Positions 1 to 64,000 of a DNA stretch of 64,000 nt are shown in pieces; the stretch's first letter is position 1; every line of letters starts with the position of its first letter. Origin of the DNA: Dyadobacter fermentans (lineage in GTDB: Bacteria > Bacteroidota > Bacteroidia > Cytophagales > Spirosomataceae); assembly GCF_019924045.1 (NCBI RefSeq), contig NZ_JAHXBN010000010.1:434001-498000 (forward strand). Direction: 5' to 3'. The notes beneath the pieces are model-generated. The model was not told the DNA's origin. It was given only the letters and a program-made list of their open reading frames with translations, and did no database searches. The position numbers and the translations under genes are program-made.

Positions 1-1629
1 CTTGTTACCGGCCGGGTAACACTGGAAGGACCATTGGTCAAAGATAAAGCATCGTTCATTCTCGGTGGCCGCTCTACTTATTCCAACTGGGTGATCAGGG
101 CATTGGATAATGAAACTTACAACAGGAGCTCGGCCAACTTCTATGATGTGAACCTGCATTTCAACTATGAAATCAATGAAAAGAACAGCGTTTCATTGAC
201 GGGTTATACGAGCAACGATAAGTTCCGGCTCTATGGCGATACTTTGTATTCCTATCAGAACCGCCTGGGCTCCATCAAATGGAAACATACTTTCAATTCG
301 CGTCTTTACGGTGTGCTCACGGCTTCGCATAGCAAATACCAGTACGCGATGGAGGCGGAAGGTCTCCCGCTCAACTCTTTTGATCTGAAATTTGATATTA
401 ACCAATCCAATTTCAAGGCGGATTTCAGCTATGCCCTCAATCCGAAGCATACACTTGAATTCGGGGGAAGCACTATTTATTACAAACTGCACCCCGGCTC
501 ATTCAAACCGCGCGGCACCGAATCGCTCATTGTGCCCGACGAGCTGGAAGCCGAGCAAGCGACCGAAAGTGCATTGTATCTCGAAGACAAATGGGAGGTC
601 AGTCCGCGGTTGTCGATCTCCGGTGGTCTGCGGTGGTCATTTTTCCAATACCTGGGCCCCAAGTCGGTCAATACCTATTTGCCCGGCTTTCCGATCGACT
701 ACATTTATCAGGAAGGTGTTCAGGAATACAAATCGGGTAAGAAAATCAAATCGTACGGCGGCCCTGAATACCGGGCTTCGGTGCGGTACAGTATCCTGGA
801 CAACCTTTCGCTTAAAGCCAGCTACAACACACTGCGCCAGTATATCCATTTGCTGACGAACACCATGACGGTTTCGCCGACCGACATCTGGAAGCTGAGC
901 GATCCGTACATCAAACCACAGATCGGGGACCAGCTTTCGGTTGGTTTGTACCGCAATTTCAGGGGCAACAAAATCGAGGTTTCGCTGGAAGGCTATTACA
1001 AAAACATCCGCAACTTCCTCGATTACAAAGGCGGAGATTCGCTTTTCATGAATCACAACATCGAAGCGGCGGTAATCAATACCAAAGCAAAAGCATACGG
1101 AATTGAATTCATGATCAAGAAAATGACCGGGAAGCTGAATGGCTGGGTGGGCTACACGTATGCGCGGACGCTCCTGCGTGCGGTAGACCGCGACTCGCCC
1201 GATGCGCCTAACAACGGTAATTTTTACCCGAGCAACTACGATAAGCCGCACGATTTCACGCTGATCTCGAACTACCGCTTCTCGCACCGTTTCAGCCTGT
1301 CGTTCAACTTTACTTACAGCACAGGCCGGCCTTACACGCCGCCGATCGGCAAGTACATTATTGACGGTTCGCAACGGGTATATTATGCCGATCGTAACCA
1401 GTTCCGCATTCCCGACTATTACCGGATGGATTTAGCGATGAATATCGAGGGTAATCACCGGATCAAGAAGCTGGCGCACAGCTCCTGGACACTCGCGGTA
1501 TATAACGTTCTGGGAAGGAAAAACCCGACTTCGGTGTATTTCCAGACCGTCGCCGGAAGAGTAAATGGTTACCAGCTCTCTATTTTCGGACAGCCGATCC
1601 CGACTGTTACTTACAATTTCAGATTCTAA
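1..1629 (+). CDS. TonB-dependent receptor, C-terminal part (5' end outside window)
   Basis: The reading frame is open from base 1, so the gene starts upstream of the window. About 540 residues are visible. They consist of alternating amphipathic beta strands rich in aromatic and glycine residues, with the periplasmic turns and long loops of a 22-stranded outer-membrane barrel, and end in an aromatic C-terminal strand (YNFRF) as expected for BAM-dependent insertion. The plug domain and any carboxypeptidase-like N-terminal domain lie outside. The gene is followed after 6 nt by two DUF4249 lipoprotein genes and an MG2-domain gene. That gene set is typical of Bacteroidota receptor loci that are not classical SusCD loci. 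The ligand cannot be read from the sequence; the receptor presumably imports something with TonB energy. Confidence 0.88.
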   Translation, partial: LVTGRVTLEGPLVKDKASFILGGRSTYSNWVIRALDNETYNRSSANFYDVNLHFNYEINEKNSVSLTGYTSNDKFRLYGDTLYSYQNRLGSIKWKHTFNSRLYGVLTASHSKYQYAMEAEGLPLNSFDLKFDINQSNFKADFSYALNPKHTLEFGGSTIYYKLHPGSFKPRGTESLIVPDELEAEQATESALYLEDKWEVSPRLSISGGLRWSFFQYLGPKSVNTYLPGFPIDYIYQEGVQEYKSGKKIKSYGGPEYRASVRYSILDNLSLKASYNTLRQYIHLLTNTMTVSPTDIWKLSDPYIKPQIGDQLSVGLYRNFRGNKIEVSLEGYYKNIRNFLDYKGGDSLFMNHNIEAAVINTKAKAYGIEFMIKKMTGKLNGWVGYTYARTLLRAVDRDSPDAPNNGNFYPSNYDKPHDFTLISNYRFSHRFSLSFNFTYSTGRPYTPPIGKYIIDGSQRVYYADRNQFRIPDYYRMDLAMNIEGNHRIKKLAHSSWTLAVYNVLGRKNPTSVYFQTVAGRVNGYQLSIFGQPIPTVTYNFRF

Positions 1630-1635
1630 AACGGG

Positions 1636-2775
1636 ATGCAGGCTATGAGATATTGGTTTTTAAAAGTAGGTTTTTTCGCATTGCTGCTGATCGTCGACAG
1701 CTGTATAGAGCCGTTTTCGCCGCCGGAAGTCAATTCGGATGAGAACTACCTCGTGATCGATGGCTTTCTGAACGTGAATGGCACCGATTCGACACGGATC
1801 GAGATGCGGAGAACGCAGAACGTCAATGCAACGGCATCCCCGACGGTAGAAAGAGGCGCGCAGCTGACTGTGGAGGAGGAAAACGGCGAAACGTTGCCCA
1901 TGAAGGAGACCGGTACAGGTGTGTACACTCTCCCGCCGCGACAGTACAATCGATCCGGTAAATACAGGCTTCGGATCAAGACAAAAGACAATCAGGAATA
2001 TCTATCCGAATTCGTTGGTGTGAACATTACCCCCGTGATCGATAGCGTAACTTATAAGGTAGACCCGGTGCTGAATGCCGCTATATTTTATGTGAATACG
2101 CACGATGCGCAGAACAAGACGCAATTTTATCGTTGGAAATTCGAGGAAACCTGGGAATATGAGGCTACCTATTATTCCGCATTGATAGTAAGGAATGATT
2201 CGGTGGTCTTGCGGCCTGATAATATCAATAAATGCTGGGGGAAATTGAAATCCGGGAGCATCTTGCTGGGTAGTACCGTCAAACTGAGCAGCGATGTGAT
2301 CAAAGACCTCCCGCTGAACCGGGTACCCATTCCTACGAACAAGCTGTACATCAAATACAGTATTCTGGTGAAACAATACGGCCTCTCGCGCGACGCATTT
2401 GAGTATTGGACGGCATTGTCCAAAACAACACAAGGTACGGGTAGTCTTTTCGACGTATTGCCGTCCCAAGTGACGGGTAATATCAGGCATACGTCCAATT
2501 CGCGCTTGCTGGCATTCGGGTATTTTAGTGCGGCCACGGAAGAAACCCGCAGGCTCACCGTCACGCCAAGGCTGGGTATGTTCCCGCGTTGTACCGAACC
2601 CGATACAATCCCTATCCGCTGCTCGTCGCGGGATGCCGATGAATGCGCACTCAATACGGCCAAGCTGCTGCTTACTTATTGGGGGCCACGTTCCGATTCC
2701 GTTTTGGTAGCACCCCATTCATGCACCGATTGCCGCCTCCAAGGTGGTACCACCGAAAGACCCTCGTACTGGTAA
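1636..2775 (+). CDS. DUF4249 family lipoprotein, first copy
   Basis: 379 residues. A short hydrophobic signal ends in a lipobox with Cys23 (IVDSC), so this is a predicted lipoprotein. The mature part begins with the hallmark CIEPFSPPEV followed by a beta-rich LVIDGFLNV segment, as in DUF4249 proteins encoded beside TonB-dependent receptors. A conserved pattern with FYRW, FEYW and a C-terminal C-x2-CR motif (CTDCR) is shared with the next gene. The start lies 6 nt after the receptor stop, so the two are almost certainly co-transcribed. The likely role is a surface-exposed partner of the receptor, by analogy to SusD, but the fold and ligand are unknown. Family assignment is firm; function is inferred from context. 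Confidence 0.82.
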   Translation: MQAMRYWFLKVGFFALLLIVDSCIEPFSPPEVNSDENYLVIDGFLNVNGTDSTRIEMRRTQNVNATASPTVERGAQLTVEEENGETLPMKETGTGVYTLPPRQYNRSGKYRLRIKTKDNQEYLSEFVGVNITPVIDSVTYKVDPVLNAAIFYVNTHDAQNKTQFYRWKFEETWEYEATYYSALIVRNDSVVLRPDNINKCWGKLKSGSILLGSTVKLSSDVIKDLPLNRVPIPTNKLYIKYSILVKQYGLSRDAFEYWTALSKTTQGTGSLFDVLPSQVTGNIRHTSNSRLLAFGYFSAATEETRRLTVTPRLGMFPRCTEPDTIPIRCSSRDADECALNTAKLLLTYWGPRSDSVLVAPHSCTDCRLQGGTTERPSYW

Positions 2776-3974
2776 TGATTTTACAAGGAATGACTGTGAA
2801 AGGAATAGAGTTCATCAAAAAACTGAAAGAGGCCAGCGGGGCCGGGAAGCGGAGTTCGGGAAGATGGGCGTCGTGGGGAATGCTGGTCGCCGCCGGATTG
2901 GTGATCAACAGCTGCATTGAGCCTTTTTCGCCGCCGGAAGTGACTAATCCCGGTACTTACCTGGTAGTGGATGGTTTCCTGAATGTGAGCGGCGACACCA
3001 GCAGGGTTACTTTGAGCCACACACAGGCCGTGAACGACGATAAGGTGTTTGAAGTAGAGTCCGGCGCCATGATTATTGCCGAGGCTGAAAATGGCGAAAG
3101 CTACGCATTCCAGGATATGGGTAACGGCTCATACAAGCTGCCGCCGACGAATTTTAACCGTGATGTCAAATACCGGCTGAAGATTAAGCGATCCAACGGC
3201 AGGGAATACGAATCCGATTACGTGGTTGTGAGCAAAACCCCGCCCATCGACAGCGTTACTTACCGGGTGGACCCTGCAAGGAATGCGATGATGATTTACG
3301 TGAATACACATGATCCCAGCAATCAGACACGATTTTATCGTTGGAATTTTGAAGAAACCTATGAATACCGGATGGCTTATTATTCGAGCCTGACGCGTGA
3401 CTATACGACTAATCAGATCGTCCCGCGGAGTGACAATATCAATGTTTGCTGGCGCACATTGTCGTCGAGAGATATCAAACTCGGATCGACCATCAAGCTG
3501 AGCCAGGATATTATCCGCGATGTGCCCGTCAATATCGTGGACATCGGTACCAACAAATTGTATTTCGGATATTCGATCCTGGTAAAACAGTACGGGCTCA
3601 CGCGGGAGGCATTCGAATACTGGACCGATCTTGCTAAAACGACGCAGGGAACCGGGAGCCTTTTCGACCCGCAGCCGTCGCAGGTAACGGGTAATATCCA
3701 TGCGAAGGCCGATGCCAAGGAACTGGTATTCGGCTATTTCAGTGCGGCGCAGGAGCAAAGGCAGCGGATATTTATCCGGGAAGCATTGGGCTCATACCCG
3801 CGCTGTACGCCGCCGGACACACTGAATTTCCAAGACGCGTTCAATGGTTCCGCAGTATTGCTTTACTATTACATGGGTGAGCCGAAAAGCGGTTATCTCG
3901 GAACTTCGGAATCGTGTGCGGACTGCCGGTCGCAGGGCGGTACTACCACGAAGCCTTCATTTTGGTATCAATGA
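2775..3974 (+). CDS. DUF4249 family lipoprotein, second copy
   Basis: A paralogue of the preceding gene. It shares the lipobox region CIEPFSPPEV, the LVVDGFLNV strand, FYRWNFEET, the GTGSLFD-x4-SQVTGNI stretch and the C-terminal CADCR motif. The reading frame is open further upstream, but the conserved protein starts only at the signal region. The ATG at 2775 overlaps the previous stop (TAATG), which suits translational coupling; an ATG at 2790 is the alternative. With the first choice the lipid-attachment Cys is residue 47, after an unusually long basic n-region. The tandem arrangement indicates duplication and divergence. Possible roles are two binding subunits for one receptor or two ligand variants. 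Confidence 0.8.
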   Translation: MILQGMTVKGIEFIKKLKEASGAGKRSSGRWASWGMLVAAGLVINSCIEPFSPPEVTNPGTYLVVDGFLNVSGDTSRVTLSHTQAVNDDKVFEVESGAMIIAEAENGESYAFQDMGNGSYKLPPTNFNRDVKYRLKIKRSNGREYESDYVVVSKTPPIDSVTYRVDPARNAMMIYVNTHDPSNQTRFYRWNFEETYEYRMAYYSSLTRDYTTNQIVPRSDNINVCWRTLSSRDIKLGSTIKLSQDIIRDVPVNIVDIGTNKLYFGYSILVKQYGLTREAFEYWTDLAKTTQGTGSLFDPQPSQVTGNIHAKADAKELVFGYFSAAQEQRQRIFIREALGSYPRCTPPDTLNFQDAFNGSAVLLYYYMGEPKSGYLGTSESCADCRSQGGTTTKPSFWYQ

Positions 3975-3999
3975 TTATTCTATTGTCTGAAAATATACA

Positions 4000-6402
4000 A
4001 TGAAACTCAGGACATTTATTTGCGGTTTGCTGGCGCTGGCGTTTTATCATACTTCGTTCGCGCAGGATGACGCCATGCTCGCTTCCATTCAGCAGCGCTT
4101 CGGTCTCTATACCGAGAGGGCTGTGCAGGAAAAGCTGTTTGTGCATATCGACAGGCCGTTTTACCTAGTCGGGGAGACGATCTGGTTCAAAGCCTACAAC
4201 CTCAACGGCGCCACGCACCGGTTTCTGGACCTGAGCAAAGTAGCCTACCTGGAAGTACTGGATAGTGAAAACAATGCGGTGCTGCAAACCAAGTTTGCCA
4301 TGGTCGATGGCCGGGGTAACGGCTCAGCAATGGTGCCGTCCACACTCGTAAGCGGCAAATACAAGCTGCGGTGCTATACCAACTGGATGAAGAACTTCTC
4401 TGCCGAAAGCTATTTTGAAACCTCGGTCGCTATCCTGAACCCGTTTGTCCGCTTCGATCCCGACAGGGCCTCGAAGGAAGAGACCCGCTATGACGTACAG
4501 TTCTTCCCGGAAGGGGGGCATTTGGTAAGCGGGATCGAAAGCAAAGTCGCATTTCGGGCCGTGGGCGTCGATGGCAAGGGTATCAAGTTTAAAGGCGCGA
4601 TCCTCAACCAACAGAATGAAACCGTCCGCGAATTTGAACCCGAAATGAATGGTATCGGATACTTGAAGCTGAAACCGGAAGAAAACGCAGTCTACAAAGC
4701 GGCCATCACCGATAGTAAGGGGCAGCGTTTCGAATATCAGTTTCCCAAGGTGGAGCCGCAGGGATATGTAATGGAGGTAAAAGACTCGACATCGGCACTG
4801 GTAAAAGTGACCGTAACCGGAAAGCTTGCAAGCGAGGATCCCGCGACCATATACCTGCTCGCACACACGCGCCAGGCGAATGCGGTGTTCGGCAAAAAAG
4901 GATTAGGTAAAAGCCCGGCGGTTTTTGTGCTCGAAAAAGCGAAGCTGGGGGAAGGTATTTCGCAAATCACGATCTTCAACGAGAAGCTGAAACCGGTTTG
5001 TGAGAGATTGTATTTCAAACGGCCCGAAAAACAGTTGACTATCGATGCGCAAGTAGGCAAAAGCTTCATAGGCCGTGAGAAAGTGGCGATGAATATCTCG
5101 GCTGCCGCAGGGCAGGCACTGCCGGCTTGGAGCAATTTGTCGGTGGCGGTGTACCTCGACGATTCGATCCAATACCAGCCGCAACACGATATGCACAGCT
5201 ATTTGTGGCTTACTGCCGATTTGAAGGGTGATATTGAAAACCCCGTTTATTATTTTCAAAATGTGAACCAGGATACCGATCGGCAGCTCGATAACCTGAT
5301 GCTCACCCACGGCTGGCGGCGACTGAAATGGGACAAAGTGTTCGGCGGTCAGCTGGTGAGTTTCGAGCATTTGCCGGAATACGACGGACATTTCATCCAC
5401 GCCCGCGTGCTGAACCGCGCCGACGGGAAACCGGCGGTGAATAAAGATGCATACCTGGCGTCGCTGGATGTGCCCGCACGCCTGTACGTGGACAAAAGCG
5501 ATAACGAGGGCCGGGTGAAATTTGAAGTACGCCAATTCACAGGACCGAAAGAAATTACACTGCAAACCGACCTGGCTTACGACTCGACCTACCGCTTCGA
5601 AGTGGCTACACCGTTTTCCAAACAGTTCTCGGCGACGGCAGTACCTTCATTTTTCTTTGATAAAACCTTGGAAAACCAGTTGCTGACGCGATCGGTGAAT
5701 ATGCAAACCGGCAATGCGTTCCTTCCGAGAATCTACACCGAGAAGAAGGCCGTACTGACTGACTCACTGCCGTTCTTCGGCGTACCGGACGAGAAGTATT
5801 TTCTCGATGATTTTACCCGTTTTCCCACTATGGAAGAAGTTCTCAGGGAATATGTCAAAGGCATTCTCGTTCGTAGACGGCAAAAAGAATTCCATTTGCG
5901 AATGATCGACAAGCTGGTACCCAATACCTATTACACGACCGATCCGCTGATGCTCCTGGATGGTATCCCGGTTTTTGATGCTGACAAGATCATCGAAATG
6001 GACCCGCTGAAAGTGAAGAAAATCGAATTGATCAGTTCGCGCTACTTCCTGGGGCCGATGACTTTTACGGGTATCGTAAGTTTCTCGACTTATCGGGGCG
6101 ACCTGAGTGGGTTTGAACTCGATCCGAAGGTGCTGGTAATGCCGTACGAGGGTGTGCAGGCGCAAAGGGAGTTCTATGCGCCGAAATACGACAGCAATAA
6201 TGCCAACAGCCGTATCGCCGATTTCCGGAACCTCCTGCATTGGGCGCCGAATGTTACGACGGGCAAAGACGGCAAGGCGACGGTCGAGTTTTACACTTCC
6301 GACCAGACCGGTCGCTACAAGGTCGTGATCCAGGGCATTACCCCGGATGGCACGGCCGGTAGTAAAACCGTCTCCTTCGACGTCAAGAAAAGAAGCCTTT
6401 AA
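4000..6402 (+). CDS. MG2 (macroglobulin-like) domain protein with TonB plug-like segment
   Basis: 800 residues with a signal peptide (MKLRTFICGLLALAFYHTSFAQ region, cleavage after AQ about residue 22). Residues about 45-135 form an MG2-type domain, recognisable from KLFVHIDRPFYLVGETIWFK and the following SGKYKLRCYTNWM. Beta-sandwich repeats follow. Near residue 430 is LTHGWRR, common in this family, and around residues 645-695 a plug-like segment reads PLMLLDGIPV and VKKIELI, resembling the plug of TonB receptors. The C-terminus is another sandwich (TGRYKVVIQG). Homologues are commonly encoded beside TonB-dependent receptors in Bacteroidota, as here, 25 nt after the second DUF4249 gene. Probably secreted or periplasmic and working with the receptor. 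The stop overlaps the stop of the convergent regulator by 3 nt. Confidence 0.78.
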   Translation: MKLRTFICGLLALAFYHTSFAQDDAMLASIQQRFGLYTERAVQEKLFVHIDRPFYLVGETIWFKAYNLNGATHRFLDLSKVAYLEVLDSENNAVLQTKFAMVDGRGNGSAMVPSTLVSGKYKLRCYTNWMKNFSAESYFETSVAILNPFVRFDPDRASKEETRYDVQFFPEGGHLVSGIESKVAFRAVGVDGKGIKFKGAILNQQNETVREFEPEMNGIGYLKLKPEENAVYKAAITDSKGQRFEYQFPKVEPQGYVMEVKDSTSALVKVTVTGKLASEDPATIYLLAHTRQANAVFGKKGLGKSPAVFVLEKAKLGEGISQITIFNEKLKPVCERLYFKRPEKQLTIDAQVGKSFIGREKVAMNISAAAGQALPAWSNLSVAVYLDDSIQYQPQHDMHSYLWLTADLKGDIENPVYYFQNVNQDTDRQLDNLMLTHGWRRLKWDKVFGGQLVSFEHLPEYDGHFIHARVLNRADGKPAVNKDAYLASLDVPARLYVDKSDNEGRVKFEVRQFTGPKEITLQTDLAYDSTYRFEVATPFSKQFSATAVPSFFFDKTLENQLLTRSVNMQTGNAFLPRIYTEKKAVLTDSLPFFGVPDEKYFLDDFTRFPTMEEVLREYVKGILVRRRQKEFHLRMIDKLVPNTYYTTDPLMLLDGIPVFDADKIIEMDPLKVKKIELISSRYFLGPMTFTGIVSFSTYRGDLSGFELDPKVLVMPYEGVQAQREFYAPKYDSNNANSRIADFRNLLHWAPNVTTGKDGKATVEFYTSDQTGRYKVVIQGITPDGTAGSKTVSFDVKKRSL

Positions 6403-6860
6403 ATGTAAAACTCCGAGGTGTGCTTGATCTCCTTCAAAACGAAGGTGCTGTTAAGCACACCAATATTGTCGATCTTCGACAGCTTATATTTCACAAAATC
6501 GTGGTACTCATCGAGGCTGGCGACGTTGATTTTTAAGAGAAAATCAACCTGTCCGGCCATGTGGTAACATTCCTGCACCTCGTGGAGATTTTGTATCTCC
6601 TGTTCGAACTTCTCGATAAATGCTTCATTATGATAGCGCATTGACACCTGGCAGATCGTCGTAACCTGTCTGTTAATGAGTTTTTTATCTAAAATTGCTA
6701 CATATTGCTTAATGTACCCCAGGCTCTCCAGACGCCTGATCCGCTCGTATACAGGCGATACCGTGAGATTGAGCATCGTTGCGATTTCCTTGGTTGTTTT
6801 TTTAGCATCTTTTTGAAGAATGCGGAGGATTTTGGTATCGATTTTGTCCAACTGTTCCAT
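6399..6860 (-). CDS. Lrp/AsnC family transcriptional regulator
   Basis: 153 residues with the complete Lrp/AsnC layout. An N-terminal helix-turn-helix spans about residues 5-55 (DTKILRILQKDAKKTTKEIA, then VSPVYERIRRLESLGYI). It is followed by a RAM ligand-binding/oligomerisation domain at about 65-145, with the GQVDFLLKI core strand. The gene is transcribed away from the tdh-kbl threonine-degradation genes, and a perfect 17-bp dyad lies in the space between them. This suggests local control by an amino acid, perhaps threonine or leucine, which is inference. The 3' end overlaps the end of the MG2 gene tail to tail. Confidence 0.93.
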   Translation of the reverse strand: MEQLDKIDTKILRILQKDAKKTTKEIATMLNLTVSPVYERIRRLESLGYIKQYVAILDKKLINRQVTTICQVSMRYHNEAFIEKFEQEIQNLHEVQECYHMAGQVDFLLKINVASLDEYHDFVKYKLSKIDNIGVLNSTFVLKEIKHTSEFYI

Positions 6861-6904
6861 GGGGCAATAATATTTACTGGTACGGGTTTCGAATTGAATC
6901 TCAA

Positions 6905-6921
6905 AAAGTAAATTTTACTTT
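6905..6921. promoter_or_regulatory. Candidate operator: perfect dyad between regulator and tdh
   Basis: AAAGTAAATTTTACTTT has 8-bp arms around one central base and lies in the 172-nt divergent interval, 45 nt upstream of the Lrp-type start codon. AT-rich dyads of about 15-17 bp are typical Lrp/AsnC sites. Symmetry and position are seen directly; binding is inferred. Confidence 0.5.
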
Positions 6922-7032
6922 AAAAATCAAATAGTGTGGTAATGTTTCCTGGGAAACTGGCTGTTTGTTGAAAATAATTTTCACAAATGGGAAATTGCAA
7001 GTGATTTATGCTTTACCCAAAAGTTGTTTTTT

Positions 7033-7983
7033 ATGAAAACGGACTGCGTTTTAGTAATAGGAGCAAACGGGCAGATCGGATCTGTCCTGGTGGAATATCT
7101 GAGGGAAATTTACGGATTGGGAAAAGTGGTGGCAACGGACATCCGCATGCCCGAATTCCCGACAGGCATCTTTGAACAACTCGACGCGACGAATGCCGCC
7201 GAAATGGCCGCACTCGTACGTAAATATGGCGTTACGCAAATCTATCACCTGGCGGCGATTCTTTCCGCAAAAGGGGAGCAGGATCCGCTTCGAACGTGGC
7301 ATATCAATATGCAGACCTATTTCAACGTGCTCGAAGTAGCGCGGGAAAACGGGGTCAGCAAAGTTTTTTACCCAAGCTCCATCGCCGTTTTCGGTGACCG
7401 TGTAGATACGCTGGCTGAGCAATGGTCGTACCTTGACCCTGCAACCGTTTACGGTATCAGTAAGGCAGCAGGCGAGAATTGGTCGAACTACTATTTCAAA
7501 CGTTACGGTGTGGATATCCGCTCGTTGCGTTACCCGGGCATTATCGGCTATCAGTCGATGCCGGGTGGTGGAACTACGGATTATGCCGTCGATATTTATC
7601 ACAAAGCGGTGAAAGGAGAAGCATTTGAGTGCTTTCTGAAACCTGAGACGACATTGCCGATGATCTACATCAGCGACGCCATGGATGCTACGGTGCGCCT
7701 GATGGAGGCACCCGCCGAGAAGATTTCGGTGCGGACCTCATACAACCTCGCAGGAATGAGCTTTTCCCCGCAGGAAATCGCCCAAAGCATTCAAAAGATA
7801 ATTCCTGACTTCAACATAACTTACAAACCAGACTTTCGCCAAGCCATCGCCGATTCCTGGCCCCAGGAGATCGACGATGCGCAGGCCCGGAAAGACTGGG
7901 GTTGGCGACCAAGCTATTCGCTGGACAAGATGACGGAGGAGATGATTAGCGAGTTGCGGAAGAAGTATCATTTGGTTAGTTAA
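7033..7983 (+). CDS. tdh: L-threonine 3-dehydrogenase, short-chain (epimerase-like) type
   Basis: 316 residues, an extended short-chain dehydrogenase related to UDP-galactose epimerases. The NAD-binding Rossmann motif GANGQIG lies at residues 10-16, and the catalytic pair Tyr140/Lys144 is in YGISK with the partner serines in YPSSIAVFG about 115. The start is the ATG at 7033; a TTG 9 nt earlier is less likely. The gene directly downstream is kbl, so the pair would oxidise L-threonine to 2-amino-3-ketobutyrate and cleave that with CoA to glycine and acetyl-CoA. The epimerase-type enzyme is the known non-zinc alternative to the medium-chain Tdh of E. coli. Without the kbl neighbour a generic sugar epimerase would be possible. 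Confidence 0.88.
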   Translation: MKTDCVLVIGANGQIGSVLVEYLREIYGLGKVVATDIRMPEFPTGIFEQLDATNAAEMAALVRKYGVTQIYHLAAILSAKGEQDPLRTWHINMQTYFNVLEVARENGVSKVFYPSSIAVFGDRVDTLAEQWSYLDPATVYGISKAAGENWSNYYFKRYGVDIRSLRYPGIIGYQSMPGGGTTDYAVDIYHKAVKGEAFECFLKPETTLPMIYISDAMDATVRLMEAPAEKISVRTSYNLAGMSFSPQEIAQSIQKIIPDFNITYKPDFRQAIADSWPQEIDDAQARKDWGWRPSYSLDKMTEEMISELRKKYHLVS

Positions 7984-7985
7984 TT

Positions 7986-8070
7986 TCGAATGACTGAATG
8001 ATTGAATGATTGAATAAAGTAGTATTCGGTCATCGCATTATTCAGTCATTCAATCATTCGGTCATTCAAA
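7986..8070 (+). repeat. Inverted array of 8-bp units between tdh and kbl
   Basis: The left arm (about 7988-8017) is a run of GAATGAYT units with an 8-bp period. The right arm (8038-8068) is its reverse complement. Over 30 positions the only two non-Watson-Crick pairs would be G-U pairs in RNA, so the tdh-kbl mRNA can form an almost perfect 30-bp hairpin with a 20-nt loop. It begins 3 nt after the tdh stop and ends 10 nt before the kbl start. It may insulate, stabilise or process the message or limit kbl translation; this is inference. Confidence 0.75.
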
Positions 8071-8080
8071 ATTCATCATC

Positions 8081-9268
8081 ATGTACGGTACCATAAAGCA
8101 AGAACTTCAGGGCGAACTGGAAGCGATCCGTTCGGCCGGTTTATATAAAAAAGAACGCGTGATTACCACGCCGCAGTCGGCACACATTGCTACGACCGAT
8201 GGTGCGGATGTGCTTAATTTTTGTGCTAATAACTATCTGGGCCTTTCGTCACATCCCGATGTGATCCAGGCCGGTATCGATGCCATTCATTCGCATGGTT
8301 TCGGTATGTCGTCGGTGCGGTTTATCTGCGGCACGCAGGATATCCATAAGGAACTCGAACGGAAGACGGCCGAATTCCTGGGAACGGAGGATTGCATTCT
8401 CTACGCAGCGGCATTCGATGCGAATGGCGGCATTTTCGAACCGCTACTGAACGAGCAGGACGCTATTATCTCCGACGAGCTGAATCATGCTTCGATCATC
8501 GACGGCGTGAGACTATGCAAGGCCAAGCGTTTCCGCTATAAACATAACGACATGGCCGATCTCGAAAAGCAGCTCCAAGACGCGCAAGGCAGCCGCCGCA
8601 TTCTGGTCGTGACGGATGGGGTATTTTCGATGGACGGTACCATCGCCCGCCTCGATCAAATATGCGATCTTGCCGAGCAGTATAAAGCCATGGTAATGAT
8701 CGATGAATGCCACGCCACAGGTTTCATGGGCAAAACCGGACGCGGTACGCACGAATACCGTAATGTTATGGGTCGCATCGACATCATTACAGGTACATAT
8801 GGTAAAGCATTAGGCGGGGCCTCTGGTGGTTTTACGGCTGCCAAGAAGGAGATTGTTGAGATCCTGCGGCAGCGTTCAAGGCCTTATTTGTTTTCCAATA
8901 CATTGGCGCCTTCCATTGTAGGTGCTTCTATCAAAGTACTCGATCTGCTCACCTCATCCACTGCACTACGCGACAAGCTGGAAAGGAACACGCAATATTT
9001 CCGCAAGGCCATGACCGAAGCCGGTTTTGACATTCTTCCTGGCGAGCACCCGATCGTACCCATTATGCTTTATGAAGCAAAACTGGCGCAGGAATTTGCC
9101 GCCAAGCTGCTCAACGAAGGCATTTACGTGATCGGCTTCTTCTATCCCGTAGTTCCCCAAGGCAAGGCGCGCATTCGTGTACAGATCTCGGCCGGGCATG
9201 AACAGGAGGATTTGGAAAAGGCCGTTGCGGCGTTTACGAAAGTGGGTCGCGAGTTGGGCGTTATTTAG
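8081..9268 (+). CDS. kbl: Glycine C-acetyltransferase (2-amino-3-ketobutyrate CoA ligase)
   Basis: 395 residues, normal length for this PLP-dependent alpha-oxoamine synthase. Landmarks are [14 protein letters not shown] near residue 46, the [14 protein letters not shown] glycine-rich stretch about 72-85, DECHATGF about 208-215, and the PLP lysine Lys242 in GTYGKALGG. It cleaves 2-amino-3-ketobutyrate with CoA to glycine plus acetyl-CoA and acts after tdh, the gene just upstream. Serine palmitoyltransferase and AONS/KAPA synthase belong to the same fold. The tdh neighbour and the [13 protein letters not shown] signature favour Kbl. The 3' end is followed at once by the 10-bp repeat array. Confidence 0.94.
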
Positions 9269-9270
9269 TC

Positions 9271-9380
9271 GGGTGTGGCTAAGTATGTCATGTGTAGTCA
9301 TGTGTAGTCCGGAATTGTCAGGTGTGGTCAGGAATTGTCAAGTATAGTCAGGTGTAGTCAAATATCGTAAGGTGATCCGG
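9271..9380 (+). repeat. Degenerate 10-bp tandem array, left arm
   Basis: From 9281 to 9370 the sequence breaks into nine 10-mers in exact register, nearly all ending in GTCA (for example TGTGTAGTCA, GGTGTGGTCA, GGAATTGTCA, AGTATAGTCA). A less clear unit lies on each side. The array starts a few bases after the kbl stop. The right arm at 9601-9705 carries the reverse complement of the same unit, so the interval is a giant imperfect inverted repeat. No reading frame or known element explains it. Confidence 0.8.
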
Positions 9381-9398
9381 AGGCAAATGCCGCTAGGC

Positions 9399-9537
9399 AT
9401 GTAACATTGGTAGGAAATACAGCTGGATTGGTTGTAATAAAAATGCCGTCAGGCATGTAACAACAATGCTCTGTTGTCGCATGCCTGACGGCATTTTTCG
9501 GACCACATCATTAGTTCGATTGCTACCTATATTACAT
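9399..9537. repeat. Inner inverted pair around the central palindrome
   Basis: ATGTAACATTGGTAGGAAAT at 9399-9418 is matched in reverse complement by ATTGCTACCTATATTACAT at 9519-9537, with most positions identical. The left copy is preceded by TGCCGCTAGGCATG, a variant of the arm of the central palindrome, so the element is nested: outer 10-bp arrays, then this pair, then the palindrome. It resembles a REP-type dispersed palindrome, but no transposase is present. Confidence 0.6.
9439..9498. terminator. Bidirectional hairpin between convergent kbl and transglutaminase genes
   Basis: The arm AAAAATGCCGTCAGGCATG at 9439-9457 pairs perfectly over 19 bp with 9480-9498. After a 2x2 mismatch a further 6 bp (ACAACA/TGTTGT) close on a 6-nt loop. 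The A-tract and T-tract at the ends give a U-run on both strands, so it can terminate both convergent genes. It is also the symmetry centre of the surrounding nested repeat. Confidence 0.75.
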
Positions 9538-9590
9538 CGCTACGCGATTCGGGCGACGTACTTTTACGTAAATGCATTGTAATGTTCCGT

Positions 9591-9705
9591 CATTTTCGTC
9601 AATACTCGACCATCCCTGGCTACATCTGACAACACCTGACTCCCCTTGACCATTCCTGACAACACCTGACAATACCTGACTACTCTTGACTATCCCTGAC
9701 AACAC
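9591..9705 (-). repeat. Degenerate 10-bp tandem array, right arm
   Basis: From 9601 the sequence reads in 10-mers that nearly all end in GAC (TACATCTGAC, AACACCTGAC, CATTCCTGAC, TATCCCTGAC and so on). Ten units run without a single insertion or deletion. The array ends at the stop codon of the transglutaminase gene at 9706. It is the inverse complement of the left arm at 9281-9370. Confidence 0.8.
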
Positions 9706-10506
9706 CTACTGTTCCCCTTCCAGTAACTCGACCTCGACGTGCAGCGATTGCAGCGTTGCATTGCCGTATTGGGTAACCATCGCCACATCCGCAGCGTCGC
9801 GGCCGTGGGCGATCTCGATGCGATAGCCTTCCGTTTTTTCCTGTACCGCATCAAACGTGTACCATTCGCCGCCGATAAACACCTCGAACCAGGCGTGCAG
9901 GTCCATATCCTTCAATTTATCGAGATAGCCGACGGTCATGCGTGTCGGGATGCAGAGATTGCGGCATAGTGCAATGGCCAGGTGCGTGAAGTCGCGGCAC
10001 ACGCCTACGCGGCTGTGGGCGGTGTCGAGCGCAGTGGTGGCAGCATTTGAAAACCCATACTGGTAGCGCACATTGTGGTGGATCCACGAGCGGATTGCCT
10101 CCACCTGCTCGTAGCCGGGCGTGAGGTTACCTGCTATTTCCAGGGCCAGCATATTGATTTCGTGTAAATCCGACTGGCAATAGCGGCTCGGCAGGATATA
10201 ATGCATCACTTCATCGGGCAAATCCCCTACAAGCATATACGCAGGCGCCGGGTCTGGAATCGGTTTTGTAGGGTTCACCTGTGCCTGCACTTCGGTGGTG
10301 ATGGTAACACGGCCCACGGGCAGGATGGTGCGCTGGCATGGGTTGCCGTACAGGTCGGTATATTCCGAAAACGGAACGGGCGGTTCAATGTTAAAACCTT
10401 CCTGAATGATCGATTGGCCTTCCTGGCGGCGGGGGCGTAACATGGTCGTCACGGTGGTGGGGGCATACACGTCGTACGTGAATATGCTTCTGCCCTTCAT
10501 TTTCAT
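9706..10506 (-). CDS. Transglutaminase-like family protein
   Basis: 266 residues. The N-terminal half (about 1-120) is a beta-rich domain usual in bacterial transglutaminase-like proteins. The C-terminal half carries the cysteine-protease-like core: Cys in RVGVCRDFTHLAIALCR at about 170, the His of DLHAWFEVFI and the Asp of FDAVQE, which together form the Cys-His-Asp triad. No signal peptide is seen, so it is probably cytoplasmic. In many bacteria such a gene sits with alpha-E, circularly permuted ATP-grasp and Anbu genes. Here alpha-E and Anbu lie 6 kb away on the other strand and the ATP-grasp gene is not in view. Two ATGs six bases apart (10506 and 10500) could start it. The substrate is unknown. 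Confidence 0.85.
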   Translation of the reverse strand: MKMKGRSIFTYDVYAPTTVTTMLRPRRQEGQSIIQEGFNIEPPVPFSEYTDLYGNPCQRTILPVGRVTITTEVQAQVNPTKPIPDPAPAYMLVGDLPDEVMHYILPSRYCQSDLHEINMLALEIAGNLTPGYEQVEAIRSWIHHNVRYQYGFSNAATTALDTAHSRVGVCRDFTHLAIALCRNLCIPTRMTVGYLDKLKDMDLHAWFEVFIGGEWYTFDAVQEKTEGYRIEIAHGRDAADVAMVTQYGNATLQSLHVEVELLEGEQ

Positions 10507-10689
10507 TTATGGGTCGAGTTAGTATTTGTACTAAATGTAATGATGCTTAGTTACTTAAAAATTACGTGCCATTTATTTTATTGTGAACACTCGCTTCCGC
10601 CAGAATTAAATCGTTTTAATCGACGTTTGTACATCAGGAATGTTAATTTTAGAGCGAGTAGTATTTAGTGAAATTTAAATAATACACCT

Positions 10690-11223
10690 ATGGCAGTTAC
10701 AAAATGGATCGTAGACCCGGCGCATTCTGAAGTGCAGTTCAAAATCAAACACCTGGTCATTTCGACGATCACAGGTTCCTTCAACAACTTTGAAGGCGGG
10801 GCGACTTCGGACCTCAATAATTTTGAAAACGCGGAAATTCACTTTTCACTGGATGTGAACAGTATCGATACCAATGTGGAAATGCGCGATGCCCATCTGC
10901 GGTCGGCGGATTTCTTCGATGCCGATCAATTCCCGCACATCACTTTTCAATCCAACTATTTTCATAAAGTAAAGGGCGACAATTATAAGCTCTCCGGACT
11001 TCTGACGCTGAAAGGCATTACCAAGCCTATCGAGCTCGATGCCGAATATGGCGGGGCGGAAAAGGACGCTGAGGGCAACGTACGCATTGGTTTTGAGGTG
11101 GAGGGCCGTTTGAGCCGTCAGGAATTCGGCCTGAACTACATGCAGTTGACCGACTCCGGAGGCTTAGTAATTGGTGAGGACGTGAAGCTGATAGCGAATA
11201 TCCAGCTTGTAAAGCAAGGATAA
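10690..11223 (+). CDS. YceI family protein (lipocalin-like polyisoprenoid-binding)
   Basis: 177 residues, the full YceI length. It opens with KWIVDPAHSEVQFKIKHL and has the conserved G-x-F-x2-F segment (GSFNNFEGG), HLRSADFFDADQFPHITF and LTLKGITKP. The fold is an extended lipocalin-like barrel that binds isoprenoids or amides in homologues. There is no signal peptide, so this is a cytoplasmic member, as often in Bacteroidota. It stands alone, with a 183-nt upstream interval in which no clear promoter was seen and a strong terminator behind it. Its physiological role is not established. Confidence 0.93.
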   Translation: MAVTKWIVDPAHSEVQFKIKHLVISTITGSFNNFEGGATSDLNNFENAEIHFSLDVNSIDTNVEMRDAHLRSADFFDADQFPHITFQSNYFHKVKGDNYKLSGLLTLKGITKPIELDAEYGGAEKDAEGNVRIGFEVEGRLSRQEFGLNYMQLTDSGGLVIGEDVKLIANIQLVKQG

Positions 11224-11253
11224 TCAGCGATTTAGCTATTTTCATAAACTTTT

Positions 11254-11296
11254 AATACCCGGCATGGACCTGAAAACTGGTTTGCCGGGTATTTTT
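11254..11296 (+). terminator. Rho-independent terminator after the YceI gene
   Basis: AATACCCGGCA at 11254-11264 pairs perfectly with TGCCGGGTATT at 11283-11293, followed by a T-run. It separates the YceI gene from the ceramidase-like operon. Confidence 0.85.
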
Positions 11297-11352
11297 GATT
11301 TCAATAGAAAATGCGGGTTGCCGTCTTTTCATCAAACCTAAACTCGCAATCC

Positions 11353-12720
11353 ATGAAAGTGCTGCGTATTATATTCAAAATCATCGGGATATTCCTGCTG
11401 CTGCTCGTATTGGCCATCGCCACCATGATCACGACCATGGACAAGACGCCGTACCAGCAAATGGCCTACTATAAGGAATGGAAGAGCCTCATCGGTGGCG
11501 CAAAGGCCGTAGGTGGCCCGGCCGATACCGTGGGCAGTTCCGACGCATTGCAGGCAGGTTGGGCGAAGGTCAATATCACACCGGCGTCGCCTACACCCAC
11601 CGCGGGTTACGGCAACCGTCGCGGCCGCCCTTACACAGCCGTGCACGACTCCGTATATGTACGTGCGATGGTGATTGACAATGGCCATACGAAAGCCGCC
11701 ATCGTCGCTGCTGACCTGCTCATTATCCCGCCGACGGTCATCGAATCATTAAAATCAAAGCTGAAACCGGGCGATATTCCGTTCGACCAGATTTATTTCG
11801 GTGCTACGCATAGCCATAACAGTGTAGGCGGTTGGGGAACAGGCATTTCCTCACTTTTCTTTTCGGGTAAATTTGATCCCGCTATTGTAGAGAACCTTGC
11901 CAATGCATTTCACAAGGCCATTACCGATGCTCAAAAGAAAGTCGAGCCCGTACAGCTGACCTATATGGAGTCGCTCGATTCGGTCGATATCCGCAACCGG
12001 CTGGTAGGCGAGGAGGGAGGTATTGATCCGGAGATCCGTTCGGCGGCGTTTGTTAACAAAAGTGGTCAAAAGGCGATTCTGAGCTCCTTCGCAGCGCATT
12101 CTACGGTTTTGAATTCCAAAAACATCGTGCTCTCGCGCGACTACCCGGGCGCGCTCGTGGATTCGCTTGAAAAAGGCCGTTACAATTTCGCAATGTACAT
12201 GGCCGGCGCCGTAGGCAGCATGGGGCCGATCGAAGAAGGGACGGACGACTTTGATGAAGTGAAAAACCAGGCATTCGGTGTTCAGAATGCATTATTGTCG
12301 CCCAATACGATCAAAGAAGAATCGAAAGGGGCATTGCTGGAAACACTTACATTACCGCTGCCGCTGCGCGATCCCTCTCCGAGATTGACCATGAGCATTG
12401 TGCTGCGTTCCTGGGCATTCAAGAAGGCATTTGGTGAATATCCCGTGTTTGTGAAGGCACTGCGGATCGGGAACATTCTCATGGTGGGCATGCCGTGCGA
12501 TTTCTCGGGCGAGTTGACAGCCCCGCTCGATGCGTATGCGAAATCCAAGGGCCTGAATCTGATGGTGACGAGCTTCAACGGCGGCTATATCGGCTACATT
12601 ACCCACGACAAGTACTTCGATCGCGATTTGTACGAGACCAAAACCATGAGCTGGTACGGGCCGTACAATGGTGCTTATTTGCAGGAAGTGATTAAAGATA
12701 TTATTGATAAATTATCCTAA
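11353..12720 (+). CDS. Neutral/alkaline ceramidase-like N-terminal domain protein
   Basis: 455 residues starting at the ATG at 11353; an upstream in-frame ATG at 11311 would precede the signal anchor. One hydrophobic segment (residues about 6-29) anchors the protein or serves as signal. The body matches the neutral/alkaline non-lysosomal ceramidase N-terminal domain, with AGYGNRRGRPYTAVHDSVYVRA, the ATHSHNSVGG histidine motif that binds zinc in true ceramidases, and later SRDYPGALVD. The C-terminal immunoglobulin-like domain of full ceramidases is absent, so it may act on other amides or esters. It begins a tight set with the oxidoreductase (14 nt) and the thioesterase (9 nt). The substrate is inferred only from the family. 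Confidence 0.8.
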   Translation: MKVLRIIFKIIGIFLLLLVLAIATMITTMDKTPYQQMAYYKEWKSLIGGAKAVGGPADTVGSSDALQAGWAKVNITPASPTPTAGYGNRRGRPYTAVHDSVYVRAMVIDNGHTKAAIVAADLLIIPPTVIESLKSKLKPGDIPFDQIYFGATHSHNSVGGWGTGISSLFFSGKFDPAIVENLANAFHKAITDAQKKVEPVQLTYMESLDSVDIRNRLVGEEGGIDPEIRSAAFVNKSGQKAILSSFAAHSTVLNSKNIVLSRDYPGALVDSLEKGRYNFAMYMAGAVGSMGPIEEGTDDFDEVKNQAFGVQNALLSPNTIKEESKGALLETLTLPLPLRDPSPRLTMSIVLRSWAFKKAFGEYPVFVKALRIGNILMVGMPCDFSGELTAPLDAYAKSKGLNLMVTSFNGGYIGYITHDKYFDRDLYETKTMSWYGPYNGAYLQEVIKDIIDKLS

Positions 12721-12733
12721 ACCGTAACTAACG

Positions 12734-13819
12734 ATGAGAACACTTGTAATCCTCTTTCTGGCATTCCTGAGCCTTTCTTCGATGGCCCAGAAACCTGTTC
12801 GCGTGGCAGTAGCGGGGCTAAGTCATGGGCACGTCGGCTGGATTTTCAACCGGAAGGACAAAACCGATATTCAGCTGGTGGGGATATGGGAAACGAATCC
12901 CGACCTGGTGAAGCAGTTCACGGAACGCTACAAACTCGATCCGAAGCTTTTTTATTCAGATCTGAACAAAATGCTCGACGAAGTAAAACCGGAAGCCGTT
13001 TCGGCCTTCGGGGCGATTAATGAGCACGTGGTGGTGGTGCGCGCCTGTGCGCCACGGAAGATCAACGTAATGGTGGAAAAACCGCTGGCAACCACATTTG
13101 CCGATGCGAAGGAAATCCAGAAGCTCGCGACACAGCATGGCGTTCATGTTCTGACCAACTATGAAACCTCCTGGTATGCGAGCAATCAGCACGTGAACCA
13201 GTTGGTCCAGGATGGTAAACTGGGTGAAATCCGCAAGGTAATGGTCAACGATGGCCACCAGGGCCCGAAGGAAATCGGGGTTAGTAAGGAGTTTTTTGCT
13301 ATTTTGACCGATCCGGTCAAGAATGGGGCCGGTGCATTGGTGGATTTCGGGTGCTACGGTGCCAACCTCATGACCTGGCTCATGAAAGGCGAGAGACCGA
13401 TTTCCGTAACCGCCGTTACCCACCAGAATAAGCCGGATATTTACAAGAATGTGGACGATGAGGCCTCGATTATCCTGCAATATCCGAAGGCGCAATGCAT
13501 TATCCAGGGCTCATGGAACTGGTCTTTTGCGAGAAAGGACATGGAAGTGTACGGCAATAAAGGCTATGCCGTGGCTGTGAATGCGACCACCGTACGCCAG
13601 CGTTTGCAGGAAAAAGCGCCGGAAGAAACATTGAAACTTGAACCACGCCCGGCGCCTTACACGGATCCGTTCTCGGTACTGGCTGATGTAGTACAAGGCC
13701 GGATCAAGCTCGACCAGAACGACTTGTACGGGTTGCCGGTGAATGTGACCGTCGTCGAGATACTGGAAACGGCCAAGGAGTCCGCGAAATCCGGTAAGAC
13801 CATCTTTTTGAAAAAATAA
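12734..13819 (+). CDS. Exported Gfo/Idh/MocA family oxidoreductase
   Basis: 361 residues. A signal peptide precedes the enzyme (MRTLVILFLAFLSLSSMAQ), then a Rossmann domain starts with VRVAVAGLSHGHVGWI. VMVEKPLATTFADAKEI is the EKP motif common to this family, with the catalytic lysine. A C-terminal alpha/beta domain follows, with GGAGALVDFGCYGA-like geometry. The glycines of the dinucleotide loop are partly replaced (AGLSHGH), as in a subgroup of exported members. It is exported although NAD(P) is cytoplasmic, so a tightly bound cofactor would be required, as in glucose-fructose oxidoreductase. The neighbours suggest turnover of an envelope or imported compound, but the substrate is unknown. 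Confidence 0.85.
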   Translation: MRTLVILFLAFLSLSSMAQKPVRVAVAGLSHGHVGWIFNRKDKTDIQLVGIWETNPDLVKQFTERYKLDPKLFYSDLNKMLDEVKPEAVSAFGAINEHVVVVRACAPRKINVMVEKPLATTFADAKEIQKLATQHGVHVLTNYETSWYASNQHVNQLVQDGKLGEIRKVMVNDGHQGPKEIGVSKEFFAILTDPVKNGAGALVDFGCYGANLMTWLMKGERPISVTAVTHQNKPDIYKNVDDEASIILQYPKAQCIIQGSWNWSFARKDMEVYGNKGYAVAVNATTVRQRLQEKAPEETLKLEPRPAPYTDPFSVLADVVQGRIKLDQNDLYGLPVNVTVVEILETAKESAKSGKTIFLKK

Positions 13820-13828
13820 ACATTACGT

Positions 13829-14386
13829 ATGGAGCCAAGGCCCGTCAGTTTTTCCCAGACGACCCTCACCGAATTAATGATCCCTTCCTATGCCAATTTC
13901 GGCGGGAAAATCCACGGGGGCATATTGCTCTCACTGATCGACAAGGTGGCGTATGCATGTGCATCGCGGCACGCCGGGACCTACTGCGTGACGGTTTCGG
14001 TAGATGCGGTGGATTTCCTTGAACCGGTGGAGGTAGGCGACCTGGTGTCGCTGCACGCGTCGGTGAATTATGTCGGGAGGACTTCGCTGGTAGTGGGGAT
14101 CCGCGTGGTAGCCGAGAATGTGCGGAACCGCTCGGTAAGGCATACCAACACTTCCTACGTAACGATGGTCGCCAAAGACGACAACAACAAGCCGACCGTT
14201 GTGCCGGAGCTGGTATTGGAAAATGAAGACGACGCCCGCCGTTTTCTGGAAGCGATCAAGCGCCGGGAACTGAAAGAGAAATATCGGGACGCGTTCGATA
14301 ATGCCAAAACACGCCTCGATGTGCAGGATAACCTGGATAAATTAGCCGATCAGCGTTGCGTGATCGCGTATGATACGGATGTTTGA
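13829..14386 (+). CDS. Acyl-CoA thioesterase, hotdog fold (BACH/YciA-like)
   Basis: 185 residues. The hotdog core is complete: NFGGKIHGGILLSLIDKVAYACASRH holds the conserved Asp, and VTVSVDAVDFLEPVEVGDLV is the second signature of acyl-CoA hydrolases of the BACH/YciA type. The C-terminal 45 residues are helical and charged (about 140-185) and may support oligomerisation. It hydrolyses acyl-CoAs to free acids and CoA. It is the last gene of the run that starts with the ceramidase-like gene, which fits a lipid or acyl theme. Chain-length preference cannot be read. Confidence 0.88.
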   Translation: MEPRPVSFSQTTLTELMIPSYANFGGKIHGGILLSLIDKVAYACASRHAGTYCVTVSVDAVDFLEPVEVGDLVSLHASVNYVGRTSLVVGIRVVAENVRNRSVRHTNTSYVTMVAKDDNNKPTVVPELVLENEDDARRFLEAIKRRELKEKYRDAFDNAKTRLDVQDNLDKLADQRCVIAYDTDV

Positions 14387-14418
14387 TGGACGTTAGTGGG
14401 GGAATTGGTCGAGTATAA

Positions 14419-14447
14419 GTTGGGCGTATTTATAGACTACGCCCAAC
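14419..14447. terminator. Hairpin between convergent thioesterase and HerA-like genes
   Basis: GTTGGGCGTA (14419-14428) pairs perfectly with TACGCCCAAC (14438-14447) around a 9-nt loop. A variant of the second arm and its flank (TATAGACTACSCCMAACATC, roughly) recurs at about 14463-14483. No T-run follows, so termination is only probable. Confidence 0.5.
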
Positions 14448-14513
14448 ATCTCTCATGTAATTATAGACTACCCCAAACATCTCCCGCGTAGTCAGAAATT
14501 ATCCGAACATTTT

Positions 14514-16079
14514 TTAAAACCCGAACAACCCTCCGCCGCTCTTGCGCGAGGTCGTTTTCTTTCCAAACAGCATTCCAAAAACGCCGCGAACCACTTCGCG
14601 ACCTATTTGCTTGGCCAGCGGTGAGTTTAATGCGTCGGAGATCATACTCGATTGCTCCTTCTCTTTTTTCGCCTCTACTTTCGCTTGTACTTCGGCTTCT
14701 TTCGCTTCGGTTTCCTTTCGTGCCTGTTCTTCCATGCGCTTGGTCAGGATTTCGTAGGCACTTTCCGGGTCGATAGGGTCTTTGTATTTGGCGTACACAT
14801 CCGATTGCTGCACGTACTTGTCATAATCGGCCTGTACCATAGGGCCCATAATGGAAGCGGGGGGCATCAGGTGCGTGGCTGCCACTTCGGTAGGGATACC
14901 TTTTTCATTCAAAACGGTAATTAATGCCTGCCCTATACCGAGCGTCGTCAGGACCTGATCGATCGAATAGTAATCCGATTTCGGGTAAGTTTTGACCGTT
15001 TGCTTCAATGCCTCGGCGTCCTGCGGCGTGAATGCGCGGAGTACGTGCTGCACGCGATTACCCAGCTGCCCGAGTACGGATACCGGCACGTCTTGCGCCA
15101 TTTGGGTACAGAAGAAGATACCCACACCTTTGGAACGGATCAGGCGGACAACCTGCTCGATCTGTTCGAGGAACGCCTTCGGAGCGTCTTTGAACAGCAA
15201 ATGCGCTTCGTCGAGGAAGAATACCAGCTTTGGTTTGTCCAAATCACCCGCTTCCGGCAGTTTATGATACAATTCAGCCAGAAGGCTCAGCATGAATGTC
15301 GAGAACAATGCAGGCTTATCCTGCACGTCGGAGACATTCAGGAGGCTGATCACGCCTTGTCCGTCGACCCTGTTGATCAGGTCTTCGATATCGAATGATT
15401 TTTCTCCGAAAATGGTGCCGACGCCCTGTTGTTCCAATGCGACGATCTTGCGCAGGATGGTACCTGCTGTGGAAGCTGAAATCGTACCGTAATCGGCTTT
15501 GATTTCAGCTGCGCCGGGGCCTTCCGCGAGGTAGTTGAGGACTTTTTTCAAGTCGTTCAGGTCTACCATCGGCAGGTCCTTGTCATCGGCATATTTGAAC
15601 AGGATGGCGAGTACGCCGGCCTGGGTTTCGTTCAGTTCGAAGATTTTGGAAAGCAATATCGGCCCGAATTCCAGCACGGTCGCACGCATTTGTGCGCCTT
15701 TGTTGCCGCTTAGCGAATACAGTTCGACGGGAAATCCTTTCGGCTCGAAAACGGTGCCGAGTATTTGGGCGCGTTCTTCGAGGGCCGCATTGGTCTTGCC
15801 CGGCTGTGCGATCCCCGAAAGGTCGCCTTTGATGTCGGACATGAAAACGGGTACGCCAGCTGCCGAAAGCTGCTCGGCGAACACCTGTAATGTCCGCGTC
15901 TTACCCGATCCCGTAGCTCCTGCCACGAGCCCGTGGCGATTCATCATGCGCAAGGGAAGGTTTACGCGGGCCTCGCCGATGATCTCGCCGTCGAGAATGG
16001 CCGATCCCAAATGAATTACAGGTTTGTCAGTTTGATAAGATTTCTGAATTGCTGCAATAAATTGTTCTTTCTTTGACAC
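14514..16079 (-). CDS. HerA-like helicase/ATPase (DUF853 family)
   Basis: 521 residues. Walker A GATGSGKT is at residues 54-61, preceded by MMNRHGLVAGA. Walker B lies in LVFFLDEAHLLF at about 290, followed by an arginine-bearing RLIRSKGVGIFFCTQ region. The C-terminus has a charged coiled coil (about 440-485, rich in EAKE and KKEKE) and a glycine/basic tail (TTSRKSGGGLFGF). The DUF853/HerA-like ATPases are FtsK/HerA-clade pumps with no settled function. No NurA-like nuclease gene is adjacent, so this is not a classical HerA-NurA pair. The gene is divergent from the alpha-E gene with 221 nt between them, in which no clear promoter motif was recognised. Confidence 0.9.
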   Translation of the reverse strand: MSKKEQFIAAIQKSYQTDKPVIHLGSAILDGEIIGEARVNLPLRMMNRHGLVAGATGSGKTRTLQVFAEQLSAAGVPVFMSDIKGDLSGIAQPGKTNAALEERAQILGTVFEPKGFPVELYSLSGNKGAQMRATVLEFGPILLSKIFELNETQAGVLAILFKYADDKDLPMVDLNDLKKVLNYLAEGPGAAEIKADYGTISASTAGTILRKIVALEQQGVGTIFGEKSFDIEDLINRVDGQGVISLLNVSDVQDKPALFSTFMLSLLAELYHKLPEAGDLDKPKLVFFLDEAHLLFKDAPKAFLEQIEQVVRLIRSKGVGIFFCTQMAQDVPVSVLGQLGNRVQHVLRAFTPQDAEALKQTVKTYPKSDYYSIDQVLTTLGIGQALITVLNEKGIPTEVAATHLMPPASIMGPMVQADYDKYVQQSDVYAKYKDPIDPESAYEILTKRMEEQARKETEAKEAEVQAKVEAKKEKEQSSMISDALNSPLAKQIGREVVRGVFGMLFGKKTTSRKSGGGLFGF

Positions 16080-16300
16080 AGAAAATACGGGTTATGGTTT
16101 GATGAAAGGTTAAGTTACAAATTTTAAAGGTTTCGGGAAGATTCCAAGGCAGGGAAGCGAATTATTGTAGAATAATAATTTGTGAGGAAATAATATAACT
16201 TTTTGCATATGCTTGTATTTGCAAAATATTATTAGGTATTTTGGTTTGATCGCATTAGAATTATTCTGAGTTGTATTTTTAGAGACATTACTTTCCACTT

Positions 16301-17305
16301 ATGTTGAGCCGCGTTGCGAATTCTATTTACTGGATGAATCGTTACATGGAACGGGTCGAGAATTACGCCCGTTTCGTGGGAGTTAATTTTAACCTGGCCC
16401 TGGATCTTCCGCCTGACGTGGACGAACAATGGGAGCCGTTACTGATCGCAACGGCCGATCACTTTCTATTCTATAAGTATTACGATAAGCCTACAAAAGA
16501 GGACGTCATTCATTTCATGACGTTCGATAAACGGAACCCGAACTCGATTATCAGCTGCCTCTACGAAGCGCGCGAGAATGCACGGACGATCCGTGAGACG
16601 ATCTCGAAAGAAATGTGGGAGAGTATCAACACTTTCTATCTGGCCATCAAAGGCACTTCGCCCGACGATTTCCGGAATATGGACCACATGCAATCGTACT
16701 TCACGGACATCCGAAAGAATTGCCAGCTTTTCCACGGCGTAGTCGATTCGTCGATCACACGCAACGAAGCCTGGCATTTCGGACGGCTCGGGCGGCATAT
16801 TGAGCGCGCAGATAAATGCTCGCGCTTCCTGGACGTGAAGTATTTCACATTGTTGCAGGATTCGGGGACTTCGGGTTCTACTTTGGATTTAATGCTCTGG
16901 ACTGCCGTGCTGAAATCGGTGAGTGCTTATAACATGTACCGGCAGACGCACCGGGCGTTGACACCGATGAATATCGTGGCGTTCCTGATCCTGGACAAGC
17001 TCTTCCCGCGCTCGATCGCGTATTGCGTGCGCCAGGCGGAACTGTCTTTGTATGCCATTGCCGGCTCCATTCCCGAGCGCGGTTATACCAACCCGGCCGA
17101 GCGGGCATTGAGCAAGATCCGGAGTGAACTTGAATTCACTGACGTGGAGGATGTTTTCAAAATGGGCCTGCACGATTACCTCGATAAGTTCCAGATCAAG
17201 AACAACGAAGTAGATAACAAAATCTTCGATATGTACTTCGGATTGGAGACCGGGCAGTCGCAAAGCCAGAGCCAGGGGCATTTCAAAAGCCAGTGGATGA
17301 ACTGA
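16301..17305 (+). CDS. Alpha-E domain-containing protein (DUF403)
   Basis: 334 residues, all helical. It starts with MLSRVANSIYWMNRYMERVENYARFV, the diagnostic opening of the alpha-E family, and later has HFGRLGRHIERADKCSRFLD and an FLILDKLFPRSIAYCV stretch. The C-terminal tail is rich in Gln and Ser. Alpha-E proteins co-occur with a circularly permuted ATP-grasp protein, a transglutaminase-like protein and Anbu, and have been proposed to build or process a peptide-like product. Anbu follows after 49 nt. The ATP-grasp partner, usually just upstream, is missing here. Function unknown. Confidence 0.93.
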   Translation: MLSRVANSIYWMNRYMERVENYARFVGVNFNLALDLPPDVDEQWEPLLIATADHFLFYKYYDKPTKEDVIHFMTFDKRNPNSIISCLYEARENARTIRETISKEMWESINTFYLAIKGTSPDDFRNMDHMQSYFTDIRKNCQLFHGVVDSSITRNEAWHFGRLGRHIERADKCSRFLDVKYFTLLQDSGTSGSTLDLMLWTAVLKSVSAYNMYRQTHRALTPMNIVAFLILDKLFPRSIAYCVRQAELSLYAIAGSIPERGYTNPAERALSKIRSELEFTDVEDVFKMGLHDYLDKFQIKNNEVDNKIFDMYFGLETGQSQSQSQGHFKSQWMN

Positions 17306-17319
17306 TCAAAACTTTTATA

Positions 17320-17353
17320 TCTTAGCGACTCTATCATTTTTGAGCCGCTAAGA
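17320..17353 (+). promoter_or_regulatory. Hairpin directly upstream of the Anbu start
   Basis: TCTTAGCG (17320-17327) pairs with CGCTAAGA (17346-17353); three further pairs (CTC/GAG) extend the stem. The 3' arm ends one base before the Anbu ATG, so the structure would bury the initiation region. It may act as a translational control hairpin or weak terminator. The pairing is seen; the role is inferred. Confidence 0.45.
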
Positions 17354-17354
17354 C

Positions 17355-18095
17355 ATGACATATTGCCTGGGTATCAAAGTCGCATCCGGCCTGGTGGCTA
17401 TTGCCGACACGCGCCTTACATCCGGAACCGAGGTTTCGACGAATAAGAAAGTATCTGTTTACCAATCTGATAAGCATTCTATTTTCGTGATGACCTCCGG
17501 GTTGAGGTCGGTGCGGGACAAAGCTATTACCTATTTCAAAGAAGTCCTGGAAGAGCGGGACACTTCATTCGACAAGCTTTACAAGGCTGTCAACGCATTG
17601 GGGCAGCAGGTGCGGCGCGTGGCCGACGAGGACCGTTATGCCCTGAGCAATGCGGGGCTGGTATTCAACCTGTTTGCGATCGTAGGCGGGCAACTCGAAC
17701 ACGATTCAGAGCACAAGCTTTTTCTGTTGTATCCCGAAGGCAACTGGGTGGAGGTGGGCGACGGTTCGCCGTTTATCATCATCGGCAACTCGGGTTACGG
17801 CAAACCGCTGCTGTACCGGAGCCTTAAATTCGATTCCTCGATGCAGGACGCTCTGAAGATCGGCTTCCTGTCGTTTGATTCTACAAGGGTCAGTTCCAAT
17901 GACGTAGATTACCCGATAGATGTCGTCATGTACGAAAAGGATTCGTTCCAGCTCGTGGAGCACCGTTTCGAGAAAGACGACCTCGACTATGTAGGCAAGC
18001 AGTGGAGTGCGTTACTGAGCAATTCCGTACAAAAATTGTCGTTGGAGTGGATGGACCCGGTATTCGGCAAAATGGGAGAAACTACAAAGGGGTAA
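17355..18095 (+). CDS. Proteasome-type protease Anbu (COG3484)
   Basis: 246 residues. The N-terminus MTYCLGIKVASGLVAIADTR fits the Ntn-hydrolase fold, with Thr2 as the expected nucleophile once Met1 is removed. As in other Anbu proteins there is no propeptide. ADTR supplies the Asp and Lys33/34 a candidate active-site lysine, followed by SIFVMTSG. The family forms ring or helical assemblies related to HslV and proteasome beta subunits; its substrate is unknown. The gene sits behind alpha-E, consistent with the recognised Anbu gene set, but without the ATP-grasp gene nearby. The charged C-terminal part is ordinary for the family. Confidence 0.9.
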   Translation: MTYCLGIKVASGLVAIADTRLTSGTEVSTNKKVSVYQSDKHSIFVMTSGLRSVRDKAITYFKEVLEERDTSFDKLYKAVNALGQQVRRVADEDRYALSNAGLVFNLFAIVGGQLEHDSEHKLFLLYPEGNWVEVGDGSPFIIIGNSGYGKPLLYRSLKFDSSMQDALKIGFLSFDSTRVSSNDVDYPIDVVMYEKDSFQLVEHRFEKDDLDYVGKQWSALLSNSVQKLSLEWMDPVFGKMGETTKG

Positions 18096-18220
18096 CCGCT
18101 TGTTTTGGCCTGAAAATGTATATAATGGCTGGTTTTCCGGGGAATCATTGAAGTAGTGAAGAAACGGAATGGAAGAGTCCAGAAACTCAATTGTAGTTTT
18201 TTGTTTGTAGAAAAATCTAA

Positions 18221-18247
18221 TTGCGGAGAGGGAATTTAGTATTTTTG
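18221..18247 (+). promoter_or_regulatory. Bacteroidota-type promoter for the glmM-type gene
   Basis: TATTTTTG at 18240-18247 matches the TAnnTTTG -7 consensus of Bacteroidota primary sigma factor promoters. A TTG at 18221-18223 lies upstream, a little closer than the ideal spacing. The box is 30 nt before the GTG start. Confidence 0.55.
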
Positions 18248-18276
18248 CAACCAAACATAAAGAGGAATTCTAGATC

Positions 18277-19680
18277 GTGACGTTAATTAAATCTATCTCA
18301 GGAATCAGGGGAATAGTGGGAGGAAAATCGGGTGAGGCGCTGACTCCGATTGATGTTGTTAAGTTTGCTGCTGCATACGGGACATGGGTGAGGCGTACAA
18401 ATCCACAGAATCTTAAGGTGGTGATCGGCAGGGATGCCAGGCTTTCCGGTGAAATGGTAAGCCGCCTGGTAGCCGGTACTTTGCAGGGTGTAGGGCTAAA
18501 TGTGCTCGACCTTGGCCTTTCCACTACTCCGACTGTCGAGATAGCCGTGAAAGCGGAAGGCGCGGCGGGAGGTATCATCCTTACAGCAAGCCACAACCCG
18601 ATCCAGTGGAACGCCCTTAAACTGCTCAACCACGAAGGAGAATTCATTTCAGAGGCCGAAGGTGCCGAAGTTCTCCGCATTGCCGACGAGGAGGATTTCC
18701 TTTTCCCGGATGTAAAAAAACTGGGAAGCTATGCGTCGGACAACACTTATCTTCAAAAGCATATCGACCACGTTTTGTCGCTGGCACTCGTGGATGTGGA
18801 GGCGATCAAAAATGCGAATTTCAAGATCGTCGTAGATGCCGTCAACTCAACCGGGGGCATCGCGGTACCACTTTTGCTCGAAGCATTGGGCGTTGATCCC
18901 AAGAATATCAAGAAACTGAACTGCGAGCCGACCGGCAATTTTGCGCATAACCCCGAGCCGCTGCCGGAGCATTTGCACGATATCAGCAAAGAGCTCAACA
19001 ATGGCTCTTACAACCTGGGTATCGTCGTGGATCCCGATGTGGACAGGCTTGCGCTGATGTGCGAGGACGGTACCCCGTTTGGAGAAGAATACACATTGGT
19101 TGCCGTGGCAGATTATGTTTTGAAACATACACCGGGCAATACGGTTTCCAACCTTTCATCGACTGCTGCATTGCGCGACGTCACCATCAAAGCCGGCGGC
19201 CAATACCTGGCATCGGCGGTAGGAGAGGTAAATGTGGTGAATGCGATGAAAGCCAACAATGCGGTAATCGGAGGCGAGGGTAATGGAGGGGTGATTTACC
19301 CTGAAAGCCACTACGGCCGCGATGCATTGGTGGGTATTGCATTGTTCCTGACGCATTTGGCTAAGTCCGGCAAGAAGGCTTCGGTTTTGAGAAGGTCTTA
19401 TCCGAACTATTATATTTCGAAAAATAAGATCGAACTCACGCCGGAAATTAACGTCGATAACATTCTCGACCGTATCCAGACGCGCTATTCGAAGCAGCCC
19501 GTGAACACGGTTGACGGTGTGCGCATCGAATTCGATCGCGAATGGGTGCATTTGCGCCGGTCGAACACCGAGCCGATCATCCGTATTTATTCGGAATCGG
19601 AGACGCTGACTACCGCGACCAGCCTTGCCAATAAGATCATTTCCGATATCAAGGAGATTATTTCGGAACCGAAGAAATAA
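18277..19680 (+). CDS. glmM: Phosphoglucosamine mutase-type phosphohexomutase
   Basis: 467 residues starting with GTG. All alpha-D-phosphohexomutase elements are present: the phosphoserine loop TASHNP with Ser105, the metal loop DPDVDR (Asp252, Asp254, Asp256), the sugar-binding loop GGEGNGGVIYP about 335-345 and the phosphate loop RRSNTEPIIRIYSE near 427-440. Bacteroidota use such a protein as GlmM, converting glucosamine-6-phosphate to glucosamine-1-phosphate for peptidoglycan and lipopolysaccharide. Phosphomannomutase or phosphoglucomutase activity cannot be excluded by sequence alone. A promoter box lies just upstream and a small hairpin downstream. Confidence 0.85.
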   Translation: MTLIKSISGIRGIVGGKSGEALTPIDVVKFAAAYGTWVRRTNPQNLKVVIGRDARLSGEMVSRLVAGTLQGVGLNVLDLGLSTTPTVEIAVKAEGAAGGIILTASHNPIQWNALKLLNHEGEFISEAEGAEVLRIADEEDFLFPDVKKLGSYASDNTYLQKHIDHVLSLALVDVEAIKNANFKIVVDAVNSTGGIAVPLLLEALGVDPKNIKKLNCEPTGNFAHNPEPLPEHLHDISKELNNGSYNLGIVVDPDVDRLALMCEDGTPFGEEYTLVAVADYVLKHTPGNTVSNLSSTAALRDVTIKAGGQYLASAVGEVNVVNAMKANNAVIGGEGNGGVIYPESHYGRDALVGIALFLTHLAKSGKKASVLRRSYPNYYISKNKIELTPEINVDNILDRIQTRYSKQPVNTVDGVRIEFDREWVHLRRSNTEPIIRIYSESETLTTATSLANKIISDIKEIISEPKK

Positions 19681-19706
19681 TAAAGCTGTTGCTAAGCTAA
19701 TTTGGG

Positions 19707-19736
19707 TCACTTGTTGTCTGAACTGACAATGAGTGA
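19707..19736 (+). repeat. Small hairpin related to the 10-bp arrays
   Basis: TCACTTGTTGTC (19707-19718) and GACAATGAGTGA (19725-19736) can form 12 pairs including two G-U pairs, with a 6-nt loop, 26 nt after the glmM stop. The core TTGTTGTC/GACAATGA equals units of the array at 39401-39558, so it may be a minimal member of that family or a weak terminator. Confidence 0.45.
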
Positions 19737-19757
19737 TCTTTCTAATTTTATATCCCA

Positions 19758-20906
19758 ATGAAAGTCTATCTGGACAATGCGGCTACGACGCAGCTGGACC
19801 CCGAGGTCCTGGAAGCCATGCTGCCGCTGATGACCGAGCAATTCGGTAACCCCTCTTCCATTCATTCATACGGCCGTGCCGTGCGTTCGTCTATCGAGCG
19901 GGCCAGAAAGAATATCGCAGCGATCCTGAATGCGGCGCCAGCCGAGATATTTTTCACCTCAGGTGGTACCGAGGCCGACAACACGGCAATCCGTTCGAGC
20001 ATTGAGACATTTGGCCTGAAACACGCCATTACCTCACGCATCGAGCACCACGCGGTATTACACACGTTGGAGCACCTCAAAAAGCTGGGGGCTATCGAGC
20101 TGAGTTTTGTGAATTTGAATGCAAAAGGAGAGGTCGATCTCGAACATCTGGAAGCATTGCTGGCTTCGAAACCGCGTTCATTGGTTTCCTTAATGCACGG
20201 TAACAATGAGATTGGTAACCTGCTCGACCTCGAAGCCGCTGGCGACATTTGCGAGAAATACGACGCCATTTTTCATTGCGACACTGTGCAGACGATGGGC
20301 CATTACCGCCACGATCTGCAAAAACTGAAAACGAATTTCATCGTCGGGGCAGCGCATAAGTTCAACGGGCCGAAGGGCATCGGGTTCTTGTACGTTCGTC
20401 CGGGTATTAAAATCAATCCTTTCGTACACGGGGGCGCGCAGGAGCGTAACATGCGTGGAGGAACGGAGAATATTTACGGCATTGTAGGCCTAGCGAAAGC
20501 ATTGGAAATCGCTTACCGCGATATGGATGCACACCGCACGCATATAGAGGGCCTTAAAAGCCGAATGATAGGCAAGTTGAAGGAAGGCATTGAGGGCGTA
20601 GCATTCAATGGCAACTCAGCCGATTTGAATAAAAGTCTTTATACAGTTCTGAATGTAAGTCTGCCGCCGTCGGATATCAGCGATATGCTGCTGTTCAACC
20701 TCGATATTGCCGGAATCGCCGTTTCTGGCGGCAGCGCGTGTTCGAGCGGCACCGACATAGGCTCGCACGTGCTGAATGAGCTCAGAATCGATGAGAACCG
20801 CGCTAATGTGCGTTTCTCGTTCGGGAAGTACAATACGGAAGCCGAAATCGACTATGCGGCAGAGACGCTGATCGGCCTTTACAAGAAAGAAAGCATTATT
20901 TTATAA
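19758..20906 (+). CDS. Cysteine desulfurase, NifS/IscS family
   Basis: 382 residues. The N-terminus VYLDNAATTQLDPEVLEAM is the family signature. PLP-lysine Lys201 is in GAAHKFNGPKG, preceded by HCDTVQTMGH, and the persulfide cysteine Cys328 is in SGGSACSSG. It moves sulfur from cysteine to iron-sulfur cluster or thiocofactor acceptors, releasing alanine. The short loop around the catalytic Cys and the length match group I (NifS/IscS-like) rather than SufS enzymes. No iscU or other scaffold gene is adjacent; ferrochelatase follows convergently. It could serve cluster assembly or tRNA thiolation. Confidence 0.93.
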   Translation: MKVYLDNAATTQLDPEVLEAMLPLMTEQFGNPSSIHSYGRAVRSSIERARKNIAAILNAAPAEIFFTSGGTEADNTAIRSSIETFGLKHAITSRIEHHAVLHTLEHLKKLGAIELSFVNLNAKGEVDLEHLEALLASKPRSLVSLMHGNNEIGNLLDLEAAGDICEKYDAIFHCDTVQTMGHYRHDLQKLKTNFIVGAAHKFNGPKGIGFLYVRPGIKINPFVHGGAQERNMRGGTENIYGIVGLAKALEIAYRDMDAHRTHIEGLKSRMIGKLKEGIEGVAFNGNSADLNKSLYTVLNVSLPPSDISDMLLFNLDIAGIAVSGGSACSSGTDIGSHVLNELRIDENRANVRFSFGKYNTEAEIDYAAETLIGLYKKESIIL

Positions 20907-20928
20907 AGAGGTATCCCTTTAAAAAGCC

Positions 20929-20961
20929 AACCCGGCCCCTGAATCAGGCGGCCGGGTTTTT
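20929..20961. terminator. Bidirectional terminator shared by cysteine desulfurase and hemH
   Basis: AACCCGGCC (20929-20937) pairs with GGCCGGGTT (20950-20958), with A-rich sequence on one side and T-rich on the other. The right arm lies within the last codons of hemH, so one hairpin serves both convergent genes. Confidence 0.8.
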
Positions 20962-22017
20962 AATGATATCTTCAAGGCATTCAACCCAAATATCGCTGTC
21001 GTTGAGACTCTCGACAAGCTGCCAATGCACCCCGCCTTCTTTCTCGAACATTTCTTTGTATTCTTCGCCTACTTCAATCGTCGTTTCCAGACAGTCGGCT
21101 ACGAATGCCGGGGAGAACGCTAACGCGCTTTTGACGCCTTTCTTTGTCAATTCGGGGATTACCTCGTCGGTATAAGGTTTGATCCACGGATTTTTGCCCA
21201 ATCTCGACTGGAAGCAGGTCGTATACTTACCTTCAGGGATGCCCATGCCTTTCACTAACAAACGCGTAGTTTCAAAACATTGGGCGCGATAACAATGCTG
21301 GTTGCGGTGATCGAGCTTGTCGCAGCAGCTGCCGAACTGGCAAAAGCTACCGGTAACATCGCCTTTGGTGATCTGCCGCTCGGGCAAGCCGTGGTAGCTG
21401 AACACGAAATGATCGTAATCGTGCTGGGCCATGTATTTTTTACCCAAATCCACAAAACCCTGGATAAACTTAGGATGTTCGAGGAAACGGTTTACAAACC
21501 GGATTTCGGGCAGTACTTCCCAGTCTTTCACGACCCGCATCACCTCCTTATATACCGAACCGGTAGATGCCGAAGCATATTGCGGGAAGAACGGTACTAC
21601 GATGATTTCGGTGAGGCATTCCTTGCGCAATGCGGTCAATGCTTTTTCAATGCTCGGGTTCTGGTAACGCATGGCGAGTTCCACCACATAATCGTTACCC
21701 AGCACTTTTTGTAATTTATCCTTCACCGAATAGCCGTAGGTTTTCAGCGGAGAGCCGTCGGGCCGCCAGAGTTGCTTATAAACCTTTGCCGACTTCGGCG
21801 CACGGAATGGCGCGATGATCAGGTTGATCAGGAACCAGCGGTTCAGGTACGGAATATCGATCACGCGCTCGTCCATCAGGAACTGGCGCAGGTATTTACG
21901 GACATCGGGCACCGAAGGGCTATCCGGCGTGCCGAGGTTCACGATCAGTACGCCGGTTTTGCGGACTTCATTCAGAGTTGTAGTATCGAAGGGTTGAGCC
22001 AATGTGGTTGTACTCAT
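20944..22017 (-). CDS. hemH: Ferrochelatase with cysteine-rich insert
   Basis: 357 residues. TGVLIVNLGTPDSP near residue 21, PFFPQYASASTGS about 142-153 and the catalytic His209 in FSYHGLPERQ identify ferrochelatase, which inserts Fe2+ into protoporphyrin to give haem. After the HGLPE motif comes a cluster of five cysteines (Cys226, 231, 232, 242, 247), with another at Cys268. Several bacterial ferrochelatases bind a [2Fe-2S] cluster with an internal Cys set, so this may do so too. It is the last gene of the long minus-strand run containing argF', argD, argC and argG, 76 nt after argF'. Whether it shares their transcript is unclear. Confidence 0.93.
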   Translation of the reverse strand: MSTTTLAQPFDTTTLNEVRKTGVLIVNLGTPDSPSVPDVRKYLRQFLMDERVIDIPYLNRWFLINLIIAPFRAPKSAKVYKQLWRPDGSPLKTYGYSVKDKLQKVLGNDYVVELAMRYQNPSIEKALTALRKECLTEIIVVPFFPQYASASTGSVYKEVMRVVKDWEVLPEIRFVNRFLEHPKFIQGFVDLGKKYMAQHDYDHFVFSYHGLPERQITKGDVTGSFCQFGSCCDKLDHRNQHCYRAQCFETTRLLVKGMGIPEGKYTTCFQSRLGKNPWIKPYTDEVIPELTKKGVKSALAFSPAFVADCLETTIEVGEEYKEMFEKEGGVHWQLVESLNDSDIWVECLEDIIKNPAA

Positions 22018-22093
22018 TTCATTAACAGTTTCATGATGAAAGCGGCCGTCAACTACCGCTTCCTTATGTATTTTAGTCTTGCAAAAATAGCAA

Positions 22094-23041
22094 TTACAAT
22101 CCTAACAAGACCTCTTTCAATGCCGCCTGCGCCGACCATTCGCGGTTGGCGGCCTGCTCGATCACCAGCGAACGCGGACCGTCGAGTACTTCGTCGGCCA
22201 CCTTCATATTGCGGCGTACGGGCAGGCAGTGCATGAATTTGCCATTGTCGGTCAAAGCCATTTTCGCTTCGGTGATCATCCACGATGGATCGGTGTTCAA
22301 AACCTGTCCGTAGCTGTTGAACGACGACCAGTTTTTGCCATATACAAAATCCGCGCCTTCCAATGCCTTGTCCTGGTCGTAAATCACCTGGCCTCTGCCC
22401 ACAAAATCGGGGGAAAGATCATAGCCTTCCGGGTGCGTGATCACGAGGTCCACATCCATCGGGTTCATCCATTCGCAGAACGAGTTGGCTACTGCCTGGG
22501 GCAATGCTTTGAAATGCGGCAGCCAGGTAAGCACCACTTTCGGGCGTTGTTTGAGCTTGAATTCTTCGATGGTAATGCAGTCGGCCAGCGATTGCAGCGG
22601 GTGCCGTGTCGCCGATTCCAGGTTCACGATCGGTACCTGCGCATATTTTTTGAACTGCTGGAAAACAATTTCCGAATAATCCTTATCGCGGTCCTGCAAA
22701 CCTGCAAAGGAACGGATGCCGATGATATCGCAATAGCTGCCGATCACAGCAGCGGCTTCCTTCACGTGCTCTGCCTTGTCGCCATTCATGATCACGCCTT
22801 CCTCCATTTCGAGTCCCCAACCGTCCTGGCCTACATTCATGGTAATCACATTCAAGCCAAGGTTCTGGGCAGCTTTCTGGGTGCTGATCCTCGTCCTTAA
22901 ACTCGAATTGAAAAACAACAGGCCTATGGTTTTGTTTTTTCCAAGCGTCTGATCTGCAAACGGATCTTTTTTGGCTGCGATACCGCTGCTGATGAGCTGT
23001 GGGAGGTCGGTGACGTCTTTAATGGAAAGAAAGTGTTTCAT
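22094..23041 (-). CDS. argF': N-acylornithine carbamoyltransferase (acetyl/succinyl type)
   Basis: 315 residues. It has the carbamoyl-phosphate loop as FNSSLRTR (about 44-51) and the HPLQSLAD motif of transcarbamylases. However, it carries the GWGLEMEEGVIMNGDKAEH stretch (about 74-92) known from N-acetyl- and N-succinylornithine transcarbamylases of Xanthomonadaceae and Bacteroidota, instead of the ornithine-binding SMG loop of ordinary ArgF. Arginine would thus be made via N-acyl-citrulline and a later deacylation. The residue at position 90, reported as the acetyl/succinyl selector in the B. fragilis enzyme, is Ala here, so specificity is open. It lies 70 nt downstream of argD on the same strand. 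Confidence 0.9.
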   Translation of the reverse strand: MKHFLSIKDVTDLPQLISSGIAAKKDPFADQTLGKNKTIGLLFFNSSLRTRISTQKAAQNLGLNVITMNVGQDGWGLEMEEGVIMNGDKAEHVKEAAAVIGSYCDIIGIRSFAGLQDRDKDYSEIVFQQFKKYAQVPIVNLESATRHPLQSLADCITIEEFKLKQRPKVVLTWLPHFKALPQAVANSFCEWMNPMDVDLVITHPEGYDLSPDFVGRGQVIYDQDKALEGADFVYGKNWSSFNSYGQVLNTDPSWMITEAKMALTDNGKFMHCLPVRRNMKVADEVLDGPRSLVIEQAANREWSAQAALKEVLLGL

Positions 23042-23111
23042 TCAGGTTAAAATTTCGGAGATAGGTGTTCCTATTCTCAACTAGGACAAGGATGGTATTA
23101 GTTCAAAAAAA

Positions 23112-24248
23112 TCAAACAGCCGCGACAGATACTTCTTTTTTCAATGCTTCGAGGAAGAGATCAGCCTCCGTTTTACCCAATGCGAGCGATGGCAACAGAC
23201 GGATCGTGTTCGCGCCCGCTACGCCTGTGAACATTTTGTGCTCAAACAAAAGCTTGTTGCGCAGGTCCTTTACCGGGAAATCATACTCGATCCCGATCAT
23301 CAGTCCCCGGCCTCTCAGTTCTTTATATCCGCCAATCGCCTTAATGCCTTCGAGCAGGTATTCACCGATCTCAGCCGCATTGGCAATCAGGTTTTCTTCC
23401 TTCATAATATCCAGTACCGCCACGCCCGCTGCGCAAGCCAGGTGGTTACCGCCGAATGTCGTTCCCAGCAAACCGTAGCTCGCTTTGAACTTCGGAGAAA
23501 TGAGGATTCCGCCGATCGGGAAGCCGTTACCCATTCCTTTGGCCATCGACATAATGTCGGGCTCGATGCCGCTGAACTGGTGCGAGAAGAACTTGCCGGT
23601 CCGTCCGTAGCCACACTGTACGCTGTCGAGGATCAGGATCGCGCCGGTTTCATCGCATTTGCGTCTTAGCGTTTGCAAGAACTCATCTGTACAAACATTG
23701 ATACCGCCCACGCCCTGGATACCTTCCACAATCACCGCGCAAACTTCGTCGGTAATGCCTTCTTCCGCCGCCGCAGCGTCGTTGAACGGCAGGAAAGTAA
23801 CGTGCTCCTTGTAGTTCACAGGTGCAACGATGGAAGGATTATCCGTAGCAGCCACCGCACCGGCAGTCCGGCCGTGGAATGATTTAGTAAATGAAATCAC
23901 CTTCGTTCTGCCATTGTGGAAAGAGGCCAGTTTCAATGCATTCTCGTTCGCTTCCGCGCCGGAATTGCAGAGAAATAATTTGTAATCGGGATAACCCGAG
24001 AGTTCCCCCAATTTCTCTGCCAACTCTTCCTGAATGGAGATTTTGACAGAATTGGAATAAAAGCTGATCGCGTTCAATTGCTTCGTCAGCTTATCTACAT
24101 AATACGGATGGCAATGGCCGACCGAAATCACCGCGTGGCCGCCATAAAGATCGAGGTACTTGGTACCATGCTGGTCCCAGAGGTAGCTGCCTTCGGCTTT
24201 TACGGGTTCTATATCGTAAATGGGGTAGACGTCAAAGAGGTGTGACAT
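23112..24248 (-). CDS. argD: Acetylornithine/succinylornithine aminotransferase
   Basis: 378 residues, class III PLP aminotransferase. Motifs are LYGGHAVISVGHCHP near 34-48, LFLCNSGAEANENALKLA about 91-108, KSFHGRT about 122-128, LDSVQCGYGRTGKF about 208-220 and PLP lysine Lys237 in MSMAKGMGNGFPIGG. It transfers the amino group from glutamate to N-acyl-glutamate semialdehyde (reverse of ornithine transamination). Position between argC and argF' supports the arginine role. Some homologues also act in lysine synthesis as DapC. Confidence 0.93.
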   Translation of the reverse strand: MSHLFDVYPIYDIEPVKAEGSYLWDQHGTKYLDLYGGHAVISVGHCHPYYVDKLTKQLNAISFYSNSVKISIQEELAEKLGELSGYPDYKLFLCNSGAEANENALKLASFHNGRTKVISFTKSFHGRTAGAVAATDNPSIVAPVNYKEHVTFLPFNDAAAAEEGITDEVCAVIVEGIQGVGGINVCTDEFLQTLRRKCDETGAILILDSVQCGYGRTGKFFSHQFSGIEPDIMSMAKGMGNGFPIGGILISPKFKASYGLLGTTFGGNHLACAAGVAVLDIMKEENLIANAAEIGEYLLEGIKAIGGYKELRGRGLMIGIEYDFPVKDLRNKLLFEHKMFTGVAGANTIRLLPSLALGKTEADLFLEALKKEVSVAAV

Positions 24249-24280
24249 TGTCTGAGCTTCTTTAAGATTCGAAAAATGAA

Positions 24281-25264
24281 TTAAAACGCCGGCGCTTTCA
24301 ACCGCAGCCCTGCATCTTCCGGTAAACCGAACAGCAGGTTCATATTCTGCACCGCTTGTCCCGACGCGCCTTTGGTCAGGTTATCGATAATGCTGGTGAT
24401 CAGCAGCTGCCCATCGTGCACTTCCAGGTGGACGAAGCATTTGTTGGTATTCACGACCTGCTTCAAATCAATCGGCGTGTCACTTACGTGCGTGAACGGG
24501 TGCGAGGCGTAAAAGTCCTTGTAAATGGCTTTTGCTTCCTCTAATGTTCCTTCGAAGCGGGTGTACACATTGGCCATAATGCCGCGCGTATAGTCTCCGC
24601 GGTATGGGACGAAGTTCACCGGCTGATCGAAACCTGCCTGCAATTTGCCGAAAGTCATTTTGATCTCGGTCAAATGCTGGTGCGTGAATGCTTTGTAAAT
24701 CGACATGTTGTTGTTACGCCAGGTGAAATGCGTGGTCGCGCTCAACGCCTGTCCGGCGCCCGTGCTACCCGTCACCGCGCTCACGTGAACGTCGTCCTGA
24801 ATCAGCCCCGCATTAGCCAGCGGTAAAACAGCCAGCTCGATGCTCGTTGCGAAACAGCCCGGGTTAGCGATTTTGGTCGCACCCTTGATTTGCTCGCGCT
24901 GTAATTCCGGCAAGCCGTACACAAAGCCATTCGACTCGTTTCGGAAATCCGTACTGAGGTCGATTACTTTTACGGTTTCCGGCAGTGAGTATTCTTCCAG
25001 AAACTTTTTCGATTCGCCGTGGCCGGAGCAAAGAAAAATCGCATTCAAACCATCTTCGTTCAGCAATGACTGAATGTCGTCGCCCGAAAATACCAGCTCC
25101 GTATCGCCGAGCAAATCGGTATGCGTAGCGTACACCGGCTTGCCTGCCTGGCTCTTGCTATGCGCGAATGCGATGTTCACATTCGGGTGGTTGACAAGGA
25201 TTCTGATCAGCTCGCCACCGGTATATCCGGCAGCGCCTATTATTCCAATATTAATGTTACTCAT
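24281..25264 (-). CDS. argC: N-acetyl-gamma-glutamyl-phosphate reductase
   Basis: 327 residues from the ATG at 25264, chosen because the conserved protein begins MSNINIGIIGAAGYTGGEL; the open frame upstream belongs to the overlapping toxin region. The NADP-binding GAAGYTGGEL is at residues 10-19 and the catalytic cysteine Cys137 in KIANPGCFATSIEL. It reduces N-acylglutamyl phosphate to the semialdehyde in the third step of arginine synthesis. The start codon overlaps the 3' end of the PIN-domain gene by 8 nt, so argC is probably translated from an mRNA that also carries the toxin-antitoxin genes. Confidence 0.94.
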   Translation of the reverse strand: MSNINIGIIGAAGYTGGELIRILVNHPNVNIAFAHSKSQAGKPVYATHTDLLGDTELVFSGDDIQSLLNEDGLNAIFLCSGHGESKKFLEEYSLPETVKVIDLSTDFRNESNGFVYGLPELQREQIKGATKIANPGCFATSIELAVLPLANAGLIQDDVHVSAVTGSTGAGQALSATTHFTWRNNNMSIYKAFTHQHLTEIKMTFGKLQAGFDQPVNFVPYRGDYTRGIMANVYTRFEGTLEEAKAIYKDFYASHPFTHVSDTPIDLKQVVNTNKCFVHLEVHDGQLLITSIIDNLTKGASGQAVQNMNLLFGLPEDAGLRLKAPAF

Positions 25265-25664
25265 TTGTAATCCAGTTTTCAATTTGTAAGCCACCAACCC
25301 GCTCAAACTCTTTGACATTGTTGGTGACCAGGATTAACCCGTGGCTTAATGCATGTGCGGAAATTAACAAGTCGTTAGCGCCAATAATTTTCCCTTTACT
25401 TTCCAGATCCGCACGGATCGAAGCGTATGCCTCGGCCGCCCGTGCGTCGAAATCCAGAATTGTAAATGGCCTCAGAAAAGCTTCTAACGCAACCTTGTTC
25501 TGTTCCTTTAGCTGACTTTTCTCAACGCCATACCATAACTCCGCTACCACAATCGAAGAGATCGCGATCTCTGTCCAATCGAGGGATTGCAGTTTATGCA
25601 AGACTTCAACGGGCCTCTTCTTAATAATGTAGGCCACGATATTGGTATCCAACAGATATTTCAT
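25257..25664 (-). CDS. PIN-domain toxin, VapC type
   Basis: 135 residues. It opens with MKYLLDTNIVAYII, whose Asp6 is the first PIN acidic residue. Glu41/42 appears in the VAELWYGVEKS segment, and a third acidic pair lies in GANDLLISAHAL with Asp at about 99. This is a complete PIN site, so the RNase is probably active. The upstream gene overlaps it by 4 nt (ATGA) and looks like its antitoxin. Its 3' end runs into the argC start. Typical VapC toxins cut tRNA or rRNA; the target here is unknown. Lying inside an arginine operon is unusual. Confidence 0.88.
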   Translation of the reverse strand: MKYLLDTNIVAYIIKKRPVEVLHKLQSLDWTEIAISSIVVAELWYGVEKSQLKEQNKVALEAFLRPFTILDFDARAAEAYASIRADLESKGKIIGANDLLISAHALSHGLILVTNNVKEFERVGGLQIENWITNE

Positions 25665-25894
25665 TCGAATAAATTTTCGGATTTATCGAGTGGGGGCTGG
25701 ATACGTTGAGTTAAATAATCATCTGAAAAGTCGGCAATGCCGTTCCACCATTCCTGCAATCCGTCTTTTAGCTCGGACTGCTGTTTTCTTTTTTCCAAAA
25801 TAGCTTCCAGGTAGTCATAAAGCTCCTGAAGAACGTCGGCAGGTAATCCCTGGACCTTCCTTTGGATTTGGCTTTGGAGTTCTATTTTGGTCAT
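25661..25894 (-). CDS. Putative antitoxin (DUF2281-like/VapB type)
   Basis: 77 residues, acidic and helical. The N-terminus MTKIELQSQIQRKVQGLPADVLQELYDYLEAILEKRK is like small DUF2281-type proteins found before PIN toxins. The second half (about 40-77) is rich in Trp and acidic residues and probably wraps the toxin. It overlaps the toxin gene by 4 nt and starts 8 nt after argG ends, so it belongs to the same transcript. No clear ribbon-helix-helix or AbrB motif is visible by eye, so autoregulation is uncertain. Confidence 0.7.
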   Translation of the reverse strand: MTKIELQSQIQRKVQGLPADVLQELYDYLEAILEKRKQQSELKDGLQEWWNGIADFSDDYLTQRIQPPLDKSENLFE

Positions 25895-25902
25895 ATTTTC
25901 AT

Positions 25903-27105
25903 TTACTTTTCCACCGAATCACTCACCTTCCCATAAATCATCACCTGGTTCGAAGCTACCTTCGAGAAGCCGCGAACGTCGTCGCCGGTCCATGCATTGT
26001 TCATTTCGCCGTAGCTGCCGAATTTCGATGACATCAGGTCGAATGGCGACTCGATACCTTCTACGTGGAAGCGGTGCGGTGCGAGGTAGACGTGTACTTT
26101 ACCCGTCACGTGCGACTGCGTATCGCTCAGGAATGTCTCGATGTTCCGCATTACCGGCTCTACAAACTGGCCTTTGTGCAGCAAGCTCCCGTACCAGTTG
26201 GCAAGCTGTTCTTTCCAGTACAATTGTTGTTCTGTCAAAACATGCTTTTCAAGCGTATGGTGCGCTTTGATGATGATTAGCGGGGCTGCTGCTTCGAAAC
26301 CCACTCGGCCTTTGATACCGATAATGGTATCGCCCACGTGAATATCGCGGCCTATGCCGAATGGCTGCGCAATTTCTGCCAGCTTTTGAATAGCCGTTAC
26401 CGAGTTTTCGAAAGTCTCGCCGGCAACGCCTTTCAATTCACCACCCACAAATTCCAAAGTAATGCGCTCCGGCTCGGTCCTGGTGATTTGCGTAGGCCAT
26501 GCCGATTCCGGCAGATATTGGTCGGAAGTCAAGGTTTCTTTGCCTCCTACTGAGGTTCCCCAAAGGCCTTTGTTAATGCTGTATGCAGCTTTTGTCCAGT
26601 CGCGGGAAACGCCTTTTGCCGTCAGATATTCGATTTCGGCCTCGCGGGAAAGTTTCAGGTCACGGATCGGGGTAATGATCTCGGCCTCGGGAACGATGAT
26701 GCGGAACGCCATATCGAAACGCACCTGGTCGTTGCCAGCTCCCGTGCTGCCGTGTGCGATCGCACTGGCACCGATTTCTTTGGCGTATTCAGCCACTGCA
26801 ACCGCCTGGAAAATACGCTCGGCGCTCACTGAAAGCGGGTAAGTGTTGTTTTTCAGTATATTACCGAAGATCAGGTATTTGATACAATCATTGTAATATT
26901 CCGCGGTTTTGGAAATCGTAGCATGTTGCTTCACGCCCAAAGCATAGGCATTCGCTTCGATTGTTTTCAGCTCTTCGTCCGAAAAACCACCGGTGTCAAC
27001 CAAAACCGAGTACACTTCATAACCTCTGTCTTCGGCTAAATATTTTACACAAAAGGAGGTATCAAGTCCCCCTGAAAACGCTAATACTACTTTGGGCTGT
27101 GACAT
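25903..27105 (-). CDS. argG: Argininosuccinate synthase
   Basis: 400 residues. The N-terminal ATP-pyrophosphatase P-loop reads VVLAFSGGLDTSFCVKYL (about 6-23). GSTGAGNDQVRFDMAFRI (about 118-135) is the conserved signature, and later LKLSREAEIEYL and the ASN-x-V near the C-terminus. It joins citrulline and aspartate with ATP to argininosuccinate. The gene is flanked on one side by higBA (54 nt) and on the other by the PIN-type module (8 nt). argH, the next step, is not in the window. Confidence 0.95.
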   Translation of the reverse strand: MSQPKVVLAFSGGLDTSFCVKYLAEDRGYEVYSVLVDTGGFSDEELKTIEANAYALGVKQHATISKTAEYYNDCIKYLIFGNILKNNTYPLSVSAERIFQAVAVAEYAKEIGASAIAHGSTGAGNDQVRFDMAFRIIVPEAEIITPIRDLKLSREAEIEYLTAKGVSRDWTKAAYSINKGLWGTSVGGKETLTSDQYLPESAWPTQITRTEPERITLEFVGGELKGVAGETFENSVTAIQKLAEIAQPFGIGRDIHVGDTIIGIKGRVGFEAAAPLIIIKAHHTLEKHVLTEQQLYWKEQLANWYGSLLHKGQFVEPVMRNIETFLSDTQSHVTGKVHVYLAPHRFHVEGIESPFDLMSSKFGSYGEMNNAWTGDDVRGFSKVASNQVMIYGKVSDSVEK

Positions 27106-27158
27106 TTTTTATTGGTATGGATACTGATTCTAAAACTGTTATTTTTCTAAACTATATT

Positions 27159-27563
27159 TCAACTTGCTGCCAGAAGCGTTTCCGCCGGTATGCCAAGATT
27201 CTTACTGATTTCCCTGATCATTTTAATCGTCAGGTTTCGCTTTTTATTCAAAACTTCGGAAACCCGGTTCTCTCCACCAAAATAAGGCGCCACGTCTTTC
27301 CTGCTCAAATGCAACTGCTCCATTCGCTCCTTAATCGCCTCGATAGGATCGGGTTTAGGCATTGGGTAGTGCTTTTTCTCATAATCAATCGCCAACACGG
27401 TGATGGCTTCCAGAATATCCAGTGCCTTTTTACGCTCAGCTTCATTTTCCAGCAAATCGGCATCCATCAGTGCATTAATCACCTTCCCGGCTTCTTCGAA
27501 GTCGGCTTGATTAGTGATCGGCTTAATGGTGATCTCATTTAAATTGATTGCTAATGCGCTCAT
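27159..27563 (-). CDS. higA: HigA-type antitoxin with C-terminal HTH
   Basis: 134 residues of the COG5499 type. An N-terminal helical part (about 1-70), rich in acidic residues and including EAGKVINALMDADLLENEAE, is followed by the KPDPIEAIKERMEQLHLSRKD stretch and a helix-turn-helix (about 85-130: VAPYFGGENRVSEVLNKKR and LTIKMIREIS). Gene order is toxin first, then this antitoxin 13 nt later, as in higBA loci. It should bind and neutralise HigB and repress its own promoter. argG follows downstream at 53 nt. Confidence 0.88.
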   Translation of the reverse strand: MSALAINLNEITIKPITNQADFEEAGKVINALMDADLLENEAERKKALDILEAITVLAIDYEKKHYPMPKPDPIEAIKERMEQLHLSRKDVAPYFGGENRVSEVLNKKRNLTIKMIREISKNLGIPAETLLAAS

Positions 27564-27576
27564 TATTTGTGATCTG

Positions 27577-27873
27577 CTAAATATTCTTAATGTCTGTTAT
27601 CCGATCGTGTTCCTTATGGCTTCCGATAAATCTTACAAAAACCAGCTGCCGTTCGTATTCAAACTTGGCGATTAGCCGGTATTTGTTGTGTGTGATATTA
27701 AACACGATCCTGCCGTTTCCGACGGTATCGGCATTCTTAAAGAACCGGATCACCTCGTTGGGATTCTGGAAGCTATTTTTTTCGACAGCGTCATACCAAA
27801 ATTCCAGCGCCGGCCTTGCGTCCGGCTGTTGATCCCAGAATGTTCTTAGTGTGCCTCGTGTGAATATCCTCAT
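27577..27873 (-). CDS. higB: HigB family mRNA interferase toxin
   Basis: 98 residues from the ATG at 27873, which gives the family start MRIFTRGTLRTFWDQQPDA; another ATG 21 nt upstream is possible. The RelE-like fold is indicated by NGRIVFNITHNKYRLIAKFEYERQLVFVRFIGSHKEHD, including the conserved lysine/arginine strand and the C-terminal HKEHD histidine-aspartate. It likely cleaves mRNA on the ribosome. It is transcribed together with higA, upstream of argG. Confidence 0.88.
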   Translation of the reverse strand: MRIFTRGTLRTFWDQQPDARPALEFWYDAVEKNSFQNPNEVIRFFKNADTVGNGRIVFNITHNKYRLIAKFEYERQLVFVRFIGSHKEHDRITDIKNI

Positions 27874-27950
27874 ACTGACTGCAAAAGTACGCAAGTTTAG
27901 CCTAAACGTATTCCCAAACCGGGAAAAGCAGCTTGCTAATTAGCAGTAAC

Positions 27951-27995
27951 AAAAAAATACCCCGCCTCAGTCCTTTTGGCTGCCGGGCGGGGTAT
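27951..27995 (-). terminator. Rho-independent terminator after the GNAT gene
   Basis: Arms at 27957-27966 (ATACCCCGCC) and 27986-27995 (GGCGGGGTAT) are fully complementary. On the minus strand the stem is followed by a run of seven T. It ends the GNAT transcript before the higB-higA-argG run. Confidence 0.85.
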
Positions 27996-28033
27996 TAAAA
28001 TGAGATACTAAAATCTATCAAGTGTCCGATACA

Positions 28034-28765
28034 TTAGTGTACCAGCACGGCCCCGGCGTTTTTCTTTTTGGCACGTTCTTCCCTTCGCAGCAAAATGCGT
28101 TGTTTGATACGCATCCAGCGCTCGTAAAGGCTCGATTCTTTCAAGAAATCCCAGGTATGGCTTTCAGTTGCTGCCGCGATACCGTTGTTAGGCGTGGCAG
28201 CAGGTTTCTTATCTTCCGGATCGTACATCATACCCGTACAAAGGCAGTGTTTTCTGTTGGTCCGGGTCAATACATCGTAATTCACGCAGCTCGCGCAGCC
28301 TTTCCAGAATGCGTCGTCGGCGGGCAATTCGCTGAATGTAACAGGCTCGTAGCCGAGATCCGAGTTGATTTTCATCACCGGAAGGCTCGTAGTGATACCG
28401 ATAATTTTGGCATCAGGATATTTTTGCCGCGACAGTTCGAAAGCTTTCATTTTAATAGCTTTCGCCATGCCGCTGTTGCGGAAATCAGGATGAACGATCA
28501 ATCCCGAGTTCGCCACGAATTTTCCGTGCTCCCAGGTTTCGATGTAACAAAACCCTACCCATTCACCAGTATCCGTGGTAGCAATGATGGCTTTTCCTTC
28601 CACCATCTTCTCCATAATATATACAGGGGAACGTTTGGCTATACCGGTACCACGCTTTTTGGCGCTCTCCTCCATTTCCGCACAGATTTGTTCGGCGTAA
28701 TGGAGATGATTTTCATTGGCAGTCTGTACGATAAACTTACTGCCCACTACTTCGGTATTTTTCAT
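28034..28765 (-). CDS. GNAT acyltransferase, candidate N-acylglutamate synthase
   Basis: 243 residues. A GNAT fold is seen in the first 175 residues, with ATTDTGEWVGFCYIETW as the central strands and HPDFRNSGMAKAIKMKAFE as the acyl-CoA pyrophosphate loop (R/Q-x2-G-x-G/A). The C-terminal part contains a GCASC (C-x2-C) and an HCLC pair, four cysteines that could bind a metal. In Bacteroidota a GNAT gene of this kind heads the arginine cluster and is thought to make N-acetyl- or N-succinylglutamate, in place of classic ArgA or ArgJ. A strong terminator separates it from the downstream genes. The role is inferred from context. Confidence 0.75.
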   Translation of the reverse strand: MKNTEVVGSKFIVQTANENHLHYAEQICAEMEESAKKRGTGIAKRSPVYIMEKMVEGKAIIATTDTGEWVGFCYIETWEHGKFVANSGLIVHPDFRNSGMAKAIKMKAFELSRQKYPDAKIIGITTSLPVMKINSDLGYEPVTFSELPADDAFWKGCASCVNYDVLTRTNRKHCLCTGMMYDPEDKKPAATPNNGIAAATESHTWDFLKESSLYERWMRIKQRILLRREERAKKKNAGAVLVH

Positions 28766-29149
28766 TGATGACTATGCTGACAAGATGTTCAAGACAATAA
28801 TTAACTAACCCAGAGAAAAACGATGGGACGTCTAGAAATTGTAAGAAAGTTGCGGGTATTAGATATTTACCACGTAGGTAAAAGGAGATTATGCGGTCCG
28901 TGGGGACCTGAATCGGAAAGGCGTAGTATGCAGAACTGTATGTATGCCGTTGTGATTCATTGACTTGCTTGTGCGTCTAAGAGGCTGCAAATTTTCAAAA
29001 AAAAAATCTTACAGCAAAGAAACAGAAGATATATTTTTATGGTTCGTTTTGCATTATAAAGTTTTAAAGACCGAACTTACATATACGCCCGTTTTCGTGC
29101 TATTTACACTTCGATCAGCAATATTATTACCCTAAATTCAGTGGCTTTC
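28766..29149. other. Intergenic region between divergent GNAT and aat genes
   Basis: 384 nt with no confident gene. It holds an open frame of 46 codons on the plus strand (28823-28963, ATG after GAGAAAAA, arginine-rich start MGRLEIVRKLRVLDIYHVG) that I cannot support beyond being open. There is also an A9 run near 28997 and AT-rich sequence before aat. No clear TAnnTTTG box was found on either strand. Confidence 0.4.
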
Positions 29150-29758
29150 ATGTCTGCAATCAGTACCGACGACCTCCTGAACGGCTATATCAATGGTATT
29201 TTTCCAATGGCCGAGGCGGATGGTACAATTTATTGGTACTCGCCTAATCCCCGGGCGGTAATCCCCATCGATACTTATAAGCCGTCGAAATCGCTCCGGC
29301 CGGTGCTGAACAAGAAGCATTTCGAGATCCGGATCGATACCGACTTCGAAGGTGTCATGCGTGGCTGTGCCCTCCCGCGGGCGAGCGAGCCCGGCACCTG
29401 GATTTCGGAGGAAATCATCGCTTCCTATACTGCCTTGCACGAGATTGGCTATGCGCACAGTGTTGAAGCCTGGCGCGAAGACCGGCTGGTGGGAGGTTTG
29501 TACGGTGTTTCTATCAATGGGGTGTTTTTTGGGGAATCGATGTTTACGATCGAGAGCAATGCATCGAAGGTTGCATTTCACTATTTGATACAGCTGTTGA
29601 AATTGAACCGCTTCGCATTGCTGGATACTCAGTTTATCAATGATAATGTGCTTCGCTACGGTGCTATCGAAATCCCGCGGGACGAATATCTCGATCAGCT
29701 TCATAAGGCGTTAAAACTTAGACGGCAGTTCAACGGGGCGGTTTTAAGCGAATTATAA
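29150..29758 (+). CDS. aat: Leucyl/phenylalanyl-tRNA-protein transferase
   Basis: 202 residues from the ATG at 29150 (a GTG 9 nt earlier is possible). GYINGIFPMAEADGTIYWYSPNPRAVIP near residue 12 is the family signature, later RDEW-like AWREDRLVGGLYGVSINGVFFGESMF (about 106-131) and the C-terminal DTQFINDN. The enzyme adds Leu or Phe to N-terminal Lys/Arg of proteins, marking them for ClpAP degradation by the N-end rule. The gene stands before proB; the 114-nt gap has its own promoter box. Confidence 0.94.
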   Translation: MSAISTDDLLNGYINGIFPMAEADGTIYWYSPNPRAVIPIDTYKPSKSLRPVLNKKHFEIRIDTDFEGVMRGCALPRASEPGTWISEEIIASYTALHEIGYAHSVEAWREDRLVGGLYGVSINGVFFGESMFTIESNASKVAFHYLIQLLKLNRFALLDTQFINDNVLRYGAIEIPRDEYLDQLHKALKLRRQFNGAVLSEL

Positions 29759-29813
29759 TGTGCCAAATGGGCCGTCGGCTCGGGCAAGGCATCCGTTTTC
29801 GTCTGAAAAGAAG

Positions 29814-29864
29814 TATTTTTGCGCCCAGATTGATTACCGGGCATCGTCATCCATTGTGACGATG
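29814..29864 (+). promoter_or_regulatory. proB promoter box and 5' leader hairpin
   Basis: TATTTTTG at 29814-29821 matches TAnnTTTG. Downstream in the presumed leader, CATCGTCA (29842-29849) pairs with TGACGATG (29857-29864) around a 7-nt loop, 8 nt before the chosen start. A clear -33 TTG was not found. Confidence 0.45.
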
Positions 29865-29872
29865 TCGCTTAT

Positions 29873-30916
29873 TTGAATACCAAAGTGTCAAAACCTATTC
29901 TCGTCATCAAATTCGGGACGGCCTCTATCACGCTTCCTTCGGGTGAACCTGATGTCAGGATCATTTCGGAAATAGCCCGGCAGGTTTCGGAAATCCATTC
30001 GCAATACCGCATTATCATCGTTTCTTCCGGTGCGGTGGGTGCAGGAAAGGCATATATCAATGATTATAAGGGAACAATGACCCAGCGAAAGGCTGCCGCA
30101 TCTGTGGGTAACCCGTTGTTGGTGGGCCTTTATGCCTCTTATTTCGCTCCGAACAAGATTTACATTGCCCAGAGCCTTTGCGAGCGGCAGCATTTCGCGA
30201 ACCGTAATAAATTCCTGCAACTCAAAGAGACTTTCGAAGAGCTTTGGTCGAACGGCATTATTCCGATCGTGAATGAAAATGACGTGGTGAGTGACCGCGA
30301 GCTGAAATTTTCGGATAACGATGAGCTGGCTACCTTGCTGGCTGTTGGATTTGGAGCTGAATCGCTGATGTTCTGTACCTCGGTGGGCGGTTTGCTTGAT
30401 GAGGAAGGCAAAATACTCAGGAACGTATCCAATGTGAACGAGGTTTTTAAGTTTGTCAGGACCGATAAATCTTTCCTCGGACTCGGTGGAATGGCTTCCA
30501 AGCTGACCTTCGCTAAACTGGCATCCAGAATGGCGATCCGCGTGGTGATCTTTGGAATGAACCAGCCAAATGAACTGCTCAATGCATTGAAAGGCGAAGC
30601 GGGCACATTGATCACACCGGGTAAAAGCACATTATCTGCCCGTAACCGCTGGCTCGGAAGCGGCGGTCTGGTATCCGGCACATTGCGTGTGGATGAAGGC
30701 GCTTCCAAAGCATTATTAAAGCGTAAGAGTTTGCTTGCGGTGGGTGTCACCGAAGTAACGGGCGATTTTGAGGCGGGCGAGATCATTGAAATATACTCGT
30801 CGGAACAAGAAATGATCGCGGTGGCGCGGGCGCGCGAGACCTCCTCGGCGATCCGTACCAACCTGAAAACAGTGAATTTTGAAGTGGCGCATGCCAATGA
30901 TATAGTTTTGTTATAA
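29873..30916 (+). CDS. proB: Glutamate 5-kinase
   Basis: 347 residues with a TTG start; a GTG at 29885 is the other option, and no ATG precedes the conserved IVIKFGT-like start ILVIKFGTASI. An amino acid kinase domain covers about 1-255 (SSGAVGAG, PIVNENDVVSDRELKFSDNDELATLLA, GLGGMASKL). A C-terminal PUA-like domain runs about 268-347 (SKALLKRKSLLAVGVTEVTG and AVARARE). It phosphorylates glutamate to glutamyl-5-phosphate for proline synthesis. The proA start overlaps the stop by one base. The neighbouring argE-like gene suggests shared glutamate-family control. Confidence 0.92.
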   Translation: MNTKVSKPILVIKFGTASITLPSGEPDVRIISEIARQVSEIHSQYRIIIVSSGAVGAGKAYINDYKGTMTQRKAAASVGNPLLVGLYASYFAPNKIYIAQSLCERQHFANRNKFLQLKETFEELWSNGIIPIVNENDVVSDRELKFSDNDELATLLAVGFGAESLMFCTSVGGLLDEEGKILRNVSNVNEVFKFVRTDKSFLGLGGMASKLTFAKLASRMAIRVVIFGMNQPNELLNALKGEAGTLITPGKSTLSARNRWLGSGGLVSGTLRVDEGASKALLKRKSLLAVGVTEVTGDFEAGEIIEIYSSEQEMIAVARARETSSAIRTNLKTVNFEVAHANDIVLL

Positions 30917-32166
30917 TGGAATCGATAGTACCTCAATTAAAGGAAGCGCGGGAGGCATCAGCTGCCGTTCGCCGGCTGACAGACAGGCAAAGGGCTGATC
31001 TGCTGATCAACCTCTCGGCCAGAGTGCTGGCCAATGCCGAAAACATCATCGCCGAAAACCAGAAGGATCTGGATTTGATGGATGATGCCGACCCGAAAAA
31101 GGACCGTTTGCTCCTGAACCAGAAGCGGATCAACGAACTGGCGCAAAGCCTGATCGAGGTAGCCGAGCTCCCGGATCCGACGGGCGAGGTATTTGTAGAG
31201 AAAACCATTCAGCAGGGACTTTCCCTGAAAAAAATCGCAGTGCCGCTCGGCGTGGTAGGCGTTATATATGAATCACGTCCGAATGTAACGATCGACGTGG
31301 CTTCCCTGTGCCTGCGCTCCGCGAATGCGTGCGTGCTCAAAGGCGGTAAGGAAGCGCAGCATTCCAATACTTATCTGGTGAGCCTTATCCATGCCTCACT
31401 GGCGGAGTTTGGTGTGCCTGCGGCGGCTGTAACGTTGCTGCCAACAGGTCGCGAGTTTGTGGGTGAGCTGCTGACGGCCATTCAATATGTGGATATCATC
31501 ATTCCACGTGGCTCTGAGGGGCTGATCAAATTCGTGCGTCAGAATTCATTGGTACCAACCATTGAAACGGGTGCGGGGGTTTGCCATACTTACATTGAAA
31601 AGACCGGCGACCTGGACAAAGGTGCGCAGATTGTGGTGAATGCGAAGGTTTCGAAACCTGCGGCTTGCAATGCGCTGGATACCGTTTTGGTTGATCGTGC
31701 GGTAGCAGGTGCGTTTTTACCCAAATTGAAAGAAGACTTCATTAAATGGAATGTGGAGATTTTCGCGGATGAAGAATCTTACGACATTCTTCAAAAAGCG
31801 GAATATCCTTACTTGCAACATGCGAGTGAGGACGATTTCGGCAAGGAATTTCTTGATTTCAAATGCTCGGTGAAAGTGGTGGATGGTTTGGAAGATGCTT
31901 TGAAACAGATCGAAAACTATTCGTCGAGACATTCGGAGGCCATTATTTCTACCAATGACGAAGCGATCGAAACGTTTTTGAAAGAAGTAGATGCAGCTTC
32001 TGTGTATGCCAATGCTTCGACCCGCTTTACAGACGGCGGCGTGTTTGCATTGGGTGCAGAAATCGGTATTTCTACCCAGAAACTGCACGCCAGAGGGCCA
32101 TTTGCATTGGAAAAGCTGGTAACCGAGAAATGGATTGTTAAAGGAGACGGACAGGTAAGATGGTAA
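30916..32166 (+). CDS. proA: Gamma-glutamyl phosphate reductase
   Basis: 416 residues of the aldehyde dehydrogenase fold. Key regions are VPLGVVGVIYESRPNVTIDVASLCLRSANACVLKGGKEA (about 111-149), IIPRGSEGLIKFV near 195-207 and the catalytic cysteine in SKPAACNALDT at about 254. C-terminal VYANASTRFTDGGVFALGAEIGISTQKLHARGP is diagnostic for ProA. It reduces glutamyl-5-phosphate to glutamate semialdehyde with NADPH. It is coupled to proB by a 1-nt overlap and to the next gene by a 7-nt overlap. Confidence 0.96.
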   Translation: MESIVPQLKEAREASAAVRRLTDRQRADLLINLSARVLANAENIIAENQKDLDLMDDADPKKDRLLLNQKRINELAQSLIEVAELPDPTGEVFVEKTIQQGLSLKKIAVPLGVVGVIYESRPNVTIDVASLCLRSANACVLKGGKEAQHSNTYLVSLIHASLAEFGVPAAAVTLLPTGREFVGELLTAIQYVDIIIPRGSEGLIKFVRQNSLVPTIETGAGVCHTYIEKTGDLDKGAQIVVNAKVSKPAACNALDTVLVDRAVAGAFLPKLKEDFIKWNVEIFADEESYDILQKAEYPYLQHASEDDFGKEFLDFKCSVKVVDGLEDALKQIENYSSRHSEAIISTNDEAIETFLKEVDAASVYANASTRFTDGGVFALGAEIGISTQKLHARGPFALEKLVTEKWIVKGDGQVRW

Positions 32167-33242
32167 ACACTTTGGAAAACATACAAACGCTCTCCAAGGA
32201 GGCCATCGAGCTGTTAAAAACGCTCATCGAAACGCCCTCATTCAGTAAAGAAGAGGAACATACAGCGAAACTTCTTGCGGATTTCTTCGCGAAGAAGAAT
32301 ATCCCGTTTCATACGAAAAAGAACAACCTCTGGGCTTATAACAAGCATTTCGATGCGAGTAAGCCTACGATGCTGCTCAACTCGCATCACGATACCGTAA
32401 AGCCGAACAAATCCTGGACGCTCGATCCTTTCAAGGCGATTGAGCAGGACGGCAAGCTGTATGGTTTGGGGAGTAATGATGCCGGGGGCTGCCTGGTTTC
32501 GTTAATTGCTACTTTTTGTTATTTCTACGAAAGGGAGAATCTGACTTACAATGTCGCCATCGCAACCACGGCTGAGGAGGAAATTTCGGGGAAAGAGGGG
32601 CTCGAAATAGTAGCGCCTGAGCTTCCGGAAATTGCATTCGCGATTGTAGGCGAGCCTACTGAAATGCATTTGGCCGTTGCCGAAAAAGGCTTACTAGTGC
32701 TGGATTGTACCGCGAAGGGCATTTCCGGTCACGCAGCCCGTGAGGAGGGTGATAATGCGATTTATAAAGCATTGAAGGATATCCAGTGGATTACTGAATA
32801 CAAGTTCCCGAAAGTTTCGCCAACGCTTGGCCCGATCAAAATGTCGGTGACGATTATCAATGCGGGTACGCAGCATAATGTGGTACCGGATGCCTGCACA
32901 TTCACCATCGACGTACGTGTGACGGACCAGTACACTTTGGAAGAGGTTATTTCTGAAATTAAAGCCAATATCCAGTCGGAAGTAACGCCACGGTCGATTC
33001 GCTTGCGCCCTTCAAGCATTCCAATGGACCATCCAATCGTGCTCGAAGGTTTGAAACTGGGCCGTAATGCATATGGCTCACCGACTACCTCTGACCAGGC
33101 ATTACTCGATTGTCCGTCGTTGAAAATGGGCCCGGGGCATTCCGCACGTTCGCATAGTGCGGATGAGTTTATTTACCTGCATGAAATAGAGGAAGGTATC
33201 GCGCAGTATATTAAAATGGTTGAGGGCGTTGTAACCCGATAA
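32160..33242 (+). CDS. argE: M20 family deacylase, probable N-acetylornithine/acetylcitrulline deacetylase
   Basis: 360 residues of the M20 zinc peptidase fold. Metal and catalytic motifs are NSHHDTVKP (about 74-82), LYGLGSNDAGG (about 101-111), TTAEEEISG about 138 with the catalytic Glu pair, and a C-terminal GPGHSARSHSADE. A dimerisation domain lies at about 175-285 (KGISGHAAREEGDNAI). It would remove the acyl group after the N-acylcitrulline step, completing the pathway that argF' implies. Overlapping proA, it is part of the proBA transcript. Related M20 enzymes act on acetyl-lysine or succinyl-diaminopimelate, so substrate choice rests on context. Confidence 0.82.
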   Translation: MVNTLENIQTLSKEAIELLKTLIETPSFSKEEEHTAKLLADFFAKKNIPFHTKKNNLWAYNKHFDASKPTMLLNSHHDTVKPNKSWTLDPFKAIEQDGKLYGLGSNDAGGCLVSLIATFCYFYERENLTYNVAIATTAEEEISGKEGLEIVAPELPEIAFAIVGEPTEMHLAVAEKGLLVLDCTAKGISGHAAREEGDNAIYKALKDIQWITEYKFPKVSPTLGPIKMSVTIINAGTQHNVVPDACTFTIDVRVTDQYTLEEVISEIKANIQSEVTPRSIRLRPSSIPMDHPIVLEGLKLGRNAYGSPTTSDQALLDCPSLKMGPGHSARSHSADEFIYLHEIEEGIAQYIKMVEGVVTR

Positions 33243-33281
33243 TTTGCTATACTTGCCAAAGCGAACTAACCGTGTTTTGGC

Positions 33282-34109
33282 ATGCGATTCTACACCGAAG
33301 AAGATATCCAGACTTTCGATAACGTCCGGTTTTTGCACATCAAAACTGCAAAGGCCGGACATCTTTTTACCATCACACTGGCGCGCCCGGAGAAGCGCAA
33401 TGCATTCACTCCAACAATGGCGGAAGAAATTATTTATGCATTGGCTTATGCGCATTATCAATCGGATGTTCGATGTGTGGTACTGAAAGCCGAAGGGCCG
33501 GTGTTTTGTGCGGGGGCGGATTTGAATGCATTTCATGATCCTTCTGCAAACACTGTGAATGAGTTATTGCCACGAATACACGAAGAGGCTCGAATGGGGG
33601 ATGCGTTCAATGAGCTGCACAAGCCCTGTATAGCACACGTCGAAGGGGCGGTGCTGGCTGGGGGATTTTTGCTGATTTGCGGGTGCACATTCGTTTTCAG
33701 CGTGCCTGAGGCCACTTTCAGTTTGCCGGAGGTAAAGCGTGGCATTTGGCCAATGCAAGTCATGGCGTCGCTGTCGACGATCTTGCCGCAAAGGAAGATT
33801 CTCGAAATGTCAATTACGGGAAAGGTCTATTCAGGAAAGGAAGCGCTTGAAATGGGCTTGATTACGCATCTCATAGAAAAGGAGAAGATCGCAGATGAAG
33901 TGAATGCCTTAGCATCTCAGATCTGCAACAGCGCGCCGCTAGCGATCCAAGCGGGAATGCAAAGCTTGAACCAATTGAAAAATGTTCTTCAAAACGAACA
34001 ACATAGCTTTCTCAAAAGCGAGCTTAACAAACTTTTGCAAACAGAAGATGCCAAAGAAGGAGCATTAGCCTTCAAAGAAAAGCGGGAACCAGTCTGGAAA
34101 GGAAAATAG
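33282..34109 (+). CDS. Enoyl-CoA hydratase/isomerase family protein
   Basis: 275 residues, crotonase fold. The first conserved oxyanion segment is FTITLARPEKRNAFTPTMAEEI (about 27-48), the second CAGADLNAF near 76-84, followed by AHVEGAVLAGGFLLICGCTFVFS (about 116-138), where crotonases form the oxyanion hole with a Gly-Gly pair. The usual catalytic Glu positions are not both obvious, so hydratase activity is uncertain. It could be a methylglutaconyl-CoA hydratase-like or isomerase-type member. It lies 40 nt after argE with the same orientation but no pathway link. A heptamer array starts 6 nt after its stop. Confidence 0.85.
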   Translation: MRFYTEEDIQTFDNVRFLHIKTAKAGHLFTITLARPEKRNAFTPTMAEEIIYALAYAHYQSDVRCVVLKAEGPVFCAGADLNAFHDPSANTVNELLPRIHEEARMGDAFNELHKPCIAHVEGAVLAGGFLLICGCTFVFSVPEATFSLPEVKRGIWPMQVMASLSTILPQRKILEMSITGKVYSGKEALEMGLITHLIEKEKIADEVNALASQICNSAPLAIQAGMQSLNQLKNVLQNEQHSFLKSELNKLLQTEDAKEGALAFKEKREPVWKGK

Positions 34110-34115
34110 TTGATC

Positions 34116-34164
34116 GCCGAAAGCCGAAAGCCGAAAGCCGAAAGCCGAAAGCCGAAAGCCGAAA
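34116..34164. repeat. Seven perfect GCCGAAA heptamers between convergent genes
   Basis: GCCGAAA repeats seven times without error, starting 6 nt after the enoyl-CoA hydratase stop and ending 3 nt before the rng stop. The lead-in TGATCGCCGAAAGCCGA (17 nt) recurs exactly at 42871-42887 after gldE. No inverted partner arm was seen locally. Confidence 0.9.
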
Positions 34165-34167
34165 GCC

Positions 34168-35730
34168 CTAATTCACCGGCACAATCTCAATCTCCTCCCC
34201 ATAGCGGTTATGGAACTTGAAATCGACCACGCCCAGCGATGAGTCTTTGATCAGTTTTACCCAGGTTTTGTAATGGAAGAACCATTTGACCTGTTCGGAA
34301 ATCAGCCCTTTGGTGAAATACGAATGCAGGAACGGATGGAGCGAAATGGTAATACCGCGCTCGTTCTGCTTGGTGAGAATGTAATCGAGGTTGTTGGCGA
34401 TCACGTCGGATACGAGAATGCTCGCCTGGATCGTGCCCGTACCACCGCAAGTAGGGCAGGTTTCGCGGGTGACGATGTTCATTTCCGGCCTTACACGCTG
34501 ACGCGTGATTTGCAGCAAGCCGAATTTAGATAGTGGTAAAACGGTGTATTTCGACCGGTCGCCCTTCATTTCGTCGCGCATAACATCGAACAGCGTGCGC
34601 TTGTTCTCCGCCTTTTTCATGTCGATAAAATCGACAACGATAATGCCGCCCATATCACGCAGCCGCAGCTGGCGGGCAATTTCCTTAGCAGCTTCGAGGT
34701 TGACGCTCAATGCCGTCGCTTCCTGATCCTCTTCGGAGTTGGATTTGTTACCGCTGTTGACGTCTATCACGTGCAAAGCTTCTGTATGCTCGATGATCAG
34801 GTAACCGCCATTAGGAAGGCTTACTGAGCGGCCGAACAATGATTTGATCTGTTTTTCCAGACCGAATTGTTCGAAAAGCTTGTTTTTGCCGTTGTGCAGG
34901 CGCAGAATGTTTTCCTTCTCCGGTGCGATGTTGTGGATGTATGCTTTGATATCATCATAAACATCCTTGGAGTCCACGGTAATGCTGTCGAATGATTCAT
35001 TGAGCATGTCGCGGATAATCGAAGACGCACGGTTCATTTCACCTATCACGCGGTCACGCGGCTTGGCGTCGCGCAGGGCTTTAATGCCGTTTTCCCACTT
35101 GTCGAGACAGTCCTGCAAGTCCTTGTTAAGCTCGTCCACATCCTTGCCGGTCGCTACGGTGCGGATGATCACCCCGAAATTCTGAGGTTTAATGGATGAC
35201 ATCAGCCGCTGCAAGCGGTTTCGCTCCTGCTTGTCGGTGATTTTTTTGGAAAGGTTGACTGAGTTCGAAAATGGTACTAATACGATATACCGTCCGGCAA
35301 TCGAAATGTCGCATGAAAGTCTCGGGCCTTTCGTAGAAATGGGCTCCTTGACGATCTGAACCAGGATAGGCTGGTTTTTGGAAAGGACTTTATCGATTTT
35401 ACCAAGCTTCTCGATTTCAGGCTCCATCTTGAAGTTTTTCAAGTTGCCTGTGTGCGTGCGCTTGGCAATAACGTCCTTGGTGAGTTTATTCAGCGAGTTG
35501 ATATTGGGCCCCAGATCAAGGTAATGCAGGAACGCATCTTTTTCAAAACCAACGTCTACAAAGGCAGCATTGAGCCCTGCCACCAATTTTCGAACAGTAC
35601 CGAGGTAGATGTCGCCTACGGTAAAGCTCTGATCTGGTGTTTCTACGTGATATTCTAAAAGACGTTTATCCTGCAAAAGGGCTATACGCTCTCCCTTTTG
35701 AGTAGAATTGATTAGTAATTCGTTACTCAA
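34168..35730 (-). CDS. rng: Ribonuclease G/E family endoribonuclease
   Basis: 520 residues with a TTG start that gives the usual N-terminus MSNELLINSTQKGERIALL. An S1 RNA-binding domain lies at about 38-125 (GDIYLGTVRKLVAGLNAAFVDVGFEKDAFLHYLDL). The catalytic aspartates are in HVIDVNSGNK near 325 and IIVVDFIDM near 366. The zinc-link CPTCGGTG at about 423-430 allows dimerisation. It processes rRNA and turns over mRNA. RNase E's long C-terminal scaffold is absent, giving RNase G-like length. The 29-residue basic protein, a TPR protein and HU are encoded upstream on the same strand. Confidence 0.94.
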   Translation of the reverse strand: MSNELLINSTQKGERIALLQDKRLLEYHVETPDQSFTVGDIYLGTVRKLVAGLNAAFVDVGFEKDAFLHYLDLGPNINSLNKLTKDVIAKRTHTGNLKNFKMEPEIEKLGKIDKVLSKNQPILVQIVKEPISTKGPRLSCDISIAGRYIVLVPFSNSVNLSKKITDKQERNRLQRLMSSIKPQNFGVIIRTVATGKDVDELNKDLQDCLDKWENGIKALRDAKPRDRVIGEMNRASSIIRDMLNESFDSITVDSKDVYDDIKAYIHNIAPEKENILRLHNGKNKLFEQFGLEKQIKSLFGRSVSLPNGGYLIIEHTEALHVIDVNSGNKSNSEEDQEATALSVNLEAAKEIARQLRLRDMGGIIVVDFIDMKKAENKRTLFDVMRDEMKGDRSKYTVLPLSKFGLLQITRQRVRPEMNIVTRETCPTCGGTGTIQASILVSDVIANNLDYILTKQNERGITISLHPFLHSYFTKGLISEQVKWFFHYKTWVKLIKDSSLGVVDFKFHNRYGEEIEIVPVN

Positions 35731-35856
35731 TGTTCAACCAACTGAATGGCTCGATAATGTTGATACTTAACTTCCCGCATATCAGACTGTTAGCAGGATA
35801 CAAACGTGGGGAATAAGGATGACCGGATCTTATAATTAAAACCCGGTCATAGCCAA

Positions 35857-35946
35857 TTATTTCTTCTTATGTCTGTTTTTTCTAAGTCTTTTCTTTCTCT
35901 TGTGAGTGGAGATCTTATGTCTTTTTCTCTTTTTTCCGCAAGGCAT
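35857..35946 (-). CDS. 29-residue basic protein, AURKAIP1/COX24 (mS38)-like, conserved beside rng in Bacteroidota
   Basis: A 29-residue protein with 18 Lys or Arg residues: starts MPCGKKRKRHKISTHKRKKR and ends LRKNRHKKK. Proteins almost identical to this are encoded in many Bacteroidota and are usually annotated as AURKAIP1/COX24-domain proteins, the family of mitochondrial small-subunit protein mS38. A ribosomal role is likely; this rests on recollection of the family, not on a search. It lies 126 nt upstream of the rng start and 50 nt downstream of the TPR gene stop, on the same strand. Its codon-level conservation cannot be tested here, but the composition cannot be chance. Confidence 0.85.
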   Translation of the reverse strand: MPCGKKRKRHKISTHKRKKRLRKNRHKKK

Positions 35947-35996
35947 GATTATGTCGTTTTATAAATAAGTAATGTATTTCCTTAATGATCTGATGA

Positions 35997-36854
35997 TCAG
36001 TTGCTCAGACGGCCCTCCAACTCGCCAATGGCTTGCTGGATTACCGGATCTTTCTCCTCTTTTTTAACCTCCGACAGAACTTTGCTTGCTTGTTCCTTGT
36101 CACCCAATTCTACGAGCGAAAGGCCAAGATAAAACTTAGCTTTCGTATTCTTAGGATTGTTGGTTAAAATCTGTCTGAACCTGTCAGCAGCTTTTGAATA
36201 TTGGTTAGATCTCATGGACAGGATCCCCAGATTGAACAATGCCAATTCGTTGGTAGGATCCGCGTCAATCACCTCGCGCAGCATCAAAATACCCTGCATC
36301 GGGTTTTCGGTGTTCACGTAGGTCATTGCCATGTTGGCTTTGGCAGTCAACAGGCCAGGATTCTGGTCAATTGCTTTTTGGTAATATTCACGGGTTTTGA
36401 TACCCAGGTTCTTTGCTTTCTGCTCGTCCACCGCGAATCCGTACGCCTCATAGTAACGATCACCCGCACGCATGAGATTTTCGACGGCCGGGGAGAGCAG
36501 GGCGACTTTTTCGGCGTAGAATGCAGCGCTGTCAAATTTTTGAAGCTTCGCAAACTCGTCTGAAAGCTTGATGCCCGCAGCAACCTTATCTTTATCACCC
36601 GCTTGATTGAAGCCGCTTCTGAGCTGATCTACAACTTTCTGCTGATCAGGAGTTAAAGCGGCTCCATCATGCGATTTGGAAGAGGACTCAGCAGCATCGG
36701 CTGCCGCAGCCGGAGCCGTAGTAGTTGCAGCGGACTGGCCCTTCTCCTTGTCCACCTCTTTGCCTTTGTTGTTTACGACTACCTTGGGAAGGCTGAACAG
36801 CGTTCCTACCAGTGCTACCGCAAGCACGCAAGAAAGTAAAATGGACTTTTTCAT
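35997..36854 (-). CDS. Tetratricopeptide repeat protein, membrane-anchored or exported
   Basis: 285 residues. An N-terminal hydrophobic segment (KSILLSCVLAVALVGTLFSL, about 3-22) is followed by an Ala-rich linker (35-60). Then several TPR helices occur (about 95-280), with patterns such as NELALFNLGILSMRSNQYSKAADRFRQIL and TKAKFYLGLSLVELGDKEQASKVL. Probably a scaffold anchored at the inner membrane or exported to the periplasm. It sits between HU and rng genes in a conserved Bacteroidota neighbourhood. No enzyme domain is present and the partner is unknown. Confidence 0.85.
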   Translation of the reverse strand: MKKSILLSCVLAVALVGTLFSLPKVVVNNKGKEVDKEKGQSAATTTAPAAAADAAESSSKSHDGAALTPDQQKVVDQLRSGFNQAGDKDKVAAGIKLSDEFAKLQKFDSAAFYAEKVALLSPAVENLMRAGDRYYEAYGFAVDEQKAKNLGIKTREYYQKAIDQNPGLLTAKANMAMTYVNTENPMQGILMLREVIDADPTNELALFNLGILSMRSNQYSKAADRFRQILTNNPKNTKAKFYLGLSLVELGDKEQASKVLSEVKKEEKDPVIQQAIGELEGRLSN

Positions 36855-36883
36855 ACTCTTATAACCTAACCTTTTCAGGTAAA

Positions 36884-37189
36884 TTACTTTTCAGCGACTG
36901 CTTTCAGTTTGTCACTTTCTTTTACCTGCTCAACAAAAACTTTTGCAGGCTTGAAGCTTGGTACAAAGTGCTCGTCAATAATCATGGAAGTTCCCTTTGA
37001 AATATTGCGGGCCACTTTGCGCGCACGTTTTTTGTTGATGAAACTACCGAAACCTCTAACATAAAGGTTCTCACCATCAGAAAGTGAGTCCTTTACCACG
37101 GTAAAAAACGATTCTAGCGTTTGCTGAACGTCGCCCTTGTCTACGCCTGTTTTCTCGGAAATCTGTGCGATTACGTCTGCCTTAGTCAC
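36884..37189 (-). CDS. HU family DNA-binding protein
   Basis: 101 residues with a GTG start. It has the HU/IHF fold: MTKADVIAQISEKTGVDKGDVQQTLESFF forms the helices, and GENLYVRGFGSFINKKRARKVARNI leads into the DNA-binding arms. The arm tip SMIIDEHFVPSFKPAK has the FKP-type conserved proline (VPSFKP). It bends and compacts DNA as a dimer. A perfect -7 box lies upstream at 37256-37263 on the same strand. The gene is divergent from mutY, as in other Bacteroidota. Confidence 0.95.
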   Translation of the reverse strand: MTKADVIAQISEKTGVDKGDVQQTLESFFTVVKDSLSDGENLYVRGFGSFINKKRARKVARNISKGTSMIIDEHFVPSFKPAKVFVEQVKESDKLKAVAEK

Positions 37190-37255
37190 TTTGATTGTTT
37201 ACTTTAAGTGGATATTATTTCATTAATTTACTTACTCCTGTAAATTTTGGGAACA

Positions 37256-37263
37256 CAAAGGTA
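37256..37263 (-). promoter_or_regulatory. Bacteroidota-type -7 box for the HU gene
   Basis: The minus strand reads TACCTTTG, an exact match to TAnnTTTG, 67 nt upstream of the HU start. No convincing -33 TTG was found at the usual spacing. Confidence 0.55.
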
Positions 37264-37348
37264 CGGTAATTTTAATAAAACTTAAAAGGATGATCTTCCC
37301 CTTTTTTATATAATTCGTTAAAAAACAGTGCACATAAGTGAAAATAAT

Positions 37349-38431
37349 ATGATACCGGACGATTTGGAGGTAGGCGACTTTAACAGAAGACTGAAATCCT
37401 GGTATCTTGAAAACCACCGTCCTTTACCTTGGCGTGAAACCAAAGATCCATATAAAATTTGGTTGTCGGAGATGATTCTTCAGCAAACCCGCGTGGCCCA
37501 GGGGTTACCTTATTACGAGCGTTTTACGGAACAATATCCGACCGTGTTCGACCTGGCGGCGGCCGACGAGCGCGATGTACTGCGTCTATGGCAGGGCCTG
37601 GGTTACTACTCCCGCGCCAGGAACATGCATTTCACGGCCAGGCAGGTTGTAAATGACTACCATGGAAGGTTTCCTGAAACATCTGAAAAGCTTTTGAAAC
37701 TAAAAGGGCTCGGTCAGTACACAGCCGCGGCCATCGCTTCTTTTGCATTCGACGAGGCTGTGCCGGCGATTGATGGCAATGTTTATCGCGTCATGGCCCG
37801 GATTTTCGGTATTCAATCGGATATGCTGAGTAATGATGGGAAAAAGGAGTTTGCCATAGCGGCCAGGCAGCTCGTTTCTAAGGAAGACCCGGCTACCTAT
37901 AACCAGGCGATGATCGAGTTTGGCGCATTGCATTGTGTGCCGTCGTCGCCAAATTGCGCGGCCTGTATTTTCAATGACCGTTGTTTCGCTTATACACATC
38001 AAATGCAGGGGCAGCTGCCGGTGAAGATCAAGAAACTAACCGTCAAACACCGTTTTTTAAACTACTTTATCATTAAGCAGGGTGATAGGCTCGCCATGCA
38101 CGAGCGTCGCGGTCGTGATATTTGGAAAGGCCTCTACGATTTTCACCTTATTGAATCCAAAGCCCCCGTCACAACACTTGACCACCTGACCATACCAGAC
38201 CCCATTACCCAAAACCTCCTGAAAACAGGCCGATTGGCCGAAATTCCCAAGGTTTATTCACACATTCTTACGCATCAACGCCTGCAAGTACGGTTCTGGT
38301 GGCTCGAAATTCCTGAAACCGAAAGGATAGATTTGCCCCACGAAATGGCTTTTTACAGTCATGAGGAAGTGGAGGTGCTTCCAAAGCCGATTCTGATCGA
38401 CACGGTCCTGCGGGAAGAAAACTACCTCTGA
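37349..38431 (+). CDS. mutY: A/G-specific adenine glycosylase
   Basis: 360 residues from the ATG at 37349; a GTG at 37328 would add 7 residues. LPWRETKDPYKIWLSEMILQQTRV (about 25-49) contains the catalytic Glu. LKGLGQYTAAAIASFAFDEAVPAIDGNV is the helix-hairpin-helix with the catalytic Asp. The iron-sulfur cluster ligands follow as C-x6-C-x2-C-x5-C (HCVPSSPNCAACIFNDRC). The C-terminal MutT-like domain (about 225-360) recognises 8-oxoguanine. The enzyme removes adenine mispaired with 8-oxoG. Its position next to HU and ahead of ssb/gldE is conserved in the phylum. Confidence 0.95.
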   Translation: MIPDDLEVGDFNRRLKSWYLENHRPLPWRETKDPYKIWLSEMILQQTRVAQGLPYYERFTEQYPTVFDLAAADERDVLRLWQGLGYYSRARNMHFTARQVVNDYHGRFPETSEKLLKLKGLGQYTAAAIASFAFDEAVPAIDGNVYRVMARIFGIQSDMLSNDGKKEFAIAARQLVSKEDPATYNQAMIEFGALHCVPSSPNCAACIFNDRCFAYTHQMQGQLPVKIKKLTVKHRFLNYFIIKQGDRLAMHERRGRDIWKGLYDFHLIESKAPVTTLDHLTIPDPITQNLLKTGRLAEIPKVYSHILTHQRLQVRFWWLEIPETERIDLPHEMAFYSHEEVEVLPKPILIDTVLREENYL

Positions 38432-38535
38432 CCGCCTGATCATTGCTGCTTGTAATACACCAGCAGCATTGTGTAAAAATAAAATATGGTTTAAGTAATA
38501 TATTTTTAAACTAAACACTTAACAGAGCGTCAGTC

Positions 38536-39393
38536 ATGGGAAGTTTCAGCTTGAATGCCAGCCAGATCGCCGACTATAACCGGGACGGCTATATTGTCGT
38601 GAAAGGCCTCTTTTCTGCCGAGGAAGTGGGGAAACTATATCAAACCGCGGTGGAGAATTCGGTAATGCAAAAGAATGCAATGGACTTGAATGACCAGACG
38701 GGGAAGAAAACGAAGCTGTCGCTATGGTTTACGCCGGGCGATGATGTATTCGGTTACCTGATCCGCAGCGAACGAATGGTCAATTCAGTGTGGCAGCTTT
38801 TGCAGGAGGATAGCCAGGTGTGCCATTTTCATACCAAACTCATGCAGAAAGAGCCAAAGGTAGGTGGTGCGTGGGAATGGCACCAGGATTATGGGTATTG
38901 GTATAAAAACCAATTTATCTTTCCCGACCAGCTCATGAGCGTGATGATTGCATTGACACCCGCTAACAAGGAGAATGGCTGTTTGCAAGTGATAAAAGGC
39001 TCGCATAAGATGGGCCGGGTGAATCACGGCTTCGCAGGTGAGCAGGTAGGGGCGGACATGGAAATGGTGAACCACGCATTGAAAACCATGGATCTGATTT
39101 ACTGTGAATTGGAGCCGGGCGATGCATTGTTTTTCCACAGCAACCTCATGCACCGATCGGAAGCAAACCTTTCCGATCATCCTCGCTGGTCGCTGATTTC
39201 CTGCTATAACTCGCAATCCAACATTGCCTACGCCGAAACTTCTACGTCGTGGCGGGTGCCGGTTTCTATTGTTCCCGACCATGCATTGCTGGAATGGAAT
39301 GCGCAGTCGTTCGAAAATGCGGATTTTCTCAAAAAGGAAAATGATCCGGCGCTGAAATCGACAGGCTGGGAGAATGAAGTGAAGACGTCTTAA
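38536..39393 (+). CDS. Phytanoyl-CoA dioxygenase (PhyH) family protein
   Basis: 285 residues. The 2-oxoglutarate/Fe(II) dioxygenase core has the iron-binding His116 and Asp118 in WHQDYGYW, and the second histidine His206 in FFHSNLMHRSEANLS. An Arg in DHPRWSLI would bind 2-oxoglutarate. N-terminal YNRDGYIVVKGLFSAEEV is the family opening. It hydroxylates an unknown small molecule. It pairs with the downstream Gfo/Idh/MocA gene, both inserted between mutY and ssb. The space between the two is filled by the 10-bp repeat array. Confidence 0.88.
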   Translation: MGSFSLNASQIADYNRDGYIVVKGLFSAEEVGKLYQTAVENSVMQKNAMDLNDQTGKKTKLSLWFTPGDDVFGYLIRSERMVNSVWQLLQEDSQVCHFHTKLMQKEPKVGGAWEWHQDYGYWYKNQFIFPDQLMSVMIALTPANKENGCLQVIKGSHKMGRVNHGFAGEQVGADMEMVNHALKTMDLIYCELEPGDALFFHSNLMHRSEANLSDHPRWSLISCYNSQSNIAYAETSTSWRVPVSIVPDHALLEWNAQSFENADFLKKENDPALKSTGWENEVKTS

Positions 39394-39400
39394 TCTTAAT

Positions 39401-39558
39401 TTGTTGTCATGTGTGGTCATTTGTAGTCATGAATTGTCATTTGTTGTCACGTATGGTCAATCTTGTTGAATTTTTCCTGACCATACATGACTATAGATGA
39501 CTACTCCTGACTACCCCTGACAATGAATGACCACAAAATGACAATACCTGACTTATTC
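39401..39558. repeat. Second degenerate 10-bp inverted array
   Basis: The left arm 39401-39460 consists of six exact 10-mers: TTGTTGTCAT, GTGTGGTCAT, TTGTAGTCAT, GAATTGTCAT, TTGTTGTCAC, GTATGGTCAA. A decayed seventh follows. The right arm 39478-39558 has eight units beginning TGAC, one of 11 bp and the rest of 10. The innermost pair, GTATGGTCA at 39451-39459 and TGACCATAC at 39478-39486, is perfectly complementary. It starts 8 nt after the PhyH stop. The unit is the same as at 9281-9705. Confidence 0.85.
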
Positions 39559-39583
39559 CTAAAACTTTAAACTGATTGCTGAT

Positions 39584-40789
39584 ATGCAGAAAATCGCAAT
39601 GCTGGGCTCCGGCTTTATCGGCCGTTTTTACGCCGAATCTATTCATGGGCAGCGTAGCCGCGACCGCGTGGTAGCCATTTACGCGCGACGGGAAGAAAGC
39701 GCCAAAAAATTTGCCGACGATTACGGATGCGACTTCTGGTCGTCGAATATGGAAGAGGTGATCGCGCATCCCGATGTGAATATGGTTTGCATTGCTTTGC
39801 CCAACAATGTCCACGAAGAGGCGGTGCTGCTTTGTGCCAAACATAAGAAGGCCGTGGTATCGACTAAACCGCTGGGCCGTAATGGTGCGGAAGCATTGCG
39901 GATGCTTAAAGCGGTTGAGGAAGCCGGGATTTTTGCCGGTTATCTGGAAGATTTGTGCTATACACCCAAATTCTTGAAATCGCTCGAAAGTGTTAAAAAT
40001 GGCTCGCTAGGCCGCATTATCTGGGCGAAGTCGCGGGAAGCGCACCCCGGCCCGCATAGCGAATGGTTCTGGGATATCGAGCAGGCGGGCGGCGGCTGCA
40101 TCCTGGATTTGGGCTGCCATTGCATTGAAATATCGCGAAATTTTATTGGAAAGGATATCAAGCCCGTAGAAGTAATGTGCTGGGCAGATACGCAGGTGAA
40201 ACCCATCGACGCGGAGGACCATGCGATTGCATTGGTGAAATATGAAAACGGTGCTATCGGGCAGTTTGAGGTGAGTTGGACGTTCCGTGGCGGGATGGAT
40301 TTGCGGGACGAGGTAATGGGCACCGAGGGAACGATCTGGATCAACAACTTTTTGCGGACTGGCTTTGAAATGTTCACGACAGGGCAAAATCCGGACGGTG
40401 CAGGTGAGGAATATGTAGCCGAAAAGGCTGAAAGCAATACCGGCTGGCTGTTCCCGGTGGGTGACGAGGTGAATGATCTGGGTTACAACCACATGTTCAC
40501 GGATATGTTCAATTCTGCTGAAAAAGGTAACGCGCCTGCGGAGACGTTTTATGACGGGTACATTGTGAATGCGGTGATCGATGCGGCTTATAAATCGGCG
40601 AAATCGAAGCTCTGGGAAAAAGTGGAGCTGCCCGTGTGGCGGGGGCGCGAGGGCGTAGAGAAGCCTTCCAACTATGTTTCGTACAATGAAACGCATTACC
40701 TGATCAAGCAGGAAGTGACGCATGACGGTCGCAACAAACTGATCTTGAAAGATAAGGTTACAGGCAAGATCACTGAGCAGGACATTTAA
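39584..40789 (+). CDS. Gfo/Idh/MocA family oxidoreductase, cytoplasmic
   Basis: 401 residues without a signal peptide. The Rossmann start MQKIAMLGSGFIGRFYAESI has the GxGxxG motif, and the family lysine lies in VVSTKPLGRNGAEALRML (TKP instead of the commoner EKP). The C-terminal domain contains GGGCILDLGCHCIEISRNFIG. It is longer than average (about 350) because of the C-terminal extension. Likely a sugar or inositol dehydrogenase; the substrate is not evident. Unlike the exported member at 12734 it would use free NAD(P). Confidence 0.9.
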   Translation: MQKIAMLGSGFIGRFYAESIHGQRSRDRVVAIYARREESAKKFADDYGCDFWSSNMEEVIAHPDVNMVCIALPNNVHEEAVLLCAKHKKAVVSTKPLGRNGAEALRMLKAVEEAGIFAGYLEDLCYTPKFLKSLESVKNGSLGRIIWAKSREAHPGPHSEWFWDIEQAGGGCILDLGCHCIEISRNFIGKDIKPVEVMCWADTQVKPIDAEDHAIALVKYENGAIGQFEVSWTFRGGMDLRDEVMGTEGTIWINNFLRTGFEMFTTGQNPDGAGEEYVAEKAESNTGWLFPVGDEVNDLGYNHMFTDMFNSAEKGNAPAETFYDGYIVNAVIDAAYKSAKSKLWEKVELPVWRGREGVEKPSNYVSYNETHYLIKQEVTHDGRNKLILKDKVTGKITEQDI

Positions 40790-40855
40790 CGAGCATTTCT
40801 CCCGAAATATGCCTATATTTAAGGTTGCAACAAACATTAACCACGTTAAAAAATC

Positions 40856-41347
40856 ATGGCAGGAAGTGTTAATAAAGTAATTCTGATCGGGAATCTGGGA
40901 AGTGACCCGGAGGTCCGGTACCTAGAAAGCGGCTCGGCGGTGGCAAAGTTCAATATCGCGACGACAGAGACCTATACGAACAAAAACGGCGAGCGCGTAG
41001 ACAATACCGAATGGCACCGCATTGAGCTTTGGGAAGGACTGGCGAAAGTGGCCGAGAAATACCTCAAAAAGGGAAATCAGGTATATATAGAAGGCCGTAT
41101 CCGCACCGATACCTGGACGGATAAGGAAGGCCAGCAGCGTACCGGCGTCACGATCCGGGCAAACAGCATGACGCTGTTGGGCGGTCCGTCGGGCGGCGGT
41201 CCGACGGGCGGGAGCTCTGGCGGTGATTATAACCAGAGCGGCTACCAACAGTCGGGCAACGCGCCGCGCGGCAATGCACCACGGCCTTCGGACCCGATAC
41301 CGCCGTCTATGGCGGCCGGTAACGACGACGACGATCTGCCGTTCTGA
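40856..41347 (+). CDS. ssb: Single-stranded DNA-binding protein
   Basis: 163 residues. The OB fold is at about 1-105: MAGSVNKVILIGNLGSDPEVRYLESGSAVAKFNIATTE and the aromatic EWHRIELWEGLAKVAEKYLKKGNQVYIEGRI. A glycine-rich disordered linker follows (about 115-150). The acidic tip DDDDLPF binds partner repair proteins. It sits in the mutY-ssb-gldE neighbourhood of Bacteroidota. A long hairpin lies between ssb and gldE. Confidence 0.96.
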   Translation: MAGSVNKVILIGNLGSDPEVRYLESGSAVAKFNIATTETYTNKNGERVDNTEWHRIELWEGLAKVAEKYLKKGNQVYIEGRIRTDTWTDKEGQQRTGVTIRANSMTLLGGPSGGGPTGGSSGGDYNQSGYQQSGNAPRGNAPRPSDPIPPSMAAGNDDDDLPF

Positions 41348-41367
41348 TGTATTCGACGAGATAGTGA

Positions 41368-41426
41368 CGAATCCCGCTTAAAAATGTATTTATTCCGAAA
41401 TAGATACAGTTATTAAGCGGGATTCG
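41368..41426 (+). terminator. Long hairpin after ssb
   Basis: CGAATCCCGCTTAA (41368-41381) pairs perfectly over 14 bp with 41413-41426. An inner TGTAT/ATACA pair extends the structure. No T-run follows, so it may be a terminator assisted by other factors or an mRNA 3'-end protecting structure between ssb and gldE. Confidence 0.55.
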
Positions 41427-41474
41427 CTACATTTATCTGATTGAATACCTATTTTGAACATTCTCTGACATTTC

Positions 41475-42791
41475 GTGAAAGAAACAGAAGACAGTGACGA
41501 CCCGCTTGCCCGAACGCGTACGGGGATTCATTTTCCCCAGAAAAGTACGCAAACCACTCTGGCAGGGGTGCTCATACCCGTTGATTTCCTGGCTCCTTAC
41601 GACTTCATACTTGTTATTTTTCTGCTGACTATATCCTTGTTTCTGTCCGGGATCCGGGCGGCTTATGCTGCTTCCGGCGCGATGGAAAACCCCTGGGAGC
41701 GCAAGGCGGAAGGTGATAATCAACTACCTACACGCATTCAACAACTGGCTCTTTCGCTTGTACAGCGCGGCATTACGCTGTTTGCATTGCTTTTGGCGGC
41801 ACGCCTGGCATGGCTGCATATGCAGGCGGGAAGCCTGGAAATGGTGCGCTGGGCGGTGCTGGCGTTCCTGGTGGTCTGGATTTGGCTCGATGCGATTGTG
41901 CGGTATAACAGTGCACGTAAGGCGCAAGAGTTTATTCCCAGAATCGCAGGCCTCACCCAGTTTTTGATCAAAATATGCAAGCCGCTCACCCAGCCGATCA
42001 TGAAGCTCGGGTATTCGTTCGGTGTACTCACACCGCAGGGCGCGGAAATCACCACCGAAATGCTGGAAGCAAAGGCCGAAAGCGAGGAGGAAACCGACTT
42101 GCTTAGGGGCTTGGCTAATTTCCGGCAAACCAATGCGCGGAAAGCCATGCAGGCGAGGGTACAAATTACCGCATTTGATATTGAACTCGATTTTCACGAG
42201 TTGATGGACCGGATTAATAAGTCGGGTTACTCGCGGGTACCGGTTTATCGCGATGATCTGGATCATGTGGAGGGTATTTTAAATGTAAAAGACCTGCTGC
42301 CGCATATTCATCTGGATGAGCATTTTAACTGGCAGAAGCTGTTGCGTCCGGTCTATTTCATTCCGGAAAGCAAGCGCCTCGACGACTTGATGAAGGATTT
42401 CCAGAACCGCCGCGTGCATATGGCCATCGTGGTCGACGAGTACGGCGGAACCAGTGGATTGATTACGCTGGAAGATATTATCGAAGAGATTTTCGGGGAC
42501 ATTAATGATGAATATGATGAAGACGAGGAGGTGAATTACACCCAGGTCGACGAGCATACCTATGTATTCGAAGGCAGGGTGCTGATCAACGATCTCTGTC
42601 GTATTCTGAACCTCGAAACCGATTATTTTGATGAGGTGAGGGGTAACAGCGAATCCTTGGCCGGTCTGTTGCTGGAACTGTTTTCGCGGCTCCCCCGGAC
42701 CGGCGAAATTGCTATGCACCGGGAAGTAACCTTTAAAGTACAGTCGGCCGACAAGAAGCGCATTAAAAAGGTACGGGTGTTGGTATCCTGA
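41475..42791 (+). CDS. gldE: Gliding-associated membrane protein GldE (CNNM/CBS family)
   Basis: 438 residues with a GTG start. Three clear hydrophobic segments (about 35-60, 95-115, 121-142) form the DUF21-type membrane domain, with LVIFLLTISLFLSG as the first. A CBS pair follows (about 205-330: KAMQARVQITAFD, GYSRVPVYRDDLDHVEGILNVKDLL, MAIVVDEYGGTSGLITLEDIIEEIFGDI) and the CorC_HlyC transporter-associated domain (about 345-435). It matches GldE, reported to help the gliding/type IX secretion lipoprotein GldD. The usual downstream gldD gene is absent here, replaced by guaB. Confidence 0.85.
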   Translation: MKETEDSDDPLARTRTGIHFPQKSTQTTLAGVLIPVDFLAPYDFILVIFLLTISLFLSGIRAAYAASGAMENPWERKAEGDNQLPTRIQQLALSLVQRGITLFALLLAARLAWLHMQAGSLEMVRWAVLAFLVVWIWLDAIVRYNSARKAQEFIPRIAGLTQFLIKICKPLTQPIMKLGYSFGVLTPQGAEITTEMLEAKAESEEETDLLRGLANFRQTNARKAMQARVQITAFDIELDFHELMDRINKSGYSRVPVYRDDLDHVEGILNVKDLLPHIHLDEHFNWQKLLRPVYFIPESKRLDDLMKDFQNRRVHMAIVVDEYGGTSGLITLEDIIEEIFGDINDEYDEDEEVNYTQVDEHTYVFEGRVLINDLCRILNLETDYFDEVRGNSESLAGLLLELFSRLPRTGEIAMHREVTFKVQSADKKRIKKVRVLVS

Positions 42792-42796
42792 TGGCA

Positions 42797-42888
42797 GTCG
42801 GCTTTCGGCTGTCAGCAATTGGCCTTGGCGGATTTCGATGTTTAGTTTTTCTCCGGATAAACGAAGTTGCTGATCGCCGAAAGCCGAC
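42797..42888. repeat. Inverted repeat of the GCCGAAA family after gldE
   Basis: The left arm 42797-42818 (GTCGGCTTTCGGC then TGTCAGCAA) and right arm 42867-42888 are complementary at 20 of 22 positions, around a 48-nt loop. The right arm contains TGATCGCCGAAAGCCGA, identical to the lead-in of the heptamer array at 34112. The element starts 5 nt after the gldE stop. Confidence 0.75.
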
Positions 42889-42947
42889 GGCCGAAAGCTG
42901 GTTAAAGAAAAAATACAATTCGATTTTATTTACTCAGAACTTCTTCT

Positions 42948-42955
42948 TAATTTTG
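42948..42955 (+). promoter_or_regulatory. Bacteroidota-type -7 box for guaB
   Basis: TAATTTTG matches TAnnTTTG exactly and lies 28 nt before the guaB start, between the inverted repeat and the gene. No clear TTG was found at -33. Confidence 0.5.
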
Positions 42956-42983
42956 CCCGGCAAATAACAATAGTTTATTTGCT

Positions 42984-44456
42984 ATGAACACAGACCCATC
43001 CAAAGTCCTCTTCGAGGCACTCACCTACGACGACGTTCTGTTAATCCCCGGTTATTCAGAAGTCCTGCCTCGTAACACATCAACAAAAACCAAGCTTACC
43101 CGCAACATCGAGTTGAACATTCCTATTGTTTCAGCTGCCATGGACACGGTGACGGAATTTGAACTGGCCATCGCAATGGCTCAGGAAGGTGGTATTGGAA
43201 TAATCCATAAAAATATGTCCCTGGAAGCGCAAGCTGAGCAGGTGAGAAAGGTAAAACGTTCTGAAAGCGGCATGATCCTCGACCCGATCACGCTGCTTGA
43301 CACTTCGACCCTTGGCGACGCACATCAGATCATGCGTGAGTTTAAGATCGGAGGTATTCCCGTAATCGACAAAGACCACAAACTGGTCGGTATCCTTACT
43401 AACCGCGACCTTCGTTTCGAGCGTGAAATGAACAAGCCGGTGACCGAAATCATGACGAAGGACAACCTCGTTACTGCATCGGAAGGCCTGTCGCTCGACG
43501 ACGCGGAGAAAATCCTGCAAGAATACAAAATCGAAAAACTTCCAATCGTAGATTCGGAATATCGTCTGACGGGTTTAATCACCTATAAAGACATCCTGAA
43601 ACGCAAATCACACCCGAATGCATGTAAGGACGAATACGGCCGCCTGCGTGTAGGTGCAGCCATCGGCGTTACGCCCGACGTGCTGAAACGCGTTGAAGCG
43701 TTGGTGAAAGCAGGTGTTGACGTGGTAAGTCTCGATACCGCACACGGACACTCCCGAGGTGTAATCGATGCATTGAAATCCATCAAAGCTGCATTCCCGA
43801 AACTGGACGTAATCGCTGGTAACGTGGCAACAGGCGAAGCTGCAAAAGCATTGGCCGAAGCCGGTGCGGATGCGGTGAAGGTCGGTGTGGGCCCTGGTAG
43901 TATCTGTACAACCCGTATCATCGCAGGTATCGGAGTTCCCCAATTGACCGCGGTAATGTGGGCGGCAGAAGGTCTGAAAGGCACCGGTGTTCCGGTAATT
44001 GCCGATGGCGGTATCCGTTTCTCAGGCGATATGACCAAAGCATTGGCTGGCGGCGCAAGCACGATCATGATTGGTTCGATGCTCGCCGGTAGCGACGAAG
44101 CTCCGGGAGAAGTAGTGATTTATGAAGGACGTAAATTCAAAGCTTACCGTGGAATGGGCTCGGTGGAAGCGATGGAGGATGGTTCAAAAGACCGTTACTT
44201 CCAGGACGCTGAGGACGATGTGAAGAAACTGGTTCCGGAAGGTATTGTGGGTCGAGTACCATTCAAGGGCAAAGTTTCCGAGATCATCTATCAGATGGTA
44301 GGAGGTTTGAAAGCCGGTATGGGTTACTGTGGCGCCGGTGATATCGATTCGTTGCAGAATGCACAGTTCGTGAAAATCACTTCGGCAGGTGTGAAGGAAA
44401 GCCACCCGCACGATATCATGATCCAGAAAGAAGCTCCGAATTATTCGAGATCGTAG
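42984..44456 (+). CDS. guaB: IMP dehydrogenase
   Basis: 490 residues. The TIM barrel is split by a CBS pair at about 95-205. The catalytic loop [11 protein letters not shown] has Cys308. [19 protein letters not shown] (about 12-30) and the flap [15 protein letters not shown] near 415 are the usual landmarks. It oxidises IMP to XMP, the committed step to GMP. It is a single gene with its own promoter box and a strong terminator downstream. Confidence 0.97.
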
Positions 44457-44484
44457 TTTCGGTTTGATGGTCGATAGTCTTTGT

Positions 44485-44623
44485 GACCGCCGACCATCGA
44501 CCGCCGATGCGCGGTACTGGTATAGCAAAAAAGCGTCGTAGGATTTCCTGCGACGCTTTTTTATTTTGTATTCAAATGTATTTACAATGCTAATCGGCGG
44601 TCCATGGTCGGCCGTCGGCGGTC
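44485..44623. repeat. Inverted repeat bracketing the guaB terminator
   Basis: The left arm 44485-44508 (GACCGCCGACCATCGACCGC and on) and right arm 44593-44623 are inverse complements apart from a 7-nt insertion and a base change. Both are built from GACCGCCGA/GACCAT units. The right arm ends 3 nt before the dedA stop and the left starts 28 nt after the guaB stop. They surround the terminator at 44527-44562, giving two nested hairpins. Confidence 0.7.
44527..44562. terminator. Bidirectional terminator between guaB and dedA
   Basis: AAAAAAGCGTCG (44527-44538) pairs perfectly with CGACGCTTTTTT (44551-44562), with inner AGG/CCT pairs. A- and T-tracts at its ends suit termination of both convergent genes. 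Confidence 0.9.
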
Positions 44624-44626
44624 AAA

Positions 44627-45283
44627 CTACGCCGCACTTGGCTTTGCAAACCGGCTTTTCAGGTAAGAGAAAATCATTGGGAGAATGGAGATTCCTATGA
44701 TCCCAAAAATGACCAGCTCGAAGTTCTTTTTAACAATTTCCATATTTCCGAAGAAGTAACCCAGCAATGTGAGGGTAGGAACCCAAAGCAATGCGCCTAC
44801 GATGCAGAAAACAATGTAGCGTGAGTAGTTCATACTGCCTGCACCTGCTACAAATGGTGCTACCGTGCGTACAATCGGGATGAAGCGAGCCATGATCACC
44901 GTGCTGCCACCGTGTTTTTCGTAGAATGCTTCCGTCTTTTCAAGATATTCTCTTTTCAGGAACAATATCTTTTCGCGTTTCTTGATTTGTCCGCCGAAGG
45001 TTTTTCCCATGAAATAATTGACATTATCCCCGAGCAATGCCGCAATAATGAGGATAATGATGATCAGCCAGACGTTCAGGCCGGTGGTTTCGTTGGCGGC
45101 AATGGCGCCGGCGGCAAAAAGGAGCGAATCACCGGGAAGCAGTGGCATGATGACCAGCCCGGTTTCGGTGAAGACAATCAAAAACAGAATGACGTAAGTG
45201 AGTGTACCATATTCTTCCACGATGTTGAACAAATGCTTGTCGAGGTGGAGGAAGAAATCAATGAACTGCGTTAAAAATTCCAT
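44627..45283 (-). CDS. DedA family membrane protein
   Basis: 218 residues with several membrane segments. Hallmarks are VIMPLLPGDSLLFAAGAIA (about 44-62), MGKTFGGQIKKRE near 91-104 and the amphipathic FYEKHGGSTVIMARFIPIVRTVAPFVAGAGSMNYSRYI (about 118-155), where F/Y-x3-G-x6-R-FIPxxR-TxxP is the DedA signature. Members of this family flip lipid carriers such as undecaprenyl phosphate or phosphatidylethanolamine. ComA follows upstream on the same strand with 43 nt between. Confidence 0.95.
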   Translation of the reverse strand: MEFLTQFIDFFLHLDKHLFNIVEEYGTLTYVILFLIVFTETGLVIMPLLPGDSLLFAAGAIAANETTGLNVWLIIIILIIAALLGDNVNYFMGKTFGGQIKKREKILFLKREYLEKTEAFYEKHGGSTVIMARFIPIVRTVAPFVAGAGSMNYSRYIVFCIVGALLWVPTLTLLGYFFGNMEIVKKNFELVIFGIIGISILPMIFSYLKSRFAKPSAA

Positions 45284-45326
45284 AGCTATGCGTTAAGTTG
45301 ACAATCTGTTTTATTGAGTCCTTGGC

Positions 45327-46121
45327 TTATTTGGAATCGATTTTCCACTTCTGCTTCGTCTTCGTATTCAGGAAGTGGTTGAAAGTATCCCCGCGAAGGC
45401 CGAGGCGGATCGTTTCCAGCGGGATCAGTTCGCTTGGGGCGATGTTGCCCAGGTTAACATTAGCGCCGAGCAGTTTTACAAACCATACTTGCTGTGATTT
45501 CTGGGGGGCTTCCCAGATCATATCTTCAAATGCAATTTCCGTAAGGATTTCTTCCACAAGCCCCTGACGCACCTCGCCGCTCGCGCGGAACAAACCCACA
45601 TTACCCGACTCGCGGGCTTCACCAATGACCTTCCAGGCTCCTGCCTGTAATTCAGATTTGATTAGCTGAATCCATTTATAAGGAGGAATGATCTTGTTCT
45701 CATCCTTGGAGCCTACCTCTGAGAGAACGGTAACTTGCTGGGAAAGCTTGTGGATATATTCGCATTTAACATCCTGCGGCATTTCAATGGAGCCGTCGGA
45801 AACCTCAGCGTGAGACAATTGATATTTATCGAGTAACTTCCGGTAATCGTCAAACTGGTTCCTGACTACGAACGCTTCGAACAGTGTTCCCCCGAAGTAC
45901 ACGGGAATATTGGCATTTTTATAAACGGCCAGCTTCTCGTTCAGGTTCGGACTTACGAACGAAGTGGCCCAACCCAGTTTTACGATATCAATATAAGGCG
46001 ATGCCGTGGACAGCATATCTTCTGTTTCCCTGACACTCAGCCCTTTGTCCATCACCATGGTAAGTCCTTTTGTTCTGGGTTTCTGGGAACGCTCGGGAAC
46101 CTGCGATAACGTAAAATTCAT
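45327..46121 (-). CDS. comA: Phosphosulfolactate synthase (ComA family)
   Basis: 264 residues from the ATG at 46121; the frame is open further upstream, but the conserved protein starts MNFTLSQVPERSQKPRTKG. A TIM barrel is indicated by GLTMVMDKGLSV, IDIVKLGWATSFVSP, IPVYFGGTLFEAF, LSHAEVSDGSIEMP, VLSEVGSKDEN, VIGEARESGNVGLF and a C-terminal LGANVNLGNI. In archaea ComA adds sulfite to phosphoenolpyruvate to give phosphosulfolactate for coenzyme M. Bacteroidota have no coenzyme M. The product could lead to sulfolactate or, via sulfopyruvate, to cysteate, the headgroup source of sulfonolipids. The family is clear; the pathway is inferred. Confidence 0.82.
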   Translation of the reverse strand: MNFTLSQVPERSQKPRTKGLTMVMDKGLSVRETEDMLSTASPYIDIVKLGWATSFVSPNLNEKLAVYKNANIPVYFGGTLFEAFVVRNQFDDYRKLLDKYQLSHAEVSDGSIEMPQDVKCEYIHKLSQQVTVLSEVGSKDENKIIPPYKWIQLIKSELQAGAWKVIGEARESGNVGLFRASGEVRQGLVEEILTEIAFEDMIWEAPQKSQQVWFVKLLGANVNLGNIAPSELIPLETIRLGLRGDTFNHFLNTKTKQKWKIDSK

Positions 46122-46287
46122 ATATGAGTAAGCATTTATCTCTGGCAAAAAACTCCGGCAAAGGTAGTAATAACCTTCGATACGTAACAATAAAATCCAT
46201 AGCATTGAACCGTAACCATCAATTTTTCTACGATAATTACTATTTTTAGAAATCGCATTCATACCTATTTAAATCATTCTGACATCT

Positions 46288-46770
46288 ATGAACACACACA
46301 CGCAGATGGATCCGCAAACGGAAAACAAGCGCTTATCCTTTCTCCGGCAGTTCATCGGCAGGCCGATGGACCAGCATTTTTCACCCGTTGCCAAATGGCT
46401 CAATGGCGTTCTGCTTTTGATCGATGAAGGCGCCATGGAGGTTGAATACCACGTGCGGGAGGATATGTGCAACCCGATGGGCACATTGCATGGCGGCATT
46501 GCCGCTACTATTCTCGACGACATTGTTGGAACGATGGTTTACGCTTTGGGACGCGAGTTCGGTTTTACGTCCGTAAACCTGAACTGCGATTTTCTCAATC
46601 CGGCGGTGGTCGGAGATGTGCTAGTGGCGAAATCTCAGGTTATCCGGGCCGGGAAGAATATCGTGCATGTGGAGGGACGGCTCGTGAATGCCCATGGTCG
46701 GATCGTCGCCAAATGCACGAGCAACCTCATTCAGACCGGCTTTAAATTACCATTGGTGCCGGGGCAGTAA
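46288..46770 (+). CDS. PaaI-type hotdog thioesterase
   Basis: 160 residues. The PaaI signature NPMGTLHGGIAATILDDIVGTMV (about 66-88) holds the conserved His-Gly-Gly and Asp. A second strand ADFLNPAVVGDVLVAKSQVIRAGKNIVHVEGRL-like region follows (about 104-135). It hydrolyses acyl-CoA, often phenylacetyl- or hydroxyphenylacetyl-CoA in PaaI relatives. No paa genes are adjacent, so the substrate is unknown. It lies divergently from comA and just ahead of mazG. Confidence 0.9.
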   Translation: MNTHTQMDPQTENKRLSFLRQFIGRPMDQHFSPVAKWLNGVLLLIDEGAMEVEYHVREDMCNPMGTLHGGIAATILDDIVGTMVYALGREFGFTSVNLNCDFLNPAVVGDVLVAKSQVIRAGKNIVHVEGRLVNAHGRIVAKCTSNLIQTGFKLPLVPGQ

Positions 46771-46782
46771 CAGGTTTCGCCG

Positions 46783-46790
46783 TATCTTTG
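46783..46790 (+). promoter_or_regulatory. -7 box immediately before mazG
   Basis: TATCTTTG is an exact TAnnTTTG match ending 4 nt before the mazG ATG. If used, transcription would begin at or next to the start codon, giving a leaderless mRNA. No suitable -33 TTG was found. Confidence 0.4.
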
Positions 46791-46794
46791 CGAT

Positions 46795-47628
46795 ATGGAA
46801 AAACAATTCAGTGACCTGCCCGAAAGCCGCCAGCAACAGTTGATGGCTTTCGACCGTTTGTTGACAATTATGGACGAGCTCCGGGAGCAATGCCCGTGGG
46901 ACAGAAAGCAGACCATGGACAGCCTGCGCCATCTGACGATTGAGGAAACCTACGAACTTTCCGATGCCATATTGAACAATGATCTGCCCGAAATCCAGAA
47001 GGAGCTCGGGGATGTGTTGCTGCACATCGTTTTTTATGCCAAAATTGGTTCGGAGCAGGCGGAGGGTAAGACCTACAATTTCGATATCAAGGACGTGTTG
47101 CACGGCATATGCGACAAGCTCGTGGCCCGTCATCCACACATTTATGGTGATTTTGTGGCTGATACCGAAGAGGCAGTGAAGCAGAATTGGGAAAAGCTGA
47201 AATTGAAAGAAGGTAATAAGTCGGTGCTATCGGGTGTGCCTGCGTCCCTGCCCGCGCTCGTAAAGGCGATGCGCATTCAGGAGAAAGCAAGAGGCGTCGG
47301 ATTCGACTGGGATGAAAAGCAGCAGGTATGGGCCAAAGTGGAAGAGGAGTTGCATGAATTCAAGGAGAATTTCAATATAGAATCGGCAGATATCATTGAC
47401 CAAAAGGAAGCCGAAGGCGAATTTGGAGACCTGCTGTTTTCGTTGGTAAATTATTCCAGATTTGTGGATATCAATCCGGAAACTGCTCTCGAAAGGACCA
47501 ATAAAAAATTCATCAACCGCTTTCAGTATCTGGAAGAAGCCTCGAAGGCGGACGGCAAATCGCTGTCGGATATGACGCTGGAAGAAATGGATATTTACTG
47601 GAACCGGGCGAAGGAAATGGGAGTTTAA
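46795..47628 (+). CDS. mazG: Nucleoside triphosphate pyrophosphohydrolase MazG
   Basis: 277 residues with two MazG domains. The first, at about 20-120, has CPWDRKQTMDSLRHLTIEETYELSDAI and KELGDVLLHIVFYAKI, giving the E-x2-E...E-x2-D metal set. The second, about 155-260, has EEELHEFKENF and EGEFGDLLFSLVNYSRF. It hydrolyses NTPs and dNTPs to monophosphates, clearing aberrant nucleotides and affecting ppGpp in E. coli. It starts 24 nt after the thioesterase stop. Confidence 0.95.
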   Translation: MEKQFSDLPESRQQQLMAFDRLLTIMDELREQCPWDRKQTMDSLRHLTIEETYELSDAILNNDLPEIQKELGDVLLHIVFYAKIGSEQAEGKTYNFDIKDVLHGICDKLVARHPHIYGDFVADTEEAVKQNWEKLKLKEGNKSVLSGVPASLPALVKAMRIQEKARGVGFDWDEKQQVWAKVEEELHEFKENFNIESADIIDQKEAEGEFGDLLFSLVNYSRFVDINPETALERTNKKFINRFQYLEEASKADGKSLSDMTLEEMDIYWNRAKEMGV

Positions 47629-47737
47629 AAATTTTGTTCCGAGTGATGTTACCAAATGTTGAATGTAGCGTATAAATAAATGAGCCGGATTACTCCGGTT
47701 GAAAAACCATTTTTTATACACTATAAACACATTAAGT

Positions 47738-48208
47738 ATGTATCTGGAACAACGCATCGAGCAACTTGAAAACGTCACTGTTGAACATGGAAAGCAAATT
47801 GAGATGATAGCAACTGGATTAGCCACATTGACAACCACAGTCAACAATGGATTCAACGAAATGCGAAACGAGTTCAGGCTCGTTCACGAAAAATTCGCCG
47901 CGCAAGACCGGAGGTTTGAGAGACTTGAAGGTAGAATGGACAGAATTGAAGCCGATGTGGCGGTTCTCAAAACAGACGTGGCGGTTCTTAAAACAGACGT
48001 GGCAGTTCTTAAAACCGATGTGGCGGTTCTTAAAACTGATGTAGCGGTTCTCAAAACCGATGTGGCGGTTCTCAAAACTGATGTAGCGGTTCTCAAAACT
48101 GATGTGGCCGAGATTAAGGGTCGCCTGGATGTCATGAGCGGGCAGTTCGGTAAGATGACTGAGGGCATCGAGACACTCGTTGAGTTGATAAAAACTAAAA
48201 TGAATTAA
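47738..48208 (+). CDS. Coiled-coil protein with seven VAVLKTD heptads
   Basis: 156 residues from the ATG at 47738; the upstream in-frame ATG at 47699 is less likely. Almost the whole chain is predicted coiled coil: MYLEQRIEQLENVTVEHGKQIEMIATGL, then EMRNEFRLVHEKFAAQDRRFERLEGRMDRIEADVA. From residue 73 the heptad D-VAVLKT repeats seven times, then VAEIKGRLDVMSGQFGKM and a short tail. No signal peptide or enzyme motif is present. It resembles small coiled-coil proteins of the tropomyosin-like or DUF-type that bind partner proteins; I cannot assign a family. It is joined to the thiamine gene by a 1-nt overlap. Confidence 0.75.
   Translation: MYLEQRIEQLENVTVEHGKQIEMIATGLATLTTTVNNGFNEMRNEFRLVHEKFAAQDRRFERLEGRMDRIEADVAVLKTDVAVLKTDVAVLKTDVAVLKTDVAVLKTDVAVLKTDVAVLKTDVAEIKGRLDVMSGQFGKMTEGIETLVELIKTKMN
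47954..48100 (+). repeat. Seven 21-bp tandem repeats inside the coiled-coil gene
   Basis: Units such as GATGTGGCGGTTCTCAAAAC (plus one base) repeat seven times in frame, with mostly third-position differences (GAT/GAC, GTG/GTA, CTC/CTT). The heptad sequence stays constant, so length could vary by slippage while the register of the coiled coil is preserved. Confidence 0.95.
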
Positions 48209-48873
48209 TGTCATCACACCATATCGTTCGGGAGAAGCAGGAGCCTGCTTTGATTATAGCTAACGGGGAAGCCTGCTCTCCGGAATTATTGGGTCAGTTG
48301 CTGGAATGGAGTCCATTTATTGTAGTACTGGATCATGCTATTTACCGCGTGCTCGACCTGGGTATTAAAGTGGATGCCTGGCTGGGCGACTTTGATGTTG
48401 CGCACGATTTTGAAGCGATCCGGGAGCGGCAGCATCCATTGGAGATCGTCAATACACCCGATCAGGAAAAGACAGATCTGAATAAAGCCATTGAATTTCT
48501 GATTGAAAGAGGTTTCCCGGCAGCTAATATCGTATGGGCGACAGGACGACGGGCGGACCACGCGATTACCAACATTACAGACCTCGTTCGCTATAAGGAT
48601 AAGATCAAATTGGTACTGCTGGATGACTATTCCAGGATTTTCCCGCTTACAGGCACTTTTGAAAAATGGTACGCCGCCGATACACCTGTTTCACTGATTC
48701 CAGTAGGCACTGTCGATGGTATTGAGACCTCTGGTTTGAAATACAACCTGAATAATGAAACCCTGACGATGGGGCACAGAACCGGGAGCAGCAACGTCAC
48801 CAAGGCTGATGGCATGGTCAGGGTTTCCGCGCAGAAGGGCGACCTTCTGATTATGGAATGCTGGGACTTATAA
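48208..48873 (+). CDS. Thiamine pyrophosphokinase
   Basis: 221 residues. The catalytic domain (about 1-130) has WLGDFDVAHDFEAIRERQHPLEIVNTPDQEKTDLNKAIEFL, with the GDFD and D-x-E-K-T-D motifs that bind Mg-ATP, then WATGRRADHAITNI. A beta-sandwich thiamine-binding domain follows (about 145-221; SLIPVGTVDGIETSGLKYNL and HRTGSSNVTKADGMV). It converts thiamine plus ATP to thiamine diphosphate. The start codon overlaps the coiled-coil gene stop; the 3' end overlaps the convergent peptidase by 6 nt. Confidence 0.92.
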   Translation: MSSHHIVREKQEPALIIANGEACSPELLGQLLEWSPFIVVLDHAIYRVLDLGIKVDAWLGDFDVAHDFEAIRERQHPLEIVNTPDQEKTDLNKAIEFLIERGFPAANIVWATGRRADHAITNITDLVRYKDKIKLVLLDDYSRIFPLTGTFEKWYAADTPVSLIPVGTVDGIETSGLKYNLNNETLTMGHRTGSSNVTKADGMVRVSAQKGDLLIMECWDL

Positions 48874-50511
48874 GGACGCCTGTTTGGATTCTTTGGCTTC
48901 CACGTAGAAGTTCCGGTCTACGGTCAACGACTTGTCGCCTTTTACTTTCAACGTTTTCCAATCGTTTGTAGGATAGAGAAATTCCTCTTTCCCGCCTGCC
49001 AGCTTCACTTTGACTGGCATATCAAAGTTCTCAACCGTGTTGATCCACCGGTATTGCAGGCCTTTACCTGTAAATGCATATTCCAGAACAGGTATGCGCA
49101 CATCGCGCAGGTATTGGTCGAAAACCTTTGAAAGATTCCTGCCCGCATGCTCGCTGATGTAGTTTTCGATCTGAGAGCCATCGACGGTCTGGTGATAGAA
49201 AGTTTTGTTCAGCCCACGAAGGATCTGGCGCCATTTTTCATCGTCATTCACGATCTGGCGAATGGTGTGGAGCATGTTCCCGCCTTTGTAGTACATGTCC
49301 TTCGACCCTTCCTGATTGACTCCATAAATGCCTACAATAGGAATATCATTCGCAATAAGTTCGCGGGTCCCGATTACATAATCTTCCCCGGCCTTTTTCC
49401 CAAAGTAGTATTCGGTGTACAGGTTCTCTGAATAATTCGTAAAGCTCTCGTGCACCCACATGTCGGCCACGTCCTTGTAGGTAATGTTATTGGCAAACCA
49501 TTCATGCCCGCTCTCATGGATGATGATAAAATCCCATTTCAACCCCCAACCGGTATTGGAGAGATCTTTACCACGATAACCCATCTTGTAATCGTTGCCA
49601 TAGGTAACGGAGCTTTGATGCTCCATGCCTAGATAGGGTACTTCTACCAGCTTGTAGCCATCCTCGTAAAAAGGGTACGGACCGAACCAATGTTCAAATG
49701 CTTTCAACATCAGCGGGGCTTGCTTGAACTGTTCTTTCGCCTTTTCCAGATTTTGCGGTAGAACGTAGTAGCTAATCTGCAAATCTCCTTTCTCGCCCTT
49801 GAATGTCTCCTTCCAGCTTACATAGTTGGCCACATTCATATTCACCCCATAGTTGTTAATCGGGTTTTTGACCACCCAATTAAAAGTATGCGAATTGTCG
49901 CTGTTCTCAACTACCGACAGCAGATTACCATTCGACACATCCATGACATTTTTAGGGACAGTCATACTGATGAGCATGCTGTCGGGTTCATCGTACATAT
50001 GGTCTTTGCAGGGCCACCATACACTCGCGCCCAATCCCTGACAAGAGGTGGAAATAATAGTATTGCCTTTGCCGTCGGGGACCCATTGCACGCCTCCGTC
50101 CCAGGGCGGGCGTTTCGCGAGCCGGGGTTTGCCGCCGTAGAAAACTTCAATGGATTCGGTTTTGCCGGTTTCCTGCTTTTTGTTGAGTGTAATAAAAAAT
50201 GCATTGCCATCGCGGCGGTAGGCAAGCGCTTCGCCATCCTGGATCACTTTGATGATCTGCAACGGCTCTTGCAAATCCACTTGCATCGTTTGGTAGGGTT
50301 TCAGGACTTTGTACCTGATCACCGTGCTGCCGGTAAGCGAGCTGTCTTTATCGTTGGGCCTTACGCTGAGGTGGTAGTAGTTCAGGTCCCACCATTCCCG
50401 TTCAGGGGTAATAGCGCCTCGTAGTGTGTCGGCGTGGGTAAATGTCTTCTGTTGTGCGAAAGAAGATATTGAAACAAACAGTAAACAGACACCGGCAAGT
50501 TTTCTGAGCAT
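48868..50511 (-). CDS. M1 family zinc aminopeptidase, exported
   Basis: 547 residues with a signal peptide (cleavage about residue 20, ISSFAQ). The zinc site is HESGH at 332-336 with Glu355 eighteen residues later. The substrate motif GxMEN appears as GMEHQ (295-299), so the Asn is changed to His. The N-terminal sandwich domain (about 40-230) is complete; the C-terminal armadillo-type domain of large members is missing, giving a short M1 form. It would trim peptides at the N-terminus in the periplasm or outside. It lies 27 nt behind the Kelch gene on the same strand. Confidence 0.92.
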   Translation of the reverse strand: MLRKLAGVCLLFVSISSFAQQKTFTHADTLRGAITPEREWWDLNYYHLSVRPNDKDSSLTGSTVIRYKVLKPYQTMQVDLQEPLQIIKVIQDGEALAYRRDGNAFFITLNKKQETGKTESIEVFYGGKPRLAKRPPWDGGVQWVPDGKGNTIISTSCQGLGASVWWPCKDHMYDEPDSMLISMTVPKNVMDVSNGNLLSVVENSDNSHTFNWVVKNPINNYGVNMNVANYVSWKETFKGEKGDLQISYYVLPQNLEKAKEQFKQAPLMLKAFEHWFGPYPFYEDGYKLVEVPYLGMEHQSSVTYGNDYKMGYRGKDLSNTGWGLKWDFIIIHESGHEWFANNITYKDVADMWVHESFTNYSENLYTEYYFGKKAGEDYVIGTRELIANDIPIVGIYGVNQEGSKDMYYKGGNMLHTIRQIVNDDEKWRQILRGLNKTFYHQTVDGSQIENYISEHAGRNLSKVFDQYLRDVRIPVLEYAFTGKGLQYRWINTVENFDMPVKVKLAGGKEEFLYPTNDWKTLKVKGDKSLTVDRNFYVEAKESKQASL

Positions 50512-50538
50512 TGGAGTTGAGGTTAGTAATGAAGTGTA

Positions 50539-51519
50539 TTATTTATCGAGTATTTCCATGTCGTTCAGCTCGGGGCCGCCACCGCGGTTCGCAGAGCCCG
50601 CTGCTATATAAATTTTCTTGTTAAGCGCTACGGCCTGCGTGCCATGGCGCCCCTGGTGGAGGGAAGGCAGGCGTTCCCATTTCTGGGTTTGCGGATTGAA
50701 TGCTTCCACCTCATTATGGGCCTCCTGGTGTGCGTCGCTTTCGCCGCCTATTACGAGTATTTTATTGTTGTAAACGACGGTAGTGTTGCCTGCCCGAAGT
50801 GTGGGGAGGTTATTTGACGCATCCAGTGTGGCCCAATTGCCTGTTTTGAAATCGTAAACATCCACCTCCTTGATAACGGTGTTCAAAACCTGATTGATAC
50901 GTGCGGTGGAGAGGCGCCCGCCTGCGACATAAAGCTTGTTGTCCAGTACAGCGACCTGCACATGGTCGCGCGGGCGGGGAGCATCCGCGAGGGTTTTCCA
51001 GGCGCCGGTTGCCGGGTCGAACTCGTCGAACCAGGTAACCTGACCATCCCAATGACCATCCTGAATACCGCAAACGAGATAAATCTTGTCGTTCAGTGTA
51101 AATGCGCCTGCTGCGCCGCGCCTGCGGCTTTCGGGGATGGCCGCTCCTTTGCGCCATTCGTTTTTGGCAGGATTGAAAATGTAAATATCCGGAATCGGGA
51201 CTTCGTGCGGGTAGCCGCCTGTGAATGCGCCGAGCACGTAAATTTCATTCTTATAACTGACAGCCTGGAAATGGCTCATTTCAAGCGGTGACGGCGCGAG
51301 GCTCTTCCAGGAATCCTTTTTGAAGTCATACTCATCAACCGGCTTGATACCGCGTCCGCCCAGCAGGTACAACTTCCCGTTAGCCGTCGCCATCGCGTTT
51401 TCGTGCCGCTTCTCAGGTAGGTTCTCCGGTTCGGAAACCGTCCATATCTGTGCCGATGCCTGCAATGCGAATGCATTCAGCGCAATCAGCAATGCCGCTT
51501 TGTGGTAGAGTGGTTTCAT
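50539..51519 (-). CDS. Exported Kelch-repeat protein
   Basis: 326 residues with a signal peptide (cleavage after ASA, about 23). About six Kelch motifs form a beta-propeller: YLLGGRG, YVLGAFTGG, YLVCGIQDG, YVAGGRLS, LVIGGESD and YIAAGSANR, each followed by a VYDF or EFDP-type strand and W about 6 later. No catalytic residues were seen. Propellers of this kind bind sugars or protein partners; in Bacteroidota they often lie beside glycan genes. It directly precedes the peptidase and follows the utilisation locus terminator. Confidence 0.9.
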   Translation of the reverse strand: MKPLYHKAALLIALNAFALQASAQIWTVSEPENLPEKRHENAMATANGKLYLLGGRGIKPVDEYDFKKDSWKSLAPSPLEMSHFQAVSYKNEIYVLGAFTGGYPHEVPIPDIYIFNPAKNEWRKGAAIPESRRRGAAGAFTLNDKIYLVCGIQDGHWDGQVTWFDEFDPATGAWKTLADAPRPRDHVQVAVLDNKLYVAGGRLSTARINQVLNTVIKEVDVYDFKTGNWATLDASNNLPTLRAGNTTVVYNNKILVIGGESDAHQEAHNEVEAFNPQTQKWERLPSLHQGRHGTQAVALNKKIYIAAGSANRGGGPELNDMEILDK

Positions 51520-51597
51520 AGGGATTTACGTTTAGATTAGCATTCCTTCTGCTTTTCAAAAACGATATCAAGGTACAATTATATTCTATAAAACAGA

Positions 51598-51620
51598 AAG
51601 ACCAGCTTGTGGCCGGTCTT
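51598..51620 (-). terminator. Terminator behind the polysaccharide utilisation genes
   Basis: AAGACCAGC (51598-51606) pairs with GCCGGTCTT (51612-51620) with one G-U pair and a 5-nt loop. On the minus strand it is followed by TCTGTTTT. It lies 26 nt after the stop of the last GH144-type gene. Confidence 0.75.
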
Positions 51621-51645
51621 CCTGTGAATATTAGCTAAAAGGCGG

Positions 51646-53025
51646 TTAATTTCCGCTGGATGCGCCCAATGCGGGGCTTTCGAATCCGAGTTTTTTCAAA
51701 CCTGCCCGGACCTCCGGATCTTTCATGAACAGCTTCCAGAGCAAACCCGTGCGGTAGTTTTCGATCATCACGATAATCGGCCCCTGGTCGATCGCGAGGT
51801 GGGATTTGGCATACCAGTTCTGCGTCTCGTTGAATGCGTCGGTAAAGCCGTACTCCGACCAGATTTTATCACCCAGATCATCGTAAAAATGGCGTAATGC
51901 CTTCATCGACTGCTCCGGCGTGTACGGGAACGACGACAATGCCGCGGTAGGGGTAATAGTTCCAAAGTCGTTTGTGGGTGAATGCGCATTGTAGCCATTG
52001 TAAGTATCGCTCGCTGTCAGTCCCCAACTGTTTTCTCCATACCCCTTAAACTTGCCCGGATTGGCGACGCAATGCTTGTAGTTGATCAGTGAATGGTTCA
52101 CATTCTGCTCCCAGTAGTTGGCATACTGATCTTTCAAATGGCGCGGATCGAGGCCGAGGAACGAGTAATGCGTAAAGAACAGCGGTCCGCCATATTCGAA
52201 ACCGAGCGGCAGTTTCACACCGTAATATTCTTTCCCATTGCGGAAATGGTCGCTTTGTGCCCAGCATTTATCATAAACCTGGCGGGTAATCGGGTAACGC
52301 GGAGAGGCGGCCCCCATGATGTAGGTGATCAGGGTCTCGTTATAACCGCGCAGCTCGAAGTTCATCGCCCAGCCGTTGTTGGGACTCCAGTGCCAGTAGA
52401 GCTGGTTGGGGTTTCCGCGGGTGTACCAGTCCCATTCAGCCTCGTTCCAGATCCACGTGATGCGGCTGCGGAGTTCTCTTTCGAGGTCGGTGTCACGATC
52501 GAAATATTGCCTTACGGCCAGCAATCCCTGGAACAGGAAAGATGATTCCACCAGATCGCCGCCATCATCCTTCCGGCCGAAAGGTACGATTTTGCCCGTC
52601 GCGCCATTGAGCCAGTGAGGAAAAATGCCGTGATAATGATCCGCTTTCGAGAGGAACTTGACCATTTTCAACAACCGCGCCGCAACCGAATCGCGGGGTT
52701 GCCATTGGCGTTCAGCCGCGACTATCATAGCCATCACACCGAAACCGGTGCCTCCGATGGTGCACACTTCGTCGCCATAATCGAAAGCGATGTTACTCCG
52801 CTCGCGGGCCAGGCCGCTTACCGGATGCCCGAAATCCCAGAAATAGCGGAATGTCTGTTTCTGAACCAGTTCCAGCAATGCGGTGTCGGAAAGGTTTTTG
52901 GGTCGGTCGGCCGGATTAAATGCTGCGGGCTTGGGAGCCGTTGATTTTTTCTTCTGTGCCCAGCTATCTACCTGCGAACCGGCAAATAGTGTGAGGAATA
53001 ATAGTAATTGGAAGTATAGCTTCAT
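51646..53025 (-). CDS. GH144-type glucanase (glucoamylase-like family), exported
   Basis: 459 residues with a signal peptide of about 23. The (alpha/alpha)6-barrel family signatures are RYFWDFGHPVSGLARERSN (about 55-73), GTGFGVMAMIVAAERQW, HGIFPHWLNGATG, DDGGDLVESSFLFQGLLAVRQYF, YWHWSPNNGWAMNFELRGYNE and LAIDQGPIIVMIENYRTGLLWKLFM. Members formerly labelled glucoamylase-like are now GH144 endo-beta-1,2-glucanases or exo enzymes. Acidic residues of the FWDFGHP, DDGGDLVE and IDQGP blocks are candidates for the active site. It is the last gene of the utilisation locus, 33 nt after its paralogue. Substrate inferred from the family. Confidence 0.85.
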   Translation of the reverse strand: MKLYFQLLLFLTLFAGSQVDSWAQKKKSTAPKPAAFNPADRPKNLSDTALLELVQKQTFRYFWDFGHPVSGLARERSNIAFDYGDEVCTIGGTGFGVMAMIVAAERQWQPRDSVAARLLKMVKFLSKADHYHGIFPHWLNGATGKIVPFGRKDDGGDLVESSFLFQGLLAVRQYFDRDTDLERELRSRITWIWNEAEWDWYTRGNPNQLYWHWSPNNGWAMNFELRGYNETLITYIMGAASPRYPITRQVYDKCWAQSDHFRNGKEYYGVKLPLGFEYGGPLFFTHYSFLGLDPRHLKDQYANYWEQNVNHSLINYKHCVANPGKFKGYGENSWGLTASDTYNGYNAHSPTNDFGTITPTAALSSFPYTPEQSMKALRHFYDDLGDKIWSEYGFTDAFNETQNWYAKSHLAIDQGPIIVMIENYRTGLLWKLFMKDPEVRAGLKKLGFESPALGASSGN

Positions 53026-53058
53026 AGTCGAGTAATGTTTATGGGCGGATAAGTATTG

Positions 53059-54729
53059 TTAAAGCGCCGGACTGTTGAATCCGAGCTTCGTAAGGCCATT
53101 TTTGATCTCCGGGCTGCTCATAAAGAGCTTCCAGGGCAGGGCAGTGCGATGGTTTTCGATCATAACCACAATAGGTCCCTGGTCGATGGCGAGGTAGGAA
53201 TCGGCGAACCAGAGCTGATCCAGCGAGAATGCATCATGGAACCCACATTCTCCCCACAGCTTATCGCCCAATTTGTAGTAAAAGAATTTCAGGGCTTTCA
53301 TCGACTCCACGGGTGTGTACGGGAATGCCGACAACGCGGCCGTGGGCGTGATTACACCTTTATCGTTGCCGGGCGAGTTAGCGTTGTACCCGTTGGGGAT
53401 GTCGCTGGCGGTCAATCCCCAGCATTGGTCACTGTATCCGTAATACTGCTGCGGATTTGCTTTACAATAGTTATAGTTGATGAGGGTATGAGCCTTATTT
53501 TGGGTAAAATAGTTGGTAAAACGGTCGGTAAGCCCCGTTGGGTTTAGTCCTAAAAAAGAATAATGTGAGAAGAACAGCGGGCCACCCAATGGCTCTCCCA
53601 GCGGTAATGTGATACCGTAATATTCTTTTCCGTTGGCAAATGTGCTGTTACCTGCCCAGCCGCTGTCATAAACCGCTTTGCTAATGCCATGCGTGGGGGA
53701 AGAAGCTGCCAGGGCGTAGGTGATCAGGCATTCGTTCCAGCCTTTGATCTGGTGGTTCATCTCCCAGCCGTAATCAGGGCTCCAATGCCAGTACAGTACA
53801 TTTTCGTTGCCTTTCCGGAACCAGTCCCATTCCACAGCTTCCCAGATCGCATTGATATCGGCACGTAACGCGGTTTCGGCAGCATTACTTTCGCCGAAAT
53901 ACTGCCGGGTCGTAAGCAATCCCTGGATCAGGAAAGAGGTTTCTACCAAATCGGCTCCGTTGTCTTTGGTACTGAATGGTACCGCCACACCCGTAGCGCC
54001 ATTCAGCCAATGCGGGAAGGCACCGTGAAAGGTCTGCGCTTTTTTCAGGAACCCGACAATCTTCCGCATTCTTTCCAAACCTTGCGCCCGCGTGATAAAC
54101 TTGCGTTCGATCGCAATAGGGATGGTCATAATGCCGAAGCCGCTTCCGCCGGAAGTAACTACATCGCCGGAGGTGTTGCGCTCGCGGGCGAGCCCGCTCA
54201 CCGGATGCGCGAAGTCCCAGAAATACTTGAATGTTTGCTGCTGCACCAGTGTCAGTAATGCTTCATCGCTGATGGTCGGAAACTTATCGGTGGAATCCAG
54301 CGCGGTGATCAACTCCACTTTCACCTCATTCAGCAGCATTCCGCCGGCTTTGGATTTCAATGCCTTGGTAGCGGTAACCGAATAGCTTGTGAGGTATTTC
54401 AAATCGGCGGAGGGGGTGATCACGACGGAGCTATCGCCGCCTTCCAGAGCGGATGTAAATGGAATGGTTTCGCCGGCAGCGGATCGGAAAGTAACCCCGC
54501 CCGCGATAGTCGCACTGCTGAGCGGGGCGGAAAATGTAAACCTGACTTTGGGTTTCAGGTTTACATCATGGTATTTGAATCCGGAATAGGCCCCGTTTAC
54601 TTTCAAGCTGTTGAACCCGAACGACGTTGGTATTCCTGGACTGGATGGCCCGGGGTCTTCCTTTTCCGATTTACAGGAAACCCCGAGCCAGATGATTGCA
54701 CCCAAAAAAAGGAAGTGTTTAAAAGGCAT
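53059..54729 (-). CDS. GH144-type glucanase lipoprotein with Ig-like N-terminal domain
   Basis: 556 residues. The signal ends in a lipobox around Cys19 (LGVSCKSE), so it is a lipoprotein, probably on the outer surface. Residues about 35-140 are a bacterial Ig-like (SbsA type) domain (KVRFTFSAPLSSATIAGGVTF). The catalytic domain has FKYFWDFAHPVSGLARERNTSG, GGSGFGIMTIPIAIERKF, FPHWLNGATG, NGADLVETSFLIQGLLTTRQYF, YWHWSPDYGWEMNHQIKGWNE and LAIDQGPIVVMIENHRTALPWKLFM. It is a paralogue of the previous entry with a different location: this one membrane-tethered, the other soluble. Their stop/start with the LamG gene overlaps by one base. Confidence 0.85.
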   Translation of the reverse strand: MPFKHFLFLGAIIWLGVSCKSEKEDPGPSSPGIPTSFGFNSLKVNGAYSGFKYHDVNLKPKVRFTFSAPLSSATIAGGVTFRSAAGETIPFTSALEGGDSSVVITPSADLKYLTSYSVTATKALKSKAGGMLLNEVKVELITALDSTDKFPTISDEALLTLVQQQTFKYFWDFAHPVSGLARERNTSGDVVTSGGSGFGIMTIPIAIERKFITRAQGLERMRKIVGFLKKAQTFHGAFPHWLNGATGVAVPFSTKDNGADLVETSFLIQGLLTTRQYFGESNAAETALRADINAIWEAVEWDWFRKGNENVLYWHWSPDYGWEMNHQIKGWNECLITYALAASSPTHGISKAVYDSGWAGNSTFANGKEYYGITLPLGEPLGGPLFFSHYSFLGLNPTGLTDRFTNYFTQNKAHTLINYNYCKANPQQYYGYSDQCWGLTASDIPNGYNANSPGNDKGVITPTAALSAFPYTPVESMKALKFFYYKLGDKLWGECGFHDAFSLDQLWFADSYLAIDQGPIVVMIENHRTALPWKLFMSSPEIKNGLTKLGFNSPAL

Positions 54730-55571
54730 TATTTTCCCCTTGATTCCAGTTTAACCAGTGCATCTACTTCGGCATCTTTCAAAGCAACGTTATAAATCCG
54801 CACCTCGTCGAGCAGGCCTGTCAGGTAGCTTGCCCAGTCTTGTGCAGTAGCGCCCGATGTAAGGCTCGGTTTGGTCTGGAATTGCACGGTGCCGAACACC
54901 ATTTTGCCCGGTTTCGCCCATTTCAGGTCGCCAAAGTTCGCCACGGTGCTCGTTGCCGTTTTGGAACCATTCACATATATATTGAAAGTTGATGAAGTGG
55001 CGTCGTAAGACAATGCGATGTGCGTCCAGGAGTTGTAAAGGTTAACAATGCCTTCTTTGGCAATCCACGTATCCTTTTTGTCATTCTGGATGTGAGCCTT
55101 GAAAATCCCATCGGTTTCAGTGCCGCCGTTTTCAAAGAAAGTCTCGATGTTTCCCCAAAAACCGTCTGTTTGCGACAATCCCACTAGACCGATGATACCG
55201 CCGGCCGATTTGGTCGACGGGCTGTTTACCCAATAGGTCATGGTGAAACTTTTCAGTCCGAGGATACTCGCGGTCGGGTCGAAAAGGACGTAGCCGTTTT
55301 TGGCACCTTTCATCGCTTGGCCTTTCAACCCATTGGCAAACGTGGTGCCGGTATTGGTACCGGCCGTGTTGGAAACCACATCGGAATAGTTGCCGTCAAA
55401 AGGGAAATGAGCCACCAGATTGGCCTTCGCGATTTCGTCGGAACTGGTAAAGCCCCCGATCGTCACGCTGGGCGCGTAACTTTCGGGATCGAACTTTTCG
55501 TAGCAAGAGGTCACCCCGAGCACCGTCATTGCACACAATGCCACGGTCAGTTTATTCTTAAAAGTTTTCAT
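54729..55571 (-). CDS. LamG/concanavalin A-like lipoprotein
   Basis: 280 residues with a lipobox at about Cys23 (GVTSCYEKF). The rest (about 50-275) is a LamG-type jelly roll: AHFPFDGNYSDVVSNTAGTNTG, LKSFTMTYWVNSP, YNSWTHIALSYDATSSTFNIYVNGSK and a C-terminal GLLDEVRIYNVALKDAEVDALV. Such proteins sit behind SusD as extra surface glycan-binding proteins (SusE/F-like by position). It is translationally coupled to the GH144 lipoprotein. Ligand unknown, but probably the same beta-glucan. Confidence 0.85.
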   Translation of the reverse strand: MKTFKNKLTVALCAMTVLGVTSCYEKFDPESYAPSVTIGGFTSSDEIAKANLVAHFPFDGNYSDVVSNTAGTNTGTTFANGLKGQAMKGAKNGYVLFDPTASILGLKSFTMTYWVNSPSTKSAGGIIGLVGLSQTDGFWGNIETFFENGGTETDGIFKAHIQNDKKDTWIAKEGIVNLYNSWTHIALSYDATSSTFNIYVNGSKTATSTVANFGDLKWAKPGKMVFGTVQFQTKPSLTSGATAQDWASYLTGLLDEVRIYNVALKDAEVDALVKLESRGK

Positions 55572-55591
55572 CGATAGATCGTGGTTTTGGA

Positions 55592-57085
55592 TTAATAACC
55601 TGGGTTTTGGGTCAGCACGCCTGCGCTAAGGTCGATTTCGTTCTGAGGGATCGGCCATACTTCGTTTTTGCCGGCTTTCCAGCCTTTGGGCCCGAAAACC
55701 TCCGTGCCCCGTCCCTGACGGATCACGTCGAAATAGCGGTCAAATTCCATCGCAAGTTCCGAGCGGCGCTCGTTCCAGATCGCGGTACGCAATGCAGCCT
55801 TGTCGGTTGTCGTCACTTTGGGAAGGATGGTTTTGCTGGCACCTCTTGCACGGGCACGCACCAGTTCGAGCGAAGCGAGCGCCTGCGCGCTGTTGCCGAT
55901 TTCGTTGGCGGCTTCCGCATTCATCAACAGAACCTCTGCGTACCGGATCACCCGAACATTTTGCTGCGAACCTTCACTGAAACCGGTCACGTACAGCTTG
56001 AACGGCACATACGATTTTTGGTTGTACATTGGGTTATCACCTGTTGCGGGGATAGCATCCCCTGCCGGCGTCGTTTCGCCGCGAAAGATAATGGTCGCAT
56101 CCCGGCGCGGGTCGCCCGCTTCAAACGACTTCGAAAGAGCTTCGGTAGGAACATTGAAACCCCAGCCGCCGCCTGTTACGCCACGCACGCCTTGAACCTG
56201 TGAGTACTGCGAGTTGGATGCCTCTTTATTAGAAGGGATCAGCTCATTCTGAATCTCGAAAATCGATTCGGTCGAGTTTTCGTTCGCCACGCGGAACAAA
56301 GCTTCGTAATCGGTGAAAAGCGAATACTGGCCAGAGTTGATCACCTGGGTTGTCAGATCGAAAACCTGCTGCCATTTACCCTGATACATCGAAACTTTGG
56401 CATGCAACGACTGCGCTGCTCCTTTGGTCACGCGACCGAGATCAGTTGCGCCGTAGTTTTGCGGCAATACCGCTGCTGCTTCGCTCAGGTCTTTTTCAAT
56501 GGCTGCGTACACGTCTGCTTTGGGCGTGCGGGGCAAGTTGTATTCGGAAGCGTCCTTGGGCAGGCTCAATCGCAATGGCACGTCACCAAATGCTCTTACC
56601 AGTCTGAAATAGGAGTAAGCGCGTACAAACTTCGCTTCGGCAAGATATCTCGCTTTCAGGCTCTCGTCCATGCTGATGGCCGGGATATTGGTGATCACCT
56701 GGTTGGCGTAGTTGATGTTCTGGTATTGTCCTTCCCAGAACCCGCCGAGTTGTCCGTCAGTAGAGCCTACTGTGAAAGTGTCATACAGGTTGAAGAAGGT
56801 CGCATCCGAAGGCGTGCTGCCTTTTTCGGCTTCGTCGGAACCCATGCTTTCGACCGCAATAGCCGCGAAAGCAGTGTTGTTCCAACTCCGTAAATTGGCA
56901 TACATCGCATTTACAGCCTTGGTAGCATCGGCTTCGTTTACCCAGAAAACGGCGCCGGCCTGTTTTCCCTGCGGATCAACATCGAGGAAGCTGTCGCTGC
57001 ACGAGGAAGGAACGATCAGGAGCGCTGCAAGCCCGAGATATAGCCCTTTCTGCTTCAAATTAGTTTTAAAATTTATATTTTTCAT
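55592..57085 (-). CDS. SusD/RagB family nutrient-binding lipoprotein
   Basis: 497 residues from the ATG at 57085; the frame is open 12 codons further upstream. The lipobox is VPSSCSDSFLDV, and the family features include the aromatic-rich TPR-like helices (YLAEAKFVRAYSYFRLVRAFGDVPLRL about 145-170) and C-terminal LMNAEAANEIGNSAQALASLELVRARA and WNERRSELAMEFDRYFDVIRQGRG. It captures oligosaccharides at the cell surface and passes them to SusC, whose gene lies 13 nt upstream. Binding residues cannot be judged by eye. Confidence 0.95.
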   Translation of the reverse strand: MKNINFKTNLKQKGLYLGLAALLIVPSSCSDSFLDVDPQGKQAGAVFWVNEADATKAVNAMYANLRSWNNTAFAAIAVESMGSDEAEKGSTPSDATFFNLYDTFTVGSTDGQLGGFWEGQYQNINYANQVITNIPAISMDESLKARYLAEAKFVRAYSYFRLVRAFGDVPLRLSLPKDASEYNLPRTPKADVYAAIEKDLSEAAAVLPQNYGATDLGRVTKGAAQSLHAKVSMYQGKWQQVFDLTTQVINSGQYSLFTDYEALFRVANENSTESIFEIQNELIPSNKEASNSQYSQVQGVRGVTGGGWGFNVPTEALSKSFEAGDPRRDATIIFRGETTPAGDAIPATGDNPMYNQKSYVPFKLYVTGFSEGSQQNVRVIRYAEVLLMNAEAANEIGNSAQALASLELVRARARGASKTILPKVTTTDKAALRTAIWNERRSELAMEFDRYFDVIRQGRGTEVFGPKGWKAGKNEVWPIPQNEIDLSAGVLTQNPGY

Positions 57086-57098
57086 ATCGCTTGTGATC

Positions 57099-60000
57099 TT
57101 AGAAAGTGACGTTAATGCCAAAGTTGTAGGTCGCTGAAAGCGGGTACACGTTGGCGTCGATACCGGCTTGGGTCGGTTTGTTTTCGTTAGCTCTTACCTC
57201 TGGCGACAGGCCTTTGTATTTAAAGAAGTTCAAAGGGTTCTGCGCGTTCGCATACAGACGCAGTTTGCGGATTTTCAACCTTTCGTTGAATGCCTGCGGG
57301 AATGTGTAACCGATTTGCGCATTTCTAACCCGGAAATAGCTGCCGCTCTGTACGAAGAATGTATTAGGCAGGTAGTTCTGGCCTCCACCGATGTTGGCGG
57401 AAGGATAAGTGTTCGAAGTACCCTCACCGTGCCATCTGTTATCGAAGAAATCTTTCGTGAAGTTCTCGTTACCATAACGCCAGCCCATGTTGGCATTGTA
57501 AATATCTACTTTGGCGACACCCTGGAAATCGAGCATAAGGTCGACGTTTTTGTAATTCCAGCTGGTGTTGATACCGTAGGTGAATTTCGGGTTAGGGTTA
57601 CCGATTACCTGGCGGTCGAGACCGGAGATCGTTCCGTCGGGCACACCGTTGGTCCCACTGATATCACGGTATCTGAAGTCACCTGGTTTCGCACCTGGCT
57701 GTGCCGAGTTTTTGATTTCTTCCTCGTTCTGGAAAATACCGTCTACCACATAACCGTAAAAAGAACCGATCGGGTCTCCTACGCGGGTACGTGTGGCGAG
57801 CGCACCGCTGGTAAGGCCTACACCACCATCATAAATAGGGTTGGCACCGGATGATACCGCCAGCACTTTGTTATTATTCACCGCGCCATTGAAACCAATG
57901 CTGTAAGAAAGATCCTTACCGATTTCATCACGCCAGTTTAAGGCAAGTTCAAAACCTTTGTTTTGGAAATCGGCCTGGTTGCCCACGATACGGCCGGAGC
58001 TTGTACCAATGGAAGTCAATACCGGAATGTCGAAAATCGCGCGCTCGGTTTTCTTGATGTAGTAATCCAATTCCACGGTCAACCTCGATTTGAGAAAGGA
58101 AGCCTCAATACCCGCATCGGTACCTACACCACGCTCCCAGTAAGTGGTAGGAGGAATAATAGAGTTGATACTCGCTCCGGTATTCAGCTGGCCTCCGAAA
58201 ATCGCCGCCAGGCCACCGCCGGTTGCCACTGTGAGCGTCGACAAGTTGGAAGGAACGGATGCATTACCGATTTTACCCCAGCTACCGCGGATTTTCAGGT
58301 TATCGAAAATCGTCTGGTCTTTCATGAAGTTTTCGTTGCTGATTACCCAGCCTGCACCCACCGAAGGGAAATAACCCCAGGCATTACCACCCTGGAAGAA
58401 TTTGGAAGAACCATCCGCACGAAGGGAAGCATTCAGCATGTAGCGCTCGCCGAAAGAGTAGTTCACACGACCGAAATAAGAAGCATAAGTTCCGAGGTCG
58501 CCTTCGTCTTTCACGTTGCGGCCATCCGCACTACCCAATGCCAGGTAAAGGTCGCCTTCGCTGGAATATGGTACATTCAGTGCATTGGCGGTGAGTTTGT
58601 ACGACTGGTCGCGCTGAGCGGATTGACCGAGGAGCGCTGTAATGCTGTGCTGACCGAAATCTTTGGTGTAGGTCAAAGTGTTTTCAAAGATCCAGTAGCG
58701 TGTTTGCGGGCGAACGAATTCGAGGAAGCTGGTCGTGTTGCGTTGTTTGAAAGTAGCAACATATTGCGGCACGTAAGTACGGGTTTCGTCCTGTCCGTAA
58801 CGCCCGCCGAGGCTGGTGCGAAACGTCAGACCTTTCAGGATGGAAAGCTCCGCATATGCATTACCGGTGAGAAGCGTCTTTTTGGTATTCTGGTTATAGA
58901 AATCAATCGTAACCTGCGGGTTATAATTGTTTCCATCACCCAGGTTGTAATCGGTGGGATCACCGTAGGTGCCGTCGGCATAATAAACCGGCACAACAGG
59001 GCCTGCTGCGTAGAGCTGACGGAAAATACCGCCCGCTTCGTCTCTCGATTTGCTGAAAGAACCGGTTGCGGAATAGCCCACTTTCAGATTTTTCAGAACC
59101 TGGAAATCGTTTTGCAAACGGGCTGTGTAGCGTTTGAAATTGTTCTTTTCAACAATCCCATCCTGATCCAGGTAACCGAGTGAAAAGTTGTAGGTCGATT
59201 TTTCACCGCCGCCGCTGATCGAAAGCTGGTGGTTGGTCACAAATGCATTGCGCAGGATCTGGTGGTACCAGTCGGTGCCTTCGCCGAATTGCGAAGGATC
59301 GAGGATATCTGATTTTCCATTGATGCGGCTCAATTCGTTGATCATCGTGGCATATTCGTTTGCATTCGCCATTTTGATCTGGTTGGTCACTTTCTGGTAA
59401 CCTACGAAGCCATTGTAATCGATAACAGGTGCTCCCGATTTTCCTTTTTTAGTGGTGATCAAAACCACCCCGTTCGCTGCGCGCACACCATATATCGACT
59501 GGCTGGATGCGTCTTTCAGGATGTTCATGCTTTCGATATCGCCCGAGTTGAGAAAGCTGATATCGTCGAACCAAACCCCGTCGACTACGTACAATGGGTT
59601 GGCGCTGCCGTAGGCTGTTCCGACACCGCGGATACGGATCTGCGGCGCCTCGCCCGGTTTACCCGAATTGTTAATCTGTACGCCGGCAACCTTACCCTGC
59701 AAACCGCTGACGGCGTTCATGGAAGGCTGCTTGGAAATCTCCGTGCCTTTGATCTGGGCGACAGAACCGGTAACGTCGAGTTTTTTCTGTGAACCGTAAC
59801 CCATTATCACCACTTCGTTCAGCGCCTTGGCGTCTTCCTGCAAGGCAACATTTAGTGTCGTCTGGGTGCCCACTGCGATTTCCTGGGTAGTCATCCCGAT
59901 CATCGAGAAGACGAGGATGGACTGTGGAGACGGGACCTTTATGGAATAGTTACCATCGGCATCGGTAGGAACACCGGTAGTAGTGCCTTTGATGAGCACG

Positions 60001-60131
60001 CTGGCGCCCGGCAGCGCCGAATTGTCGGCACTCGAAGTGACTTTCCCAGTCACATTTATTTCCTGCGCATAGGAGAAACTTCCCAGTGTCAGGAAAACGA
60101 GCATGTACAGTAATCGTACAATAGTTTTCAT
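57099..60131 (-). CDS. SusC/RagA family TonB-dependent transporter
   Basis: 1010 residues from the ATG at 60131. Signal peptide (cleavage near AQ, residue 23), then a carboxypeptidase-like regulatory domain (VTGKVTSSADNSALPGASVLIKG, about 25-100). The SusC plug follows (LNEVVIMGYGSQKKLDVTGSVAQI; PLYVVDGVWFDDISFLNSGDIESMNILKDASSQSIYG), and a large barrel ends in YNFGINVTF. With SusD it imports long oligosaccharides. A good promoter and a direct repeat lie upstream. Read with the neighbours, the transported sugar is probably a beta-1,2-glucan fragment. Confidence 0.96.
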   Translation of the reverse strand: MKTIVRLLYMLVFLTLGSFSYAQEINVTGKVTSSADNSALPGASVLIKGTTTGVPTDADGNYSIKVPSPQSILVFSMIGMTTQEIAVGTQTTLNVALQEDAKALNEVVIMGYGSQKKLDVTGSVAQIKGTEISKQPSMNAVSGLQGKVAGVQINNSGKPGEAPQIRIRGVGTAYGSANPLYVVDGVWFDDISFLNSGDIESMNILKDASSQSIYGVRAANGVVLITTKKGKSGAPVIDYNGFVGYQKVTNQIKMANANEYATMINELSRINGKSDILDPSQFGEGTDWYHQILRNAFVTNHQLSISGGGEKSTYNFSLGYLDQDGIVEKNNFKRYTARLQNDFQVLKNLKVGYSATGSFSKSRDEAGGIFRQLYAAGPVVPVYYADGTYGDPTDYNLGDGNNYNPQVTIDFYNQNTKKTLLTGNAYAELSILKGLTFRTSLGGRYGQDETRTYVPQYVATFKQRNTTSFLEFVRPQTRYWIFENTLTYTKDFGQHSITALLGQSAQRDQSYKLTANALNVPYSSEGDLYLALGSADGRNVKDEGDLGTYASYFGRVNYSFGERYMLNASLRADGSSKFFQGGNAWGYFPSVGAGWVISNENFMKDQTIFDNLKIRGSWGKIGNASVPSNLSTLTVATGGGLAAIFGGQLNTGASINSIIPPTTYWERGVGTDAGIEASFLKSRLTVELDYYIKKTERAIFDIPVLTSIGTSSGRIVGNQADFQNKGFELALNWRDEIGKDLSYSIGFNGAVNNNKVLAVSSGANPIYDGGVGLTSGALATRTRVGDPIGSFYGYVVDGIFQNEEEIKNSAQPGAKPGDFRYRDISGTNGVPDGTISGLDRQVIGNPNPKFTYGINTSWNYKNVDLMLDFQGVAKVDIYNANMGWRYGNENFTKDFFDNRWHGEGTSNTYPSANIGGGQNYLPNTFFVQSGSYFRVRNAQIGYTFPQAFNERLKIRKLRLYANAQNPLNFFKYKGLSPEVRANENKPTQAGIDANVYPLSATYNFGINVTF

Positions 60132-60176
60132 CAGTTTCAAATTGGTGATTGAATTATTATAAGAATTTATTGACTT

Positions 60177-60209
60177 CAAAATTAAGTTCCAAGCGGGAGA
60201 GGAATCAAA
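60177..60209 (-). promoter_or_regulatory. susC promoter: TTTG-N21-TAnnTTTG
   Basis: On the minus strand TTTG (60206-60209) is followed after 21 nt by TAATTTTG (60177-60184), a full match to the Bacteroidota -33/-7 consensus. The -7 box lies 45 nt before the susC start. Confidence 0.7.
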
Positions 60210-60214
60210 AAAAG

Positions 60215-60235
60215 CACTACATCACCACTACATCA
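60215..60235 (-). promoter_or_regulatory. Direct repeat just upstream of the susC promoter
   Basis: CACTACATCA occurs at 60215-60224 and 60226-60235, an 11-bp period that places both copies on one face of the helix. They sit 5 nt upstream of the -33 element. Candidate binding site for the regulator encoded directly upstream. Confidence 0.5.
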
Positions 60236-60298
60236 ATGAGAATAATGCAAGGTTTACTGGTGCAATAAGGGGTAGGGTAGCGGATTAGTGCAATTGCC

Positions 60299-63205
60299 TC
60301 AAATGTCCATCATAAATTGGGCCAGATTGGCATCGTTGTCCAATCCGAGCTTTTTACGGAGGCGGTAGCGCTTGATTTCCACACCGCGGACAGAAATCCC
60401 CAGCACGGGAGCCATTTCTTTGGTGGAGAGATTCATGCGAAGGCAGGCTGCGAGCCGGAGCTCGGAAGGGGAAATGGTAGGGTATATCTGGCGCAGCCTT
60501 TTGAAGAACTGTTCGTGCACCTCATCGAAGTTTTGTTCAAACAAAACCCAGTCGTCTTTGCCGGCGACATTCCGCTCGATACTGTGCAGAAGTTTCTGGT
60601 AATGGATATTGGGGAGTTGTTGCCCCATCTCGGCTTTGACCTGTTTCAGCTCATCGCGGATCTCTTCCAGGATCTCGTTTTTCTTCACCACGTTGATCGC
60701 CACATTGCTCAACTGCTGGCTCTTGCTCTGGATTTCACTTTGCAGTTTCTCATTCTGGATCTGCATAATTCTCCTTTCGCTGGAAAGTCGTTGCTGGCGC
60801 AGCTTTTCTTCCTGCTCTTGGATCAGCTTCCGGCGGTGGCGGGCAAGCCGCTTCTCCTGATAGAGAATCAATGCAGCCAAAGCCAATGCGACCAGCACCG
60901 CGAAAAGGATCTTGGCAAACAATGTCTCGCGCCAGTAGGGCTTCACGCTGAAATGGTATGTGCCGATGGTTTCGTTGACGCTGCTCCTTATTTCAAAAAT
61001 GTAATCCGTCGATTCCAGGTTCGTGAATTCTACGAAGCTCTGCTCTGTCCATTCCGACCACTGGTCGGTCAGGCCTTTGAGGCGGTATTTGTACTGCACA
61101 TTCTGGCCATATACCGGTAATGCAAATGCAATGCGCAGCGAGCGCACCTCTGCCGGAAGCGATGGGCTGCCCGAAATCGCGAAGGTTTCATTCAGGTTGC
61201 GGAGATTGGCTACTTTGCGGACTACCGGTGGACCGGCGGCCTCATTTTGCTCATCGGGAGATTTCCGGTTGTACAATGCGTAACCATTGTCGAGGCAAAA
61301 GAAATAGTATTCTTCCGATAGCGGCACCACGGTTTCGCTGTTGCGCACAAGCGTAAGCGGGAGGTTGCGGGCTTCTTTTCCCCGCTGATAGAATGCAACG
61401 CGATTCATGAAAACTTTGAACCAGTCGCCGTGAAGGCCTGTCCGCACTTTGTAATTTTCGTCCTCCTTGGAAAAATCCGCACTGGGAATCAACTTGCCGG
61501 ACGGGCCAGGCTGGAAAAAAGCATTACCCGACCGCACGCGCACCTGCCCGTTTAGCCACTGCACCACTTCAATGGAAAACTCGCTGGGCAATTCTCGCGG
61601 AGCTGTAAACTCCTTCCACGACAGGGCCGAATCCAGTGAGGGCGTCAGTTTGGCCTGAAACAAACCTTTATAGGCATGCCCGAGCCAAAATGTGCCCGAA
61701 TTGTCGTGCGCGATCTGCCGGATCGGGATCGGCGGCAGCTTTTTGACCGGGTAGGCGTAAGTCCAGATTCCCTTTGCATCCTTTTTGTACACATGCAGGC
61801 CCACGTAGGCGCCTTGTAGCAGCAGAGTATCGTTCCCATTTCGCATCGGCACAAATACCCAGCCGCCGTTGATGCCGGATATTTTTGTTACGCCGTTTTC
61901 CGAAATGCGGTAAGTCGCGTCGTTGTGGCCACAAAGCAGCTGGTCGTCGATCACCGTGAGTGCCCAGGTTTGTCCTTCAAGCCCCCATACCGGCCGGAAC
62001 GGTTCCGGGGAAAGCCATTTTTTAACAAATACTCCCTTATTGGATCCTACATAAAGGTTCCCGTGCCAAATAGCGGCAGCGTAGGTGGAACCAAGCGGAT
62101 TGTCGCTGGTCTGGTAGGCGATAATGGGCGACGACATTTTTACCATATCGATTCCCTGATCGAGCCCGATCCAGAGCTGCTGGTGCGCATCTTCATCCAA
62201 AGCCAGTACCGTATTGTTCTGCAAACCGGTCTCCTTGTTGAATTTATACTTCAATGCGCCATTCTTGGAAATGACGTAGACGCCATTTTGTATCGTCCCG
62301 AAGACTACGCTGCTGTCGCGTGCCATTACGATAGCACGGTTGATAATGTTCCGTTTCAATTCCCCGGAAATGGCGATGTCCCAGGGAGTAAGCACCCCGT
62401 TTTGCCAGATGTACAGCCCATGTTTGGTCGTCGTGATCAGAATGCCGCCATTTGGGGAAGGCAGAATGGAAGAAACAGTGGCAGGCGAAAGGATTTCCGT
62501 GCCGCGCAATGGTTCGAACCGCTCTCCCTTTAACTCATAAATACCACGGCCGATCGATTGTACCAGTACGCGGTTTTGTACGAATCGCATGAACATGATG
62601 TTGCCGGGGCCTTTGATCTCTTTCAGATTTTTGCCGTCGTACCGGTAAATGTTCGAGAAAGACTGGAAATAAATGTATTTCGGTGTTTTGAGGATATGCC
62701 AAATCTCCTCCGTACGCAGGCTCGCGAAGCCCGCTTTTTTACTCAGCGAATAATATTTCAGCTGGCCGTCCGCTTCTTTTTTCCAATACCCGAACTCCGA
62801 AAAGCCGCCTACGTAAATGCGCTGTTCGGGTTTTGTCGTGCGGTTCAATACTTTTCCTCCGACCGGTTCGGTGGATTGTTCGTCGTAAAGTACCGTTCGG
62901 ACGATCTGGCCGTCGGGCAGGGGATATAGCTTCCATGACGCTCCGTCGTGTTCCAGCAAGCCATCGGAATTGGCAGAATAGATCAGCCCGTCGGCACTCT
63001 GGCAAATGTCCCAGTTCTGGTTATGAGCCTTGTACAGTGCGGCCGCATAGTTGATCAGCGGTGGTGTTTCCTGGGCCAGAGCGGGGAGGAAGATTGTAAC
63101 CCAAAAGAGTATGGCAGTAGCGCAACCCGCCTTATATTTGAAGGCCCGGCCTGGGAAATGACTTTTCACAAGTCGTTTTGCTACCGTGTTCAATATTATA
63201 TTCAA
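60299..63205 (-). CDS. Membrane-spanning regulator: propeller, Y_Y_Y domain, TM segment and LuxR-type HTH
   Basis: About 968 residues, start codon uncertain: a stop codon lies directly before the TTG at 63205, and no ATG occurs before the signal region. A signal/anchor (about 28-45) leads to a seven-bladed-type propeller region (about 50-680) of two-component-regulator-like blades. The triple-tyrosine domain follows (about 695-785), then one membrane helix (ILFAVLVALALAALILYQ), a basic coiled coil (about 805-880) and a C-terminal LuxR-type HTH (ISPSELRLAACLRMNLSTKE and GVEIKRYRLRKKLGL). There is no kinase or receiver domain, so this is a one-component sensor. It probably senses glycan in the periplasm and activates the downstream susC promoter. 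Confidence 0.88.
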   Translation of the reverse strand: MNIILNTVAKRLVKSHFPGRAFKYKAGCATAILFWVTIFLPALAQETPPLINYAAALYKAHNQNWDICQSADGLIYSANSDGLLEHDGASWKLYPLPDGQIVRTVLYDEQSTEPVGGKVLNRTTKPEQRIYVGGFSEFGYWKKEADGQLKYYSLSKKAGFASLRTEEIWHILKTPKYIYFQSFSNIYRYDGKNLKEIKGPGNIMFMRFVQNRVLVQSIGRGIYELKGERFEPLRGTEILSPATVSSILPSPNGGILITTTKHGLYIWQNGVLTPWDIAISGELKRNIINRAIVMARDSSVVFGTIQNGVYVISKNGALKYKFNKETGLQNNTVLALDEDAHQQLWIGLDQGIDMVKMSSPIIAYQTSDNPLGSTYAAAIWHGNLYVGSNKGVFVKKWLSPEPFRPVWGLEGQTWALTVIDDQLLCGHNDATYRISENGVTKISGINGGWVFVPMRNGNDTLLLQGAYVGLHVYKKDAKGIWTYAYPVKKLPPIPIRQIAHDNSGTFWLGHAYKGLFQAKLTPSLDSALSWKEFTAPRELPSEFSIEVVQWLNGQVRVRSGNAFFQPGPSGKLIPSADFSKEDENYKVRTGLHGDWFKVFMNRVAFYQRGKEARNLPLTLVRNSETVVPLSEEYYFFCLDNGYALYNRKSPDEQNEAAGPPVVRKVANLRNLNETFAISGSPSLPAEVRSLRIAFALPVYGQNVQYKYRLKGLTDQWSEWTEQSFVEFTNLESTDYIFEIRSSVNETIGTYHFSVKPYWRETLFAKILFAVLVALALAALILYQEKRLARHRRKLIQEQEEKLRQQRLSSERRIMQIQNEKLQSEIQSKSQQLSNVAINVVKKNEILEEIRDELKQVKAEMGQQLPNIHYQKLLHSIERNVAGKDDWVLFEQNFDEVHEQFFKRLRQIYPTISPSELRLAACLRMNLSTKEMAPVLGISVRGVEIKRYRLRKKLGLDNDANLAQFMMDI

Positions 63206-63285
63206 TTAACTATTAATGTCGTTTTTAGCACTTTCAGAAGGGTTTTTAACGATGTTGGTGTGTATGTAACTCAATAGTACTCTTA

Positions 63286-64000
63286 ATGAAAAGAATCCTT
63301 TCCCTCATGCTCCTCGGCACTGCCGCCGCGGCACAGCCCGCTATGTCCCAGGACAACAACAAGCGAAATGATATTCGTTACAATCTTAACGAATCCGGTT
63401 CACATTATGTAAAATTCACCTTCACGAATCAGGTATGGTTGAGGTTGAATGATAACAATCCCGGTACCACCGTTTTGAGCGACCCGAAAACCAATACTTT
63501 CGACATCGGCCTCCGCCGAACCCGCATGCAGTTGTTCGGCCAGCTTACCGACAGGATATTCTTCTACACGCAGTTTGGAATGAACAACTTTAACAAAGTG
63601 AGCGCATTTCCTGCCTATAATACTGCCGGGACACCCAGCCAGCGTAAGATCGCAGCGTTTTTCCACGACGCCGTAGGCGAATATGAAGTGCAGCGGAAAG
63701 GCGGTAATTTTATCCGTTTCGGTGGTGGGCTCACGATCGTAAGCGGTTTCTCCCGCTTCTCGCAACCCAGCATTGGTACCATTATGACCATGGACGTCCC
63801 AGTCTTCGCGCAGGCTACGGTTGATCAAACCGACCAGTTTTCCAGGAAGCTGACGGTTTACAGCCGCGGACAGATAGGTAAGCTCAACTACCGCGTCGGC
63901 GTGGCCGATCCTTTTCCGGTTGAAACAAGCGGCTCCACACCGGCTGCGCTGAATCAGAACGCCGTTTTCGCCCAGCGCAAAAACAGTAAACAATTCCAGG
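63286..64000 (+). CDS. Porin-like outer-membrane protein, N-terminal part (3' end outside window)
   Basis: The frame opens with MKRILSLMLLGTAAAAQPA, a signal peptide (cleavage about 16-22), and stays open to the end of the window (238 codons). The mature part has beta strands such as VKFTFTNQVWLRLND, GLRRTRMQLFGQLTDRIFFYTQFGMNNF, FIRFGGGLTIVSGFSRFSQPS and QFSRKLTVYSRGQIGKLNYRVGV. This pattern is like OprO/OprP-type (phosphate-selective) porins found in Bacteroidota. It is divergent from the regulator gene with an 80-nt gap. Whether it belongs to the glucan locus cannot be told. Confidence 0.72.
   Translation, partial: MKRILSLMLLGTAAAAQPAMSQDNNKRNDIRYNLNESGSHYVKFTFTNQVWLRLNDNNPGTTVLSDPKTNTFDIGLRRTRMQLFGQLTDRIFFYTQFGMNNFNKVSAFPAYNTAGTPSQRKIAAFFHDAVGEYEVQRKGGNFIRFGGGLTIVSGFSRFSQPSIGTIMTMDVPVFAQATVDQTDQFSRKLTVYSRGQIGKLNYRVGVADPFPVETSGSTPAALNQNAVFAQRKNSKQFQ

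Follow-up and report, generated by a model that had tools for sequence, protein, structure and literature searches.

The locus between kbl and the transglutaminase gene

In the 64-kb stretch of Dyadobacter fermentans DNA that was analysed here (the window), a kbl-like gene (8081-9268, + strand; PF00155) and a convergent transglutaminase-like gene (9706-10506, − strand; PF01841) flank a gap that holds two facing arrays and a hairpin element. The left decamer array (9268-9376, + strand) comprises 11 units in 10-bp register, the first of which starts on the last base of the kbl TAG stop codon; GTCA is intact in seven of them, with an in-register run at 9287-9366. It is faced by a right array (9601-9700, − strand) of 10 units, eight with intact GTCA, and the two arrays are 79% complementary over 87 nt. 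Between them lies a REP-like core of 165 bp (9385-9549, + strand), in which two outer halves with mini-hairpins surround a central hairpin (9439-9498, + strand). The 19 perfect pairs of this hairpin (9439-9457 with 9480-9498) belong to 27-nt arms that are 93% complementary and separated by 6 nt; with a T-run on both strands, the structure is terminator-like in both directions. An RNA family search at the palindrome returned only mir-1265 (twice) and SNORD49, eukaryotic families that scored far below their gathering scores.

An earlier note on this DNA had described three concentric symmetric layers at 9269-9705: outer arrays of strict 10-bp units bearing GTCA, a middle inverted pair (9399-9418 and 9519-9537), and the central palindrome. 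The sequence and a comparison of the arms confirmed that all three are present. The units are strict in their register but not in GTCA, which is altered in some, and the middle pair is real but is the outer part of the palindrome's own element rather than a separate layer. Shuffled sequence, which the note had named as a control, did not reproduce the pattern: three in-register GTCA gave 17 matches in the window and 0 in 100 dinucleotide shuffles.

The 17 matches were confined to two elements, the kbl gap and a second at 39406-39552, which consists of a left array of 6 units (39406-39465, + strand) and a right array of 8 units (39472-39552, − strand). At the orthologous place of this second element, each of the four species compared has facing arrays. 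The segment 38173-38200, with three TGAC steps of 8-10 bp, aligns gap-free in four species and was dropped as a candidate array. The gap upstream of kbl (7984-8080) holds a facing array of GAATGANN octamers, running on the + strand from 7988 and on the − strand from 8067, and in the orthologous gap of genome G202 the octamers are replaced by GTCA decamers.

Two repeat families in the genome

Four GTCA in 10-bp register occurred 306 times in forward and 304 times in reverse orientation in the whole genome (8.0 Mb, 173 contigs), and the reversed pattern 0 times in either. The possibility that no other locus would carry the unit in register is excluded by this search, and the claim that the arrays are organised and are not explained by the palindrome was borne out. 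DNA fetched from the genome for closer study amounted to 957,552 bases, overlaps counted twice, and in it lie 432 of the 610 runs, as well as 58 array loci. Most of the stretches had been picked for containing matches, and a 400-kb tile of contig C17, a contig already known to contain matches, was taken whole.

The unit can be written GTCA-NNN-(A/G)-T-N. Across 827 units, each position of GTCA was present in 98-100% (a figure partly imposed by the search), position 5 was G, T or A, position 6 was G in 81%, position 7 was mixed, position 8 was a purine in 93%, position 9 was T in 92%, and position 10 was A, G or T; C was nearly absent outside GTCA. Spacing from one GTCA to the next was exactly 10 in 686 of 770 steps of up to 25 bp. 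A matrix built from the 827 units was then used as an array detector, with a score threshold of 17 for the window arrays and of 30 or 40 elsewhere. All 40 two-arm loci that it found ran + then −, that is, inward. The detector kept the strongest chain alone where same-strand chains run together, and the tests of order, arm length and sense were therefore repeated with exact runs; runs of at least three units gave inward polarity in 35 of 35 two-arm loci, and left 23 single-arm loci, 14 with the − arm only and 9 with the + arm only. At one locus (L139, 17120-17479) the right arm has 36 units and a 20-bp higher-order pattern of a TT unit and a GG unit. By eye, the TT units are nearly constant and bases 7-8 of the GG units are diverse; in each of two species the orthologous arm has 13 units.

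The arrays do not appear to have been copied from locus to locus. Among the 58 loci, two-unit words were common to 78 locus pairs (87.5 expected), three-unit words to 2 (1.0 expected) and four-unit words to none; copying between loci in this genome was rejected for want of any excess of common unit words. In another genome, G196, two arrays 5.6 kb apart (C1, 2447186-2447439 and 2452840-2453053) have four units in the same order, which may be an instance of copying between loci.

The core belongs to a dispersed family of its own. Relatives were located at 44 sites in the fetched DNA and, among the matches listed, they accompany decamer arrays, accompany other arrays, or stand alone. A tally of gaps in the same DNA gave 43 with an array only, 22 with a core only and 11 with both, and orthologous gaps carry arrays both with and without a core. 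Because arrays and core occur apart, they are two independent families, nested at this locus; the single nested element that the earlier note had entertained is rejected. Core matches were found in 16 of 59 genomes searched, all 16 of them within the genus, the present genome included.

The REP-like nature suggested in that note holds for the middle and central layers and fails for the decamer arrays, whose unit, GTCANNNRTN, lacks self-complementarity. The core, a palindrome, is dispersed in many extragenic copies, and about seven tandem core-like copies adjoin a Y1 (HUH) transposase gene at C9:956572, a likeness to REP sequences and their RAYT/HUH genes as characterized in the parts consulted of PMC3733652 and PMC6006769. 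These tandem copies have a period near 215 bp (L354, 1-1902, and L073, 4009-5468; C9, about 955000-957000). The conserved core stretch is absent beside the other two Y1 genes of the genome. The resemblance to REP/RAYT systems has limits on both sides. The Y1 gene beside the core copies contains the motif YIQTQKEHH, which fits the Y---Q--HH signature of HUH subclass 1.2, a subclass that, in the part of PMC6006769 consulted, is generally without typical terminal structures; for the decamer family, the unit is non-palindromic and no array lies beside the three Y1 genes, in contrast with the systems of those two papers as far as the parts consulted describe them. REP elements may carry a GTAG or CGTC tag at the foot of the palindrome; in the core, the sequence GGTAG is located some 25 nt away from the central hairpin.

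Gene ends, orthologous gaps and their interpretation

The arrays are found at gene ends and are rare in divergent gaps. With genes called as greedy longest ORFs, and gaps of 40-900 bp considered in the fetched DNA, arrays were present in 18 of 73 gaps between convergent genes, 34 of 278 between tandem genes and 2 of 97 between divergent genes; the corresponding counts for the window and C17 tile alone were 5 of 34, 2 of 136 and 1 of 47. In convergent gaps the median distance from a stop codon to the beginning of an arm is 4.5 bp; in tandem gaps the arms stop a median of 43 bp short of the next start. Within tandem gaps, sense arms and antisense arms were alike, with 10.3 and 11.5 units respectively (n = 23, p 0.30) and similar quality, or 8.5 and 9.9 units by exact runs (n = 21, p 0.30), and a sense-strand RNA motif was rejected on these grounds.

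The decamer arrays lack the form of an intrinsic terminator, a hairpin followed directly by a T-run: at a cut of −7 kcal/mol, terminators were detected in 7 of 41 array-only gaps, as compared to 51 of 141 among the remaining gaps that are 100 bp or longer (p 0.023) and 85 of 278 among all remaining gaps (p 0.096). For gaps of 150-500 bp the counts were 7 of 34 and 30 of 84 (p 0.13), and cuts of −5, −9 and −11 gave p values of 0.012, 0.30 and 0.19. The depletion of intrinsic terminators in array-only gaps is thus weak and depends on the cut.

The unit has been kept over considerable divergence. At four orthologous loci, each present in two to four of the genomes G000, G207, G202 and G204, 188 of 222 orthologous units still have GTCA, a count that takes in degenerate end units, whereas identity at the fourfold sites of kbl is 0.54-0.64 among the species. 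Constraint is position-specific within each unit and common to unlinked loci, as would be expected of an array of binding sites.

The gap downstream of kbl differs among genomes. A search of the genus detected the gene in 48 genomes, and of 30 loci returned, 29 had a readable gap and one had no readable neighbour. Judged by eye, five of these hold GTCA arrays, five hold facing GGAGGAA-type arrays and 19 hold neither, many of the latter having a plain hairpin and T-run. In G202, again by eye, a facing element stands complete at the stop codon of kbl, and an apparent ancestral terminator is still behind it; that terminator is missing from G000 and G207, and G211 has a minimal two-plus-two form. 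Comparison of G202 with array-free relatives suggests gain of an array at the stop codon. No clear target duplication of the kind associated with MITEs was visible by eye at the G202 element.

Where orthologous gaps lack GTCA, another tandem class (GAATGA octamers, GGTC, GCCGAAA or GCCGATT) was found in 12 of 16 distinct species-gaps, against baselines of 9 of 137 gaps in the window and C17 tile together and 24 of 247 when all fetched DNA of the genome is counted. The 16 gaps were collapsed by hand from 19 rows without GTCA, some gaps having been reached from two species. The list of other classes was compiled after the orthologous gaps had been viewed and a motif-free periodicity score was added for that reason; it gave 9 of 16 distinct gaps as compared to 9 of 137. 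The other classes have polarities of their own: in the tiles, GAATGA runs + then − in 6 of 6 close pairs and GGTC runs − then + in 7 of 7. In the C17 tile (L124-L143), GGTC repeated every 7 bp runs − then + in 6 of 6 close pairs, and the class also occurs in L072, L074, L097 and L126. At L107 (5637-5833), GGAGGA arms appear to enclose a GTCA array, so that classes nest.

Our preferred reading, held tentatively, is that the facing decamer arrays may serve as boundaries in both directions at the ends of genes, built from dense polar binding sites. Each 10-bp unit would be a recognition site, about one per turn, for a putative factor, most likely a DNA-binding one; the boundary would be formed jointly by two polar rows of sites that face one another, and bound protein would stop or isolate transcription from either side, replacing an ordinary terminator. 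A long hairpin in the transcript would follow from the arrays facing each other; it may be of help at the 3' end, though its formation would not be what maintains the unit sequence. In the kbl gap, the separate REP-like hairpin element would have settled into the centre of the facing arrays. The family, its unit grammar, inward polarity and location, the unfitted arms, the motif kept across species and the exchange in orthologous gaps are observations; the binding factor, its protein nature and the boundary function are what we infer. One motif occurs at unlinked loci, is not spread by copying and has been kept over time, which points to sites read by a trans-acting factor. The arms of a locus are no more complementary to each other than to those of other loci (below) and the motif is nonetheless kept, which argues for recognition of each unit rather than for a conserved stem. 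Orthologous gaps swap an array for other arrays or for terminators, and we therefore read the arrays as two-way boundaries. The exchange with other array classes is also the main result against a unit-specific factor: classes of other unit lengths sit in the same gaps, which a GTCA-specific factor reading the helical register does not explain, and readings of the arrays as filler or as hairpins thus stay alive. Genes beside the two best-kept arrays offered no candidate for the factor; three of the four match metabolic families and one matches no family. The weakness of the terminator depletion, and the 12 of 34 Dyadobacter genomes without a five-unit run, also count against the boundary reading.

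The arrays could instead be neutral satellites that fill promoter-free gaps, slippage multiplying the units and the motif reflecting an origin (a seed or a generating enzyme) rather than a use. We consider this unlikely, although several observations are what it predicts. Blocks have been duplicated locally within arms, where identical units recur at lag 4 (18%) and lag 2 (7.6%) above chance (2.1%); arrays extend to the stop codon in convergent gaps and end before the next start in tandem gaps; and gaps that lack GTCA so often hold another tandem class. Neutral filling is harder to reconcile with the survival of GTCA and its spacing across species in which fourfold sites have diverged as far as those of kbl, with the inward polarity of every two-arm locus by either count, and with a motif that, there being no copying between loci, needs something in trans to be common to them.

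A second alternative is that the arms are the stems of a long hairpin, in RNA or in single-strand DNA, as structured 3' UTRs that protect or end transcripts. The earlier note had raised a structured 3' UTR, and the interval 9269-9705 does fold strongly on both strands (z −11.5 and −12.2), owing to the facing layout; a conserved stem, with arms that change together, was not borne out. At the variable bases, own arms matched with a mean score of 0.61 as compared to 0.67 across loci (28 loci), and the duplex energy of own arms was −49.4 kcal/mol as compared to −50.3 for arms of different loci (30 loci, permutation p 0.76). A co-varying stem was rejected, there being no signal in either test. Given unfitted own arms together with sense and antisense arms that are alike, there is no sign of reading as sense RNA only or of a motif kept by pairing. 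Tandem units can pair in many registers, however, so that a hairpin would not need own arms to fit, and a left arm pairs with a right arm at about −50 kcal/mol per 60 nt whichever two loci they are taken from. A stem also better predicts a correlation of arm lengths within a locus, which was seen in one of two counts (rho 0.42, p 0.006 by the matrix; rho 0.28, p 0.10 by exact runs), and other array classes likewise form facing arrays. Against it, conservation is very uneven along the unit, whereas pairing would weigh positions alike, and one locus has 7 units in one arm and 36 in the other. We regard the hairpin as a rather unlikely account of the arrays.

Less probable still, and in our view quite improbable, is a two-way terminator dependent on Rho, in which the second arm met in either direction would be transcribed into a C-rich, G-poor RNA that loads the protein. 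The placement of arrays at gene ends would suit it, as would the near absence of C from the G-rich arm apart from GTCA, which makes the facing arm C-rich and G-poor; but Rho is not known to require TGAC in strict register, and in lineages with TT-type units the arm must, from the units themselves, be less C-rich. That each array moved as a unit, possibly by an HUH transposase, is highly improbable: the whole element at the kbl stop codon of G202 and the common unit order of the two G196 arrays would fit, but loci of the present genome have no common unit words beyond chance, and no GTCA array lies within about 1.5 kb on each side of the three Y1 transposase loci, for which reason an array-specific transposase was rejected.

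Comparison with described systems and spread among lineages

Several familiar systems have features in common with the decamer arrays. OmpR/PhoB-type boxes, like the decamers, are direct repeats that have a GTCA core and follow one another at about one helical turn, but those boxes are two or a few sites at promoters; the decamer arrays, of putative sites, have up to 36 units per arm, face one another, and lie at gene ends. Bidirectional intrinsic terminators are found between convergent genes and are symmetric for both directions; they are present, by eye, in the kbl-transglutaminase gap of several relatives. The arrays occupy the same place and have the same two-way symmetry, but most array gaps are without a hairpin and T-run in the arrays, and the arms are long and unfitted. 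Short tandem repeats and minisatellites consist of tandem units that multiply locally, as the decamers do; the decamer arrays differ in keeping their unit motif over 58 loci without common unit words, and in their inward polarity.

A search of the open-access literature, most subscription journals being outside its range, returned no description of facing decamer arrays, and the part of a triplex-repeat paper that was consulted (PMC4666352) has no mention of the terms looked for. The nearest described system, judging from the portion of PMC4596501 consulted, is the BrickBuilt MITE of Porphyromonas gingivalis, also of the Bacteroidota, which is intergenic and dispersed and contains a tandem minisatellite. 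The facing decamer arrays are intergenic, dispersed and tandem in the same way. BrickBuilt, as described there, has a 23-nt unit in one array with a leader, a tail and small inverted ends; the arrays here have 10-bp units in two facing rows with no leader or tail seen, and their loci are without common unit words.

The family is largely one of the genus. A five-unit pattern was found in 22 of 34 Dyadobacter genomes (the present one included), 12 of the 34 having no five-unit run, as compared to 14 of 166 other genomes of the family; a control pattern gave 0 of 200. When the purine-T was required, matches were obtained in 2 of 395 genomes of a phylum sample, again including the present one. Among the matches listed, an opposite array faced inward at 25 of 30 Dyadobacter loci, 5 of 23 loci in other Bacteroidota and 0 of 59 in other phyla; opposite arrays facing outward numbered 0, 0 and 1, respectively. 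Within the sample and among these matches, the facing layout is limited to Bacteroidota. The 59 loci outside the phylum, none of them inward-facing among the matches listed, were taken as ordinary tandem repeats; three of these 59 reached a purine-T in 70% of units.

Bases 5-6 of the unit form lineage dialects, GG-type in the clade of the present genome and TT-type in others. Across lineages, some of them represented by few units, position 8 was a purine at 0.81-1.0 and position 9 was T at 0.75-1.0, the exception being the MAG KLAP56, with T9 at 0.40. A bolder form of the boundary reading, possible but on balance doubtful, would make the arrays the track bound by a polar DNA-binding system, as yet undescribed, which would coat the ends of genes in Dyadobacter and, sporadically, in other Bacteroidota; they would be a two-way boundary element whose unit dialects match what the factor of each lineage recognises. 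Should the unit prove to be a binding site, this group of bacteria would mark its gene ends with dense facing rows of protein sites, for which we know of no bacterial precedent. Each genome supplies dozens of natural replicates, and together with lineage dialects and empty sites these make the factor and its effect on read-through directly testable; the orthologous swap of whole tandem-array classes also lets one examine whether intergenic arrays have a use or are merely tolerated.

Three of the five inward-facing loci in other Bacteroidota, among the matches listed, came from KLAP56. Its loci (L207, L232 and L264) carry decamer arrays that face each other, GTCATTGGGC and GTCATTAATC being examples of their units, in which T9 is mostly not retained.
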